NCBI GenBank assembly: GCA_947494695.1
Contig: CANLWB010000009.1
Span: 124,001-188,000, forward strand
Direction: 5' to 3'
Source: an uncultured Flavobacteriaceae bacterium
Lineage (GTDB): Bacteria > Bacteroidota > Bacteroidia > Flavobacteriales > Flavobacteriaceae
DNA: 64,000 nt
In this document: one piece after another, positions 1-64,000 of the stretch
Position numbering within the stretch: the stretch's first letter is position 1
Layout of the letters: each line of letters opens with the position of its first letter
Translations under genes and position numbers: made by a program
Notes under the pieces: generated by a model
Database searches by the model: none
What the model was told of the DNA's origin: nothing
What the model saw: only the letters and a program-made list of their open reading frames with translations

Positions 1-170
1 CTCATTAAGACATGTAGGCTGCTTGTGTATAAATTTTAGTTAGAAGTAACATTATAGTTGAAGTACCCTGCCCCCTTTAACCATCTGAAGAATTGATCTA
101 TGTTTACTTATGAAGAAGGTATTGTAAAAATAAATCGCATGCGCTCCGGGGTGTATCGCTTTTGTTGGGG

Positions 171-2042
171 TTATATGTTCATTATAATTTCATCGTATAC
201 AATTATAGCTCCTCCTATAGGACCATCGTTAGTAACACGTAACGATGTACCTTGTTGTGTGGAGACCTCTAAAGTCTCTGAAGCACCATTCCAAAAGAGA
301 TCGGAAATTTTAATTTTTTCTGAGTTTACTGTGACATATTGAACATCTAATTCTGTAACGCTCGATCGTTCTATTTTGGCTTTTTTACCGTAAGGTATAA
401 GCGTGCTTTCTCCATCCTGTTGCATATTCAAGCCCGTGGTTCTCATAAGTCCAGTGTGCGCATTACCCAATCCCGTTTTTTCATCCAGGCATGCATTTCT
501 ATACCCGAGTTCATCTTCAATAAGGTTGCGGTCATCACAAACCAGCTTACCTTTTTCCCAATTTCTCATTGTTCCTAAACCATCACAGTTAAATACCCAA
601 CCGCCTTTTTTAGCTACAGCGCTTTCCTCATGAATTTTTGAGCCACAAGACGTAATGACATGCACATCAACACCTTTCACAATACTCTTAAAAAGGGCCT
701 TCTCTTCGTCATTCAAAATTTTATCGCTAATAGATTTTATGGAAGAACTTTTCATGGCTAAAATGAGTTTTTTCTTAATTTGACTTGCATGATCAATACC
801 AGAATCTACAGCAAAGGTGAGTTCTTCAATTTTAAAAATACCATGAGAATTAATATCCAGATGTATGGGGTTTACAACTTTACCAATCCATCCATCTAAT
901 ATGGGGGATCCATATTTTTTATTCTTTTTAATACGTGCTATTTTGTCCTCGTTAAGCGTGCCATCTACATATATTAGTTCCCACGGATCGATGCACGTAT
1001 TATCTTCATCCGGCTGTTCCGCGACTAGATTTGACAGCATATATGTTTCATCTTTTTTCTTATAGCCTTCTACGGGTTCTTCTTTTAAAGCTTCGCCAGA
1101 CGCTTCGACAGGTTCTTCGGTGGACGTTACCCCGTTATCGTAATAAGGTTTCATTATAATTTCGGTGCCACCTAAAGCTTCGTCTTCGGTAGTATGTCCG
1201 CCCTGTATAACAAGGGTTGTATAAAAAATGTCTTCTTTCCCTCCAGGATCTAATGCTTTTTCCCATTCGTATTGATATTGCTCTTCTAATGCTTCTATTT
1301 GTTCTTCTGTTTTTATCTTTTTTAGTAAGGCATTTACCTCTTTATTTATTTTTTTAGCCAGTGTACTAACCACTTTTAATTTTGAGTTATCTTCATAACC
1401 TGTATATGAAGGGTCTTCAATAAGGTTATAAGCAACCTCTGTTGCCAAAGAATTAATATTATCTATCTCGGCCTTTATCTTATCGTCTGCTTCAAAAGCT
1501 TCTTTTAATTTTTCAGTAAGAATCTCCAGATTAATAGCGTCTACTATAGTTAGGTTTTTAAGATTAACTGGTTTCTTTAAAGTGGATTCTTTACTGTTTT
1601 TAGGTTTAAAAAATGGAATTTTTATACTATCTACAGTGATTTCCTTTTTCTTGCATGGTAAGGTATAGACCAAATTAGCACCAATAATCAATGTCCAGCC
1701 TTTCCATTCGTCACCTTTTACAAGATCTTGTATGGCATGTATCAACCCTGTTTTACCATCGGCATCACCAAAAAATGTTTCCTGTAAATAACCGTTTCTT
1801 TTTCCTTTAAAGAAAAAATCGGGAACTGTAAATATTTTTTGGGCATCTTTCTCGATATCACTTCGACCTTTAGCTTTGGTTAGCGCTTCTTTTAATAATG
1901 CTATTCTGGCTTTATAATCTTTTTCTTCGCCTTGAGCCCGGGTTAGGATCTCTGTATCCAGCCCCAAAGCAACTGTATTTCCATTTTCTTCTTTAAGGCC
2001 GGTATGGATGCCGTACCCAATAAATTGAATTTGATTTGACAT
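171..2042 (-). CDS. Hypothetical protein, 623 aa, unknown function
   Basis: I do not recognise this protein. It begins with MSNQIQFIGYGIHTGL and has no signal peptide or membrane segment, so it looks cytoplasmic or exported by a non-Sec route. The middle (about residues 175-270) is rich in Lys and Glu and probably helical. The C-terminal third carries several Cys residues in the contexts TSCGS, FNCDG, LVCDD and NACLD, then a beta-rich tail. It is the last of five minus-strand genes (from 5537 down to 171), 140 bp after the hydrolase gene. Its company of a lipase-like and a peptidoglycan-like enzyme suggests an accessory or effector locus, but that is inference only. The reading frame is long and intact. 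Confidence 0.75.
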   Translation of the reverse strand: MSNQIQFIGYGIHTGLKEENGNTVALGLDTEILTRAQGEEKDYKARIALLKEALTKAKGRSDIEKDAQKIFTVPDFFFKGKRNGYLQETFFGDADGKTGLIHAIQDLVKGDEWKGWTLIIGANLVYTLPCKKKEITVDSIKIPFFKPKNSKESTLKKPVNLKNLTIVDAINLEILTEKLKEAFEADDKIKAEIDNINSLATEVAYNLIEDPSYTGYEDNSKLKVVSTLAKKINKEVNALLKKIKTEEQIEALEEQYQYEWEKALDPGGKEDIFYTTLVIQGGHTTEDEALGGTEIIMKPYYDNGVTSTEEPVEASGEALKEEPVEGYKKKDETYMLSNLVAEQPDEDNTCIDPWELIYVDGTLNEDKIARIKKNKKYGSPILDGWIGKVVNPIHLDINSHGIFKIEELTFAVDSGIDHASQIKKKLILAMKSSSIKSISDKILNDEEKALFKSIVKGVDVHVITSCGSKIHEESAVAKKGGWVFNCDGLGTMRNWEKGKLVCDDRNLIEDELGYRNACLDEKTGLGNAHTGLMRTTGLNMQQDGESTLIPYGKKAKIERSSVTELDVQYVTVNSEKIKISDLFWNGASETLEVSTQQGTSLRVTNDGPIGGAIIVYDEIIMNI

Positions 2043-2182
2043 AATTTAAAATGTATTAATAATTGAATTGTGGATGTTTGATGAACCGGTAGTTGACGTC
2101 TTCTAAATTTGCTGTGAAGTATTCTTTAAAATTTCATCGACCACTGGCAATACTGCATATCTTCTTATAAGCGACTATGGCT

Positions 2183-3313
2183 TTATTCACTAATAGACTT
2201 GTGATGCCAATTTATAAATTCGTCTACCGGATTTAAACCACTTTCATGCTGATAGTCTTTTCCTTTCATTTCTGAAAACTTTTTCCACTTACTACCCTTA
2301 CAAACAGAACGGTCGTCTCCCGACTTTTCTACAATGGTATACACCTGATTTCGCATGGCTACATACTTGTCGTTATCGGTTATTAACTGCTCGTAGTTCG
2401 TTAAAAGATCATCTTTAGAGAGGTTAAGTGTCTTATTTAAAGACGTTCCCCATTCAGTAAGGTATTTTTCTGCAATATCTCTAACAATATTACCGGAAGC
2501 TTTTAAATCATGGTCTCCACTAACGCCGTTAGATGCTGCATTCCCGACTACCGTGGCGTGTCTACCTGGCATTGGAATTACAATAGGTTTATTTGATTGT
2601 TGAAAATCAGGAATAACACAGGCGAACCCTTTAGACCTTTCGTCTCTGGCATAAACTGCTACATAATTTTCTACATTTTTAGGTATGGTTATGCGATGCT
2701 TTTGAAATTGTCCAGAACCGGGAACCGGGTCTATCGCAATGATATTGACAGGAATATTTTTTAATTTGGAATCTTTTGCCATGGCATTTGCCAACATATG
2801 GCAAGTAACTCCTCCCCGACTCCAGCCAATAATATTGACCTTTTCTGGAAGCTTTCCCTTTCGCATTACTTCTACCTTCTTAGCTTGTAATTCCTGTGGG
2901 GTTACCTTCCTGTCGGGATATTCATATGTTCTCCAAATATAACCGCTTACTGAGGCATCATCAATTGGAATCCCTTCTTTTTTTAATTGCTCATATTCCT
3001 TTTTAGTCAACTTTTTACGCTTCCATGAGAACTCTCCCTTAATCATGGCCATAGCATGCTCGACATTTTCTTCCCAGCCGCTTCCAAAGGCCTTTCCTTT
3101 CCAGTCATAATAATTACCTGGTTCTGTCCATTTCTGGTCTTCCTGTAGATTGCCACTTCCAGGTCCGTCGATCACGACCCAATCGACAAATTCACTCCCC
3201 TCATTATTGGTGGCTAACGTGGAAATTAGTTCTCCTGAGTGATATAATTCGTTGTACGTTGCGTCCCAGCTATTCGATCCGGTACCGCAAAAATAAATGG
3301 TAAATACTGACAT
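2183..3313 (-). CDS. Alpha/beta-hydrolase (lipase-like), possible effector
   Basis: 376 aa without a signal peptide. The N-terminus reads IYFCGTGSNSWD, the oxyanion-side strand typical of lipase-like hydrolases. A nucleophile elbow GWSRGG places Ser165 as the probable nucleophile. AIDPVPG gives Asp195 and PGRHA gives His252 (or His268 in GDHDL) as candidates for the rest of the triad. The layout recalls Tle-type phospholipases (DUF2235-like), which are secreted as type VI effectors in other bacteria; no secretion gene lies in the window, so effector status is inference. Its stop is 140 bp from the next gene (623 aa), and a GNAT gene lies upstream. A plain cytoplasmic esterase remains possible. 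Confidence 0.65.
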   Translation of the reverse strand: MSVFTIYFCGTGSNSWDATYNELYHSGELISTLATNNEGSEFVDWVVIDGPGSGNLQEDQKWTEPGNYYDWKGKAFGSGWEENVEHAMAMIKGEFSWKRKKLTKKEYEQLKKEGIPIDDASVSGYIWRTYEYPDRKVTPQELQAKKVEVMRKGKLPEKVNIIGWSRGGVTCHMLANAMAKDSKLKNIPVNIIAIDPVPGSGQFQKHRITIPKNVENYVAVYARDERSKGFACVIPDFQQSNKPIVIPMPGRHATVVGNAASNGVSGDHDLKASGNIVRDIAEKYLTEWGTSLNKTLNLSKDDLLTNYEQLITDNDKYVAMRNQVYTIVEKSGDDRSVCKGSKWKKFSEMKGKDYQHESGLNPVDEFINWHHKSISE

Positions 3314-3380
3314 TGTTTATCTTCGTTTTAATGTTAATACTATTTTTCTTAGTGTTTTACTTATACGCATTCGTGTTCAC

Positions 3381-3947
3381 CTATGCCTTTTGTTCTTGTA
3401 AATCCACCTTTATTTCTAAAATTTGTTCTCCAATGAATTTGGCATGGTACTCTGTTATATTTTTCAAGGTATCTTCCAGTATAAATCCATTTTTTTCGAG
3501 AACTCTTCTGGAGGCCATATTGCGCTCTAAAACTCCCGTTTTTAAACATGATATTTTCAACTCATTTTTTGCAAACACCATAAGCTTTTTTAAGGCGTGA
3601 GTGGCTATACCTCTGTTCCAAAATGCGACCGCCACCCAGTAGTATAATTTAGCCTCACCTACTAATTTATTGACATCGTACAAGGCACATACTCCCACAA
3701 ATTGATTGTCTAAGGCTATGGCAAATGCATATCCTGTTTCTCGTTGTCTAGACCTAATTTCATGTGCTACATACAACTGCGCATCCTTAAGGGTATAGGG
3801 AAGAGAAATTGGGTAGGTATTCGCAATTTTTTTATGGTTTAAGTGCTTATAAATAAAGCTCGAATGCCCTGTCTCTAAAGGAATCAAAATGATTTCACAT
3901 CCTTCTTTTAATGAAGGCTCCTGGACTGATTTTCTCTTTGATTTCAC
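3381..3947 (-). CDS. GNAT-family N-acetyltransferase (RimJ/RimL-like)
   Basis: 188 aa. The central part shows the acetyl-CoA binding region of GNAT enzymes: YYWVAVAFWNRGIATHALK, where RGIATHAL is the pyrophosphate-binding Q/RxxGxG/A loop, followed by LERNMASRRVLEKNGF, the typical motif B helix with N and the ENGF/KNGF turn. Such enzymes transfer an acetyl group from acetyl-CoA to an amine on a protein or small molecule; the substrate cannot be read from sequence. The start lies 23 bp after the upstream 275-aa gene, so the two are probably co-transcribed. The first 15 residues are basic and polar and may not be conserved, so a later start is possible. Confidence 0.82.
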   Translation of the reverse strand: MKSKRKSVQEPSLKEGCEIILIPLETGHSSFIYKHLNHKKIANTYPISLPYTLKDAQLYVAHEIRSRQRETGYAFAIALDNQFVGVCALYDVNKLVGEAKLYYWVAVAFWNRGIATHALKKLMVFAKNELKISCLKTGVLERNMASRRVLEKNGFILEDTLKNITEYHAKFIGEQILEIKVDLQEQKA

Positions 3948-3970
3948 AAGTACTACTGCGCTGTCGTATC

Positions 3971-4798
3971 TTATTTTCCACTATTCCCAACAGTACTGGC
4001 TAGTTTTTTAAACATTTCAGCTGTCATGACATCCTGCCATTTCAAACCACCCCATTCCTTTTCTCCATATAGATAGAAGTTTTTATCCTGGAATACGGCA
4101 ACTACAAAAATAGGTTCCTGAAGATCTTTCTTTTCAGAATAGTCTGTATACTCTGTCCCCTGTTTTAATCGAGTGAACCATTCTTCATGTTTGTTACTTG
4201 AAGAATCATAATAAGACAAGTCTAACAATCCGGCATACCCAATATAGCCTTGTCCAAATTTTTTGCCACGTAAATGATTTCTGCTGTCTTGCCCTCTGGA
4301 AGTTGCTTTTGCTATTTTATCCTCTGGTATTTTTTTAAACTGCATTTTTGGAATCGTAGAGGTAAAGGGATCTAATCCTAAAATGTAATCATCATATCTA
4401 AATATATAATCTACTGCTTCTTCTTCATCTTCTAATACAGGAACTTCTATTTCTGTATCAAACTCGGACTTGCTTTTGACATACTTCACAACATCTTTTA
4501 AATCTCCGCGGTAAAATGCATTTTTATAATATACTTCGCGAATGTCCTTTTTTATCTTTTCTCTGGTATGTAACCTAAGTGGGCCATTAATTTTTAAACC
4601 TTCTAACAGGTCTGGTTGGTTTTTAAAAAAAGATAATATGGTTTGGTCTTCATCCAATAAAGTGTGATTCTGTGCTACTGATTGTCTAGACCACAAACCT
4701 TCTTCCAGAATGGGTATTCCTATGTCATTCTCTTCTCTAAACTGAACTTGTGTAAAGTCCTGAAGAACTTCTAATGGACTTTTGATTGAATTTTGCAT
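3971..4798 (-). CDS. Hypothetical protein, 275 aa
   Basis: I do not recognise this protein. It has no signal peptide or membrane helix and is rich in charged and aromatic residues. An acidic patch lies near residue 125 (EVPVLEDEEEAVDY). The C-terminal part (FVVAVFQDKNFYLYGEKEWGGLKW) looks like beta strands. It sits between the L,D-transpeptidase-like gene upstream and the GNAT gene 23 bp downstream on the same strand, which suggests one transcription unit. No function is assigned. Confidence 0.72.
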   Translation of the reverse strand: MQNSIKSPLEVLQDFTQVQFREENDIGIPILEEGLWSRQSVAQNHTLLDEDQTILSFFKNQPDLLEGLKINGPLRLHTREKIKKDIREVYYKNAFYRGDLKDVVKYVKSKSEFDTEIEVPVLEDEEEAVDYIFRYDDYILGLDPFTSTIPKMQFKKIPEDKIAKATSRGQDSRNHLRGKKFGQGYIGYAGLLDLSYYDSSSNKHEEWFTRLKQGTEYTDYSEKKDLQEPIFVVAVFQDKNFYLYGEKEWGGLKWQDVMTAEMFKKLASTVGNSGK

Positions 4799-4904
4799 AA
4801 TCTTGTTTTTTTAAATTATAGTTTTGATTATTATTTGGATTCTCATTTTATTCATTCGATCTTATTTCAAATTCATGAATCTTCGATTTCATGGGAATGA
4901 CAAT

Positions 4905-4924
4905 CCTGCCTGCCGGCAGGCAGG
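4905..4924. repeat. 20-bp perfect palindrome (REP-like)
   Basis: CCTGCCTGCCGGCAGGCAGG is a perfect GC-rich palindrome in an AT-rich spacer between two minus-strand genes. Identical copies lie at 28021, 28331 and 28641 inside truncated tRNA copies. It directly follows GGGAATGACAAT, which resembles the end of the other short repeats in this window. Confidence 0.9.
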
Positions 4925-4967
4925 TTCAATGGAAACCCCAACGTAAATGTTAAGGCATTCTTTTCAA

Positions 4968-5537
4968 TTAAAAATCGCCCTCCTCTAAAAGTGTATAGGT
5001 AAAATGCTTTTGTCCAGATGTTTTACAGATATCCATGAAGACATTAAAGTCCGCAACTTTCTTAAATACCTGACAGCCTGCAGACCATTTTTCAACTACA
5101 GATGATTCTGTTTTGGCGTTGCTACGATGTATGTTAATACCGCTGGCATCTGTATAGATTTCTCCACCAGTATCGATGATATTATCGCTGTTTTTATCTC
5201 GCCAAACCCTTAATTGACCTTGCTGTACAAGGGCTTCATATTTTTTTTGGTGTAAGCCTATGGTATGTGAATCTATATATTGACCAGGAATCAATATGGC
5301 CGTGCCACTAACATGCATAGGGTTCTTAAGCCAATATGTTCCCGGGTCTGTAGTTATTGGAAATACCTTAGTTAATATTTTTCCGGTATGATCTGGATAT
5401 ACTAAATACAACCAATCATCAAATGCATTGGCCTCTTTTTGATGACTTCTTATACCAATGATGTTTAATCCAGTATCAAAAAAACGATACTTCTTTTTCT
5501 TTAAGACCTCTTGTAATTGTTCTGTTGTGAATTTCAT
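4968..5537 (-). CDS. L,D-transpeptidase-like (YkuD-fold) protein
   Basis: 189 aa with no signal peptide. The C-terminal half carries INIHRSN (His137) and, 15 residues on, WSAGCQVF (Ser152-Ala-Gly-Cys155), matching the H...S/T-x-G-C signature of the YkuD catalytic fold, with Cys155 as nucleophile. YkuD enzymes act on peptidoglycan stem peptides; similar short unsecreted forms occur as phage or contractile-injection lysins, and I infer a cell-wall target. It is the first gene of the five-gene minus-strand set, followed after a 169-bp spacer holding a REP palindrome. The lack of a signal peptide argues against a housekeeping periplasmic transpeptidase and for a delivered toxin or lysin. Confidence 0.65.
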   Translation of the reverse strand: MKFTTEQLQEVLKKKKYRFFDTGLNIIGIRSHQKEANAFDDWLYLVYPDHTGKILTKVFPITTDPGTYWLKNPMHVSGTAILIPGQYIDSHTIGLHQKKYEALVQQGQLRVWRDKNSDNIIDTGGEIYTDASGINIHRSNAKTESSVVEKWSAGCQVFKKVADFNVFMDICKTSGQKHFTYTLLEEGDF

Positions 5538-6038
5538 TCTTTCTATTTCTATTTTGCTTTGCGATATTCAGTGCTTACCGCTGTGTTTGTTTAAATTTCT
5601 ATAGCAAAATTGGAGATAGAGTTTGTAATTATTTTTTTATCTTTACTAAACGGATATATTTTACCTACAAGTGGTAAAAAAACAGTTACGAATGGTTCAT
5701 TTTGTAACATGCCCTAAATGTCTTTGTAAAACCCCTAAAAACTAGCGTACTATGTTAACAGATCAAAAGCACAATAATTCGATCCTAAAAAGATACTATT
5801 CAAGAAAATGATGCTAAAGAGCCACCAAAGCTTGACTTTATTAGACAAGATTACCCTCACCTGTTATTATAAATTGAACGTCTAGCATGATAGTACCTAT
5901 CTATGTGTATTTTATAATTTAATAAGAGGGGTTTATGATTTTCCGGTCGTATTCCTAAAACTTATCCTATGTATTCAGATGTCTTGACACTCAAACAATA
6001 TTTTTTATTCATTCTAATTACCAAATCTTAAACAAAAC
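5538..6038. other. 501-bp intergenic region, no gene recognised
   Basis: Divergent spacer between the L,D-transpeptidase-like gene and the next plus-strand gene; promoters for both must lie here. A small hairpin is visible (TTTTACC at 5659-5665 and GGTAAAA at 5673-5679). A 19-codon reading frame from 5752 has no recognisable product. I see no RNA gene. Confidence 0.5.
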
Positions 6039-6476
6039 ATGAGAGAACTAACAATTAATTCGAAAACCGTAAATTTAATGGCCGTTAATCTAAGTAGCTA
6101 CCCTAATACGGTTCCCTTAGTTACATTTTCTTCGGACGGATGCGATTTTACTTTACAAATTATAGCCATTGTACCGTATACCATTACAAAAGACCGTGTA
6201 AGATTTGACACGGAAATGAAAGAATTGGAAGTTAAAGATAGAGACGCGCCTATTATGGGTTACGAAGTTTGTATTGAAGCTCCACAAGAATCTTGTCATG
6301 AAAATCCGGAACAAACCATTCATGCCTATTGGATCGAGATAAAGTATACGATAAGCGGAGCACTAAATCTGGATGATGAAAGAATATTTGTAAAGTTTGA
6401 AAACCCTATTCCGCCACTTGGTGTACCCGAAACAAACAGGGGAACTGTCGTAACAACTTCTAAACCAACCGAATAA
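6039..6476 (+). CDS. Hypothetical protein, 145 aa
   Basis: Not recognised. It lacks a signal peptide and membrane helices. The alternating hydrophobic pattern suggests a beta-sandwich. It has three Cys residues (in SSDGCDF, YEVCIE and QESCHEN). The C-terminus is polar and probably disordered. The stop is 17 bp before the TPR histidine-kinase gene on the same strand, so it may share a transcript with that signalling pair. No function is claimed. Confidence 0.7.
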   Translation: MRELTINSKTVNLMAVNLSSYPNTVPLVTFSSDGCDFTLQIIAIVPYTITKDRVRFDTEMKELEVKDRDAPIMGYEVCIEAPQESCHENPEQTIHAYWIEIKYTISGALNLDDERIFVKFENPIPPLGVPETNRGTVVTTSKPTE

Positions 6477-6493
6477 TGTAACCACAGTCTATT

Positions 6494-7486
6494 ATGTCTT
6501 TTTTTACCCCCAGCTTAAAGCAGGTAAACGTTGTTTGCCTGCTATTTCTTGTTGTTAGTATCTCAGATGCACAGCAAGCAACCCATTTCAAGACCCTAGA
6601 AGAGAAAATCCTGGCTACTTGCCCGGTTTGTATTCAGAACCCAGATGAATTCAAACAACTTGAGTCCTACGATTTTCACAAGGCGCATGTTTACTATTAC
6701 ACTGATGATATCGACACATCCTTCGATCTTGTTTCTAAACTAATCGCACAACAAAGGTATACCGACCCTCAATTTAACCTGGTATTATATACCCTGAAAG
6801 GTAAAATTTTCAGAGATAAAAAATTATATAATGCTGCACTAAAGCATTTTAACATAGCTATAGACATTGATTCCTCTAATCGTGATCAATATTTGGCAAC
6901 TTTATATTCTAGCATAGCTGAAATTTACATCATACAGGAAGCATTCCCCGAAGCGGTGGATATTCTTGAGAACTGGAAATCATTGCTATCGAACCCGGCT
7001 CATGATGCAAATGCGCATACAAACTTTCATAACCTCGGTCTCTGTTACATGTTTTTAAAAGCATATGATAAGGCAGAAGAAAATCTATTCATAGCCTACG
7101 AACTAAATAGTAAAGCAAAAGATACTTTAGAGATGGCCAAATCCTACCTTGATATTGCAAATCTTTATTATACACAATACAAAGATGATCTGGCATATAC
7201 TTATTTTATAAAAGGGTTGGACTATGCCAAACGAGCTAACGATCTCGACGTGCTATCTAATGCTAATCTTAATCTTGCTGTGGTACATGAAAATAAAAAG
7301 GACTTCGATAAAGCACTTGAGTATCGAAAAGCTTACGAAAGCGTAAAGGACAGTATCTGGAATCGGGATAAAATATTTCAACTGGCAGAAAATGAAAAAG
7401 AAATAGCCATTGCGGTAAAAGAAGAAATGCTGGAAGCTGAGATCTTAAAAAAGCAATTATATGCTACCTTAACAGGATTTTTTTAA
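6494..7486 (+). CDS. TPR sensor part of a frameshifted histidine kinase
   Basis: 330 aa: a signal peptide (VVCLLFLVVSISDAQQ), then about six tetratricopeptide-like helical pairs (for example KIFRDKKLYNAALKHFNIAI and LAYTYFIKGLDYAKRANDLD), then a coiled segment ending in a truncated membrane helix, LTGFF-stop. This is the sensor half of a Bacteroidetes TPR histidine kinase. The frame closes in a run of seven T (7478-7484); one more T would continue it as LTGFFLILIIGGGYVTLKV, a complete membrane helix leading into the kinase frame at 7522. It is therefore one gene broken by a 1-base difference: a sequencing error, a phase-variable tract or a real mutation. It is followed by the matching LytTR regulator. 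Confidence 0.85.
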   Translation: MSFFTPSLKQVNVVCLLFLVVSISDAQQATHFKTLEEKILATCPVCIQNPDEFKQLESYDFHKAHVYYYTDDIDTSFDLVSKLIAQQRYTDPQFNLVLYTLKGKIFRDKKLYNAALKHFNIAIDIDSSNRDQYLATLYSSIAEIYIIQEAFPEAVDILENWKSLLSNPAHDANAHTNFHNLGLCYMFLKAYDKAEENLFIAYELNSKAKDTLEMAKSYLDIANLYYTQYKDDLAYTYFIKGLDYAKRANDLDVLSNANLNLAVVHENKKDFDKALEYRKAYESVKDSIWNRDKIFQLAENEKEIAIAVKEEMLEAEILKKQLYATLTGFF

Positions 7487-7521
7487 TCCTAATTATTGGT
7501 GGCGGTTATGTAACATTAAAA

Positions 7522-8247
7522 GTGATTAAACAGAAAAAAGAGATTACCCAACTGAATGCCACCAAAGACAAATTATTTTCGGTACTCACTCACGATTTAA
7601 AAACTCCTATGCAATTTCTTCAAAACAAATTGTATGCGATTATACACGAAAGCGAACACCAGGTGTTTAATCAAGATACGTTTAGGAAAATGGTCTTAGA
7701 GAGCTATCAAATTTCAAAAAAAACAGCATTGCTCATGGATAATACGTTGCACTGGGTATTGGAAAGCAAAAATCAACTTCTTTTTAATCAACAAAAGTTA
7801 ACATTGGCATCGGTTGTCAATCAAGTAGTGCATAATTATATCCCGGTACTCAAAGAAAAAGAGATACAATTAACTTGTAATATCAACTCCAGGATAATGG
7901 TTTACGCCGATCTCAATTCCTTAAAGATTATTATTAGGAATGTTCTAGACAATGCCATCAAGTTTTCTTTTCCTAAAGGCACCATTCTCCTGGATGTCAC
8001 CATAAAAGCAGATAAATGCCTGTTACACATTAAGGATGAAGGTAAAGGGTTTGAAAACAAAGAAACCACGAACAAAAACCATTTTGTACTATCGTCTACC
8101 CCGGACACCGATGGTAAAACAGGTACAGGACTGGGGCTACAACTCTGCAGGGAATTGATTCAAAAAAATAAAGGAGCCCTAACCATTGTAAGCCAAGTAA
8201 AAAAAGGTACCGAAGTCATTCTTACCATACCCATTATAAAAAACTAA
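7522..8247 (+). CDS. Histidine-kinase part of the same frameshifted gene
   Basis: The frame is open from 7477, but the first usable start is GTG at 7522. The H-box is LFSVLTHDLKTPMQFLQ (phospho-acceptor His), the N-box IIIRNVLDNAIKFSFP, and the G-boxes DEGKGFE and GTGLGLQLC: a complete HisKA plus HATPase_c unit of about 240 aa. The protein autophosphorylates on His and passes the phosphate to the response regulator encoded 7 bp downstream. By itself it would lack sensor and membrane anchor, so activity probably needs the frame-restored fusion with the TPR part at 6494-7486. Confidence 0.85.
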   Translation: MIKQKKEITQLNATKDKLFSVLTHDLKTPMQFLQNKLYAIIHESEHQVFNQDTFRKMVLESYQISKKTALLMDNTLHWVLESKNQLLFNQQKLTLASVVNQVVHNYIPVLKEKEIQLTCNINSRIMVYADLNSLKIIIRNVLDNAIKFSFPKGTILLDVTIKADKCLLHIKDEGKGFENKETTNKNHFVLSSTPDTDGKTGTGLGLQLCRELIQKNKGALTIVSQVKKGTEVILTIPIIKN

Positions 8248-8254
8248 GAAACTC

Positions 8255-8995
8255 ATGAAAAAAATACAAATTTTGGTACTAGAGGACAACAACGATGACG
8301 TCGAGGCCTTACTAGCTGTTCTTCCCACCAACACATTTGAAGTTGCGGGAGTAGCTCATACGCTTAACGATGGATTAAACCTCTATAATAGCTTAAGTAT
8401 TGATATTGTTATTATCGACATATTTTTACATGCCAAACCTGTTGGAATAACCTTTGCCAATCAAATTAGTTCTTCAAACCATCCCAAACCTTTTATTTTT
8501 TTAACCAGCTCTATTGACAAGGATATATTTAAAAAAGCAAAGCTCACAGCTCCCTACAATTATCTTATAAAACCTTTTAATACACCAGAGTTATTATTTG
8601 CGATTGAATTGGCATTGGAACAATTTGCAAAAAACGAAGGTGCTTTTAATAATAAAGAACCTGTTTTCATTACCGATTCTTTTTTTGTAAAGGACGGACA
8701 TTCTTTGGTAAAATTGAGTCCAGATGACATTCAATATATCAAGGTGGACGGGCCTTATTGCCATATGATTACAGATAAAGGCACTTACATTCTTCAGGTT
8801 TCATTAAGCAAATGTATTGAGGAATTGCCCGATCATCAATTTTTAAAAACACATCGCAACTATCTGGTGAATACTAAAAAGATTAAAACTATTTATCCCA
8901 AAGACAATTTAATTCTACTAACAGATAACGAAAAAATAATACTAAGTCGTAGATATAAAGAGACGTTTTTAAAACATTATAAAGTATTTAAGTAA
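8255..8995 (+). CDS. LytTR-type response regulator
   Basis: 246 aa. The receiver domain spans residues 1-125: acidic pocket LVLEDNNDD near the N-terminus, phospho-acceptor Asp in IDIVIIDIFLHAKPVG, the Thr/Ser switch in IFLTSS and the Lys in YLIKPFN. The C-terminal LytTR DNA-binding domain (about 145-246) shows the usual DIQYIKVDGPYCHMIT and FLKTHRNYLVNTKKI segments. It is the partner of the TPR kinase 7 bp upstream. LytTR regulators bind pairs of short direct repeats; I did not find a clear site. Confidence 0.92.
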   Translation: MKKIQILVLEDNNDDVEALLAVLPTNTFEVAGVAHTLNDGLNLYNSLSIDIVIIDIFLHAKPVGITFANQISSSNHPKPFIFLTSSIDKDIFKKAKLTAPYNYLIKPFNTPELLFAIELALEQFAKNEGAFNNKEPVFITDSFFVKDGHSLVKLSPDDIQYIKVDGPYCHMITDKGTYILQVSLSKCIEELPDHQFLKTHRNYLVNTKKIKTIYPKDNLILLTDNEKIILSRRYKETFLKHYKVFK

Positions 8996-9327
8996 AAGGG
9001 ATTATTAAATTCCAAAAGCAAAGCTCCAAAGACCAAAGTATAACTGAACGGACTATAGTTGTTTTTCACCTTCAGGGTGGGTAGTCATTAATTATACTAC
9101 CATCTCTTAAGTGGAACCTTTAGTATTTAGTATGTCGTTTTTTATGTTTAGCCACTCATGTCTATTTAGAAACCAGACATACCTCTAATATCTCCGCTCT
9201 TGTGGTTTTTTTTATCCTCCCCTTTGTTTTCCTCTAATTTTAGCTTTATCAAATAAAATATTACGTATTGAGCAGGGGCTTTTTGTTTGATAAAATAGAA
9301 CGATTGTTTAATTAAAATGTATGGAAT
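8996..9327. other. 332-bp intergenic region with an inverted repeat
   Basis: No gene is seen. An inverted repeat pairs 9245-9258 (TTTATCAAATAAAA) with 9281-9294 (TTTTGTTTGATAAA), a 14-bp stem with one G-U pair and a 22-nt loop. It lies 33 bp before the next start codon and may be an operator or a leader structure. The reverse-strand frame here is AT-rich noise. Confidence 0.5.
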
Positions 9328-18933: not shown

Positions 18934-19000
18934 GATTCTTAGATATTTAAATTTAAATAGGGATTCTTCGATGCCCCCTCGAAGCTCCCTTTTAAAAACA

Positions 19001-19048
19001 AAACACATACGTACAAATTCAAGTAAACTTGATTTGAGGTATGTGTTT
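19001..19048. repeat. Structured hairpin repeat, terminator-like
   Basis: Outer stem AAACACATAC / GTATGTGTTT, inner stem CAAATTCAAG / CTTGATTTG with one bulge, then T-rich sequence. The same design recurs at 27617-27668, and the core alone at 27526-27549. A pyrimidine-rich stretch 20-40 bp before the stem also resembles the one before the second copy. Confidence 0.65.
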
Positions 19049-19367
19049 TTTTATGTATTGGGCCTTGCAAAGAAATTTTTTAAACCCACAGTTCTACAAA
19101 TAACCTTCACCTTAAAACACTTACAAACAAAAGGTTTCACATTTATACGAACTTCGATTTTATCGTAACAAAATGTACCATTTAAGCAAATAAATTACGG
19201 TTTACTGTAACATCTATTACTGTTAAGACACCTATACTATAGATTTCTTGTCATAACAATCTATAATCTTGCAAGAATTTACCCGACAAAATTTAAAAAA
19301 AAATACCTAATATTGTTTATAAGTAATTGCAAACCAAAAACCCAACACCCTAAAAAACCAAATCCCA

Positions 19368-20117
19368 TTGAACACCGTTATTGAAATTGCCTTTTCATCT
19401 GTAAATATTGTACTAACTCTACTTGTTATTTTACTTATTATATACTGGTTGTTCAATATGATTTCTGGTATTGATTTCGACTTAGACATCGACGTCGATA
19501 TTGATGCAGATGTGGATGTAGACGTTGATGCGAGCCTCGATAGTGGAACTTCAACGCTAACCGATCTGGCCAATGCAGAAATTAATAAAGAAGATGTTCT
19601 AAGAACCAAAAGAAAAAACCTGGAGTGGTGGCAGATTGTACTTATTTACTTCAACTTTGTGGGATTACCATTTATGTTCACCTTTACATGTTGGATTTTT
19701 ATTTGGTGGTTATGTAATGTAATTTCAACCAGTATTACAGCTTCTTATAATAATAATTTCGGGTATACTCTACTGCTGGCAGGGATATTACCGTCTTTAA
19801 TTTTAACCAAAATTTTCACCACACCGTTTAAACGTTTTTTTAAAAACTTAAATCAGGATGGAGATTTACCAACAAACTTGAATGGCAGAAAAGGTATTAT
19901 GCTTTCAAAAATTTCTGGAGATAAAATGGGTTCAGCAGAAGTATTGGCCGATGGTAACCCCATGTCTATTTATGCAAAATCTGTAGATGGTAAACCCATT
20001 AATTACAAGCAGCCTATTTTAATAGTAAGAAAATCTGATGATACAAATTTCTATTGGGTATCTCCTTATGAAGATGGGGACGAAAACACATTGAATATTG
20101 ACGGCATCGAATTCTAA
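19368..20117 (+). CDS. NfeD/YqiJ-like membrane protein, flotillin partner
   Basis: 249 aa from a TTG start; no ATG lies before the first membrane helix. Helix at residues 13-32, then a striking ladder of alternating Asp at 36-58 (DFDLDIDVDIDAD and on), then WWQIVLIYFNFVGLPFMFTFTCWIF and GYTLLLAGILPSLIL as further helices, and a C-terminal OB-like beta domain (about 165-249). NfeD-type proteins pair with SPFH/flotillin proteins in membrane microdomains; the flotillin gene starts 26 bp downstream, the classic yqiJ-yqiK arrangement. The Asp ladder may bind cations; that is inference. Confidence 0.82.
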   Translation: MNTVIEIAFSSVNIVLTLLVILLIIYWLFNMISGIDFDLDIDVDIDADVDVDVDASLDSGTSTLTDLANAEINKEDVLRTKRKNLEWWQIVLIYFNFVGLPFMFTFTCWIFIWWLCNVISTSITASYNNNFGYTLLLAGILPSLILTKIFTTPFKRFFKNLNQDGDLPTNLNGRKGIMLSKISGDKMGSAEVLADGNPMSIYAKSVDGKPINYKQPILIVRKSDDTNFYWVSPYEDGDENTLNIDGIEF

Positions 20118-20143
20118 CATATATCGTATAAATTAAAAACCAA

Positions 20144-22219
20144 ATGTTAACTATGGAACACATCTCTCAATTTATTGGAATAGGAGTTGGACTTCTCCTC
20201 TTCTTAATCATCACTTATTTTGCAATTATTGCCTTATTCTATAAAAAAGTCCCTCAAGGAGAGGCCTTGGTAAGAACGGGCTTTAAGGGTACTAAAGTTG
20301 CTACAGACAAAGGTTTGTATGTGGTACCTGTATTTCATAAAGTAGAAATAATGGATATTTCGGTAAAGAAAATCCAAATTGAGCGCATTGGAGATAATGG
20401 CCTATTATGTAAAGACAATATGAGAGCCGATATTAAGGTTGCTTTTTTTGTGAGAGTGAACAATGAAGTAGATTTTATTAAAAAAGTAGCGCAAACCGTA
20501 GGTTGCGAAAGAGCCTCAGATATTTCAACCTTAGAAGAACTTTTCGAAGCCAAATTCTCTGAAGCCTTAAAAACAGTTGGAAAAAAGTTCAATTTTGTAG
20601 AGTTATATGAAGCGCGAAGAGAATTTCGTGATGAAATTGTTGATATTATTGGTACCGACCTTAATGGGTATACCCTTGAAGACTGTGCCATCGATTATCT
20701 GGAGCAAACACCGGTTGAGTTTTTAAAATCGGATAATATTCTTGATGCCGAAGGGATCAAAAAAATCACAGAACTCACCGCAGAACAAAACATGAAAGCA
20801 AACCTTATTAAACGTGATGAGGAAAAAGTAATTCGTAAGCAAGACGTAGAAGCTCGTGAGGCCATTTTAGAATTAGACAAGCAATTAGCCGAAAAAGAAG
20901 AACAACAAAAACGAGAGATCGCGAATATTAAGGCCCGTGAAGATGCCGAAATCTTAAAAGTAGCCGAAGAAGAGCGTTTAAAATCTGAAAGCGCCAGAAT
21001 TTCTACAGAAGAAAAAGTAAAAGTCGCTGAAGAAAATATGGCACGTCAAATTATAGTAGCTGCCAAAAACAAACAACGCACCGATGCGGTAGAAACAGAA
21101 CGTGTTGAAAAAGACAGAATGCTGGAAGCTACCGAAAGAGAACGTATTGTTACCCTGGCTCAAATTGAAAAAGAAAAAGTCGTTGAAGTTGAAAAGAAAA
21201 ACATTCAAGATGTTATTCGCGACAGAGTTATGCTGGAAAAAGGGGTGATCTCCGAGCAGGAAAACATGAAAGATATTGAAGCCTTTAAAACTGCCGATCG
21301 ACAAAAGCAGGTAAAAATTACTATAGCCGAAGCAAACGCACAAGAAGAACTCATTAAAACCATAAAAGCTGCTGAAGCCGATAAAGAAGCTGCAAAACAA
21401 AAAGCTGAAGAAATTAATATTGAAGCTGAAGCGAAGAAACAAGCTAGTGAAAAAGAAGCTCAGGCCAGAAAAACATTAGCTGAAGCTAAGGCTAAAGAAG
21501 AAGCCACCGTTGGCATGTCTGAAGCACAGGTTATGCATGCAAAAGCCGATGCCAACGAACGTCAGGGTCTTGTGGAAGCCTCTATTATTGAAGAAAAAGC
21601 TAAGGCCGAAGCTGCTGGTATTTTGGCAAAGGCCGAAGCTGTAAAAGAACAAGGTGTAGCCGAAGCCGAGGTAATCAAAGAACAGGCTTTAGCCGAAGCC
21701 ACTGGTATTGAAGAAAAAGCTAATGCTATGAAAAAATTAGATGGTGTTGGTAAGGAGCATGAAGAGTTTAAATTACGCCTGGATAAAGAATTAAAAGTCG
21801 ATTTAGCTGAAATTAGTATTCAAAAAGAAATTGCCGACGCTCAAGCCGAAGTGATTGGGGAAGCTCTAAAAGCTGCTAATATTGATATTGTTGGAGGGGA
21901 AACTATGTTCTTCGATCAAATTATTGGTCAAATTACTAAATCTAAGGGTATCGACCGTCTTGTAAATCACTCAAACAACATTACAGAGGTTAAAGATGCC
22001 ATTCTGGGAAGTGATGACGTTAAGGGGAATCTATTAGATAAAGTCAAAGATTTTGCCACTAAATATGGCATCTCTTCAGAAGACATTAAAAACCTAACGG
22101 TTGCTAATTTGTTAATGGATTTAAAGTCTAAAACAATGGATTCCAGTGAGTCCACCCTATTCGACAATCTGGCTAACCTTGCTAAAGGCTTAGGTTTATC
22201 TGATAAAAAATTAGGGTAA
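20144..22219 (+). CDS. Flotillin-family (SPFH domain) protein
   Basis: 691 aa. A single N-terminal membrane helix (IGIGVGLLLFLIITYFAIIALF) is followed by an SPFH/band-7 domain (about 35-200; VPQGEALVRTGFKGTKV at its start). A very long Ala/Glu/Lys-rich coiled coil runs from about 215 to 570 with repeats such as AEAKAKEEA and EEKAKAEAAGILAKAEA. A Gly-containing C-terminal region ends in LAKGLGLSDKKLG. Flotillins oligomerise on the inner membrane face and organise microdomains. It is co-directional with the NfeD-like gene 26 bp upstream, so they are almost surely one operon. The giant ATPase gene follows after 231 bp. Confidence 0.93.
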   Translation: MLTMEHISQFIGIGVGLLLFLIITYFAIIALFYKKVPQGEALVRTGFKGTKVATDKGLYVVPVFHKVEIMDISVKKIQIERIGDNGLLCKDNMRADIKVAFFVRVNNEVDFIKKVAQTVGCERASDISTLEELFEAKFSEALKTVGKKFNFVELYEARREFRDEIVDIIGTDLNGYTLEDCAIDYLEQTPVEFLKSDNILDAEGIKKITELTAEQNMKANLIKRDEEKVIRKQDVEAREAILELDKQLAEKEEQQKREIANIKAREDAEILKVAEEERLKSESARISTEEKVKVAEENMARQIIVAAKNKQRTDAVETERVEKDRMLEATERERIVTLAQIEKEKVVEVEKKNIQDVIRDRVMLEKGVISEQENMKDIEAFKTADRQKQVKITIAEANAQEELIKTIKAAEADKEAAKQKAEEINIEAEAKKQASEKEAQARKTLAEAKAKEEATVGMSEAQVMHAKADANERQGLVEASIIEEKAKAEAAGILAKAEAVKEQGVAEAEVIKEQALAEATGIEEKANAMKKLDGVGKEHEEFKLRLDKELKVDLAEISIQKEIADAQAEVIGEALKAANIDIVGGETMFFDQIIGQITKSKGIDRLVNHSNNITEVKDAILGSDDVKGNLLDKVKDFATKYGISSEDIKNLTVANLLMDLKSKTMDSSESTLFDNLANLAKGLGLSDKKLG

Positions 22220-22224
22220 TATAC

Positions 22225-22269
22225 TTTAATGCACTCATTTATGTCATCTGAATAAATGAGTGCATTAAA
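22225..22269 (+). terminator. Perfect 18-bp inverted repeat after the flotillin gene
   Basis: TTTAATGCACTCATTTAT (22225-22242) pairs perfectly with 22252-22269; the loop is 9 nt. Only a weak T tract follows, so it may be a terminator, an mRNA-stabilising hairpin or a protein site. Confidence 0.6.
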
Positions 22270-22450
22270 ATTATGATTTATAAGCTGCTAAATATTTAAC
22301 CATCTATTATATTTCTATAAGAAAAACGTACCGTTTTGAAGGTTTTTAGTTGATTCCGATGTTCAGAATGTATCATATTGAATGGATCGCCTTCAACTTA
22401 TCATGCGTTATTCTTAGACTTTAGAAATAGCCAATCCAATAGGATCTACT

Positions 22451-25400
22451 ATGGAACAAACCAATACAGATAATACTATAGAACTTGACGGAGGCACGTA
22501 TGAGATTATTCAATGGCGTTTGCAAAAACAAAAGAGCGAACTACTTTCAAGATTATCACAATTAAACGATGCGCGTAAAAATGTTTTTGGCAATGTTGAA
22601 ACCAAACTTATTGCCAATAACCGCATTAATACAGAAAACAACTGTATAGCCAGAGATATTATTACCATAGGAGATATTTGCTTGTTTGGTTATAATGTGC
22701 ACTTCGGACTTCGTACCGAGATCACCCTTGCCGATGTATTTAGCATTTATGTTTATGATAACGATCATTTTACGATTCAGCCCCTGGATCTTTTAGAAGA
22801 TAGCACCTTTATAAACGACTTTACCAATCTCTATAAATATTACAGAAATACGGTCTTCTCAAAATTTGCCATCGTTGGGAATTACCTTCATATGGTATTT
22901 CAGTTAAGCGAGAGTATTACAGACATAAAAACCTTTAAGTGGTTAGTTAATGACGGGAAACTGGAGTACATCGATAATCGAAGTGAACATGAGTTTAAAT
23001 TTCCTAACCAACATGACTTCAATTGGTTAGAGCCAAGCAGAGATAATCATGTCTATGGCACACACCCGCACATATCCATTTTAGACAAAGTATTTGTAGA
23101 AACCATTGGAGGCGACTTAACCATTAAAATAGAAGATAATACCAACGATGGTAAAGGTATTTACAACGAGCCTGTAGAGCACTCCGATCAAACCTTAGAT
23201 GATGGCCAATACAGGTATGCAGACTTAGGCAATTTAATTACTTTAGAAATTAAGCCATTTCAAGAAGATCCAAGATATTTTGTATACAATCACAAAATAC
23301 AGGAAGTAAAAAAAATCCCAAGCATCGCAGATGCATGTTTGGTATTACCCGATGATCAGGGTATTATTTTTGCAGACGGTTATTATTTACAATCTGGAGA
23401 TTTTAAATTATTCGAGAACGGAGTTTCTAAGGTTAAATTTAAAAAGAAAGTGAGCTCTCCAAACGGAGAAGATTTCCTCTATGTGTTTTATGAAAGTAAA
23501 AAAGGCCTGTATATACTCATGTCTTATAATGTTATAGAACAGCAAGTAAAAACGCCTATTATTTGCAATGGTTTCACCATTCTTAACGACGGGGAACTTT
23601 GTTATTTTAAAACCGAAGACGAACAAACAAAACATCACGTTATCCAAATATGGCAAACGCCATTTATTAAAGGAGATGTCATTCCTTCTGAACATACCGA
23701 CACTCTCCTATATAAAATAGGTAATAAAGATATTGTAAAGGCTATGGCAGAGTGCCAGGCTTTAATCATCTTATTAACCAAAGAAGACAGTTATGATGGT
23801 TTATACGATGATATCGCTAAACTGTCTAATGATATTTTAAACAGTTATTATTGGATAACCGAGCCGGAAACGTTTCTCATCAATGAACCACTAAAAGAGT
23901 TAAACGAAGCCGCCAACGCAGCAATTGACGAATTTGAAAAAGTCGTACAGCTTCGTAAAACAGCTACAGACGCGATCAAGGATATACAAGCTAAAGCCGA
24001 TGGTATTTTTGGAAAAATTAAGAGCAGTACGTTTAAATCCATTGAAGATTTTGTTGCCACCCTGTCTCAACTAAGAACACTTAGAGGTGAAGTTATTGGT
24101 TTAAATGATATTCGCTATGTCGACACCACCTTTATAACCACTCTCGAAGAGGAGATCATAGTACAAAACGATAAAATCTCTCAACGTTGCGTACAGTTTT
24201 TATTAAACGACAAAGCCCTTATCCCCTACCATAATCGTGTGGTAGAAAAAGAAACAGCTCTAGATCATATTAAGAAAGCTGTAGATGCAAAAAAACTAGA
24301 GGACGAAGTCAATCAAATCGCCAGTGATTTAGAGATGCTCATTGATATTGTCTCTAACTTAGAAATAGAAGACGCTTCGCACTCTACTAAAATTATTGAT
24401 AACATTTCATTAATTTTTGCTACCATCAATCAACTAAAAGCTGGATTAAAAAACAAACTAAAAACGCTAGGAGAGCAAGAAGCATCTGCCGAGTTTACAG
24501 CGCAACTTAAACTTGTAGACCAGAGTATCATTAATTACCTGGATATTGCTACCTCACCAGAAAAAACAGACGAGCTTTTAAATAAGATTTCTGTACAATT
24601 GGAAGATTTAGAAGGTAGGTTTGCAGATTTTGAGGATTTCATCTCTCAAATTATTGAAAAAAGAGAGGAAGTATACAATGCTTTCGAGGGCAGAAAAAAC
24701 AGCCTGATTGAAGCTAGAAATAAAAAGGCTATCGCCCTGGAAACTTCTGCCAATCGTATTCTAAAAGGGGTTATAAAGAAAGCTTTAACCTTCAAAACGA
24801 CTGTTGAAATTAACGGATATTTTGCATCCGACTTAATGATTAATAAACTCCGGGATATCGTTACAGACCTTAAAGATTTAGATGACGCCGGAAAAGCCGA
24901 AGCCATTGAAACCGGATTAAAAGTCGCCAAAGAGGATGCTATTAGAAAGTTAAAAGACACTCAGGATTTATATGAGGATGGTGAAAACATAATCAAACTT
25001 GGAAAACACAGATTTGCAGTTAACAAACAACCTTTAGACCTTACCATTGTTTATAAAAACGATACTTTAAAATATCACCTAACAGGTACCGATTTTTATC
25101 AAACCATCGAGGACGACACGTTAATTAAGTCTCAAAAATACTGGAATCAGGAATTAGTATCAGAAAATGAAACCATATATCGATCGGCTTATCTGGCCTA
25201 TAAATTATTTTCAAACGCGTTATTTGATACGAACCATATTAATGACACAGAATTACTTCAACTTGTAAAAAACGAAAGTAACAAAAACTACTCCGAAGGG
25301 TATATTAAAGGGGTTCATGATGAAGACGCTACTAAAATTTTAAAAGCTCTAATTAGCAAACATCACGATTTGGGTTTGTTACGTTATGAACCTATAGTTC

Positions 25401-27343
25401 GAGCTTACGGACAATTTTTTTGGAATTCATTAGATGGCACTAGTAAAGCCAATTGGAATCAAAAAATAAAAGCTTCAGGTGAAGTTTTATCTGCCTTTCC
25501 TAACAGTGAAGAATACGATGTTGTTATACATGCCTTAAGTCATGAATTGCAAGCCTCTACATGTCATGGTCTTATCTCAAAACATTCAAAAGGAGAAACA
25601 GATACACTCGAACTCAATACCGCGTCATATTTGTTCGATGAGCTACAAAGCGATAACACCTTTTGCATTAGTCAGACAGCACAGGAACTATTAGACAATT
25701 TCCTAAAAGCTCTAGAAGCCAAAGAGGCAACTACTGCATTTAAAACATCTCTTAAAACCGCTTTAAATGATGAAAGTATCACTTTAGATGCTTTACAATT
25801 AGCCATACAATGGGTAGGCTCTTTTATAAAATTGGAAGCTCCCGAATATATTGAATACGTATATGAAGTGGTTGCCCTGATACTCTTTAAAAGTGAAGCA
25901 ACCTCTAAAATTATTCAAGTAACCCCTGCTTTAGTTATTAAAAATTTAAAAGGAAGCCATACATCCATTAGAGAAGGCCTTTTTGAATTTAATTATCATC
26001 ATTTTGTGAATCAGCTACAACACTTCCATGCCGTTGAAGTCCCCTCATTTAATGCCTATCGCGAAGCAAAACATTCGGTTACCGAAACTTTAAAAAATCA
26101 ACTAAAGCTTCAGGAATTTAAACCAAGAGTGCTATCTTCTTTTGTTAGAAATAAACTTATAGATCAGGTCTATTTACCCCTGTTTGGAGATAACTTATCC
26201 AAACAATTAGGAAGTGCAGGCGATACCAAACGTACAGATCGTATGGGGATGCTGTTACTAATTTCGCCTCCTGGTTATGGTAAAACGACCCTAATGGAGT
26301 ATATGGCCAATCGTTTGGGACTTATATTTATGAAAATAAACGGCCCCGCTATTGGTCATGAAGTGACTTCCGTAGACCCGCTAACAGCAAATAACTCCGC
26401 AGCTCGTGAAGAACTTAACAAGCTAAATCTAGCTTTTGAAATGGGTAATAATGTGATGCTCTATTTAGATGATATACAACATTGTAATCCAGAGTTTTTA
26501 CAAAAATTCATATCTCTTGCCGATGGTACACGTAAAATAGAAGGTATTTATAACGGAAAGCCAAAAACTTACGATTTACGCAGCAAGAAGTTTTGTGTCA
26601 TTATGGCTGGGAACCCCTATACGGAAAGTGGTGAAAAATTTCAAATCCCTGATATGTTAGCCAACCGAGCCGACATTTATAATTTAGGTGATGTCATTGG
26701 AGATTCGGCCGATTTATTCAAACTTAGTTTAATTGAAAATGCCCTAACCTCTAACCCGATTCTGCACCAATTAAGTAGTAAGCATTTTGAGGATATCTAT
26801 CAATTAATAGAAGCTGTAGAATCTGGAAATCGCAATAACCTAACCCTTAAAGGCAACCATACAAAACAGGAAACTCAGGATTATTTGGCAGTATTAGATA
26901 AGGTGGTTACCATTCGGAATACAGTATTAATGGTTAATGAAACCTACATTAAATCTGCAGCTATGGACGACAATTACCGCACCGAGCCCTCGTTCAAACT
27001 ACAAGGGTCTTACCGTGATATGAACAAATTAGTTGCTAAGATCGTCCCTATTATGAATGCTCAGGAACTGCAAACCTTGCTATTATCGCATTACGAAAAC
27101 GAATCACAAACCCTTACTAATGCAGCCGAAGCCAATTTGTTGAAATACAAAGAACTTACTGAAACCTTAAAAGATACCGAAATTGAACGCTGGCAAACCA
27201 TTAAAGATACGTTTGTAAAAAACAACAAGCTCAAAGGTTTTGGTAACCAAAATGAAATGGCACAAGTACTCGCCCAAATGATGCAGTTTAGCGAGCATTT
27301 GGAAGGGATACAGAATGTTTTGAAGGATGGTTTGGATAGGTAA
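22451..27343 (+). CDS. Giant AAA+ ATPase ('DNA repair ATPase' type)
   Basis: 1630 aa, no signal peptide. The first 450 residues are beta-rich with motifs such as DNHVYGTHPHISILD; a long helical, coiled-coil section covers about 480-860. The AAA+ module lies near the C-terminus: Walker A PPGYGKTT (Lys1278), Walker B MLYLDDIQ (Asp1340-Asp1341), sensor 1 IMAGNPYT (Asn1388) and NRADIYNLGDV. The layout matches the large bacterial proteins annotated as DNA repair ATPases, whose biochemistry is largely unknown. It follows the flotillin gene on the same strand with a hairpin between. The neighbourhood suggests a membrane-linked remodelling system; a DNA repair role is not shown by sequence. Confidence 0.85.
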   Translation: MEQTNTDNTIELDGGTYEIIQWRLQKQKSELLSRLSQLNDARKNVFGNVETKLIANNRINTENNCIARDIITIGDICLFGYNVHFGLRTEITLADVFSIYVYDNDHFTIQPLDLLEDSTFINDFTNLYKYYRNTVFSKFAIVGNYLHMVFQLSESITDIKTFKWLVNDGKLEYIDNRSEHEFKFPNQHDFNWLEPSRDNHVYGTHPHISILDKVFVETIGGDLTIKIEDNTNDGKGIYNEPVEHSDQTLDDGQYRYADLGNLITLEIKPFQEDPRYFVYNHKIQEVKKIPSIADACLVLPDDQGIIFADGYYLQSGDFKLFENGVSKVKFKKKVSSPNGEDFLYVFYESKKGLYILMSYNVIEQQVKTPIICNGFTILNDGELCYFKTEDEQTKHHVIQIWQTPFIKGDVIPSEHTDTLLYKIGNKDIVKAMAECQALIILLTKEDSYDGLYDDIAKLSNDILNSYYWITEPETFLINEPLKELNEAANAAIDEFEKVVQLRKTATDAIKDIQAKADGIFGKIKSSTFKSIEDFVATLSQLRTLRGEVIGLNDIRYVDTTFITTLEEEIIVQNDKISQRCVQFLLNDKALIPYHNRVVEKETALDHIKKAVDAKKLEDEVNQIASDLEMLIDIVSNLEIEDASHSTKIIDNISLIFATINQLKAGLKNKLKTLGEQEASAEFTAQLKLVDQSIINYLDIATSPEKTDELLNKISVQLEDLEGRFADFEDFISQIIEKREEVYNAFEGRKNSLIEARNKKAIALETSANRILKGVIKKALTFKTTVEINGYFASDLMINKLRDIVTDLKDLDDAGKAEAIETGLKVAKEDAIRKLKDTQDLYEDGENIIKLGKHRFAVNKQPLDLTIVYKNDTLKYHLTGTDFYQTIEDDTLIKSQKYWNQELVSENETIYRSAYLAYKLFSNALFDTNHINDTELLQLVKNESNKNYSEGYIKGVHDEDATKILKALISKHHDLGLLRYEPIVRAYGQFFWNSLDGTSKANWNQKIKASGEVLSAFPNSEEYDVVIHALSHELQASTCHGLISKHSKGETDTLELNTASYLFDELQSDNTFCISQTAQELLDNFLKALEAKEATTAFKTSLKTALNDESITLDALQLAIQWVGSFIKLEAPEYIEYVYEVVALILFKSEATSKIIQVTPALVIKNLKGSHTSIREGLFEFNYHHFVNQLQHFHAVEVPSFNAYREAKHSVTETLKNQLKLQEFKPRVLSSFVRNKLIDQVYLPLFGDNLSKQLGSAGDTKRTDRMGMLLLISPPGYGKTTLMEYMANRLGLIFMKINGPAIGHEVTSVDPLTANNSAAREELNKLNLAFEMGNNVMLYLDDIQHCNPEFLQKFISLADGTRKIEGIYNGKPKTYDLRSKKFCVIMAGNPYTESGEKFQIPDMLANRADIYNLGDVIGDSADLFKLSLIENALTSNPILHQLSSKHFEDIYQLIEAVESGNRNNLTLKGNHTKQETQDYLAVLDKVVTIRNTVLMVNETYIKSAAMDDNYRTEPSFKLQGSYRDMNKLVAKIVPIMNAQELQTLLLSHYENESQTLTNAAEANLLKYKELTETLKDTEIERWQTIKDTFVKNNKLKGFGNQNEMAQVLAQMMQFSEHLEGIQNVLKDGLDR

Positions 27344-27525
27344 AAGAAAACCGTTGTATTTATTTTATGTAGATACTTGTTAGACTCGCCATAGTAGGTT
27401 TGATTGCCTATAATAACATAAAAATGCACATTTTTTGCTAAATCAGGAGACTTTCCGGGGCAGGATTATACGTTTTATAAGAATGAGTTATAAGAATGAA
27501 GCAGCCAGTACCCTAAAAGTGAATT

Positions 27526-27549
27526 AAATTCAAGCAAGCTTGATTTGAC
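27526..27549. repeat. Core copy of the structured hairpin repeat
   Basis: TCAAGC-AA-GCTTGA palindromic core with flanking AAT/TTTG, identical to the inner part of the copy at 27617-27668 but without the outer CATAC/GTATG stem. Confidence 0.6.
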
Positions 27550-27616
27550 TAACAAGTCACTAATAGTGATAATGGGATTACCTGCGGTGATCCCTCAATG
27601 CTCCGCTTTGAAAAAG

Positions 27617-27668
27617 AAAAAACCATACTTACAAATTCAAGCAAGCTTGATTTGACGTATGGTTTTTT
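27617..27668 (-). terminator. Terminator-like hairpin repeat downstream of tRNA-Arg
   Basis: Outer stem AAAAAACCATAC (27617-27628) and GTATGGTTTTTT (27657-27668); inner stem TCAAGC (27637-27642) and GCTTGA (27645-27650). Read on the minus strand it ends in a T run, 11 bp beyond the 3' end of the tRNA. It belongs to the repeat family seen at 19001-19048. Confidence 0.7.
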
Positions 27669-27678
27669 CTTTTATTCG

Positions 27679-27752
27679 TGACCGCGAAGGGATTCGAACC
27701 CCCAACCCTCAGAGCCGAAATCTGATATTCTATCCAGTTGAACTACGCAGCC
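27679..27752 (-). tRNA. tRNA-Arg (anticodon UCG)
   Basis: 74 nt, all arms fold: acceptor GGCTGCG/CGCGGTC, D stem GTTC/GAAT with loop AACTGGATA, anticodon stem TCAGA/TCTGA with loop TTTCGGC (anticodon TCG), T stem GGGGG/CCCTT with loop TTCGAAT, discriminator A. CCA is not encoded. Its first ten bases form the last codons (GCT GCG TAG) of the GIY-YIG gene directly upstream. It is the only complete copy at this locus; three 5' halves lie upstream. With 930 bp of insert between it and the original upstream sequence, its promoter is uncertain and it may rely on read-through plus RNase P. Confidence 0.95.
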
Positions 27753-27988
27753 ATTATTTTACTCTTTAAAAATTCTCTTCCTGAGCCTGTTTTGAAATAT
27801 TTTTCTCTTTTTACTGCCACTTCCCTTGTTTCGAAGGTCTCATAGTACCTTAATATCCATGGGAGATAGCCTTTTGTTGATCTAACTTTACCTGAATTAT
27901 GTTCATGCAAACGGTTTTCTAAATCTTGTGTCTGACCCTTATATAATCGATTATCAATACTACTTTCTAAAACGTAAACATAATACAT
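27743..27988 (-). CDS. Small GIY-YIG nuclease, copy 1
   Basis: 81 aa, the size of single-domain GIY-YIG proteins (UPF0213/YhbQ-like). Motifs: YYVYVLES (GIY-like), LYKGQTQDLENRLHEHNSGK (YIG-like plus the catalytic Arg) and VAVKREKYFKTGSGREFL (metal-binding Glu). All key residues are present, so a single-strand nicking or cleaving nuclease is likely. The last codons, ATG GCT GCG TAG, are the 5' end of the intact tRNA-Arg, so gene and tRNA overlap by 10 bp. Compared with copies 2 and 3 it has Arg instead of Lys in GKVRSTKG. Probable role: mobility of the tRNA-linked repeat; a repair role cannot be excluded. Confidence 0.85.
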   Translation of the reverse strand: MYYVYVLESSIDNRLYKGQTQDLENRLHEHNSGKVRSTKGYLPWILRYYETFETREVAVKREKYFKTGSGREFLKSKIMAA

Positions 27989-28004
27989 TTTTATACAATT
28001 TAAA

Positions 28005-28062
28005 CCGAAATCTGATATTCCCTGCCTGCCGGCAGGCAGGTATCCAGTTGAACTACGCAGCC
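28005..28062 (-). pseudogene. tRNA-Arg 5' half A, interrupted by a palindrome
   Basis: Minus strand: tRNA bases 1 to A21 (28062-28041), the 20-bp palindrome (28040-28021), then G22 to G37 (28020-28005). It stops right after the anticodon, between positions 37 and 38, and continues as TTTAAATTGTATAAAA into the leader of GIY-YIG copy 1. Confidence 0.9.
28021..28040. repeat. 20-bp palindrome inside tRNA half A
   Basis: CCTGCCTGCCGGCAGGCAGG, placed between A21 (end of D loop) and G22 of the tRNA copy, with no duplication of target bases visible. Confidence 0.92.
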
Positions 28063-28298
28063 ATTATTTTACTCTTTAAAAATTCTCTTCCTGAGCCTGT
28101 TTTGAAATATTTTTCTCTTTTTAATGCCACTTCCCTTGTTTCGAAGGTCTCATAGTACCTTAATATCCATGGGAGATAGCCTTTTGTTGATTTAACTTTG
28201 CCTGAATTATGTTCATGCAAACGGTTTTCTAAATCTTGTGTCTGACCCTTATATAATCGATTATCAATACTACTTTCTAAGACGTAAACATAATACAT
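28053..28298 (-). CDS. Small GIY-YIG nuclease, copy 2
   Basis: 81 aa, differing from copy 1 at two residues (Lys in GKVKSTKG, Leu in VALKREKYF). Catalytic positions are unchanged. As in the other copies, the stop codon is supplied by the 5' end of a tRNA-Arg sequence, here the truncated half A. The leader begins directly at the anticodon of half B. A purine-rich Shine-Dalgarno site is not evident, which is normal in this phylum. All three frames are intact, which argues either for very recent duplication or for selection on the protein. Confidence 0.83.
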   Translation of the reverse strand: MYYVYVLESSIDNRLYKGQTQDLENRLHEHNSGKVKSTKGYLPWILRYYETFETREVALKREKYFKTGSGREFLKSKIMAA

Positions 28299-28314
28299 TT
28301 TTATACAATTTAAA

Positions 28315-28372
28315 CCGAAATCTGATATTCCCTGCCTGCCGGCAGGCAGGTATCCAGTTGAACTACGCAGCC
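28315..28372 (-). pseudogene. tRNA-Arg 5' half B, interrupted by a palindrome
   Basis: Same structure as half A: bases 1-21 at 28372-28351, palindrome at 28350-28331, bases 22-37 at 28330-28315, then the leader of GIY-YIG copy 2. Confidence 0.9.
28331..28350. repeat. 20-bp palindrome inside tRNA half B
   Basis: Identical to the copies at 4905, 28021 and 28641, at the same D-loop position. Confidence 0.92.
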
Positions 28373-28608
28373 ATTATTTTACTCTTTAAAAATTCTCTTC
28401 CTGAGCCTGTTTTGAAATATTTTTCTCTTTTTACTGCCGCTTCCCTTGTTTCGACGGTCTCATAGTACCTTAATATCCATGGGAGATAGCCTTTTGTTGA
28501 TTTAACTTTACCTGAATTATGTTCATGCAAACGATTTTCTAAATCTTGTGTCTGACCCTTATATAATCGATTATCAATACTACTTTCTAAAACGTAAACA
28601 TAATACAT
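28363..28608 (-). CDS. Small GIY-YIG nuclease, copy 3
   Basis: 81 aa with VETREAAVKREKYF where copies 1 and 2 have FETREVA(V/L)KREKYF. All motif residues (YVYVLES, LYKGQT, RLHEHN and the Glu of KREKYF) are kept. It ends, like the others, in codons shared with a tRNA 5' end (half B). It is the copy nearest to the original upstream flank of the tRNA locus. Relative age cannot be judged from so few differences. Confidence 0.83.
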   Translation of the reverse strand: MYYVYVLESSIDNRLYKGQTQDLENRLHEHNSGKVKSTKGYLPWILRYYETVETREAAVKREKYFKTGSGREFLKSKIMAA

Positions 28609-28624
28609 TTTTATATAATTTAAA

Positions 28625-28682
28625 CCGAAATCTGATATTCCCTGCCTGCCGGCAGGCAGGTATCCAGTTGAACTACGCAGCC
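28625..28682 (-). pseudogene. tRNA-Arg 5' half C, interrupted by a palindrome
   Basis: Bases 1-21 at 28682-28661, palindrome 28660-28641, bases 22-37 at 28640-28625. It is the outermost copy and so probably sits where the original tRNA promoter acted. Just upstream (28687-28705) is a further small hairpin, CCTGC-TAAA-GCAGG. Confidence 0.9.
28641..28660. repeat. 20-bp palindrome inside tRNA half C
   Basis: Identical to the other three copies in the window. Confidence 0.92.
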
Positions 28683-28820
28683 ATTATTCCCTGCTAAAGC
28701 AGGAATTTTTTAATTTTTTATTAGTTGTCATTATAAACTTGAGAAATCTTGCAATTAAGAGATTCCTCCTCATACTTCGTTCGGAATGACAAATTAGTCA
28801 TCATAATTGGTGCTGTTAAT

Positions 28821-29270
28821 TTATGCTAACTTCTGTCTTACAATATTCGAAATCGTCTTCCCATCAGCGCGTCCTGCAAGCTCCTTGCTTACAATTCCCA
28901 TCACCTTACCCATGTCTTTCATTCCTTCTGCTCCTACCTCATCAATAGTCATGACTACAACCTTTTCTATCTCTTCTTCACTCAAGGCTTCTGGTAAAAA
29001 CTGACCTATAATATCTGCCTCGGCTAATTCGGGGGCCGCTAAATCTTCTCGTCCCTGTTCCATGAATACCGCAGCACTATCCTTACGCTGTTTTACCTGC
29101 TTTTGAAGTATTTTAAGCTCCTGCTCCTCTGTTAAATCTTCTTTAGCTCCACTCTCGGTTTGTGCTAATAAAATAGCCGATTTAACAGCCCGTAAAGCCG
29201 TTAAAGCCGTTTGATCCTTAGCTTTCATTGCTTCTTTTAAAGCAGACATAACATCTTGTTGTAAACTCAT
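28821..29270 (-). CDS. GatB/YqeY domain-containing protein
   Basis: 149 aa, full length for the YqeY family. N-terminus MSLQQDVMSALKEAMKAKDQ followed by LTALRAVKSAILLAQTESGAK, then a helical C-terminal domain with EEIEKVVVMTIDEVGAEGMKDMGKVMG and GRADGKTISNIVRQKL, the usual YqeY motifs. It is related to the tRNA-binding tail domain of GatB and is thought to act on aminoacyl-tRNA or translation, but the exact role is open. It lies downstream of ftsZ, with the dcw terminator between, so it is probably transcribed separately, as is common in flavobacteria. Confidence 0.93.
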   Translation of the reverse strand: MSLQQDVMSALKEAMKAKDQTALTALRAVKSAILLAQTESGAKEDLTEEQELKILQKQVKQRKDSAAVFMEQGREDLAAPELAEADIIGQFLPEALSEEEIEKVVVMTIDEVGAEGMKDMGKVMGIVSKELAGRADGKTISNIVRQKLA

Positions 29271-29341
29271 GGTAATTCTATTTAAACGCGAATATAAAAA
29301 ATAGATTCTTGCCTTAGAAATAATGATTAAAATAAATCAAT

Positions 29342-29377
29342 AAAAAAAACCCGAAAAGCTGAGGGGCGCTCTTCGGG
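29342..29377 (-). terminator. Terminator of the dcw cluster after ftsZ
   Basis: Minus strand: stem CCCGAA(G)AGC and GCT(T)TTCGGG (29377-29350) followed by eight T (29349-29342), 31 bp beyond the ftsZ stop. Confidence 0.88.
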
Positions 29378-29407
29378 ATTCATAACAAAGTAAGTCTAGT
29401 GTATTGT

Positions 29408-31405
29408 CTAATCTACATTATCATGTAAAAAGGAATTATTACTCCTTAATTGAATATTATCGTCGTCATCCAATCCAACGCTCGTTCGAGAGATGTCTGT
29501 TTCTGAAGAATGTTTCGATTCATCCAGATTAACACCCTGACGTTTATAAGCCGGCTCTTTTTCTATATCATCAATTTTAGCATTATTGAATTTATAGTTA
29601 AAATCCTTCATCTTACGCCTGCGCTCTTCTGCACGCTCTTTAAGTAAATCTGAAATCGGACTATTCATTGGATCAACTGTATCGACATCATCGCCACCTG
29701 AAGCTGGCTCGTTTACAATCTTTTTTTCAAATACAACATCATTCTCTTCTTCTAAAACCTCTTTAGATTTTTGCTGCTTTGTATTCATGGAAGATTCAAC
29801 TTCAACATAATCATCAAGTGCATAACGAATATCTCCATCTTCATTCGTTTCTGTTACAGTAATGAGCTCTACATAATCGTTTACAGGAATTTTCTTGACT
29901 TCCTCATCATCTATCAGCTCATGAGAAATAACATCTTCTTTGTTATCTTCAGGATCTTTTTTATCGGGAGAAAGCGGTAAGTCAAAAGTCAATGTAATCT
30001 GCTGTTCTTCTTCGATATGATCTGATATAATCTCGACATCCTTAATATCTTCAACATCATCAGACATTCTTGTAACCGGCTTAATAATAAACTCTTCTTC
30101 ATCATCTATTCCAGTCACCACCTCATTGTAAACAACATCAATATTTTTAATAAGTTCCGATGTTGGTATTAAATCAATATCCTCAACCGGTTTCTTTACT
30201 TCTTGTTTCTTAACAAACTTCTTTTCTTCAAATCTATTGGTTACCTCGTCTTCAGAGTCTAAATCTAATGTATGACGGACAATAGGGGGAGCCTTTTTCT
30301 TCTCTAACTCAATGACCGGAGCGATAATAACGGGCTCCTTATCATTTGTATTTAAATCCTGATCTTCACTAAGCGAGTGTACAACTTTCTTAGTCTCCGT
30401 ATTCGAAATTTCGTCCTGTTGCTCTAAATTAAACCCCGTTGCTATAATAGTAACTGCAATCGATTCTTCCAGAGCGTCATCTTCACCAACACCCATGATA
30501 ATATTTGCACCATTACCTGCTTCGTTCTGGATATGGTCATTAATCTCACCTATCTCATCAATTGTGATTTCATGAGAACCTGAAACTATTAATAATAATA
30601 CGTTCTTAGCTCCGGTAATCTTATTATCGTTTAATAGAGGGGAGTCTAAAGCCTTGCTAATAGCATCTTGAGCACGGTTTTGACCCGATGCTAAAGCAGA
30701 CCCCATAATGGCAGTTCCACTATTACTTAATACAGTCTTGGCATCACGTAAGTCAATATTTTGTGTATAGTGATGTGTAATAACTTCGGCTATACCACGA
30801 GCAGCAGTTGATAGCACTTCATCTGCTTTAGAAAACCCTGCTTTAAAACCAAGATTGCCATAAACTTCACGAAGTTTGTTATTGTTTATTACAATTAAGG
30901 AATCTACAACGTCTCTTAATTTTTCAATACCTTTTTGAGATTGCTCAATACGCATTCTTCCCTCAAACTGAAACGGCATAGTTACAATACCTACCGTTAA
31001 GATATCTTTATCCTTCGCCATTTTAGCGATTATAGGTGCAGCCCCAGTTCCTGTACCTCCGCCCATTCCGGCGGTAATAAATACCATTTTGGTATTGGTG
31101 TCCAGCATACGTGAAATTTCATCAAAACTTTCAACGGCCGATTGTTCTCCAATATCCGGGTTGGCTCCCGCTCCTAATCCCTCTGTGAGATTCAATCCCA
31201 ACTGGATTTTATTTGTTACTCCACTATTTTGAAGTGCCTGTGCATCGGTATTGCAAACGTAAAAGTCAACACCTTTAATACCTTGTTGGAACATGTGATT
31301 AATAGCATTACTGCCTCCGCCTCCAACACCAATAACTTTGATAACATTCGATTGGTTTTTAGGTAAATCAAATGATATACTTTCGAATTCTTCTTTGCTG
31401 CCCAT
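29408..31405 (-). CDS. ftsZ: Cell division protein FtsZ with long C-terminal extension
   Basis: 665 aa, against about 380 in E. coli. Residues 20-340 form the tubulin-like GTPase: GVGGGGSNAINHM, the tubulin signature GGGTGTG at 115-121 and the T7 loop region with NIDLRDAKTVL. After that comes a roughly 270-residue acidic, low-complexity linker (for example DDEEEFIIKPV and EEEQQITLTFDLPLS) and a terminal conserved peptide region around KEPAYKRQGVNLDE. FtsZ polymerises with GTP into the division ring; long tails of this kind are usual in Flavobacteriia. It is the last dcw gene, 51 bp after ftsA, with a terminator behind it. Confidence 0.98.
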   Translation of the reverse strand: MGSKEEFESISFDLPKNQSNVIKVIGVGGGGSNAINHMFQQGIKGVDFYVCNTDAQALQNSGVTNKIQLGLNLTEGLGAGANPDIGEQSAVESFDEISRMLDTNTKMVFITAGMGGGTGTGAAPIIAKMAKDKDILTVGIVTMPFQFEGRMRIEQSQKGIEKLRDVVDSLIVINNNKLREVYGNLGFKAGFSKADEVLSTAARGIAEVITHHYTQNIDLRDAKTVLSNSGTAIMGSALASGQNRAQDAISKALDSPLLNDNKITGAKNVLLLIVSGSHEITIDEIGEINDHIQNEAGNGANIIMGVGEDDALEESIAVTIIATGFNLEQQDEISNTETKKVVHSLSEDQDLNTNDKEPVIIAPVIELEKKKAPPIVRHTLDLDSEDEVTNRFEEKKFVKKQEVKKPVEDIDLIPTSELIKNIDVVYNEVVTGIDDEEEFIIKPVTRMSDDVEDIKDVEIISDHIEEEQQITLTFDLPLSPDKKDPEDNKEDVISHELIDDEEVKKIPVNDYVELITVTETNEDGDIRYALDDYVEVESSMNTKQQKSKEVLEEENDVVFEKKIVNEPASGGDDVDTVDPMNSPISDLLKERAEERRRKMKDFNYKFNNAKIDDIEKEPAYKRQGVNLDESKHSSETDISRTSVGLDDDDNIQLRSNNSFLHDNVD

Positions 31406-31456
31406 AAATTCTGTTTTACTGAGGTTTTATTTCTTTTTTTTATTCAATGGATCTCG

Positions 31457-32779
31457 TTATTCCGCGTTATCTAAAAAATCTTTAACGCGTTCCGTCAACT
31501 TATCTAAAAATGAGCGACGTTCTTTCACGGGCTTTTCTTCAACTTCTTCAATTGACTCTTCTTCTCCCCCTTCTTCTCCCTCAACATGAGTAATACCCTT
31601 TTGTTCTAGTTTTCTTCGTTCCTGACGTTTTAATCCGTCTAAAACCAAACCGACAGCTGTTGCGTAAAGCGGACTTGTGATATCTCCATCACTATCACCT
31701 GCCAAATGCTCGTTTGGATACCCTATCCTGGTATCCATTCCAGTAATATACTCTACCAGCTGTTTTAAATGTTTTAACTGGCTGCCTCCTCCTGTTAAAA
31801 CAATACCTGCAATTAATTTTTTCTTTTGTTCTTCGTGCCCATAGTTTTTAATCTCGGCATAAACTTGCTCCACAATTTCTACCACCCGGGCATGAATAAT
31901 CTTAGAGAGATTTTTTAATGTTATTTCTTTTGGTTCTCTACCTCGTAATCCCGGTATGGACACGATTTCGTTATCCTTATTTTCTCCCGGCCATGCCGAA
32001 CCAAATTTTATTTTTAATAATTCGGCTTGTTTTTCTATAATCGAACAGCCTTCTTTTATATCTTCTGTAATGACATTACCTCCAAAAGGAATAACAGCTG
32101 TATGCCGGATAATACCATCTCTAAAAATGGCCAAATCGGTTGTTCCACCACCTATATCGATCAATGCAACACCTGCTTCTTTTTCTTCCTGACTTAAAAC
32201 CGCATTAGCAGAAGCTAACGGTTCTAACGTAATACCTTCCAGATTTAAACCAGCACTTTGCACACAACGTCCAATGTTTCTTATTGAAGAAACTTGACCA
32301 ACAACAACATGGAAATTGGCTTCTAAACGCCCTCCATACATTCCAATGGGCTCCTTAATTTCTGCTTGTCCGTCAACCTTGTACTCCTGTGGTAATACAT
32401 GAATAATTTCTTCACCCGGAAGCATGACCAATTTATGCACCTGGTTTATTAATCGCTCTATATCCTCATCATCTATAACGTGCTCTGAATTAGGCCTTGT
32501 TATATAATCACTGTGTTGTAAACTTCTAATATGCTGACCTGCAATACCAACCGTTACCTCTTCTATCTTAATCTCTGAAGACATTTCGGCCTCCTGAACA
32601 GCTTGCTGTATAGACTGTATCGTCTGAGTTATATTATTAACCACACCTCGGTGTACCCCTAAACTCTTGGACTTACCTATACCTAAAATTTCAACTTTTC
32701 CGTATTCATTTTTACGCCCAATCATGGCCACAATCTTTGTGGTTCCTATGTCTAATCCTACTGCTAAATTATGCTCCAT
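31457..32779 (-). CDS. ftsA: Cell division protein FtsA
   Basis: 440 aa, actin-fold ATPase that tethers FtsZ to the membrane. N-terminal phosphate loop VGLDIGTTKIVAMIG; SHS2/1C insertion around IKIEEVTVGIAGQHIRS; ALIDIGGGTTDLAIF as phosphate 2; and IVLTGGGSQL as the adenosine motif. The C-terminus has an acidic stretch (GEEGGEEESIEEVEE) and ends in a basic amphipathic helix, RRSFLDKLTERVKDFLDNAE, the membrane-targeting sequence. It starts 3 bp after ftsQ, so translation is probably coupled. Confidence 0.98.
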   Translation of the reverse strand: MEHNLAVGLDIGTTKIVAMIGRKNEYGKVEILGIGKSKSLGVHRGVVNNITQTIQSIQQAVQEAEMSSEIKIEEVTVGIAGQHIRSLQHSDYITRPNSEHVIDDEDIERLINQVHKLVMLPGEEIIHVLPQEYKVDGQAEIKEPIGMYGGRLEANFHVVVGQVSSIRNIGRCVQSAGLNLEGITLEPLASANAVLSQEEKEAGVALIDIGGGTTDLAIFRDGIIRHTAVIPFGGNVITEDIKEGCSIIEKQAELLKIKFGSAWPGENKDNEIVSIPGLRGREPKEITLKNLSKIIHARVVEIVEQVYAEIKNYGHEEQKKKLIAGIVLTGGGSQLKHLKQLVEYITGMDTRIGYPNEHLAGDSDGDITSPLYATAVGLVLDGLKRQERRKLEQKGITHVEGEEGGEEESIEEVEEKPVKERRSFLDKLTERVKDFLDNAE

Positions 32780-32782
32780 GGT

Positions 32783-33502
32783 TTATGTTTTGGTACATAC
32801 AACTTGATTCTCAAACTGTAAACTAACTTTACTGTAATTCTTGAGTGTTTTCTCTTTAAGTGTTTTTTTATAAAACACTTTAAAATTATTAATCTTCTTA
32901 TCTAAAGAGTTAACATCTCCTAATTGCACTATAAAATTGCATTGTCTTAACTTCAAATAAATATCTCCACCTATATTTTGACGAATCTCTATAACATTTT
33001 TTTTTAAAAATTCATCATTTATAATTTTACTTGCAACCTTATAAATACCTTCTAAATTGTTCTTTTCAACATAACCAGTAACCAGAGGTACTCTTGCCGA
33101 ATAATTAGATGACAAAGGCATATAGGAACCTTCCTCATCAATATAATAAGAGGCATTCGTATTAACTCGTGCTATGGGCGTTTTTTGTTCAATTTCGGCT
33201 TTAAGTGTGCCATTTACAGTAACATACACTTCTGCCGCTTTAATCATAGGATTAGATTTTAGGGCGTTTTCCAGATTATTCAAATCTAAAATTTCTTTAG
33301 CTACATTTTTAACCGCTCCGTATTTTTGTATTAACAATTTACTAACAGTTTCATTCGTGACAAAAAGGTTATTTTCACCGATAAACGTCACTTCGGGAGC
33401 CGAAACTTTTCGAATCGCATTTCTTTGAGACGCAAACGCAAACAAAAAACCTACCAGTCCCAGCAAAACAATTATCTTTATATATCCCCAATTAACTCGC
33501 AA
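32783..33502 (-). CDS. ftsQ: Cell division protein FtsQ
   Basis: 239 aa: a short cytoplasmic tail, a membrane helix (IIVLLGLVGFLFAFA, about 10-25), then a POTRA-like domain (EVTFIGENNLFVTNETVSKLL) and a beta domain with YYIDEEGSYMPLS. This matches the FtsQ/DivIB layout, which connects the cytoplasmic ring to the septal wall synthases. The start overlaps the end of murC by 11 bp and the stop is 3 bp before ftsA, so the three genes are tightly coupled. Sequence similarity in this family is low; position supports the call. Confidence 0.92.
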   Translation of the reverse strand: MRVNWGYIKIIVLLGLVGFLFAFASQRNAIRKVSAPEVTFIGENNLFVTNETVSKLLIQKYGAVKNVAKEILDLNNLENALKSNPMIKAAEVYVTVNGTLKAEIEQKTPIARVNTNASYYIDEEGSYMPLSSNYSARVPLVTGYVEKNNLEGIYKVASKIINDEFLKKNVIEIRQNIGGDIYLKLRQCNFIVQLGDVNSLDKKINNFKVFYKKTLKEKTLKNYSKVSLQFENQVVCTKT

Positions 33503-34844
33503 TGCTAAATTCCTTTTTTATTCGTTTTACTTCTTCCCCTATATCTCCGGCACCTATAGTTAATATAATTTGTGCCTTACAATCGTGAATAGCAGGCAAA
33601 AGTTCTTCTTTACTTACTAATCGTTTATTCATATTCGTTACTTTATCTAATAACCATGCAGAAGTCACGCCTTCTATAGGACGCTCTCTTGCTGGATATA
33701 TATCTAGTAAAATGAGTTCATCAAACTGAGATAGGCTTTCGGCAAATCCATCTATGAAATCACGGGTTCTGGTGTATAAGTGTGGTTGAAAAACAGCCAG
33801 CACCTTTTTATTTCCATACATTTCTCTTACAGCCTGATATACGGCGTTTATTTCTTCTGGATGATGGGCATAATCATCAATAAAAACCAGATTATCCGTT
33901 TTTATATGATAGGTAAATCTACGTTTCACACCTTTATATGATGCCAGAGCACTGACTAACCGATCATACGAACAACCATATTCTAAAGCCATAGCCATAG
34001 CTATTAAGGCATTCGACAAGTTGTGCCTGCCGGGTAGATCAAATCTTAGATTTTCGAGTACCGTTTTCGGAGTTTTTATATCGAAAATATAGGTTCCTTG
34101 TTCTATACTTATGTTATGAACAGAATAATCGGCATCATCCTCTATACCATACGTTATCCCCTCCAGTGGCAGTCCATTTTTAACAAATAATTTCCCATTA
34201 GGTTTTAACCGATTAGAAAAATCTTTGAATGTTCTCTTGAGTTCGTCGGCCTCTCCATAGATATCCAAATGATCTGCATCCATAGAAGTAATGCAAGCCA
34301 TATCTGGCGACAATGTTAGGAAAGAACGATCGAATTCATCTGCCTCTACTACCGAAACCTCCGTTCCATTAAGTATTAAGTTCGAATTATAGTTTTCACT
34401 TATCCCTCCTAAAAACGCAGTTAATGGCACATGACATGTGTTTAACAAATGCCCCAAAATACTTGTCGTTGTAGTTTTCCCATGTGTACCAGCTACAGCC
34501 AGGCAAAACGTATTTTCGGTGATAAGTCCTAAAACCTGAGAACGTTTTAAAACTTGATATCCATTCGCATTAAAATATTCTAGCTGTAAATGACTCTTAG
34601 GAATTGCCGGTGTGTAAACAATTAACGTTTTTTCTTTATCTAAAAAAGAAACAGGAATACCATCAATCGAATCTTCGAAATTCACATCAATCCCTAGAGC
34701 TTGCAAACTATTTGTCGTATCGGTTTGCACCCTATCATATCCGGCAACATGCGTATTGCTCGCATTAAAATAGCGTGCCAAGGCACTCATTCCAATACCT
34801 CCAATGCCTACAAAATAAACGTTATGTACCCTATTTAAATTCAT
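33492..34844 (-). CDS. murC: UDP-N-acetylmuramate-L-alanine ligase MurC
   Basis: 450 aa, the usual length. It adds L-Ala to UDP-MurNAc with ATP, the first amino-acid step of the peptidoglycan stem. Rossmann start [21 protein letters not shown] loop [38 protein letters not shown]; and [11 protein letters not shown] in the C-terminal domain, all diagnostic for MurC. It overlaps murG by 4 bp (ATGA) and ftsQ by 11 bp. Confidence 0.98.
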
Positions 34845-35953
34845 TTATTTCTCTTCAGTAGCTTTTCAACCTCATCCACGATTTCGGTTGTAGCATTTAC
34901 CAATGCCATCTTTTTTATTTGTTCACCCAATTGTTTCTGTTTGTCCTGCGAAGCAATGAGTTGCGAAAACCTATTTTCAAAATCCACATCTAAGTCTGCT
35001 TCTTTTATCATCATGGCAGCATCATTATCTACAATAGCTTTTGCATTTTTTGTTTGATGATCTTCTGCCACATTGGGAGAAGGAATAAAAATAACCGGCT
35101 TACCTACAATGCATAATTCTGAAACAGAACTCGCTCCTGCCCGGGATATAATAATATCTGCCGTAGCATATGCAAAGTCCATATTATTTAAAAACTCGTA
35201 AACCTGAACATTATTCGTATTATTATAAATTTTGTATTGCTGATAATACAGCTTTCCGCTCTGCCAGATAATTTGAACGTTCTGTGTATCCAGAAAATCC
35301 AGCTTATCTTCTATGAGCTCATTTATACGTGCCGATCCCAAACTCCCCCCTAACACTAGCAGCGTATATTTTCCATGCTTAAGATTAAAATGATTTTTGG
35401 CTTCAACCGTTTTAGAATCTATATCTAGCAAGTCCTGACGCACAGGGTTTCCTGTCTTTATAATTTTTTCCTTTGGGAAGAAACGCTCTAATCCATCGTA
35501 AGCCACACATATTTTCTGAGCTTTCTTTGACAATAATTTATTAGTAATCCCAGGATAAGAATTTTGTTCTTGTATGAGGCTGGGAATACGCTTTGATGAT
35601 GCCACATAAAGCAACGGACCACTAGCAAAGCCCCCCGTACCTATAGCAACATCGGGTCTAAAGGATTTTACAATACTTCGCGCTCTCCATATACTACTTA
35701 ACAACTTAAAAGGAAAGGCAAGATTCTTTAAAGATAGCTTTCGCTGAATCCCAGAAATCCAAAGCCCTTCAATACCATATCCAGCTTGCGGCACCTTCTC
35801 CATCTCCATTCTGTCTTTTGCTCCAACAAACAAAAATTCAGCATCCGGAAAGCGCGACTTTAACTCATTCGCAATAGCTATAGCAGGATATATATGCCCC
35901 CCTGTTCCGCCTCCGGATAAAATAACCTTATATGTTTCTTTTTTAGTCACCAA
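34841..35953 (-). CDS. murG: MurG, lipid II glycosyltransferase
   Basis: 370 aa. It transfers GlcNAc from UDP-GlcNAc to lipid I at the inner face of the membrane. The GT-B fold shows [18 protein letters not shown] at the N-terminus, [12 protein letters not shown] in domain 1, [13 protein letters not shown] at the start of domain 2 and [19 protein letters not shown] for UDP-GlcNAc binding. The stop overlaps the murC start (ATGA). Upstream lies a 213-bp pyrimidine-rich spacer, the largest internal gap of the dcw cluster, so an internal promoter is possible. Confidence 0.98.
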
Positions 35954-36166
35954 TACGTTTTAAAAATCTAAAAAATTAAATCCCAAATCCCAATCGCAAC
36001 ACCACCATACTTCATCTTAACACTTTTTACTATCTACTTAATTCTTTAATCGCCTATTCTCTATTCTCTATTTTCTATTTTCCATCTTCTCCCCCTACTT
36101 CATCTACTTAATTCTTAACTCCATCCATTACATGCATACACCACCCCAAAAACCAAACCTCCAAAA
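35954..36166. other. 213-bp spacer between ftsW and murG, low complexity
   Basis: On the plus strand it is made of repeated CTATTCTCTATT-like units and two copies of CTACTTAATTCTT. No gene or clear promoter is seen. Such simple AG-rich tracts on the coding strand are frequent between flavobacterial genes. Confidence 0.5.
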
Positions 36167-37360
36167 TCATATAGCTTCACTCAAAATCTCTAACGGATTG
36201 TCTTCCTTGGTTTCTTGTTCTTTTATTTCTTCTCGTTTGGCACTCACACTTAATATGATTCCTATAGCGAGACAGGTCATCCAAATTGAAGTTCCTCCAC
36301 TACTAATTAATGGTAATGTTTGCCCTGTTACAGGAAAGAGTTCCACAGCAACCCCCATATTAATTAATGCCTGAAATACTATAGGCAATCCCACACCCAA
36401 TACTAGAAGCTTACCAAATATGGTGTCGGATTTTTGTGATACAATAACAATTCTAAATAACAACCAGAGATACAAAATCATAATTGTACCCCCTCCTAAT
36501 AATCCGTATTCCTCTATAATAATTGCAAAAATGAAATCTGATGACGACTGAGGCAAAGCATGTTTTTGAATACTTTTACCCGGTCCAACTCCAAAAACTT
36601 TCCCTGAAGCAATAGCTATTTTAGCCTTTTCTATCTGATAATCGGCTTCCGTATCTTTATTGTTGGAGTAATTTTTTATCCTGTTTTCCCAAGTCGTTAC
36701 TTTAACATGCAATGGACCAGTTGTAAGCTTTGCAAACATAACAAAGAACACTAAAGCGATAAGACCGGAACCTATAATCACTCCCAAATAACGGATAGGA
36801 TAACCGCCGAGAAAAACCAAAAACAACACCATTAGAAAAATAATAGCCGCTGTTGAAAAGTTTGACGGTAAAATAAGTGCCAACACTGTAAATACAGGTA
36901 TCCACAGAGGCATAACGGATTGTTTGAATGTCACATTCACATCCTTAATTTTAGACATATACCTCGCCACATAAACCATTAGCACCACTGATGCGAATGT
37001 TGATGTTTGAAAAGACATCCCCACTATGGGTATTTTAATCCATCTACTGGCTGTTGCACCTCCCATTACCGTCCCTTGTAGCATGGTAACCACCAACAAC
37101 ACTAATACAATCGGAATGGCCACCAAAGACAAACCTTTAAAGTATCGATACGGAATTTTATGCACTCCGTACATAATAGCAAACCCTAAAAATAAATGCA
37201 TAAAATGCTTTACAAAAGAGATAAACGTATTGCCGTTATACTTATCGTATGCTAAGTCACTGGCAGCACTATATACGGGCAGAAATGAAGCAATAGTCAA
37301 CAACGCCACTATAGCCCAAATTAACCTATCTCCTTTTATGTTTCTAAATACTTTTTGCAT
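36167..37360 (-). CDS. ftsW: Septal peptidoglycan polymerase FtsW
   Basis: 397 aa SEDS protein with about ten membrane helices (for example LIWAIVALLTIASFLPVYSA, VFTVLALILPSNFSTAAIIFL and GVIIGSGLIALVFFVMFA). Diagnostic pieces: KIPIVGMSFQTS, the loop FAIIIEEYGLLGG and the C-terminal GVAVELFPVTGQTLPLISSGGTS. It polymerises lipid II together with the transpeptidase FtsI, encoded in the same cluster. Position between murD and murG is standard. Confidence 0.97.
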   Translation of the reverse strand: MQKVFRNIKGDRLIWAIVALLTIASFLPVYSAASDLAYDKYNGNTFISFVKHFMHLFLGFAIMYGVHKIPYRYFKGLSLVAIPIVLVLLVVTMLQGTVMGGATASRWIKIPIVGMSFQTSTFASVVLMVYVARYMSKIKDVNVTFKQSVMPLWIPVFTVLALILPSNFSTAAIIFLMVLFLVFLGGYPIRYLGVIIGSGLIALVFFVMFAKLTTGPLHVKVTTWENRIKNYSNNKDTEADYQIEKAKIAIASGKVFGVGPGKSIQKHALPQSSSDFIFAIIIEEYGLLGGGTIMILYLWLLFRIVIVSQKSDTIFGKLLVLGVGLPIVFQALINMGVAVELFPVTGQTLPLISSGGTSIWMTCLAIGIILSVSAKREEIKEQETKEDNPLEILSEAI

Positions 37361-37432
37361 GTATTCTTTTACCTCGTTACTTCAATGAAATGCTCCGACA
37401 AGCTCGGCATGACATCAAATCATCAATTATAT

Positions 37433-38785
37433 TTAAAGGTTTCTTACGGCGTTTTTAAACTGACGCCCTCTGTCTTCGTAATTTTCGAACAAATCAAAAC
37501 TTGCGCAAGCGGGCGATAACAATACACTATCTCCAGCCTCTGCAATCTTATAAGCAATCTTCACGGCTTCCGCCATAAATTGTGTTTCCACAATAACATC
37601 GACCATACCTCCAAAAGTCTTCATAAGCTTTTCGTTATCAAGCCCCAAACAAATAACAGCTTTCACTTTTTCATTTACAAACTGAAATAATTCTTCATAA
37701 CTATTTCCTTTATCTTCTCCACCAACAATCCAAACTGTAGGTGTATCTACACTTTCTAAGGCATAGTACGTAGCATTTACATTGGTTGCTTTAGAATCGT
37801 TTATGTATTGAACCTTGTTGATTTTCAAAACATGTTCTAAACGATGCTCTACACCTTGAAAATTCTCCAAACTTTCACGTATTGTTTGTTTTCTAATTTT
37901 CAACAAATGCGAGACCGTCGATGCTGCCATCGCATTTTTTATGTTGTGTTTTCCTTCTAACTTTAAATTTGTTGTTGGCATAATTATTTGGTTGTTATTT
38001 ACTATTATTTTAATATTATTTCCTTCTAAACAAGCTCCTCCATTACTACCTTCGGGTAGGCTTTCAATGCTTTTAACTAATGAAAACGGTAGTAATGTCG
38101 ATTGAACCGGATTATTTCTTAAATGATTTACGATAACCTCGTCATCTGCATCATAGATTAGGTAATCCTGCTGTGTTTGATTCATAGCTATCCTAAACTT
38201 TGAGGCAACATATTTTTCAAACTGATAATCATATCTATCCAGATGATCTGGTGTTATATTGGTTATAACCGCTATATGTGGTTTAAAATCTATTATATCG
38301 TCTAACTGAAAACTACTAATTTCCAATACGTAGTTTTCAAAATCTTCCTCTAAAAGCTGTTTAGCAAAACTATCTCCTATATTACCTGCTAACCCAACAT
38401 TTAATTCTTGTTTTAGGATATGATGTGTTAACGACACTGTCGTCGTTTTACCGTTGCTCCCCGTAACTCCCACAATGGTTGCCTCTGTAAATCCTGAAGC
38501 AAATTCAATCTCAGACACCACTAATATGCCTTGCTCTCGAATTTGTTTCACCAGAGGAACTTTATCTGGAATTCCAGGACTCTTCATAACGATATCTGCA
38601 TTCAGAATTTTCTCTTCAGAATGCCTTTCATCCTCCCATTCAATCTCATGATGTTTAAGAACCTGTTTATTCTTTTCTTTAATGACTCCTTTATCCGAAA
38701 CAAATACCTCATAACCCTTATCCCTTCCTAAAAGCGCAGTCCCTATACCGCTTTCTCCTCCTCCTAATATGACAAGCCTCTTCAT
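37433..38785 (-). CDS. murD: UDP-N-acetylmuramoylalanine-D-glutamate ligase MurD
   Basis: 450 aa from the ATG at 38785, which begins MKRLVILGGGESGIG as expected; an in-frame ATG at 38806 would add seven residues. It adds D-Glu to UDP-MurNAc-L-Ala. ATP loop VGVTGSNGKTTTVSL; LEISSFQLD; ITPDHLDRY; INDSKATNVNATYYAL; and C-terminal LLSPACASFDLFENYEDRG, the MurD signature. A short palindromic repeat lies in the spacer before mraY. Confidence 0.97.
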   Translation of the reverse strand: MKRLVILGGGESGIGTALLGRDKGYEVFVSDKGVIKEKNKQVLKHHEIEWEDERHSEEKILNADIVMKSPGIPDKVPLVKQIREQGILVVSEIEFASGFTEATIVGVTGSNGKTTTVSLTHHILKQELNVGLAGNIGDSFAKQLLEEDFENYVLEISSFQLDDIIDFKPHIAVITNITPDHLDRYDYQFEKYVASKFRIAMNQTQQDYLIYDADDEVIVNHLRNNPVQSTLLPFSLVKSIESLPEGSNGGACLEGNNIKIIVNNNQIIMPTTNLKLEGKHNIKNAMAASTVSHLLKIRKQTIRESLENFQGVEHRLEHVLKINKVQYINDSKATNVNATYYALESVDTPTVWIVGGEDKGNSYEELFQFVNEKVKAVICLGLDNEKLMKTFGGMVDVIVETQFMAEAVKIAYKIAEAGDSVLLSPACASFDLFENYEDRGRQFKNAVRNL

Positions 38786-38822
38786 TTTTGATTTTTGATT
38801 TATCATTCCGTTTCACTTCATA

Positions 38823-38848
38823 AGATTCCTGCCTTCGCAGGAATGACA
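38823..38848. repeat. Short palindromic repeat between mraY and murD
   Basis: ATTCCTGCCTTCGCAGGAAT is an inverted repeat followed by GACAA. Related copies lie at 46331-46356 and, degenerate, at about 28767-28793. Confidence 0.7.
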
Positions 38849-38849
38849 A

Positions 38850-40091
38850 TTATCTAATTTTCAATGTTACTATTGAAAGAATAGCTAGCAGAATTCCTAC
38901 AATCCAAAACCGAGTTACTATTTTGCTTTCATGATACCCTTTTTTCTGATAGTGATGATGCAATGGTGACATTCTAAAAATGCGACGCCCTTCTCCATAT
39001 TTTTTCTTAGTATATTTAAACCAGCTCACCTGCATAATCACCGATAAATTTTCAGCTAAAAAGATGCCGCATAGCACCGGAATTAACCATTCCTTACGAA
39101 CAGCAATAGCAATTACCGCTATAATCCCACCAATAGTTAAACTACCTGTATCTCCCATAAAAACCTGAGCAGGAAACGTATTGTACCATAAGAATCCTAC
39201 CAAGGCACCAACAAATGCGGCTATATAAATAGTTATCTCCTCAACCCTGGGTATATACATGATATTGAGATAATCTGAAAAAATAATATTACCAGACACC
39301 CAGGCAAAAATCCCCAGTGTAAGAGCTATAATAGCCGATGTTCCTGCTGCCAATCCATCGATACCATCTGTTAGATTTGCTCCATTTGATACCCCTGTCA
39401 CAATAATAATGCTTATCAATATGAATATAATCCAGGCATACTTTTCTAAATTCGGACTTATCCAGGTAATTAGCTTTGCATAATCAAACTCGTTCCCTTT
39501 TACAAAAGGAATCGTCGTTTTAGTTGACTTTGTTTCATCCTTGAAAAGCTCAGATTGTTCCACACTTGTGTTTGATGCCATAATTTCTTGCTGTGCTTCT
39601 AATGGCAGCTTTTCCTTAATGGTTACCTCTGAGTGAAAAAACAAGGTAGCTCCTACGATAATACCAAGTCCTACCTGGCCCAAAACTTTAAATTTCCCTT
39701 TTAACCCTTCTTTATCATTTTTAAACTTTTTAATATAATCATCGATAAAACCAATAATACCCATCCAAAGCGTGGTAATGATCAATAAAATGATGTAAAT
39801 ATTTTCAAGTTTTGCCAATAGCAGTACCGGAATCAAGGTAGCCAGGATAATAATGACTCCTCCCATGGTTGGGGTGCCAGCCTTTTCTTGTTGCCCTTTC
39901 AGCCCTAGATCTCTAATCGTCTCTCCAACTTGCTTTCTTTGTAAGAAGTGGATAATTCGCTTACCGTAGATTGTCGATATGAGCAGAGACAAAATCATGG
40001 CCAAAGCAGCTCTAAAGGTTAAGAACCCAAATAGTGTTGCTCCAGGAAACTGAAACTGTTTTTCTAAATAATCAAATAAGTAATACAACAT
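38850..40091 (-). CDS. mraY: Phospho-MurNAc-pentapeptide transferase MraY
   Basis: 413 aa, about 50 longer than E. coli MraY. It makes lipid I from UDP-MurNAc-pentapeptide and undecaprenyl phosphate. Family motifs: [22 protein letters not shown] (catalytic Asp pair), [24 protein letters not shown] and the histidine motif [19 protein letters not shown]. The extra length is a polar loop at about 150-215 between membrane helices, known in Bacteroidetes homologs. The stop is 64 bp before murD and the start abuts murE (1 bp). Confidence 0.98.
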
Positions 40092-40092
40092 C

Positions 40093-41556
40093 CTATTTTT
40101 GTATTTGCTTTAAAAATTCCTGTACTATTTTAAAATCATTGAAATCAAAGCGCTCTCCTTTAATCTCCTGATATGTTTCATGGCCTTTCCCTGCTATCAA
40201 TATGATATCGTTAGGTTGCGCTAGTTGACAAGCCGTTTTTATAGCCTGTTTTCTATCTGAAATTGTTAATGTTTTTTTATAATTAAGAGGCTCGACACCG
40301 TCTTCAATATCTTTAAGGATATCTTCAGGAGCTTCACTTCGCGGATTATCACTTGTAAAAATGACTTTTGTACTTAAAGCCGATGCTATATGCCCCATTT
40401 TTGGTCGCTTGGTTTTATCTCTATCCCCACCACAACCAACAACGGTAATTAGCTCTTCATTTTTAGTACGAATACTATTAATCGTTTCTAATACATTTTT
40501 TAAAGCGTCGGGTGTATGTGCATAATCTATAATAGCAGTCACTTTCTTTTTGGAAATAAAATACTGAAACCGACCACTCACACTATCTATCTCACTTATC
40601 AGACGTAATATCTCATCCTTTTCGAGACCCAATAAGTCCGCTGTGGCATAAATAGCCAACACATTGTAAGCATTAAAATCCCCTATAAGCCTTGTCCAAA
40701 CTTCACTTTCGTTTACTTTTAGCAGCAAACCACTAAACTGATTCTCTAAAATCTGCGCTTTATAATCTGCATAGCCCTTTAAGGCATAAGTAAACTTTCG
40801 GGCTTTTGTATTTTGCAACATAACCAGCCCATTTTTATCATCTACATTAACCAATGAAAACGCTTTTTCGGGAAGCTGATCAAAGAATATTTTCTTTACA
40901 TCCCGATATTCTGCAAATGTTTTGTGATAATCCAGATGATCGTGAGACAGATTCGTAAAAATACCGCCTTCAAAATGAAGCCCTTCCGTTCTATACTGAT
41001 GGATGCCGTGCGAACTTACTTCCATAAAGCAAAACTCTACCCCCACCTCGTTCATATCCTTTAAATATTTATTAATCGTTAATGAATCCGGAGTGGTATG
41101 CGTTGCCTTATACATGGTATTATCTACCATTATTTTTACTGTAGACAGCAATCCAACTTTATAACCCGCCTTCTTAAACAATTGATATAATAAACTTGCA
41201 ACAGTTGTTTTTCCATTCGTACCGGTAACACCAATAAGTCTTAAATTCCCAGAAGGTGTATCATAATAGTTTGAAGCAAGAATAGCCAGGGCTTTACCCG
41301 AATTCCCTACCTCTACATAAGTAATACCTTCAACTAGGTCTTTGGGTAATATTTCACAAACAACAGCCGTAGCACCATTTTTTATAGCGGTATCGATATA
41401 ATCATGGCCGTCTGCAAGCGTACCATGAACCGCAACAAACAAATCTCCCTTTTTAACGTTTCGAGAATCGAAATCTATGGCCTTTACACGAACACCTGTA
41501 TCTCCTACCACAGCATTAATGGTGACTTTATATAATATGTCTTTTAATAGCATCAT
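40093..41556 (-). CDS. murE: MurE, meso-diaminopimelate ligase
   Basis: 487 aa. It adds the third residue of the stem peptide. ATP loop [53 protein letters not shown]; and [14 protein letters not shown], whose DNPR motif marks the meso-diaminopimelate-specific form. The second ATG (41553) gives MLLKDILYK and is an equally good start; either way the gene overlaps the ftsI stop, consistent with translational coupling. Confidence 0.98.
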
Positions 41557-43565
41557 GAGGCTTGCAATACAACTATTTGTTTGTTATTTAATTTTTCGTT
41601 TTTATTTACCGATTGCGATGTTACAACACCACTTCCGTTAAGTTTCACACTTATATTCACATCCATATTCTCTAGAAGTGCCAAAGCATCCATAGCAGGT
41701 AAGCCTACTACATTGGGCATAATGGTTCTGTAGGTCGATGACGTCTCATAAAAGGCTTCATACTCTTTTTCGGCCGAAGCCACCCTAACATTTAAGGACT
41801 CCACCTCGTCTATCATAGGCGTATCTGTGTATATTTTTTGAGCAATTCTTTTAAATACCGGCCCAGTAACATCTGCCCCATAAAACCCAATTTTTGTACT
41901 TGGCTTATGAATAACCACAATGCATGAATACTTAGGATTCTCTACTGGAAAGTACCCAGCAAAAGAAGACACGTACTTCTTATTCTTTTCCCAACCCTTT
42001 TTCCAATATTCGGTTCTTGCCGTACCTGTTTTTCCGGCCATTGAGAAATTTTTTGAATACAACTTTTCACCTGTACCTCGAATCACCACATTTTTTAAAA
42101 CCTCACGTACCTTATTTAAAGTTTCATCGGAACATATCCTCCTTTTAACCACATCCTTATCGAAGACCTCGATATCCTTATCAAATTCCTTTACAGCTTT
42201 TAAAAACCTCGGCCTAATAAGCTCTCCCTTATTAGCTATAGCATTATAAAAGGTTAAGGTTTGAAGCGGTGTTAGCTCTAGATTATAGCCATAGGCCATA
42301 GATGGTAAAGCATTCCGACTCCATTTGTCACTACCAGGTTCTGGAATATCGGGCTCCCCTTCTCCAATAATTGGAACATCTAACTTTTTATCTAATCGCC
42401 ACTCCTTAAGCCTTTTTATAAACTTCTTCGGGTTGGACCCATAATGCTTATCTATCAAAGTTGCCAAACCAATGTTTGAAGACACCTCTAACGCTCTCGC
42501 GGCTGATATTTTTCCATATCCGCCATATCGCGAATCATGTATAAATCGTCCGTAAAAACGCTTCCTACCATTTTGAGTATCTACAACTGTAGACGTATCT
42601 ATCACTTTATCTTCTAAAGCAGCCATAAAAGCCATCACTTTAAATGTAGAACCCGGCTCATGACTTTCACCCACAGCATAATTCAGCTTTTCATAATACA
42701 CACCTTTGCTTGTTCTTCCCAAATTTGATATGGCTCTAATTTCACCAGTTTTCACTTCCATCACCACCACACAACCATGTTCTGCTTTATAATACTCCAG
42801 TTGCTTTAAAAGCGCATGATGAGCTATATCCTGAATATTCACATCTATGGTGGTATACACATCGTAACCATCTTTAGGCTCCACCTGATTATAATCGGTC
42901 ATAGGTTTCCATTTACCATTACCGATCTTTTGTTTTTTTCTTAATCCGTCCGTTCCTCGTAAATATCGTACCCCAAATGCACCATCAATACCTGGACGGG
43001 TAACATTCCCTTCATCATCAAATCGCTCATAACCAATTGTTCTTCGAGCAATACTCCCCATAGGGAATTCGCGCTTTGTTTTTTGCTCAACAATTAATCC
43101 TCCTGAAATAGCCCCGAGCTCCAATAATGGAAAGTTTCTAAATCGGATATAGTCCGAATAATTAATATTTTTAACCAATAAATAGTACTGGTTTTTATTT
43201 AACCGCGCTTTTCTTATTTCCCTTTGGTAATAGGCCGACGACTTTCCTAAATAACCCGACAAAGAATCACATAAAGGTTTTATGTTCGCTTCAAAATTAC
43301 CAGACTTAGATGTCAAGGCATCAATAGCAATATTATATTTAGGTATAGATGTTGCTAGCAAACTACCGTCGTTCGCATAAACGTTTCCTCTATTGGCTGG
43401 TATAGTCACATTTTTAATATCCCGTGAATCAACCAGAGCCCGATATTCATCTCCCTGCAAAAACTGAATGCTAAACAATTTAAACATCACAGCAACCCCA
43501 AAGACGAACATGCATCCAGCTAGAAAATACAATCGATTTAATATGCCTTTTTCGTTAACCGCCAA
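41553..43565 (-). CDS. ftsI: FtsI-type penicillin-binding protein with PASTA domain
   Basis: 670 aa class B PBP for septal cross-linking. Membrane helix at about 10-28 (LYFLAGCMFVFGVAVMFKLF), pedestal domain with IPANRGNVYANDGSLLATS, and transpeptidase domain with the SxxK box EPGSTFKVMAF, SxN in EVSSNIGL and KTGTAR. A C-terminal PASTA domain (about 605-670; MPNVVGLPAMDALALLENM) is present, unlike in E. coli FtsI but usual in Bacteroidetes. It sits between ftsL (8-bp gap) and murE (4-bp overlap) and should work with FtsW. Confidence 0.97.
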   Translation of the reverse strand: MAVNEKGILNRLYFLAGCMFVFGVAVMFKLFSIQFLQGDEYRALVDSRDIKNVTIPANRGNVYANDGSLLATSIPKYNIAIDALTSKSGNFEANIKPLCDSLSGYLGKSSAYYQREIRKARLNKNQYYLLVKNINYSDYIRFRNFPLLELGAISGGLIVEQKTKREFPMGSIARRTIGYERFDDEGNVTRPGIDGAFGVRYLRGTDGLRKKQKIGNGKWKPMTDYNQVEPKDGYDVYTTIDVNIQDIAHHALLKQLEYYKAEHGCVVVMEVKTGEIRAISNLGRTSKGVYYEKLNYAVGESHEPGSTFKVMAFMAALEDKVIDTSTVVDTQNGRKRFYGRFIHDSRYGGYGKISAARALEVSSNIGLATLIDKHYGSNPKKFIKRLKEWRLDKKLDVPIIGEGEPDIPEPGSDKWSRNALPSMAYGYNLELTPLQTLTFYNAIANKGELIRPRFLKAVKEFDKDIEVFDKDVVKRRICSDETLNKVREVLKNVVIRGTGEKLYSKNFSMAGKTGTARTEYWKKGWEKNKKYVSSFAGYFPVENPKYSCIVVIHKPSTKIGFYGADVTGPVFKRIAQKIYTDTPMIDEVESLNVRVASAEKEYEAFYETSSTYRTIMPNVVGLPAMDALALLENMDVNISVKLNGSGVVTSQSVNKNEKLNNKQIVVLQAS

Positions 43566-43573
43566 GAGCTTAC

Positions 43574-43894
43574 TTATTTTTGAGATTTAACTTTTATTTT
43601 TTTTGGTGGTATCACCGATGTATACAACCCTTTATCTTTTAATCTGTTGATCACTGCCGACTCCATTTTAAGCTTCATAAGTCGAGAACGCCCATCTACA
43701 AATGCCGAACGCATTTCCTTAACTTCATTTTTTAATCTGGCAATTTCATAAACCTTTTTATCGGCACTATGAGAACTCGCTATCATGATTAAGGCTAGTG
43801 CTGAAACAAAAATGATGAACCTCCAATTTTTAAAAGAATCATCACTAACTAAAAAAGTACCCTTTAATATGTTATAGATATTTTTCTTCATCAT
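43574..43894 (-). CDS. ftsL: FtsL-like division protein
   Basis: 106 aa: a cytoplasmic tail of about 25 residues, one membrane helix (WRFIIFVSALALIMIASS) and a periplasmic coiled coil (YEIARLKNEVKEMRSAFVDG) ending in a basic tail. This is the shape of FtsL, which with FtsQ and FtsB activates FtsWI. The sequence itself is weakly conserved; position between rsmH (4-bp overlap) and ftsI is decisive. Confidence 0.9.
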   Translation of the reverse strand: MMKKNIYNILKGTFLVSDDSFKNWRFIIFVSALALIMIASSHSADKKVYEIARLKNEVKEMRSAFVDGRSRLMKLKMESAVINRLKDKGLYTSVIPPKKIKVKSQK

Positions 43895-44796
43895 AGCTTT
43901 TCTGCAATTCTTAGTTTCGCACTTCGGGCCCTGCTATTCGCTTTCACCTCTTCAGGTGTTGGCACAATCAAACTACTCACTTTTTTGAGTGGCACTTCAA
44001 AATTCCCATACACATCTCGTTCCGGCTCTCCCTCAAACATTCCATTTCTAATAAAACGCTTCACCAATCGATCTTCTAACGAATGATAGGATATAAAACT
44101 TAAGCGCCCTCCTTTTATTAAAATCTCCGGTGTCTGCTCTAAAAACTCCTTTAAAACTTCAATCTCTTGATTCACCTCAATTCGAATCGCCTGGTAAATC
44201 TGAGCCAACACTTTATTTTCATGACGCGGCGGTAAAAACTTTTTTAGCACAGTTTTTAACTGCCCACTGGTCTTTATAGGCTGCTCTCTTCTATATTCCA
44301 CAATCAATCTTGCCATAGCCGGTGCAGCTCGTAATTCACCGTAATGCAAAAACACCTGCCTTAACTGTTCTTCATCATATTCGTTAACCACATGAAAGGC
44401 AGACAATTTATTTTTTTGATTCATTCGCATATCCAGGTCTGCTTCAAAACGTGTAGAAAACCCACGCTCTGCAACATCAAACTGATGAGACGACACTCCA
44501 AAATCTGCCAGAACCCCATCCACTTGCTTCACGCCATGAAAGCGCAAAAAACGCTTAACATACCTAAAATTCTCATGAATCAAGGTAAACCGCGGATCAT
44601 CCAAAACGTTTTCTAAAGCATCCGGATCTTGATCAAACGCAAACAGCCTGCCGTGCTCACCAAGCCTATTCAATATTTCCTTGCTATGACCACCACCACC
44701 GAATGTTACATCTACGTAAACACCATCAGCTTTAATATCTAGCCCATCGACAGTCTCTTTTAACAATACCGGATTATGATATTCCATGTTCATCAT
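43891..44796 (-). CDS. rsmH: 16S rRNA (cytosine1402-N4)-methyltransferase RsmH
   Basis: 301 aa, formerly MraW. It methylates C1402 in the decoding centre using SAM. EYHNPVLLKETVDGL at the start, SAM site VYVDVTFGGGGHSKEIL, VDGVLADFGVSSHQFD, RGFSTRFEADLDMRM, QAIRIEVNQE and SYHSLEDRLVKRF are all family signatures. The first ATG overlaps mraZ by 23 bp; the ATG at 44787 (MEYHNPV) is equally likely. The stop overlaps ftsL by 4 bp. Confidence 0.97.
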   Translation of the reverse strand: MMNMEYHNPVLLKETVDGLDIKADGVYVDVTFGGGGHSKEILNRLGEHGRLFAFDQDPDALENVLDDPRFTLIHENFRYVKRFLRFHGVKQVDGVLADFGVSSHQFDVAERGFSTRFEADLDMRMNQKNKLSAFHVVNEYDEEQLRQVFLHYGELRAAPAMARLIVEYRREQPIKTSGQLKTVLKKFLPPRHENKVLAQIYQAIRIEVNQEIEVLKEFLEQTPEILIKGGRLSFISYHSLEDRLVKRFIRNGMFEGEPERDVYGNFEVPLKKVSSLIVPTPEEVKANSRARSAKLRIAEKL

Positions 44797-45244
44797 CGTC
44801 TTGTCCCATTACTTCTTCAGCTAAATCTGCAAAATCTATTGCAGCTTCATCAATAGCCTGTTCGTATAAATCCTTATCCCATATTTCGATAATATTAATA
44901 GCCGAAGCCACCACAATATTTTTCGAAATATCCGCAAAAACAGTCAAGTCCTTGGGTATCAATAAACGCCCATTAATATCGACCTCAACTATCTTTGCCC
45001 CCGCAGTGAACCTGCGAATAAAGTCGTTGTTTTTCTTTTTAAACTTATTAAGTTTGTTCATTTTTTGCATCAAAATCTGCCACTCTCCCATTGGATATAA
45101 TTCCAAACATTTTTGAAACACAGAACGACGTAACACAAAACCATCGGCAAGAATGGATGATAACTGCTTTTTTAGCGTAGCAGGCATCATCAGCCTTCCC
45201 TTGGCATCAACTTTACAGTCGTATGTTCCTGTTAACAAGTCCAA
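44774..45244 (-). CDS. mraZ: Transcriptional regulator MraZ
   Basis: 156 aa, read from a TTG start because no ATG or GTG precedes the conserved LLTGTYDCKVDAKGRLMMP. Two SpoVT/AbrB-like halves, the second with AKIVEVDINGRLLIPKDL. MraZ forms a ring-shaped oligomer and controls its own dcw cluster by binding short tandem boxes in front of it; three such boxes lie 53-80 bp upstream here. First gene of the cluster; overlaps rsmH by 23 bp. Confidence 0.95.
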   Translation of the reverse strand: MDLLTGTYDCKVDAKGRLMMPATLKKQLSSILADGFVLRRSVFQKCLELYPMGEWQILMQKMNKLNKFKKKNNDFIRRFTAGAKIVEVDINGRLLIPKDLTVFADISKNIVVASAINIIEIWDKDLYEQAIDEAAIDFADLAEEVMGQDDDEHGIS

Positions 45245-45276
45245 AACGGTTCGCTGAAATTTTAACGTTTAAGTTT

Positions 45277-45284
45277 CAAATATA
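45277..45284 (-). promoter_or_regulatory. Promoter -7 element of the dcw cluster
   Basis: TATATTTG on the minus strand, an exact fit to the Bacteroidetes TAnnTTTG element, 33 bp upstream of the mraZ start. The -33 region falls in the MraZ boxes. Confidence 0.65.
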
Positions 45285-45296
45285 TTGAAAAAAACA

Positions 45297-45324
45297 CCAC
45301 ATTTTACCACTTTATACCACTTTG
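45297..45324 (-). promoter_or_regulatory. MraZ operator: three boxes at 10-bp spacing
   Basis: Minus strand CAAAGTGG (45324-45317), TAAAGTGG (45314-45307) and AAATGTGG (45304-45297), exactly 10 bp apart. Tandem GTGG/AAAGTG-type boxes with one-turn spacing are the known MraZ target in other phyla. They overlap the -33 region of the promoter. Confidence 0.75.
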
Positions 45325-45482
45325 TTGATAATTTTTCGACTAAATGAAGATTAATTGCGTTTTCAACCGCAAAAAAACACACGCATCGCTTAGCAACAAG
45401 GTGTTATGAACTAAAAATTAGTGGCAAAATTTTTATCAACATTCCCATTAGAAAGTTTTAATTTTGCCAAAAAAATTAATGG

Positions 45483-45511
45483 TTGAAATATGAATGAATT
45501 AGTTATATTTG
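45483..45511 (+). promoter_or_regulatory. Bacteroidetes-type promoter of the hydrolase gene
   Basis: TTG at 45483-45485, an 18-bp spacer, then TATATTTG at 45504-45511, matching TTTG and TAnnTTTG. The start codon is 25 bp further on, leaving a short leader. Confidence 0.7.
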
Positions 45512-45536
45512 TTTTTAATGAAGTGACCAACAAATC

Positions 45537-46301
45537 ATGATGTATCGTTTAAAAAAGGAAAAAGAATTCAATTACTTTGAAGCAGGAGAAGGCAAGCCAA
45601 TAATAGTCTTGCACGGCCTTATGGGAGGGCTAAGTAACTTCAATGCCGTATCGGATTTTTTTAGCACAAGGGGCTACAAAATTGTCATTCCAGAACTCCC
45701 TATATACACCATGTCTTTGTTAAAAACCAATGTAAAAAGCTTTGCTAACTATTTGCATAACTTTATAGAGTTTAAAGGCTTCAACGAAGTGATCCTACTT
45801 GGAAATTCACTCGGCGGACACATTGGCCTGTACCACACTAAACTATACCCTAAAAAGGTAAAAGGACTTGTAATAACAGGTAGTTCAGGACTTTACGAAA
45901 GCGCCATGGGTGGAGGTTACACAAAGCGTAGTGATTACGAAGTGATTAAGAAGAAAGCTCAAGAGGTTTTTTATGATCCTGAAGTCGCCACTAAAGACAT
46001 TGTAGATGAAGTTTACGAAACTGTAAATGATCGAAATAAACTTATAAAAACACTAGCCATTGCCAAAAGTGCAATTAGACACAATATGGCAAAAGATTTA
46101 CCCAATATGAATACACCAACATGTATTATTTGGGGTAAAAACGATAATGTAACACCCCCGGATGTTGCCGAGGAATTCAATACGCTTTTGCCGGATTCTG
46201 ATTTATATTGGATTGATAAATGTGGGCACGCCGCCATGATGGAACACCCCGAGGAATTCAATGAAATCCTTCATATGTGGTTAAATAAAAGAGGGTTCTA
46301 G
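45537..46301 (+). CDS. Alpha/beta-fold hydrolase
   Basis: 254 aa, no signal peptide. IVLHGLMGGLSNF forms the oxyanion region, LLGNSLGGHIGLY the nucleophile elbow (Ser), IIWGKNDNVTPP the acid (Asp) and CGHAAMMEHPEEF the His, so the triad is complete. Substrate unknown; an esterase or C-C hydrolase-like role is possible. It is divergent from mraZ and 63 bp upstream of engB on the same strand, a conserved flavobacterial neighbourhood. Two ATGs are adjacent (45537, 45540). Confidence 0.9.
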   Translation: MMYRLKKEKEFNYFEAGEGKPIIVLHGLMGGLSNFNAVSDFFSTRGYKIVIPELPIYTMSLLKTNVKSFANYLHNFIEFKGFNEVILLGNSLGGHIGLYHTKLYPKKVKGLVITGSSGLYESAMGGGYTKRSDYEVIKKKAQEVFYDPEVATKDIVDEVYETVNDRNKLIKTLAIAKSAIRHNMAKDLPNMNTPTCIIWGKNDNVTPPDVAEEFNTLLPDSDLYWIDKCGHAAMMEHPEEFNEILHMWLNKRGF

Positions 46302-46330
46302 AAATCCGTAAAAAACAAATTTTCGATTAA

Positions 46331-46356
46331 AAAGATTCCCGCCTTCGAAGGAATAA
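46331..46356. repeat. Short palindromic repeat before engB
   Basis: GATTCCCGCCTTCGAAGGAATAACA, a degenerate copy of the repeat at 38823-38848. Confidence 0.55.
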
Positions 46357-46364
46357 CAATAAAA

Positions 46365-46970
46365 ATGAAGATTAAATCCGCCGAATTCGTAATAAGCAAT
46401 TCTGATGTTGCCAAATGCCCAAAAAGCATGTTGCCGGAATATGCGTTTATAGGCCGAAGTAATGTAGGTAAGTCATCGCTTATAAATATGATTACTAGTC
46501 GGAAAAGCTTAGCTAAAACTTCCGGGAAACCCGGAAAAACCCAACTTATAAATCATTTTTTAATTAATAAGAATTGGCATCTGGTTGATTTACCGGGTTA
46601 CGGTTATGCACGTGTTTCTAAGAGCTCTAAAAAAACATTTCAAAAGTTTATTACTCAGTATTTTGAACATCGCCAGCAATTAGTTTCCGCCTTTGTTTTA
46701 GTAGATATTAGACACCAACCGCAACCCATAGATTTGGATTTCATGCAATGGTTAGGTGAACATGGGATTCCGTTTTCCATTATTTTCACAAAAGCAGACA
46801 AGCTAAGACCTAAAGCTATTGAAAACCATATTGAAGACTATAAAAATATTCTTTTAGAAACCTGGGAAGAGATGCCCAACTACTTTATAACCTCATCTTC
46901 AAAAACTATTGGAAAGGACGACGTTTTGGGCTATATAGATGGTTTGAATTCCAATATGGAATTGCATTAA
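46365..46970 (+). CDS. engB: Ribosome biogenesis GTP-binding protein EngB (YsxC)
   Basis: 201 aa, full length. Small essential GTPase for 50S subunit assembly. G1 FIGRSNVGKSSLINM, G2-region KPGKTQLINHF, G3 LVDLPGYGYARVSK, G4 IFTKADK and G5 TSSSKTIGKD are all present. Probably co-transcribed with the hydrolase gene 63 bp upstream. Confidence 0.97.
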   Translation: MKIKSAEFVISNSDVAKCPKSMLPEYAFIGRSNVGKSSLINMITSRKSLAKTSGKPGKTQLINHFLINKNWHLVDLPGYGYARVSKSSKKTFQKFITQYFEHRQQLVSAFVLVDIRHQPQPIDLDFMQWLGEHGIPFSIIFTKADKLRPKAIENHIEDYKNILLETWEEMPNYFITSSSKTIGKDDVLGYIDGLNSNMELH

Positions 46971-47036
46971 AACCATTTACAGTCATTATTACCCTAAGTC
47001 AAAACCTCTTATTGCAATCAAAACATAACCTACAAC

Positions 47037-47528
47037 ATGAAAAAAACTTTTACACTAAGCTTATTAATTACGATACTTTTTGCATGTCAAAATTCAGAAA
47101 AGAAAAGTAATCTGTTAACCGAAGAAAAAAAGATTGAAACAGACATTGAAAAACCCATTGAAAATGAAAAAACTATCAATTTTGAATCTAGTGTCGAGGT
47201 AAATTTAATTCATTGTAAAAATGAGAAGTTCACAATCAAGATAGATCGATTAAAAAATGGAGATGTTAGATATATCTCATGGAATAAACCCAAAACTACA
47301 ACGAACGAACCTGACTTAATACTTTTGAGTGGTAGTATTGAAAAACAGGGAACCGCTGGCGGCTATCATTTTCTATTCTCGCATGGGACATGGCAATATA
47401 TCATAGAGAATAATTTTATAGGAGAAACTGAAGAATCGATGGGTGTTTTTCTAAAACTGACCAACAACGGAAATGAAAAACTCTACACAAAAATGACCGA
47501 TTTAAAAAAGCAACCATTGCACCCCTAA
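47037..47528 (+). CDS. Hypothetical lipoprotein
   Basis: 163 aa. Signal sequence MKKTFTLSLLITILFAC with a lipobox-like LFAC, so Cys17 is the likely lipidated residue. A charged linker (about 20-45, Glu/Lys-rich) precedes a small beta domain (VRYISWNKPKTTTNEPDLIL, GTAGGYHFLFSHGTWQYII). The fold is not recognised. It is monocistronic by position, convergent with the permease gene. Confidence 0.75.
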   Translation: MKKTFTLSLLITILFACQNSEKKSNLLTEEKKIETDIEKPIENEKTINFESSVEVNLIHCKNEKFTIKIDRLKNGDVRYISWNKPKTTTNEPDLILLSGSIEKQGTAGGYHFLFSHGTWQYIIENNFIGETEESMGVFLKLTNNGNEKLYTKMTDLKKQPLHP

Positions 47529-47581
47529 AAATCAATATTGATATTCAAATCTAAGTAACGTGAGTTTCTATGTTAAGTAAG

Positions 47582-48676
47582 TTAACTTTTAACATCCAGA
47601 GCATCCCTTAACGCATTTCCAATCAACATAAAAGCCATTACCAAACTCATAATACAAAGTCCCGGTATAATGGCTAAATAAGGTTTACCTAGTATAATAT
47701 AGTTGTAGTGATCTTTAACCATAGCTCCCCAACTAGCCATTGGTGGTTGTGCTCCAATTCCCAGAAAACTAAGTCCGCTTTCTATAAGAATAGCACCTGC
47801 AAAATTAGCAGCTGAAATAACGATAACTGGTGCCATAATATTGGGCAAAATATGTCTGGTAATAATTCTCATATTACCAAAGCCTAATGCTCTTGAGGCT
47901 GTTACATACTGCATCTCTTTAACACTAATTATTTGTCCGCGTACCACCCTAGCCACCTCAACCCACATGGTGAGTCCAACGGCAATAAACACCTGCCAAA
48001 ACCCTTTACCAAGAGCCAGTGTAATGGCAATAACAAGTAATAGTGTAGGGATAGACCATGTTACATTAATAATCCACATAATGACGGCATCCACCTTGCC
48101 TCCAAAATAGCCCGCCATACTCCCCATAAAAACACCTATGAGTAATGAAATAAAAACAGCAACAAACCCTATGAAAAATGATATCCTTGCCCCCACCAGA
48201 ATACGACTTAACAAATCCCGCCCGTATTTATCGGTACCAAAAAGAAAGGTTCTATCGCTTATATAAGAGGCTGCATCTGCGTTCGGAAATACATTTAACG
48301 CAATTGTTTTTTCAACACCTTTAAGACCATCTACCGCATACTCCTGATAGGTTAATGAATTACCTGTAATCGCATATTCAGAGATTGGTACCTCGGTATC
48401 TGTATTACGCTTTCCGAAGAACACCTTACGCCATACACTTTGATCATTTATTATTTGAGATGGTATGGTAAGCATGGTTACATTAAAACCCGGCTTCTTA
48501 GAATGAATAGACAAATGCATTTGATTCGCAGATTGCGAGTTATCTGGAGCGAGAATATAGGCAAACACTGAAATTACACCTACAAATACAATAAAATAAA
48601 AACTAAAAACGCCCCAAAAATTCGTTTTAAATTTTTGGAGCGCGACATGTTTTAATGAGTTTGATTTATGACTCAT
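47582..48676 (-). CDS. ABC transporter permease (OppC/DppC family)
   Basis: 364 aa. An N-terminal membrane helix (GVFSFYFIVFVGVISVFAYIL) with an OppC_N-like start, a periplasmic insert of about 90 residues, then five helices of the binding-protein-dependent permease domain. The coupling EAA-like loop is ASRALGFGNMRIITRHILPN, followed by GLSFLGIGAQPPMASWG, typical of OppC/DppC. No partner permease, ATPase or binding protein is encoded nearby, so the complex is encoded elsewhere. The prc-like gene starts upstream, with a 9-bp gap between them. Confidence 0.9.
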   Translation of the reverse strand: MSHKSNSLKHVALQKFKTNFWGVFSFYFIVFVGVISVFAYILAPDNSQSANQMHLSIHSKKPGFNVTMLTIPSQIINDQSVWRKVFFGKRNTDTEVPISEYAITGNSLTYQEYAVDGLKGVEKTIALNVFPNADAASYISDRTFLFGTDKYGRDLLSRILVGARISFFIGFVAVFISLLIGVFMGSMAGYFGGKVDAVIMWIINVTWSIPTLLLVIAITLALGKGFWQVFIAVGLTMWVEVARVVRGQIISVKEMQYVTASRALGFGNMRIITRHILPNIMAPVIVISAANFAGAILIESGLSFLGIGAQPPMASWGAMVKDHYNYIILGKPYLAIIPGLCIMSLVMAFMLIGNALRDALDVKS

Positions 48677-48685
48677 ATATGGTGG

Positions 48686-50821
48686 TTACTTTCTTACCGT
48701 TGCTACTTTTTTAATGGGGTAAGATATTTTTAAATCTTGAAGAACATTTAACGCTTCTTCTATATAAACGTCTTTGCTTAAACTCTTGTGCCAACGCTTA
48801 CGCTTTTCTTTTAAGTCTGTTGTATCTTTTTTGAATAGCGATCGTTCATAGCCATGAGACTGAAACACTAAATCTGTTTGATATTTCGAAATGGCATCAA
48901 ACTTTTTAGACTCCTGTTTATTACGCTCCATCTGCGCTTTATACTTATTATAATTTAAAGAAAATACACGTTCGTCTATTTTGCGTTTTGCCCACTTAGC
49001 ATTTTCTTCAATAAGCTTTAATTGCTCATTGTTTACCATACGTGCTTTACTTCTTTTTATGGTTTCATTATAATCAAAGTAAGATTCCCATGGCGTATAC
49101 TCAGCGGCATCTATTTCATCCCATGGTAATGGGTTTTCTTTATCTTTTTCTCCTACATCAATAAAACTGAATCTCCCTGGCACCTTTACATCACTTTTCA
49201 CACCTTCAAGCTGTACCGAACCTCCGTTAATTCTGTAATACTTTTGGGTTGTTAAAGCTAACGCTCCTAAATCTCCACTGGTATTACTTCTAAGCATTTT
49301 ATTAAGGTTTATTACATTCTGTACTGTTCCTTTGCCGTAAGTCTGCTTACTTCCTATAATGATAGCTCGCTTGTAATCTTGCATGGCTGCTGCCATAATT
49401 TCAGATGCAGATGCTGATATCTCATTAACCAAAACAACTAATGGTCCATCCCAAGCAATAGACTTATCCATATCCTTTAAAACCTCTTTAGCCTCACCAG
49501 TAGATCGCACCTGTACTACAGGTCCTTCTTTAATAAATAATCCGGCCATATCAACAACAGCTGGTAAAGACCCTCCGCCATTATTTCTTAAGTCTAAAAC
49601 AATCCCTTCAATACCTTCTTCTTTTAAACGCTCAATTTCATGCTTTACATCTTTAGCGGCATTGACATTTTTATAATCTTTAAAGTCAACATAAAATGCG
49701 GGTAGATTAATAACGCCAAACATTTTTCCTCCTTTATTAACGACAGAAGACTTGGCATACGTTTCAACCAACTCAACGACATCCCTTGTTATTTCAATGT
49801 CTTTAATACTTCCATCTACTTTCTTAACGGTTAATGTTACTTTGGTTCCTTTTGGCCCTTTAATATATTTTATGGCATCGTTTATACGCATACCAACAAT
49901 ATTTATTGGATATTCTTCGTCTTCTTGTTTTACTTTTAAAATGACATCTTCTACTTCCAATTCCTTACTTCTCCAGGCAGGACCTCCTGAAATAAGCTCA
50001 ACTATTTTGATGTAATCCATTCTTTTTTGTAATCTGGCGCCAATCCCTTCCAATTTACCAGACATACGTTGATCGAAATCTTCTTTTCCCTTCGGTGCTA
50101 AATAGTACGTATGTGGATCGAATTCTTCAACTATGGTATTTACATAAATTGCAAACCAATCTTCACGTTGTAAATCGTCAATATTATCATTAAAATAGAT
50201 GTCTAAAGATTTTAAAGTTGCTTCTCTCGCCTCTCTTTCTATAACCGCTTCGGTTTTCATCACATACGACGGATCATTTTCTTTTGCTGCCTTTTCTTCA
50301 GAAAGAATGTCATCGTAATTAGAAATAGTTGAGAATTTTAGTTGCTTTCTCCAACGTTCCTTCATCTCTCTCTTGGTAGATACAAATTCGGTGTTTTCAT
50401 AGTTCGTATCAAATTGTTCATCTTTTGTGTAATCGAAAGGCTTAGACAAAACGTCTTTGTAGATCTCTTTGGCCTCCGATATTCTGGCAAGCAATCGCTC
50501 ATTTACCAGATTAAAAAATGTAATCTCCGTAGATTTAAGTTGGTTGTCCAAAAAGAATTTATACTTTTCAAAATCCTTATAATCAGACTCATAAAAATAT
50601 CTCTTAACAGGATCTAAAATCTCGACATAATCAGCGAATAAATTTGCAGAAAATTCATCATTCATAGCTATAGGATCAAAATGTCCCTGCTCTAAAACGA
50701 ATGTTATAATTTGAACTAATAATTTATCCTTATCTGGGTTACTAAACTTCTTCGTTGTAAAACTGCATGATCCGAACGCCAATAACAGAAGAAGTGACAA
50801 GATTTTATAATTCCTTTTCAT
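48686..50821 (-). CDS. prc: Tail-specific protease (Prc/Tsp, S41 family)
   Basis: 711 aa from the ATG at 50821 (an ATG at 50833 is 4 codons earlier). Signal MKRNYKILSLLLLLAFGSC ends in a lipobox, so it is probably a lipoprotein of the envelope. An N-terminal helical domain, a PDZ domain (about 250-330; GIGARLQKRMDYIKIVELI), and the S41 core with GIVLDLRNNGGGSLPAVV, VNEISASASEIMAAAMQDY (catalytic Ser) and GSKQTYGKGTVQ (catalytic Lys). The long C-terminal domain is of the Tsp type. It degrades or trims periplasmic proteins from the C-terminus. Confidence 0.94.
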   Translation of the reverse strand: MKRNYKILSLLLLLAFGSCSFTTKKFSNPDKDKLLVQIITFVLEQGHFDPIAMNDEFSANLFADYVEILDPVKRYFYESDYKDFEKYKFFLDNQLKSTEITFFNLVNERLLARISEAKEIYKDVLSKPFDYTKDEQFDTNYENTEFVSTKREMKERWRKQLKFSTISNYDDILSEEKAAKENDPSYVMKTEAVIEREAREATLKSLDIYFNDNIDDLQREDWFAIYVNTIVEEFDPHTYYLAPKGKEDFDQRMSGKLEGIGARLQKRMDYIKIVELISGGPAWRSKELEVEDVILKVKQEDEEYPINIVGMRINDAIKYIKGPKGTKVTLTVKKVDGSIKDIEITRDVVELVETYAKSSVVNKGGKMFGVINLPAFYVDFKDYKNVNAAKDVKHEIERLKEEGIEGIVLDLRNNGGGSLPAVVDMAGLFIKEGPVVQVRSTGEAKEVLKDMDKSIAWDGPLVVLVNEISASASEIMAAAMQDYKRAIIIGSKQTYGKGTVQNVINLNKMLRSNTSGDLGALALTTQKYYRINGGSVQLEGVKSDVKVPGRFSFIDVGEKDKENPLPWDEIDAAEYTPWESYFDYNETIKRSKARMVNNEQLKLIEENAKWAKRKIDERVFSLNYNKYKAQMERNKQESKKFDAISKYQTDLVFQSHGYERSLFKKDTTDLKEKRKRWHKSLSKDVYIEEALNVLQDLKISYPIKKVATVRK

Positions 50822-50996
50822 AATATTTCTCATCTATTAATCTTTTAATATTCTATCTAAAATACAATATATTTTTCACTAAAATAAAGAAAATATCATG
50901 CCAATAAAGACAATCGCACCTAATTTTTTGTTAAACCTAATAAATTAACATTTAACTCCCGAAATTGTGTATTTTAGCGATGTTTAAAGGAAAAAA

Positions 50997-51773
50997 ATGA
51001 CAGAAAAACCACTTATTTTAGTCACGAACGACGATGGTATTAATGCTCCGGGTATTAGAACCTTAGTTTCTATTATGAATACTATTGGGGAGGTTGTGGT
51101 CGTTGCTCCCGATAGTCCTCAAAGTGGAATGGGTCATGCCATTACATTAGACTCCACACTTTACGCAGAACGGGTGTATATGGATGACGGACCTCAAATT
51201 GAATATAGCTGTTCTGGCACACCGGCAGATTGTGTAAAGTTAGCCATTAGAGAATTGTTAGATCGTAAACCAGATCTCTGTGTTTCGGGTATTAACCACG
51301 GGTCTAATTCTTCTATAAATGTGATTTATTCGGGAACCATGAGTGCAGCAATCGAAGCTGGAATTGAGGGTATTCCTGCCGTTGGTTTTTCGCTTCTGGA
51401 TTATACCTGGAATGCCAACTTTGAACCCTCACAGGAGTTCGTAAAAACCGTTACTCAACAAATTTTACAAAACCGCTTACCTAATGGTGTTGTGTTGAAT
51501 GTTAATATTCCCAATATCCCCAAAGACGACATTAAGGGCATTAAGGTTTGTAGGCAGGCCAGAGCAAACTGGGTAGAAGAATTTGACAAACGTAAAAGCC
51601 CACAAGGCAAGGATTATTATTGGCTTACCGGTAAATTCGTGAATTTAGATGGTGGTGAGGATACTGATGAATGGGCTTTGGAACAAGGATATATTTCGGT
51701 GGTTCCAATTCAATTTGACTTAACGGCACACCAGTACATAAAAGACCTAAATACCTGGAAATTGAATGATTAA
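50997..51773 (+). CDS. surE: 5'/3'-nucleotidase SurE
   Basis: 258 aa. Metal-dependent phosphatase for nucleoside monophosphates. ILVTNDDGINAPGIRTL at the N-terminus gives the metal-binding Asp12-Asp13, VAPDSPQSGMGHAITL holds the Ser, and VSGINHGSNSSINVIYSGTMSAAIEA carries the Asn ligand and phosphate loop. Full length. The stop overlaps the start of the next gene by 8 bp; lpxB follows that. Confidence 0.97.
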   Translation: MTEKPLILVTNDDGINAPGIRTLVSIMNTIGEVVVVAPDSPQSGMGHAITLDSTLYAERVYMDDGPQIEYSCSGTPADCVKLAIRELLDRKPDLCVSGINHGSNSSINVIYSGTMSAAIEAGIEGIPAVGFSLLDYTWNANFEPSQEFVKTVTQQILQNRLPNGVVLNVNIPNIPKDDIKGIKVCRQARANWVEEFDKRKSPQGKDYYWLTGKFVNLDGGEDTDEWALEQGYISVVPIQFDLTAHQYIKDLNTWKLND

Positions 51774-52050
51774 AAAAGACATTTTTATAGGAATATGTGT
51801 TGGCTTAATAGCGAATGCTATTGGCTTATTTTTCTCTGCTACCGCCTTAGGACAAGGAGAAGATTTTGTGACGGTTATTAAAGCCGCAGCTCAAGAAGGC
51901 TTTTTAGGTAAATTAATTAGCCTGGGAGCTATTTTGAATTTAATAGCCTTTTTTATCTTTATTAAAAAGAAACAAGATTACAGAGCCAGAGGAGTTTTGC
52001 TGATTACTGTTTTTGTTGCTGTATTTACATTTGTTTTTAAACTTTTTTAG
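51766..52050 (+). CDS. Small membrane protein, unknown
   Basis: 94 aa with three predicted membrane helices (IFIGICVGLIANAIGLFFSA, LGAILNLIAFFIFI, VLLITVFVAVFTFVFKLF). It overlaps the end of surE by 8 bp and lies 47 bp before lpxB, so it is translationally linked to surE. Function unknown. Confidence 0.8.
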   Translation: MIKKDIFIGICVGLIANAIGLFFSATALGQGEDFVTVIKAAAQEGFLGKLISLGAILNLIAFFIFIKKKQDYRARGVLLITVFVAVFTFVFKLF

Positions 52051-52097
52051 ATAGTTTATCTAATATCTCATTACCTTTACGAGGCAATTTTAGGCAG

Positions 52098-53207
52098 ATG
52101 AAATATTACATTTTGGCTGGAGAAGCATCCGGCGATTTACATGGTTCTAATTTAATAAAAGCATTGCTCAAAGAAGATGTTAATGCTAACATTAGATTTT
52201 GGGGAGGTGACCTCATGCAAGCTGCGGGAGGAACTTTGGTAAAGCACTATAAGGAAAGAGCGTTTATGGGGTTTACCGAAGTGATTATGAACCTTTCTAA
52301 AATCTTTAAACTCATTTCTTTTTGCAAAAGCGACATTAAAGCATTTCATCCCGATGTTATTATTTTTATAGATAATTCGGGGTTCAATTTGCGAATTGCC
52401 AAGTGGGCGAAACAACATAACTTTAAAACCAACTATTATATTTCTCCGCAGGTTTGGGCATCTAGGGCTGGCCGGGTTAAAGCCATAAAACGTGACATTG
52501 ACGCCATGTATGTTATCCTGCCTTTCGTAGAACGCTTTTATAAAAAATATGATTATAATGTTACCTTTGTAGGCCATCCTTTAATTGATGCCATTAGCCA
52601 TAGAAAACAGGTCGACGAATTAAGGTTTAGAAAAGAACATGACTTAAACGAGAAGCCCATTATTGCGCTATTACCAGGAAGTAGGAAACAAGAAATCACC
52701 AAAATGCTTTCGGTCATGCTAAGTCTGGTTGAAAGCTATTCTAACTATCAATTTGTAATTGCAGGAGCCCCTAGTCAGGATTATAATTTCTACAGCTCTT
52801 TTATAACGTCTGAGAACGTTAAGTTTATTTCGAATAAAACTTACGATTTATTGAGTGTTTCCTTTGCTGCGCTAGTAACTTCGGGGACAGCAACACTTGA
52901 AACTGCCTTATTTAAAGTACCTCAGGTGGTATGCTATAAGGGAGGTAATCTCTCTTATCAAATAGCAAAACGAATTATTACCTTAAAGTTCATTTCTCTG
53001 GTTAATTTAATCATGGACAAGGAAGTTGTTACAGAGCTTATTCAACATGATTTTAATGACAAAAGACTTCGAGAGGAACTTGACAAAATTCTGGATTCGG
53101 ACCTTCGAAACCGGTTTTTCTTAGATTACTACGATCTGGAAAAAGCTCTTGGTGGTAGAGGCGCCAGTGAAAAGACTGCTAAACTCATATATAAAGGCCT
53201 AAACTAG
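52098..53207 (+). CDS. lpxB: Lipid-A-disaccharide synthase LpxB
   Basis: 369 aa. It joins lipid X and UDP-diacylglucosamine to form the lipid A disaccharide, so this is a Gram-negative with LPS. MKYYILAGEASGDLHGSNLIKAL, FIDNSGFNLRIAKWAK, YYISPQVWASRAGRVKAIK, ALLPGSRKQEITKML and VTSGTATLETALFKVPQVVCYK are the family motifs. Third gene of the surE operon. Confidence 0.97.
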   Translation: MKYYILAGEASGDLHGSNLIKALLKEDVNANIRFWGGDLMQAAGGTLVKHYKERAFMGFTEVIMNLSKIFKLISFCKSDIKAFHPDVIIFIDNSGFNLRIAKWAKQHNFKTNYYISPQVWASRAGRVKAIKRDIDAMYVILPFVERFYKKYDYNVTFVGHPLIDAISHRKQVDELRFRKEHDLNEKPIIALLPGSRKQEITKMLSVMLSLVESYSNYQFVIAGAPSQDYNFYSSFITSENVKFISNKTYDLLSVSFAALVTSGTATLETALFKVPQVVCYKGGNLSYQIAKRIITLKFISLVNLIMDKEVVTELIQHDFNDKRLREELDKILDSDLRNRFFLDYYDLEKALGGRGASEKTAKLIYKGLN

Positions 53208-53319
53208 TATCTGAGAACACACGTGCTAATTCACATATGTTTGGGTAAGATTCTATGTCTTTACCAAAAAACTGTACTCTGTTATATCTGTAAATGACAT
53301 AAGCCAATTAACACAGGGA

Positions 53320-53694
53320 TTACGACTTTAATGGGACCTTTAACTTATATCTTGAATAAAAATGAGTAATCAAAAACCAGACATAGAGTAATGTAGAAGC
53401 CCTATTCGAGTACCAATCCAATATATTCATAAAATACACATCAATGAAGAATACACCCAATAATGGGATTATGAGAAGAGCAATCCAATAGTTTTGTTGC
53501 ATCAAATTACTGGTTATTATATAATGACTAAAAGCTCTGATTAATAGTGCCGGAACGATGATTGCTAGTACAGAAAATCGGCCAAGAATTGTTCTCAAAT
53601 AGGCATAACCTAATCCTAAAATTAGGACAATACAAACTAAAACAATAAAATAAAGGACTCTATTAAAAGGCTTTGTTTTTTTCATCCAACACAT
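53320..53694 (-). CDS. Small membrane protein, unknown
   Basis: 124 aa with four likely membrane helices (VLYFIVLVCIVLILGLGYAYL, FSVLAIIVPALLIRAF, YWIALLIIPLLGVFFIDVYF, TLLYVWFLITHFY). The basic N-terminal MKKTKPFNR gives an alternative start at the fourth codon. No family is recognised. It stands alone between convergent lpxB and a divergent peptidase gene. Confidence 0.65.
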   Translation of the reverse strand: MCWMKKTKPFNRVLYFIVLVCIVLILGLGYAYLRTILGRFSVLAIIVPALLIRAFSHYIITSNLMQQNYWIALLIIPLLGVFFIDVYFMNILDWYSNRASTLLYVWFLITHFYSRYKLKVPLKS

Positions 53695-54049
53695 ATATTC
53701 ATAATTATTTTCTCACTTCCCCATTAGTATTTAATGTTCAAAACATGTTACAATTACTTTATGTTTTTTTCAGTAAATCATCTTTATCTATTGACACTGT
53801 TCATTTTATTTCCCGCAAAACAACCTTCAATTCCATTTTTTATGCTAATAAAATAAGCTGACTATGTTCTTAAAAATCAATTGAAAGTAAAGGACAAAAC
53901 AGCATCGATAAGCACGACTACCGAAAATAAAAAACAATTGTATGTTATTTTATATTAAATTTACAAGTAGAAGTCCTTTTGAACTTTTTCCCTTCAATTA
54001 AAAAAGTTTAAATGATTTCTTAGTAACCCTAACCTACTTTAGTAAATAC
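53695..54049. other. 355-bp intergenic region, nothing recognised
   Basis: AT-rich divergent spacer. TACTTTAG just before the NlpC/P60 gene could be a weak -7 element. The short plus-strand frame from 53673 has no coding character. Confidence 0.45.
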
Positions 54050-54586
54050 ATGCAAAGAGTAATCATTATTCTATTAGTCATTTTAAGCTTCGCTAGTTGT
54101 AAATCCTCTAAACGTGTGAAGCCTAAAAAAGAAACAACCTATGTGATAGGAGCTCCCAAAAAAAATAGTAAAAAAGTTCGAAAAGGTAAAGGCAAAGTAA
54201 GTAAAGCAGATAAAATTGCAACTTATGCCAAACAGTTTCAAGGGGTACGTTATAAGTGGGGAGGTACTACAAAATCTGGCATGGACTGCTCCGGACTTGT
54301 TTATAGATCATTTGATGCCCATGATATTACACTTCCAAGAATTTCAAGAGATATTGCCAGAAAAGGAAATAAAATTGCATTAAGGCAAGTACAAAAAGGT
54401 GATTTACTTTTTTTTAAAACGGGAAAAAGAGGGCGACACCGAATTAACCATGTGGGACTGGTCTTAAATTCAAAGTCCGGAACCATTAGTTTTATTCACG
54501 CCACGAACAGCAGAGGCGTTATTATATCTAATTTTTCGGAAAAATATTGGAAATCTGCTTTCGTTGAAGCTCGTAGAATTTTGTAA
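54050..54586 (+). CDS. NlpC/P60 (C40) peptidase, lipoprotein
   Basis: 178 aa. Signal MQRVIIILLVILSFASC with Cys17 as likely lipid site, a very basic linker (RVKPKKETT, KKVRKGKGKVSKADK), then the NlpC/P60 domain: YKWGGTTKSGMDCSGLVYRSF with the catalytic Cys, RINHVGLVL with the His and FIHATNSRGV with the third polar residue. It cleaves peptide cross-links in peptidoglycan, probably from the outer or inner membrane surface. It precedes comEC by 23 bp on the same strand. Confidence 0.93.
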   Translation: MQRVIIILLVILSFASCKSSKRVKPKKETTYVIGAPKKNSKKVRKGKGKVSKADKIATYAKQFQGVRYKWGGTTKSGMDCSGLVYRSFDAHDITLPRISRDIARKGNKIALRQVQKGDLLFFKTGKRGRHRINHVGLVLNSKSGTISFIHATNSRGVIISNFSEKYWKSAFVEARRIL

Positions 54587-54609
54587 GTTATTTCGTATAT
54601 TGCATTTTT

Positions 54610-56649
54610 ATGCATTTACTAAATTTTGCCTTTATTAAATTAACAACCTGCCTTATTATTGGCATTGTTATTGGCTCAACATACACCATTTCCCTTCCTC
54701 TGTCTTTAGGTATAACAGCCTCTCTCTCCGTCATATTATCGTTTTGCTATGTTATTGCTCGAAAACCTTTTGTTCAAAATGGTTGGTTTGGTATCGTTTC
54801 TTTGGTAAGTATGCTAAGTATTGGTGTTCTCGTAGTAAACATTCATGACAACAAAAACAGCCTCAAACATTACACAAATCAAATTTCTGTTGAAAACGAC
54901 GCCCTAAATGTCATCACTTTTCGAATAAAAGAGGTTTTAAAGCCTGGAATTTTTCATGACAAATATGTTATTGATTTACTAAAAATTAACGAAAACCAAG
55001 TGAACGGCAAGTCACTTTTAAGCATTGAAAAGGATTCCACAAAAACCCCATTAAGAGTTGATGATATTTTTACTTGTAAAATGGCTTTTAAAGCCATTAC
55101 TCCACCATTAAACCCAAATCAATTCAATTATAAAAACTACCTGAATAAAAAATACATTTACCATCAGCTATTCACTTCAAATGAAGCTCTTTTCAAGAGA
55201 AGTTCAGAACGGCATACTTTATATGGGTGGGCCGACAATATTCGAAATCATATCAACCAAAAACTTAAACACTACAATTTTAAACCTGATGAACTTGCCA
55301 TTATCAATGCATTACTTTTAGGGCAACGTCACGATATTGACAAGGACATTTATTCCAATTTCGTTAATGCCGGAGCCATTCATATTTTGGCTGTATCGGG
55401 TTTACACGTTGGTATTATTTTAATGATTCTAAATGTTATGCTTTCTCCTTTTAAGCGTATGGCATACGGAAACCTGATAACGACAATCATTATTGTAATC
55501 CTCTTATGGTGCTTCGCACTTATTGCTGGACTATCGCCCTCTGTAACCAGGGCTGTGACTATGTTTAGCATCCTTACCGTTGCAATGAATTTAAAAAGAC
55601 CAACTCATATTTACAATACTTTAGCCATATCGATGTTCTTAATTTTGTTATTTAAACCACTCGCTTTATTTGATGTTGGATTTCAACTGAGTTATCTCGC
55701 TGTATTAGCTATCGTTACTCTAGACCCGCTTATCTATAAACGTTGGAAACCAAAATCAAAGCTCGTTGATTTCTACTGGCACACGTTTACTGTTACCGTT
55801 TCTGCTCAATTGGGAATTCTCCCTTTAAGCTTGTTTTACTTTCATCAATTTCCAGGCTTGTTTTTTATATCCAACATGGTTATTATACCATGTCTTGGCG
55901 TCGTTTTAGGTTTTGGGATTCTCGTAATAGCTTTGGCATTATTAAACTGGCTCCCTCAATTTATTGCAGATGCTTACGAGTATATTATTGCTTTTATGAA
56001 AGTATTTGCTGGTTGGGTCTCTAAACAAGAAACCTTTCTTTTTAAAGACATTCCCTTCTCCATTTTAAACCTTCTTGCCGTTTATCTTATTATTATCGGC
56101 CTGATAAAACTTCTAAAAAAATGGCATTATTCTAATCTGAGATATGTATTATTCACAGTGGCAATATTCCAGGGTATTTTAGTCTATAACAATTTCGTTA
56201 AACAAGACAATGCGTTCATTATTTTTCATAAAAACAGGCATAGCCTCATTGGCCATACCACACATCATAAAATAGTTATTAGTCATGACCTCGAGCCCCC
56301 TAATACTTCAGAGCATGGTATAATACGAGATTACATTGTGAATAATCACATTGAAGTTGTTGAAAACGATTCGCTACAATCTATTTACCTCTTTAACAAT
56401 AAAAAACTGTTAGTTGTAGACAGCCTGGGGATTTATAATATCAAATCGTTTGAGCCGGATTATGTTTTGCTTAGGCAATCTCCAAAAATAAATCTAAATC
56501 GACTTATCGACTCAATAACTCCGAAATATGTTATTGCAGATGGAAGTAATTACAAATCGTATATAGAAACCTGGAAAGGTATTTGTAAAAAGAGAAAACT
56601 TCCATTTCACCAAACTGACAAACAGGGTGCCTTTATTATTAGGTATTAG
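54610..56649 (+). CDS. comEC: ComEC/Rec2-type DNA uptake channel
   Basis: 679 aa. N-terminal membrane helices and a DUF4131-like OB region (about 25-190), then the Competence domain with INALLLGQRHDIDKDIYSNFVNAGAIHILAVSGLHVGII, the family hallmark, and GLSPSVTRAVTMFSI. The last 150 residues do not show the HxHxDH metallo-beta-lactamase motif seen in Bacillus ComEC, as is common in Bacteroidetes forms. The protein should carry single-stranded DNA across the inner membrane. Confidence 0.92.
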   Translation: MHLLNFAFIKLTTCLIIGIVIGSTYTISLPLSLGITASLSVILSFCYVIARKPFVQNGWFGIVSLVSMLSIGVLVVNIHDNKNSLKHYTNQISVENDALNVITFRIKEVLKPGIFHDKYVIDLLKINENQVNGKSLLSIEKDSTKTPLRVDDIFTCKMAFKAITPPLNPNQFNYKNYLNKKYIYHQLFTSNEALFKRSSERHTLYGWADNIRNHINQKLKHYNFKPDELAIINALLLGQRHDIDKDIYSNFVNAGAIHILAVSGLHVGIILMILNVMLSPFKRMAYGNLITTIIIVILLWCFALIAGLSPSVTRAVTMFSILTVAMNLKRPTHIYNTLAISMFLILLFKPLALFDVGFQLSYLAVLAIVTLDPLIYKRWKPKSKLVDFYWHTFTVTVSAQLGILPLSLFYFHQFPGLFFISNMVIIPCLGVVLGFGILVIALALLNWLPQFIADAYEYIIAFMKVFAGWVSKQETFLFKDIPFSILNLLAVYLIIIGLIKLLKKWHYSNLRYVLFTVAIFQGILVYNNFVKQDNAFIIFHKNRHSLIGHTTHHKIVISHDLEPPNTSEHGIIRDYIVNNHIEVVENDSLQSIYLFNNKKLLVVDSLGIYNIKSFEPDYVLLRQSPKINLNRLIDSITPKYVIADGSNYKSYIETWKGICKKRKLPFHQTDKQGAFIIRY

Positions 56650-56698
56650 TTTACTTCTCGATAAGGGGGTTGAAATAATGAACCACCTTCCTTATACG

Positions 56699-57244
56699 CT
56701 ACCCCTGAAACTCGGGTTTAAATGCTTTATAATACACGTTAAACTTTTCCTGAGTATCAATCTCTTTATGGTCATCTTGGTGAAACATTTTTAGATAGAG
56801 CTCTAACTGTGGTGGTGTTTGAAATCCTTTTATGGGTGCGATAACATCACCTTTCTCATCTAAAAAGACGATGGTAGGATATGCTTGTACCTGTAAATAT
56901 CTTGACAATTCATGTGCAGAATTACGCCTGTTCGCTAAAGAGGGATTATAATTAGGGTTCGCATATACTTTTCCTTTATAATTAACCTTTTCGTTTCCTT
57001 CTGCATTAAATTTTACGGCATAATAGTTCTCATTTACATATTTAATAACATCTTTATTATGAAATGTTCGTTTGTCCAAAAGTTTACATGGCCCACACCA
57101 ACTGGTATAAACATCCATCATAATTTTTTTTGGATCTTTTTTTTGAAGCTCAACAGCCTTTTCTAACGTCACCCATTTAATCTCTTGAGCCGACATATAC
57201 CCAATGGCTAAAACCGCTAATAATAACAACATTTTCTTTTTCAT
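56699..57244 (-). CDS. Secreted thioredoxin-fold protein
   Basis: 181 aa from the ATG at 57244 (MKKKMLLLLAVLAIGYMSAQ signal peptide); a longer frame starts at 57292 inside the upstream gene and is less likely. Thioredoxin fold with active site TSWCGPCKLLDKRTF and cis-Pro in QAYPTIVFLDEKG. Probably a periplasmic disulphide reductase. It forms a pair with the next thioredoxin-like gene (17-bp gap). Confidence 0.9.
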   Translation of the reverse strand: MKKKMLLLLAVLAIGYMSAQEIKWVTLEKAVELQKKDPKKIMMDVYTSWCGPCKLLDKRTFHNKDVIKYVNENYYAVKFNAEGNEKVNYKGKVYANPNYNPSLANRRNSAHELSRYLQVQAYPTIVFLDEKGDVIAPIKGFQTPPQLELYLKMFHQDDHKEIDTQEKFNVYYKAFKPEFQG

Positions 57245-57261
57245 AACATGCATTCTTTTAA

Positions 57262-57720
57262 TTATAGCATTGCTGAGGCTTTGCTTATCCATTTCCCTGG
57301 ACCTCCTGCTACATATCCTAAGCTTCCTAGACGGGTTAAATTTATCTGTTTTTGATCATTCACATGAGGATTCGCAAACCAAATAGTTGGATACCCCCGC
57401 ACTTGAAACATACTTTGTAATTGATAGTTTTGTGCTTTTAATTTCTGATCTATTGGCGTTCGTCTAGGAAAATCTAATTCCACCAATATCACATTCTCAC
57501 TGGCCCATCTTTTAAATTCACCGGTTTTAAAAACTTCTTTCTGTAAGCGAATGCACCAACCACACCAGTCCGATCCGGTAAAGAACATTAACAATGGTTT
57601 CTTTTCTTTGGCTGCATATTCAGATGCCTGAGCCATATCGGTATACCAAACTAGCTCCTGAGCGCTCGTATAAACCGTTGAAAATAGACCTATTAAGCAT
57701 ATGTAAATTACCTTTTTCAT
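57262..57720 (-). CDS. Secreted thioredoxin-fold protein
   Basis: 152 aa from the ATG at 57720 (MKKVIYICLIGLFSTVYTSAQ signal peptide); the upstream ATG at 57780 would run through the terminator hairpin of the transporter gene and is rejected. The active site is FTGSDWCGWCIRLQKEVF (CGWC instead of CGPC) and the cis-Pro lies in RGYPTIWFANP. Similar to DsbD-gamma-like thioredoxins that handle disulphides in the periplasm. Confidence 0.9.
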   Translation of the reverse strand: MKKVIYICLIGLFSTVYTSAQELVWYTDMAQASEYAAKEKKPLLMFFTGSDWCGWCIRLQKEVFKTGEFKRWASENVILVELDFPRRTPIDQKLKAQNYQLQSMFQVRGYPTIWFANPHVNDQKQINLTRLGSLGYVAGGPGKWISKASAML

Positions 57721-57757
57721 ACTTTTGTTTGTTGCAAAACGTGTACCGAACTTACAA

Positions 57758-57783
57758 AAAATGCTCCAAAAATGGAGCATTTT
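57758..57783 (-). terminator. Terminator after the POT transporter genes
   Basis: Perfect 11-bp stem AAAATGCTCCA/TGGAGCATTTT with a 4-nt loop; six T follow on the minus strand. Confidence 0.85.
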
Positions 57784-57807
57784 GAATATAATTTAACGGT
57801 TTTTCGA

Positions 57808-59550
57808 TTAACGGACACCGTGCATAAGCTTTTTAATTATGGGTTGCATAATAAGAGAAAAGACTCCAACTACCACAGAAATAACGGTTAATATCCAGAA
57901 AAAGTGGCTAATTCCCTTTTCATTCGCTATTTTATCAACATTCTCGCCAAATACACCAGCTCCTTTCATTCCAATAGCAATAGCCAAATACCACACACCA
58001 AACATAAAAGCAATCATTCTTGCTGGTACTAATTTACTCACATAAGATAATCCTACTGGAGAAATACACAATTCTCCCATGGTATGAAACAGATACACCA
58101 GAATAAGCCATATAATACTTACGGAAGCCGTTTTTGCTCCAGGCTCAATGCCCATAGCTCCAAAGGCCACACAAGCCATACCCAAGGCTAATAAAAACAT
58201 ACCTATGCCATACTTCCCGTTTGCAGATGGATTATACTTGCTTTCCCACCATTTGGAAAATAACGGAGCCAGAGTGATGATAAACAACGAGTTTAAACTT
58301 GCAAACCACGAGGCTGGTATTTCTAAATTATCATCGTTAAACTGATTTTTTAACATCCAGATTGCGATACCCCAAACAATAATAAAACTTAAACTCAATA
58401 CAATATTCGACCATTTATAATTTCCGAATGTTTGCTTGAATAATAAATAAAGTACCCATGAAATAATGGCCAGTGGTACAACTACCATACAGGTGTTAAC
58501 AATTCTAAAAATATTGGCCGATGTCCCATCTAAAGTTCTATCGGTATAGTCATTCGCAAAAATAGTTAATGACCCTGGAGCCTGCTCGAAAATGGCCCAG
58601 AAGAAAATGGACAACAGCGCAAAAAACGACACGGCGATTAGCTTATCTCTGGTAATTAAAGAATACTGCGTGAATCTATAAATTAATAGGATGAGAAACA
58701 GTCCTAAGGCCGTAAAAATGGCGAGATTATTACCATGATCCCCTAAAAAGGAAAAGATATTTACACGGCCTTCAGAAATTGTTGTAGCCGGTGCATTAAT
58801 GATCCATAATAATCCCAATGCTACCATAACTAATATCATACCCAATTGCCAGGACGTAAAAGGTACGCGCTTATCATTATCTAAGGCTTCAATAGAATTA
58901 GCATCATCTTTTTTAGGTTTCAACCCTATATTTCCAAAAATGTTCTGAGCTAGCCAAAATTGAACCAACCCAAAAAGCATAAAAATACCTGCTAATCCAA
59001 ATCCAAAACTCCATCCAACCTGCTCTCCTAAATACCCACAAAGAATAATTCCTATGAATGCACCGGCGTTTACGCCCATATAAAAAATGGTATAGGCTCC
59101 GTCTTTCTTCTCTGGTCTGTCTTTGTACATTTCGGAGATAATGGAGGTCATATTGGGCTTAAAAAAACCATTCCCTATCACTAAAAGGCCAAGTCCTAAA
59201 TAAATAGACCATTGTGTTTCAATAGCCATTGAAGCATGCCCTAAAGTCATTAACAAAGCACCTACAAGAACGGCATATCTAAAGCCAATTATTTTATCGG
59301 CAAAATACCCTCCCATCATTGTTGAGAGATATACCAATCCTACATAAGAACCAAACAAGGCCATGGCATGTTCTCGGGGCCAGCCCCATCCTTCATCTAG
59401 TAGCGACGTTGTTAAAAACAATACTAATAACGCACGCATTCCATAGTATGAAAAACGCTCCCACATTTCGGTAAAAAACAAGACGAATAATCCTGATGGA
59501 TGTCCTAATACGGTACTTTTAAAAAATTGATCGGTTGAGTTTTCAGTCAT
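57808..59550 (-). CDS. POT-family peptide transporter (580 aa)
   Basis: Proton-coupled oligopeptide transporter of the major facilitator superfamily. The signature FFTEMWERFSYYGMRALLVLF contains the ExxERFxYY motif for proton coupling; GGYFADKIIGFRYAV is the MFS motif A region and GAYTIFYMGVNAGAFIG a PTR2 signature. About 14 membrane helices, with long insertions around 220-430 relative to its 462-aa neighbour. Third gene of the dpp-POT-POT unit (11-bp gap), so it should import di- and tripeptides released by the peptidase. Confidence 0.94.
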   Translation of the reverse strand: MTENSTDQFFKSTVLGHPSGLFVLFFTEMWERFSYYGMRALLVLFLTTSLLDEGWGWPREHAMALFGSYVGLVYLSTMMGGYFADKIIGFRYAVLVGALLMTLGHASMAIETQWSIYLGLGLLVIGNGFFKPNMTSIISEMYKDRPEKKDGAYTIFYMGVNAGAFIGIILCGYLGEQVGWSFGFGLAGIFMLFGLVQFWLAQNIFGNIGLKPKKDDANSIEALDNDKRVPFTSWQLGMILVMVALGLLWIINAPATTISEGRVNIFSFLGDHGNNLAIFTALGLFLILLIYRFTQYSLITRDKLIAVSFFALLSIFFWAIFEQAPGSLTIFANDYTDRTLDGTSANIFRIVNTCMVVVPLAIISWVLYLLFKQTFGNYKWSNIVLSLSFIIVWGIAIWMLKNQFNDDNLEIPASWFASLNSLFIITLAPLFSKWWESKYNPSANGKYGIGMFLLALGMACVAFGAMGIEPGAKTASVSIIWLILVYLFHTMGELCISPVGLSYVSKLVPARMIAFMFGVWYLAIAIGMKGAGVFGENVDKIANEKGISHFFWILTVISVVVGVFSLIMQPIIKKLMHGVR

Positions 59551-59561
59551 AATGTTATAGT

Positions 59562-60950
59562 TTAGTTTTCAGCAAGTTCAAATCCTTCTGCTTCATCATA
59601 TTTTATCTCACGTTCGTTATCTTCTGCTTTATGGGTAAGCTTTTCCAACTTATTACGAAATATCATAACTAAACCTCCAAACATAACACAAAATATTGCA
59701 ATTCCTGTAAAGACCTTAAATTCACCAAAACCTTCGGCAGACTCGCCTAATAGTCCGGCAAGTTTATTACCAAAACCTGTCATTGCGAAATAGACTCCCA
59801 TCATTAACGAGGCATATTTTAACGGAGCTAATTTTGTTATATACGATAGTGCAACAGGAGAGATACATAGTTCTCCCACTGTATGAAATAGGTAAGCTAA
59901 AACCAACCAGTACATAGCTGATGCTCCTGTACTATTAAATTCTGCGGCAGCGGCCGACATGAAGAAGAACCCTGTTCCCATGATTATTAATCCCACAATC
60001 ATTTTAAACAAAGATGTAGAGATTTTTCCTTTCAGTTTTCTATTGGCCCAAAACAATGCTACCGATGTTCCTAAGAATATAATAAACATAGCGTTTAAAG
60101 ATTGGAACCAGGATGCCGGAACTTCCCACCCCATTAACATTCTATTGGTGTTTTCCTTAGCATATAAATTCATTAGACCTCCTGCTTGCTCGAAAGCTCC
60201 CCAGAATACAATTACCAATAAGAACGATATAAACAATACCACTACCCTATCTTTTTCTACACTGGTCAAAGGTTTTTTCATTGCCTCTTTCTCTTCTTTA
60301 TTTTCAGATGCTCCAAGGAAATTACCAACATGCTTTAAGTGTTTTTGTCCTAATAAATACTGAATTAAGCCCAAAGCCATACCAATTCCGGCTAATCCGA
60401 AACCATAATGCCAACCATGTACTTCTCCTACATATCCTACAATTAAACTCGACAAAAAGGCTCCTATATTTATACCTATATAGAAAATGGTAAATCCTTT
60501 ATCTCTTCTAATGTCTCCTTGTTGATACAAGCCTCCAACCATTGTTGAAATATTTGGTTTTAACATCCCTACTCCAGCAACAATTAAAGCCAAACCGGTG
60601 TAAAAAGCCCAAAGTTCCTCCACTGCCAATATGCTGTGCCCTGCCACGAGTAACAACCCTCCATAGAGTACCGATTTTTTCTGTCCTAAGAATTTATCTG
60701 CGATCCAACCTCCGGGAATAGACATTACATAAACCATCATGGTATACGTTCCGTATAGAGATAAGGCATCTCCTCGTGTCCACCCTAATCCGGCATTCCC
60801 TGCCTGTGTTTCAGCGACCAGATATAATACCAAAATGGCTCTCATTCCGTAATACGAAAAGCGTTCCCACATTTCTGTAAAAAACAGAACATACAATCCT
60901 ATCGGATGCCCAAATAGTTCTTTTTGCTTTATTGTAGATGTATTTGACAT
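59562..60950 (-). CDS. POT-family peptide transporter (462 aa)
   Basis: Second POT carrier with FFTEMWERFSYYGMRAILVLYL, GGWIADKFLGQKKSV and GFTIFYIGINIGAFLSS. It is closer to the minimal 12-helix size than the neighbour at 57808 and is clearly a paralog. It lies 17 bp after the peptidase gene in the direction of transcription and 11 bp before the second carrier. Two carriers in one unit suggest different peptide preference or affinity. Confidence 0.94.
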   Translation of the reverse strand: MSNTSTIKQKELFGHPIGLYVLFFTEMWERFSYYGMRAILVLYLVAETQAGNAGLGWTRGDALSLYGTYTMMVYVMSIPGGWIADKFLGQKKSVLYGGLLLVAGHSILAVEELWAFYTGLALIVAGVGMLKPNISTMVGGLYQQGDIRRDKGFTIFYIGINIGAFLSSLIVGYVGEVHGWHYGFGLAGIGMALGLIQYLLGQKHLKHVGNFLGASENKEEKEAMKKPLTSVEKDRVVVLFISFLLVIVFWGAFEQAGGLMNLYAKENTNRMLMGWEVPASWFQSLNAMFIIFLGTSVALFWANRKLKGKISTSLFKMIVGLIIMGTGFFFMSAAAAEFNSTGASAMYWLVLAYLFHTVGELCISPVALSYITKLAPLKYASLMMGVYFAMTGFGNKLAGLLGESAEGFGEFKVFTGIAIFCVMFGGLVMIFRNKLEKLTHKAEDNEREIKYDEAEGFELAEN

Positions 60951-60967
60951 AAAATTATTATTATATA

Positions 60968-63202
60968 TTAACCCTTAATGTTTGTTTCTTTCATTTTGTC
61001 CTCTTCTTTTTCCTTTACAATCTTATCTCCCAAGGTGTTATTGATAAAACGAGTCATTTTTTTGTAAAGATGAAGTCTCGTATTTCCGCCATAGATTCCA
61101 TGGTTTTTATCTGGATACACAGCCCAGTCGAATTGCTTATCTGCCTGAATTAAAGCTTCGGCCAATCGCATCGTATTCTGCAAATGCACATTATCGTCTC
61201 CCGACCCATGCACTAACAGAAAGTCTCCTTTTAGTTTATCTACATGGTTTATTGGAGAATTATCATCGTAACCACTAGCGTTCTCCTGTGGAGTGGTCAT
61301 ATATCTTTCTGTATAAATGGTATCATAAAAACGCCAACTGCTCACTGGTGCGACTGCAATAGCCATTTTAAACACATCATTTCCCTTAAACAGGCAATTA
61401 CTACTCATAAAACCACCATAACTCCATCCCCAAATGCCTATTCTTGAAGCATCGATATATGGCAATGCACCTAGTTGTTGTGCTGCGGCAATCTGGTCTT
61501 CCACCTCGTATTTCCCTAATTCATTTTGAGTCACTTTTTTAAAGGTAGCTCCTTTTAATCCGGTCCCTCGACCATCCACACATACCACCACGTAGCCCTG
61601 TTGTGCCAGGTGTTGAAACCAATAATCGTTAGCGCTGTTCCATTTGTTGGAAACCGATTGAGATCCTGGTCCGGAATATTGTGTCATGAATAATGGGTAT
61701 TGCTTTGATGCGTCAAAATTGGCTGGTTTGATCATCCACATATTAAGATCATTACCATTCACATGGATCGTACTAAATTCCTTCTTAGAAGTTTTATAAT
61801 CTGAAAGCTTTTGAGCTAGTACGTCATTATCTTTTATGCTTTTAATTAAATTCCCCGAGGCCGAGCTATTTAAGGTATACTCTGGAGGTGTAGTGGCACT
61901 TGAAAAGGTATTGATAAAGTATGAGAAATCGGCACTAAAAGCCGCATTGTTTGTACCATCACTTTTCGTTAGCCTGGTTTTACCCCGTCCGTTTAGCTTT
62001 ATGGAATACACATCTCTGTTAATAGAACCATTTTCTACTGATTGATAAAAAATTCGGTTCGAGTTTTTGTCATAACCATAATATCTGGTTACCTCCCAAT
62101 TTCCTTTGGTTATTTGATTAATAAGTTTTCCGTTTTTATCGTAATGATAAATATGGTTAAATCCATCTTTTTCGCTAGTCCAGATAAAACTATTGTCTTT
62201 CAAAAAGGTTAGGTTGTCTGTTACATCTATATAAGCCTTATCTTTTTCGGCTAAAACTAAATTAGAGGTATTGCTTTTTGCGTTTATCAACCATAAATCC
62301 AACTCGTTTTGATGTCTATTCATATAATGAGCACTCAAAATATTAGGATCATTGGTCCATTCAATTCTTGGAATATAGAAATCACTATAAGTCTTGTTTA
62401 CTTTTACCTCACGAATTTCATTAGTTTCTAAGTCATATATATGTAAAGACACTTCTGAATTTGCTTCTCCTGCTTTTGGATATTTGAATACATGTTGTGT
62501 TTGGTAGAGCTCTTTTCCATAAACATCCATAGAAAACTCTGGCACCTTAGATTCATCAAATCGTATAAAGGCTATTTTATTGCCTTCGGTATTCCACTCG
62601 AAAGCACGTACAAAAGAAAACTCCTCTTCGTAAACCCAATCGGTTATACCATTTATGATAACATTCTTTTTACCATCCTGTGTTATTTGATTGGTTTCTC
62701 CGGATTCTAAATTTTTAACATATAGATTATTGTTTTTTGCAAAAGCGACCTGACTTCCATCTGGAGAAAATGTAGGTTCCTGAATCTTATCTTCATCAAT
62801 TAACGTTATAGATTTATCATCCACATTATAGACATAGTAGTTACCAAGACTTGAACGACGAAAAATGGCTTCTTCGTTCGTTGCTAAAATCACTTTGTTC
62901 TCATCGGCACTAAAGGCGTAATCTGTAAAATATGGTATAGCGTCGAGAGTTCCTGAATTTACAAGGGTTTTAACCTTTTCCAGGGTCTTATAATCGTAAA
63001 CATCTATAGTTGTTGTTCTTGCTGCTCTATTAAAACCTAAAACGGAATATTGTTGTCCATTTGCCATGGAATGCAATACATCCATTCTTTCCGTTCTAAA
63101 AGCGCCATTCCAAATGGATTCGAGTGTAATTTCTTTTGTTTGTGCAGTTAAGAAAAACGTTGTTAACAAACAAAAGAAAACAGACAATTTTAGGTGTTTC
63201 AT
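60968..63202 (-). CDS. Dipeptidyl peptidase IV (S9 family)
   Basis: 744 aa. Signal peptide MKHLKLSVFFCLLTTFFLTAQ, an eight-bladed propeller domain with DWVYEEEFSF (the Glu pair that binds the substrate N-terminus), then an alpha/beta-hydrolase domain with GIWGWSYGGFMSS (Ser594), VHGSGDDNVHLQ (Asp) and YPDKNHGIYGG (His). It removes X-Pro or X-Ala dipeptides from peptides in the periplasm or at the surface. First gene of a unit with two peptide carriers, a clear supply chain for peptide use. Confidence 0.95.
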   Translation of the reverse strand: MKHLKLSVFFCLLTTFFLTAQTKEITLESIWNGAFRTERMDVLHSMANGQQYSVLGFNRAARTTTIDVYDYKTLEKVKTLVNSGTLDAIPYFTDYAFSADENKVILATNEEAIFRRSSLGNYYVYNVDDKSITLIDEDKIQEPTFSPDGSQVAFAKNNNLYVKNLESGETNQITQDGKKNVIINGITDWVYEEEFSFVRAFEWNTEGNKIAFIRFDESKVPEFSMDVYGKELYQTQHVFKYPKAGEANSEVSLHIYDLETNEIREVKVNKTYSDFYIPRIEWTNDPNILSAHYMNRHQNELDLWLINAKSNTSNLVLAEKDKAYIDVTDNLTFLKDNSFIWTSEKDGFNHIYHYDKNGKLINQITKGNWEVTRYYGYDKNSNRIFYQSVENGSINRDVYSIKLNGRGKTRLTKSDGTNNAAFSADFSYFINTFSSATTPPEYTLNSSASGNLIKSIKDNDVLAQKLSDYKTSKKEFSTIHVNGNDLNMWMIKPANFDASKQYPLFMTQYSGPGSQSVSNKWNSANDYWFQHLAQQGYVVVCVDGRGTGLKGATFKKVTQNELGKYEVEDQIAAAQQLGALPYIDASRIGIWGWSYGGFMSSNCLFKGNDVFKMAIAVAPVSSWRFYDTIYTERYMTTPQENASGYDDNSPINHVDKLKGDFLLVHGSGDDNVHLQNTMRLAEALIQADKQFDWAVYPDKNHGIYGGNTRLHLYKKMTRFINNTLGDKIVKEKEEDKMKETNIKG

Positions 63203-63326
63203 TAAAAAAAATATTTATTTCGTAAAAGGACGTCAAGTTTACTAAAAATTCTTCAAAAAACCAGTTTTATTAACACTTAAATAATTTCCTGCAAATTGAG
63301 GTATTTAATATTCATACCAAGAGTAG

Positions 63327-63334
63327 TATCTTTG
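63327..63334 (+). promoter_or_regulatory. Promoter -7 element of the HMG-CoA reductase gene
   Basis: TATCTTTG, an exact TAnnTTTG, 19 bp before the start codon; no convincing -33 TTTG is seen at the expected distance. Confidence 0.55.
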
Positions 63335-63353
63335 TACTGCAAACGAACATTTT

Positions 63354-64000
63354 ATGAGTAAATCTATCTCGGGTTTTTCTAAACTAACCAAATCAAAAAA
63401 AATCGATTGGATTGTTGACACTTATTTTTCAAATACGGAAGAAGCTAAACGTGTTTTAATCCAATATTGGAATACAGATGAAAAACTGCAACAACTCCAT
63501 GATGAGTTTATTGAAAATACGATAACCAACTATTACCTGCCTTTGGGTGTGGCTCCTAATTTTTTAATTAACGATAGGCTTTACACGATTCCTATGGCTA
63601 TTGAAGAAAGTTCGGTAGTTGCTGCGGCGAGTAAAGCTGCAAAATTCTGGTTAGATCGCGGCGGATTTAAAACACGAGTTGTTTCGACCACCAAAATTGG
63701 TCAGGTCCATTTTATATATAAAGGTGATTTTAATAAATTAAGTCAGTTTTTTAGCGTCATAAAGTCTAAACTTATTGAGGATTCCAAATCGATTACGTCC
63801 AATATGGAAAAACGTGGCGGTGGAATTTTAGATATTGAATTGCGAGATAAGACTAAGGACATAGATCATTACTACCAACTTCACGCATCATTTGAAACCC
63901 TAGATGCTATGGGTGCTAATTTTATAAATTCCTGCCTGGAACAGTTTGCTACAACTTTTAAAAGAGAAGCTCTTGAATTTTATGCTTTCACTGAAGCTGA
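63354..64000 (+). CDS. Class II HMG-CoA reductase (partial, runs off the window)
   Basis: 215 codons from the ATG at 63354 to the right edge. FIENTITNYYLPLGVAPNFLIN, TIPMAIEESSVVAAASKAAKFW and YYQLHASFETLDAMGANFINSCLEQFA are the substrate-binding and catalytic motifs of hydroxymethylglutaryl-CoA reductase (the ENTI and MGAN blocks). In flavobacteria the enzyme makes mevalonate for isoprenoids, as these bacteria use the mevalonate route. The C-terminal part lies outside the window. Confidence 0.93.
   Translation, partial: MSKSISGFSKLTKSKKIDWIVDTYFSNTEEAKRVLIQYWNTDEKLQQLHDEFIENTITNYYLPLGVAPNFLINDRLYTIPMAIEESSVVAAASKAAKFWLDRGGFKTRVVSTTKIGQVHFIYKGDFNKLSQFFSVIKSKLIEDSKSITSNMEKRGGGILDIELRDKTKDIDHYYQLHASFETLDAMGANFINSCLEQFATTFKREALEFYAFTEA

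Follow-up and report, generated by a model that had tools for sequence, protein, structure and literature searches.

What is a row of small nuclease genes, each ending inside a tRNA sequence, doing ahead of an intact tRNA gene in a flavobacterial chromosome? The locus lies in a 64,000-nucleotide stretch (hereafter the window) of contig CANLWB010000009.1 from an uncultured Flavobacteriaceae bacterium, whose assembly (GCA_947494695.1) is a draft of 77 contigs. On the minus strand of the window three 310-bp units run in exact register into an intact tRNA-Arg with anticodon TCG (Table 1), which was also recognized by Rfam (RF00005 at 27679-27752, 59 bits) and which was the sole full-length match to this tRNA within its own genome. 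Compared pairwise, the units differ at 7, 5 and 4 of 310 positions. Each is built from tRNA bases 1-22, a palindrome, bases 23-38, a 16-nt leader and an 81-aa GIY-YIG ORF (base counts follow the sequence numbering, with the anticodon at 35-37), and the 3′ codons of the ORF, ATG GCT GCG TAG, overlap bases 1-10 of the next tRNA sequence. A sequence-only reading of this DNA had described the three tandem units and the intact tRNA, together with the leader, the 81-aa gene and its final codons and stop inside the next tRNA; repeat comparison, ARAGORN and Pfam agree with that description, and the same arrangement was found in the sequence. What it had left out is a hairpin: the perfect 20-bp palindrome CCTGCCTGCCGGCAGGCAGG splits every remnant in the window between tRNA bases 22 and 23, within the D-loop. 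Four palindromes were counted in the window versus none in 100 shuffles and, because of this count and the 310-bp direct repeat, a chance origin of the array is excluded. Differences among the units were confined to the leader or the gene, with zero in the remnant, a distribution that by our own reckoning is not significant. RNA folding of one remnant (z -0.61, versus -0.34 for the intact tRNA) was uninformative.

Table 1. Features of the tRNA-Arg(UCG) array and its neighbour, in window positions.
Feature	Position	Strand	Basis
Intact tRNA-Arg(UCG)	27678..27752	-	ARAGORN, Rfam, copy check
Unit 1, first in transcription order	28379..28688	-	Repeat comparison
Unit 2	28069..28378	-	Repeat comparison
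Unit 3	27759..28068	-	Repeat comparison
Unit 1 GIY-YIG ORF, 81 aa, stop within next tRNA sequence	28363..28608	-	ORF list, Pfam
Unit 2 GIY-YIG ORF, 81 aa	28053..28298	-	ORF list, Pfam
Unit 3 GIY-YIG ORF, 81 aa, stop within intact tRNA	27743..27988	-	ORF list, Pfam
Unit 1 remnant, bases 1-22; bases 23-38	28661..28682; 28625..28640	-	tRNA alignment
Unit 2 remnant, bases 1-22; bases 23-38	28351..28372; 28315..28330	-	tRNA alignment
Unit 3 remnant, bases 1-22; bases 23-38	28041..28062; 28005..28020	-	tRNA alignment
20-bp perfect palindrome, D-loop of remnant 1	28641..28660	.	
20-bp perfect palindrome, D-loop of remnant 2	28331..28350	.	
20-bp perfect palindrome, D-loop of remnant 3	28021..28040	.	
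149-aa ORF, conserved neighbour for empty-site test, outside element	28821..29270	-	

All three ORFs matched the Pfam GIY-YIG family (PF01541) at E-values of 2e-16 to 1e-15 and scores of 58-60 bits, well clear of the cut-off of 22.6, which places them in the GIY-YIG superfamily. The match spans residues 1-69, indicating that the protein is little beyond the GIY-YIG domain; no other Pfam family was reported for it, and a scan of four proteins against NCBIfam returned no family above its cut-off. Nine residues were invariant across 26 proteins, including Y5, Y16, G18, R26, H30 and E62, and we take the conserved Tyr, Gly, Arg and Glu to be catalytic. A crude count of dN/dS for the gene gave 0.19 and 0.12 against two homologues (L016 and L015) and 0.06-0.37 among four congeners, and by this measure the gene is under purifying selection. 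The closest solved structures by sequence were UPF0213 proteins, PDB 1ywl (E 5e-6) and 1zg2 (E 2.6e-5), which are small GIY-YIG proteins of the same fold family and size, but the record names no function for them.

Homologues were gathered by protein similarity alone in three samples, 168 loci in total: 56 from genome contigs, 11 from relatives and 101 class-wide, the last comprising every listed place outside the genome of origin, with neighbouring places merged (79 of 295 genomes matched, all from one class). An intact tRNA on the same strand lay within 160 bp at 110 of the 168 loci (28/56, 10/11 and 72/101 by sample), versus none on the opposite strand, and merging three near-identical pairs left a tRNA at 108 of 165. 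The density of tRNA genes per kb was 1.20, 1.93 and 1.58 near the loci of the three samples and 0.05, 0.00 and 0.01 at 600-1500 bp. Sixteen isotypes were targeted, and the record titles of loci with an adjacent tRNA name Bacteroidota, Patescibacteria, Omnitrophota and Ignavibacteria, among others. The homologues are thus not scattered without regard to tRNA genes, and the link that had been put forward for checking is far above chance. At 58 of the 168 loci there was no same-strand tRNA within 160 bp. The genome of origin, with 37 tRNA genes in 5.49 Mb at the search cut-off, carries additional GIY-YIG frames, one set within a tRNA-Pro(GGG) array and another at tRNA-Pro(TGG), both with an internal stop; elsewhere, a group I intron was observed downstream of the gene at one locus (L061), in the neighbouring tRNA. 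Phage records gave three matches and plasmid records one, all weak (38-42% identity), and phage or plasmid cargo was rejected as the usual home of the gene.

A significant remnant of the adjoining tRNA was detected in 97 of 114 locus/tRNA pairs, although a few of these (e.g. L029 with Arg, and L032) align to neighbouring tRNAs and not to remnants; in the other 17 pairs no significant remnant was found. Two arrangements were observed. In the 5′ form the remnant comes first and the gene second, ahead of the intact tRNA, while in the 3′ form the intact tRNA is followed by the gene and a 3′ remnant, in some cases with a copied terminator. Proteins closely related in the tree can belong to either form, as seen at Arg(TCG), Arg(CCT), Leu(CAA) and Ala, so that 3′-restoring forms exist alongside the carried 5′ half of the sequence-only reading. 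The ends of 5′ remnants range from base 17 to base 80 and fall at 36-39 in just 8 of 64 units. The break at positions 37/38 proposed from the window therefore describes this locus, where the remnant ends after sequence base 38, but not the group. Of cutting in the anticodon loop, which had also been suggested, there was no sign; relative to the empty site, the discontinuity here lies between bases 22 and 23.

Hairpins recur within the remnants. Under a strict rule, requiring a folding insertion of at least 14 nt, 65 of the 97 remnant pairs carried one. Placement on the tRNA was possible for 78 insertions, which fell in the D-loop (37), T-loop (15), anticodon loop (11), junctions (9), stems (4), the variable loop (1) and elsewhere (1); the stem count compares with an expectation of 30.5, and 20,000 simulations all gave a higher number. 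A second rule detected a foreign perfect hairpin in 72 of 97 remnants versus 41 of 482 control windows. Among 18 printed examples of the 32 failures of the strict rule, 17 had, by eye, a hairpin replacing or following an arm (L182 had none). Hairpin sequences vary from locus to locus, and in tRNA-Met 3′ forms (L054, L069, L073) the hairpin keeps its position in the T-loop while its sequence is altered.

Are these hairpins part of the element, or independent REP- or MITE-like repeats that pile up in dead tRNA remnants? Since insertions into functional tRNAs would be purged, remnants would act as a sink, and the differing hairpin sequences are compatible with this. The 20-bp palindrome is moreover dispersed, occurring in 33 of 295 class genomes, and of 28 copies examined only three had a tRNA within 200 bp. 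The six exact copies in the genome of origin comprise three in the array, two solo and one (L010) in a 3′ remnant of tRNA-Thr that lacks a nuclease gene. Several observations argue against independence. The insertions sit in tRNA loops, whereas solo copies of the palindrome were in a hairpin loop in just 1 of 27 cases, and the T-loop hairpins of the Met elements hold their place despite sequence change. The tRNA-type nuclease is held by 18 of 32 palindrome-bearing genomes versus 60 of 262 others (p 1.8e-4, kinship ignored). At the Leu locus the 40-nt core of remnant plus hairpin is the best-conserved part of the element, with a mean identity over 21 genome pairs of 97.1% compared with lower values for the gene (78.7%), the spacer (72.1%) and the upstream flank (89.5%); seven of the eight occupied genomes entered this comparison, G010 being omitted because three hairpins split its remnant. 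Because this core outconserves the gene, and because conversion with the intact tRNA cannot keep a hairpin, the hairpin-marked remnant is, on the pattern of conservation, probably a working part of the element, and we regard independent repeats as a rather unlikely explanation. The notion that palindromes insert into any hairpin's loop as a general rule was rejected, given the position of the solo copies.

The history of insertion was read from sites without the element, in a comparison anchored on the neighbouring 149-aa ORF, which is presumably yqeY-like. In 29 of the 30 loci fetched this ORF was followed by tRNA-Arg(UCG), empty at 26 and occupied at three. Within 12 congeners tRNA-Arg(UCG) was empty in ten, and tRNA-Leu(CAA) was occupied in eight, empty in three and, in G005, marked by a hairpin scar without the gene. 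Empty-site alleles, the other check that had been proposed, are thus present in relatives at two tRNA loci. The third occupied Arg site belongs to another genus (G029) and has proteins 41-42% identical to the query together with a different hairpin, which is why, on sequence divergence, more than one lineage has probably entered this site. The restored tRNA-Arg has exactly the sequence seen in several empty congeners, and bases 1-44 of tRNA-Leu do not differ between genomes with and without the element. Since the restored tRNA is unchanged, insertion, judged by these alignments, regenerates its target site, unlike ordinary homing, and arrays are thereby allowed. Empty alleles in relatives are what homing leads one to look for, and they were found; its usual logic, in which the host allele is shielded by the insertion or by a change in the site, does not apply, because the restored tRNA is that of several empty congeners.

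Arrays are widespread, with up to ten matches at 457-bp spacing in relatives. At L029 two unlike units, far apart in the tree, stand ahead of one tRNA-Lys, which points to independent insertions into a single tRNA gene, with limited support from the tree. How much of this could plain tandem duplication explain, with a chromosomal GIY-YIG gene and the tRNA-Arg 5′ end amplified by unequal crossing-over and no mobile element involved? The near-identity of the window units is what it would produce, as are the constant-spacing tandem copies common in relatives (the ten at 457 bp, for example), and it may well explain the copy number in the window. It fails, however, to explain a layout that recurs at 16 isotypes and across several phyla, the empty sites in congeners, the 3′ forms or the unlike units at one tRNA-Lys, and as an account of the locus as a whole we consider it improbable. 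Unequal duplication with no empty allele in relatives was not the pattern found. For the three copies in the window, tandem expansion after one insertion is the simplest and most likely history; their near-identity fits this better than the repeated insertion favoured by the sequence-only reading.

Proteins approximately 50-60% identical to that of the window occupy many different tRNAs even though the protein barely exceeds its GIY-YIG domain, and the remnants match the cognate tRNA. Both observations would suit a transcript of remnant and hairpin acting as a guide RNA that steers the nuclease to the cognate tRNA gene. The target isotype nevertheless tracks the protein tree (41 changes versus a shuffled mean of 84.3 and minimum of 77), and for this reason the tree favours targeting set by the protein over an RNA guide; in addition, 3′-form remnants lie downstream of a terminator-like hairpin. 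A guide RNA is therefore a very doubtful proposition. Still less probable is a tRNA-cleaving toxin with the hairpin-marked remnant as its RNA antidote: the gene does lie together with its cognate tRNA and with a tRNA piece that is altered yet conserved, but the remnants are mostly half tRNAs, the sister clade is found among DNA repeats and not tRNAs, and known GIY-YIG enzymes cut DNA. A group I or archaeal-type tRNA intron at position 37/38, as the end of the remnant after base 38 might have suggested, was rejected, because an uninterrupted tRNA gene adjoins the units, Rfam found no intron family at E<=1 in 27300-29000, and remnant ends elsewhere range so widely.

Our preferred reading, which we think likely to be correct, is that the 310-bp unit is a minimal mobile element that enters tRNA genes and leaves the tRNA restored. 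It is preferred because neither tRNA-independent scattering of homologues nor arrays lacking empty alleles was found. The remnants, the empty sites and the tRNA link leave the minimal tRNA-restoring element first imagined for this locus as the best interpretation, shorn of its proposed cut site and of repeated insertion here. Its architecture, the empty sites, the link to tRNA genes, the placement of hairpins, purifying selection and conservation of the Leu core are established at the level of sequence. In the mechanism we propose, a unit whose only gene encodes the nuclease of approximately 80 aa would insert at a tRNA gene, and the duplicate of the tRNA 5′ part (or 3′ part) that it carries would rebuild an intact tRNA on one side. 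The displaced remnant would stay on the other side, its loops bearing at least one hairpin, and be kept within the element. With the rebuilt tRNA unchanged, the site would be regenerated, and further insertion or recombination between units could build arrays; in the window, one insertion would have been followed by tandem expansion to three units. The enzyme may cut the tRNA gene or the hairpin to start recombination, and the hairpin-marked remnant is a candidate binding site, uncut decoy or transposition end.

Related proteins form two further groups. At 16 loci short end motifs of the type ACCCNGTGAAATAA surround the gene; inverted repeats beat all 30 shuffles at 11 of them, while at L037, L045, L048, L052 and L065, where the shuffles were not beaten, the inverted-repeat label rests on the shared end motif. 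Several of these insertions lie near the start of a NAD-epimerase gene with a full-length gene downstream (five of five tested were epimerases), and no hairpin was seen in the epimerase-gene remnants that were printed. The third group, of approximately 100-aa proteins, was assessed at 29 fetched loci, at most one per genome and excluding the genome of origin. Repeats flanked the gene on both sides at 18 of 29 loci versus 0 of 29 for a neighbour-ORF control, nine inverted and twelve direct with some loci having both, though a clear REP-like character is absent from part of the direct repeats; a tRNA within 160 bp was found at none of the 29. Canonical GTCAT hairpins occurred within approximately 350 bp at 11 of 29 loci, compared with 4 of 29 in the control and 1 of 101 in the tRNA-type sample, and on both sides at 7 of 29 versus none in the control. 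This nuclease group was present in 10 of 17 genomes with a CGTC-like pattern versus 77 of 277 others (p 0.012, kinship ignored), and sister GIY-YIG genes were observed among CGTC-type REP-like repeats. Only two changes on the protein tree suffice to place the tRNA, inverted-repeat and REP groups, a separation that is partly by construction, the REP group having been gathered with its own query.

It is possible, and we suggest it tentatively, that small GIY-YIG proteins are transposases of a new class that act on hairpin DNA, with three clades serving tRNA units, inverted-repeat units of approximately 290 bp and REP palindromes. If so, the hairpin-marked tRNA remnant would be the working end of the tRNA clade, CGTC REPs would be among the palindromes mobilised by the third, and widespread palindromes would be non-autonomous members of such families. 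In these relatives the CGTC-type REP palindromes, which have been missing a mobiliser, gain a candidate that can be tested. At approximately 310 bp, with one 81-aa protein, the tRNA unit would itself be among the smallest candidate autonomous mobile elements, able to settle in tRNA genes because it puts the gene back. Such an element would explain the small GIY-YIG genes beside tRNAs, and the broken, hairpin-bearing tRNA pieces, in Bacteroidota, Patescibacteria and other groups. It also raises the puzzle of how a gene for a nuclease can persist beside a target that is rebuilt unchanged, and how that target escapes constant cutting.

How does this element compare with known systems? Among the matches listed from open-licence PubMed Central, no paper dealt with GIY-YIG elements that occupy bacterial tRNA genes and have hairpin remnants, or with GIY-YIG genes as mobilisers of REPs. 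Integrase-borne elements also use tRNA genes as insertion sites, where a copy that they bring makes the tRNA whole again, and they can form tandem arrays; they encode an integrase and are much larger than 310 bp, whereas the only family-matched ORF of the unit here is GIY-YIG, with no integrase.

In REPtrons, RAYT tyrosine transposases are associated with REP palindromes, and CGTC REPs seem to lack a dedicated transposase, the account in PMC3733652 giving no RAYT or IS200 gene flanked by CGTC units. The shared feature is a small nuclease gene with short palindromes that also occur solo, but RAYTs, as described there (PMC3733652), are a different enzyme family from GIY-YIG, the sole Pfam family here. 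Furthermore, the palindrome of the window, although dispersed, lies inside a tRNA remnant, and relative to the REPtrons of that account clear flanking repeats were found only in the sister clade.

A closer parallel is provided by the mORFs of fungal mitochondria with duplicated gene ends, described for Allomyces atp6 and Glomus atp6, atp9, cox2 and nad3 (PMC3630166). There an endonuclease ORF enters a conserved gene, its carried copy replaces the resident part and the displaced part remains; the enzyme of the Glomus atp9 mORF is GIY-YIG (PMC3630166). The likeness to that account is an endonuclease ORF between a rebuilt target and a displaced remnant, seen here in 97/114 pairs and the epimerase cases. 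The mORFs of PMC3630166 differ in belonging to fungal mitochondria, protein genes and gene 3′ ends and in having larger ORFs, and as described in that source they have no hairpin-marked remnant, tRNA target or arrays. Their inserted ends have diverged from the resident sequence (PMC3630166), while the tRNA restored here matches that of empty congeners.

SegB of phage T6 is a GIY-YIG homing endonuclease co-localised with tRNA genes of many isotypes; it is implicated in the cleavage of DNA that contains tRNAs, drives the amplification in tandem of a repeat made up of tRNA plus endonuclease gene, and shows microhomology between the tRNA 5′ end and the 3′ end of the gene (PMC13096335). A GIY-YIG enzyme beside tRNAs and tandem arrays are common to both systems, but SegB is a phage gene with a far larger repeat unit (718 bp) and, as described in PMC13096335, has no hairpin-marked tRNA remnant or restored chromosomal tRNA. 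Taken together, these comparisons, drawn from sequence here and from the accounts cited, suggest that the element works like mORFs and SegB and differs from them in its host, target and size, in its hairpin-marked remnants and in the regeneration of its site.

The 20-bp palindrome found in the D-loop of each tRNA 5′ remnant of the array was also observed in the window as a solo copy. A second palindrome, TCAAATCAAGCTTGCTTGAATTTG, was located within the loop of the terminator-like hairpin that follows tRNA-Arg, and the genome contains three copies of it when up to two mismatches (≤2) are allowed.

Upstream of tRNA-Arg, a REP-like GTCATTCCGA...GGAATC repeat is placed between the array and the neighbouring ORF (28821-29270, minus strand; yqeY-like), and the same repeat was found at the same place in a congener with an empty site, lacking the GIY-YIG unit (L083, genome G011). 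At the empty tRNA-Arg sites of two congeners (L087 and L092), long runs of a 7-bp repeat of the CTGAATA or CTGAACA type were observed directly upstream of the tRNA.

Remnants without a nuclease gene were observed at two further tRNA genes. At a tRNA-Leu(CAA) locus (L254, genome G005) the intact tRNA is preceded by a scar in which tRNA bases 1-12 are followed by a hairpin and then by a small number of additional tRNA bases. At a tRNA-Thr locus of the window's own genome (L010) no nuclease gene separates a 3′ remnant from the intact tRNA beside it, and here the 20-bp palindrome is located in the T-arm of the remnant.

The same genome encodes three further small GIY-YIG ORFs (L005, L006 and L008), each embedded in repeats. 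Homologous GIY-YIG genes were also observed in two RNA-gene settings, ahead of a tRNA split by a group I intron match (L061) and inside a 23S rRNA gene match (L072).

Positions and surroundings of the features described (L numbers denote loci in their own coordinates)
Locus	Position	Feature	Setting
Window	4905-4924	20-bp palindrome	intergenic
Window	27610-27675	terminator-like hairpin	3′ of tRNA-Arg
Window	28781	REP-like repeat	
L010	~1501	20-bp palindrome in tRNA-Thr 3′ remnant	
L005		GIY-YIG ORF	flanked by 31-nt inverted repeats, 97% complementary, CGTC-REP type (REP-like palindromes)
L006		GIY-YIG ORF	surrounded by a 29-nt repeat, 9 copies
L008		GIY-YIG ORF	within a 109-bp repeat array
L061	1415-2318	GIY-YIG unit and tRNA	unit precedes the tRNA, itself interrupted by the intron match
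L072	1501-1740	homologous GIY-YIG ORF	within the rRNA gene match
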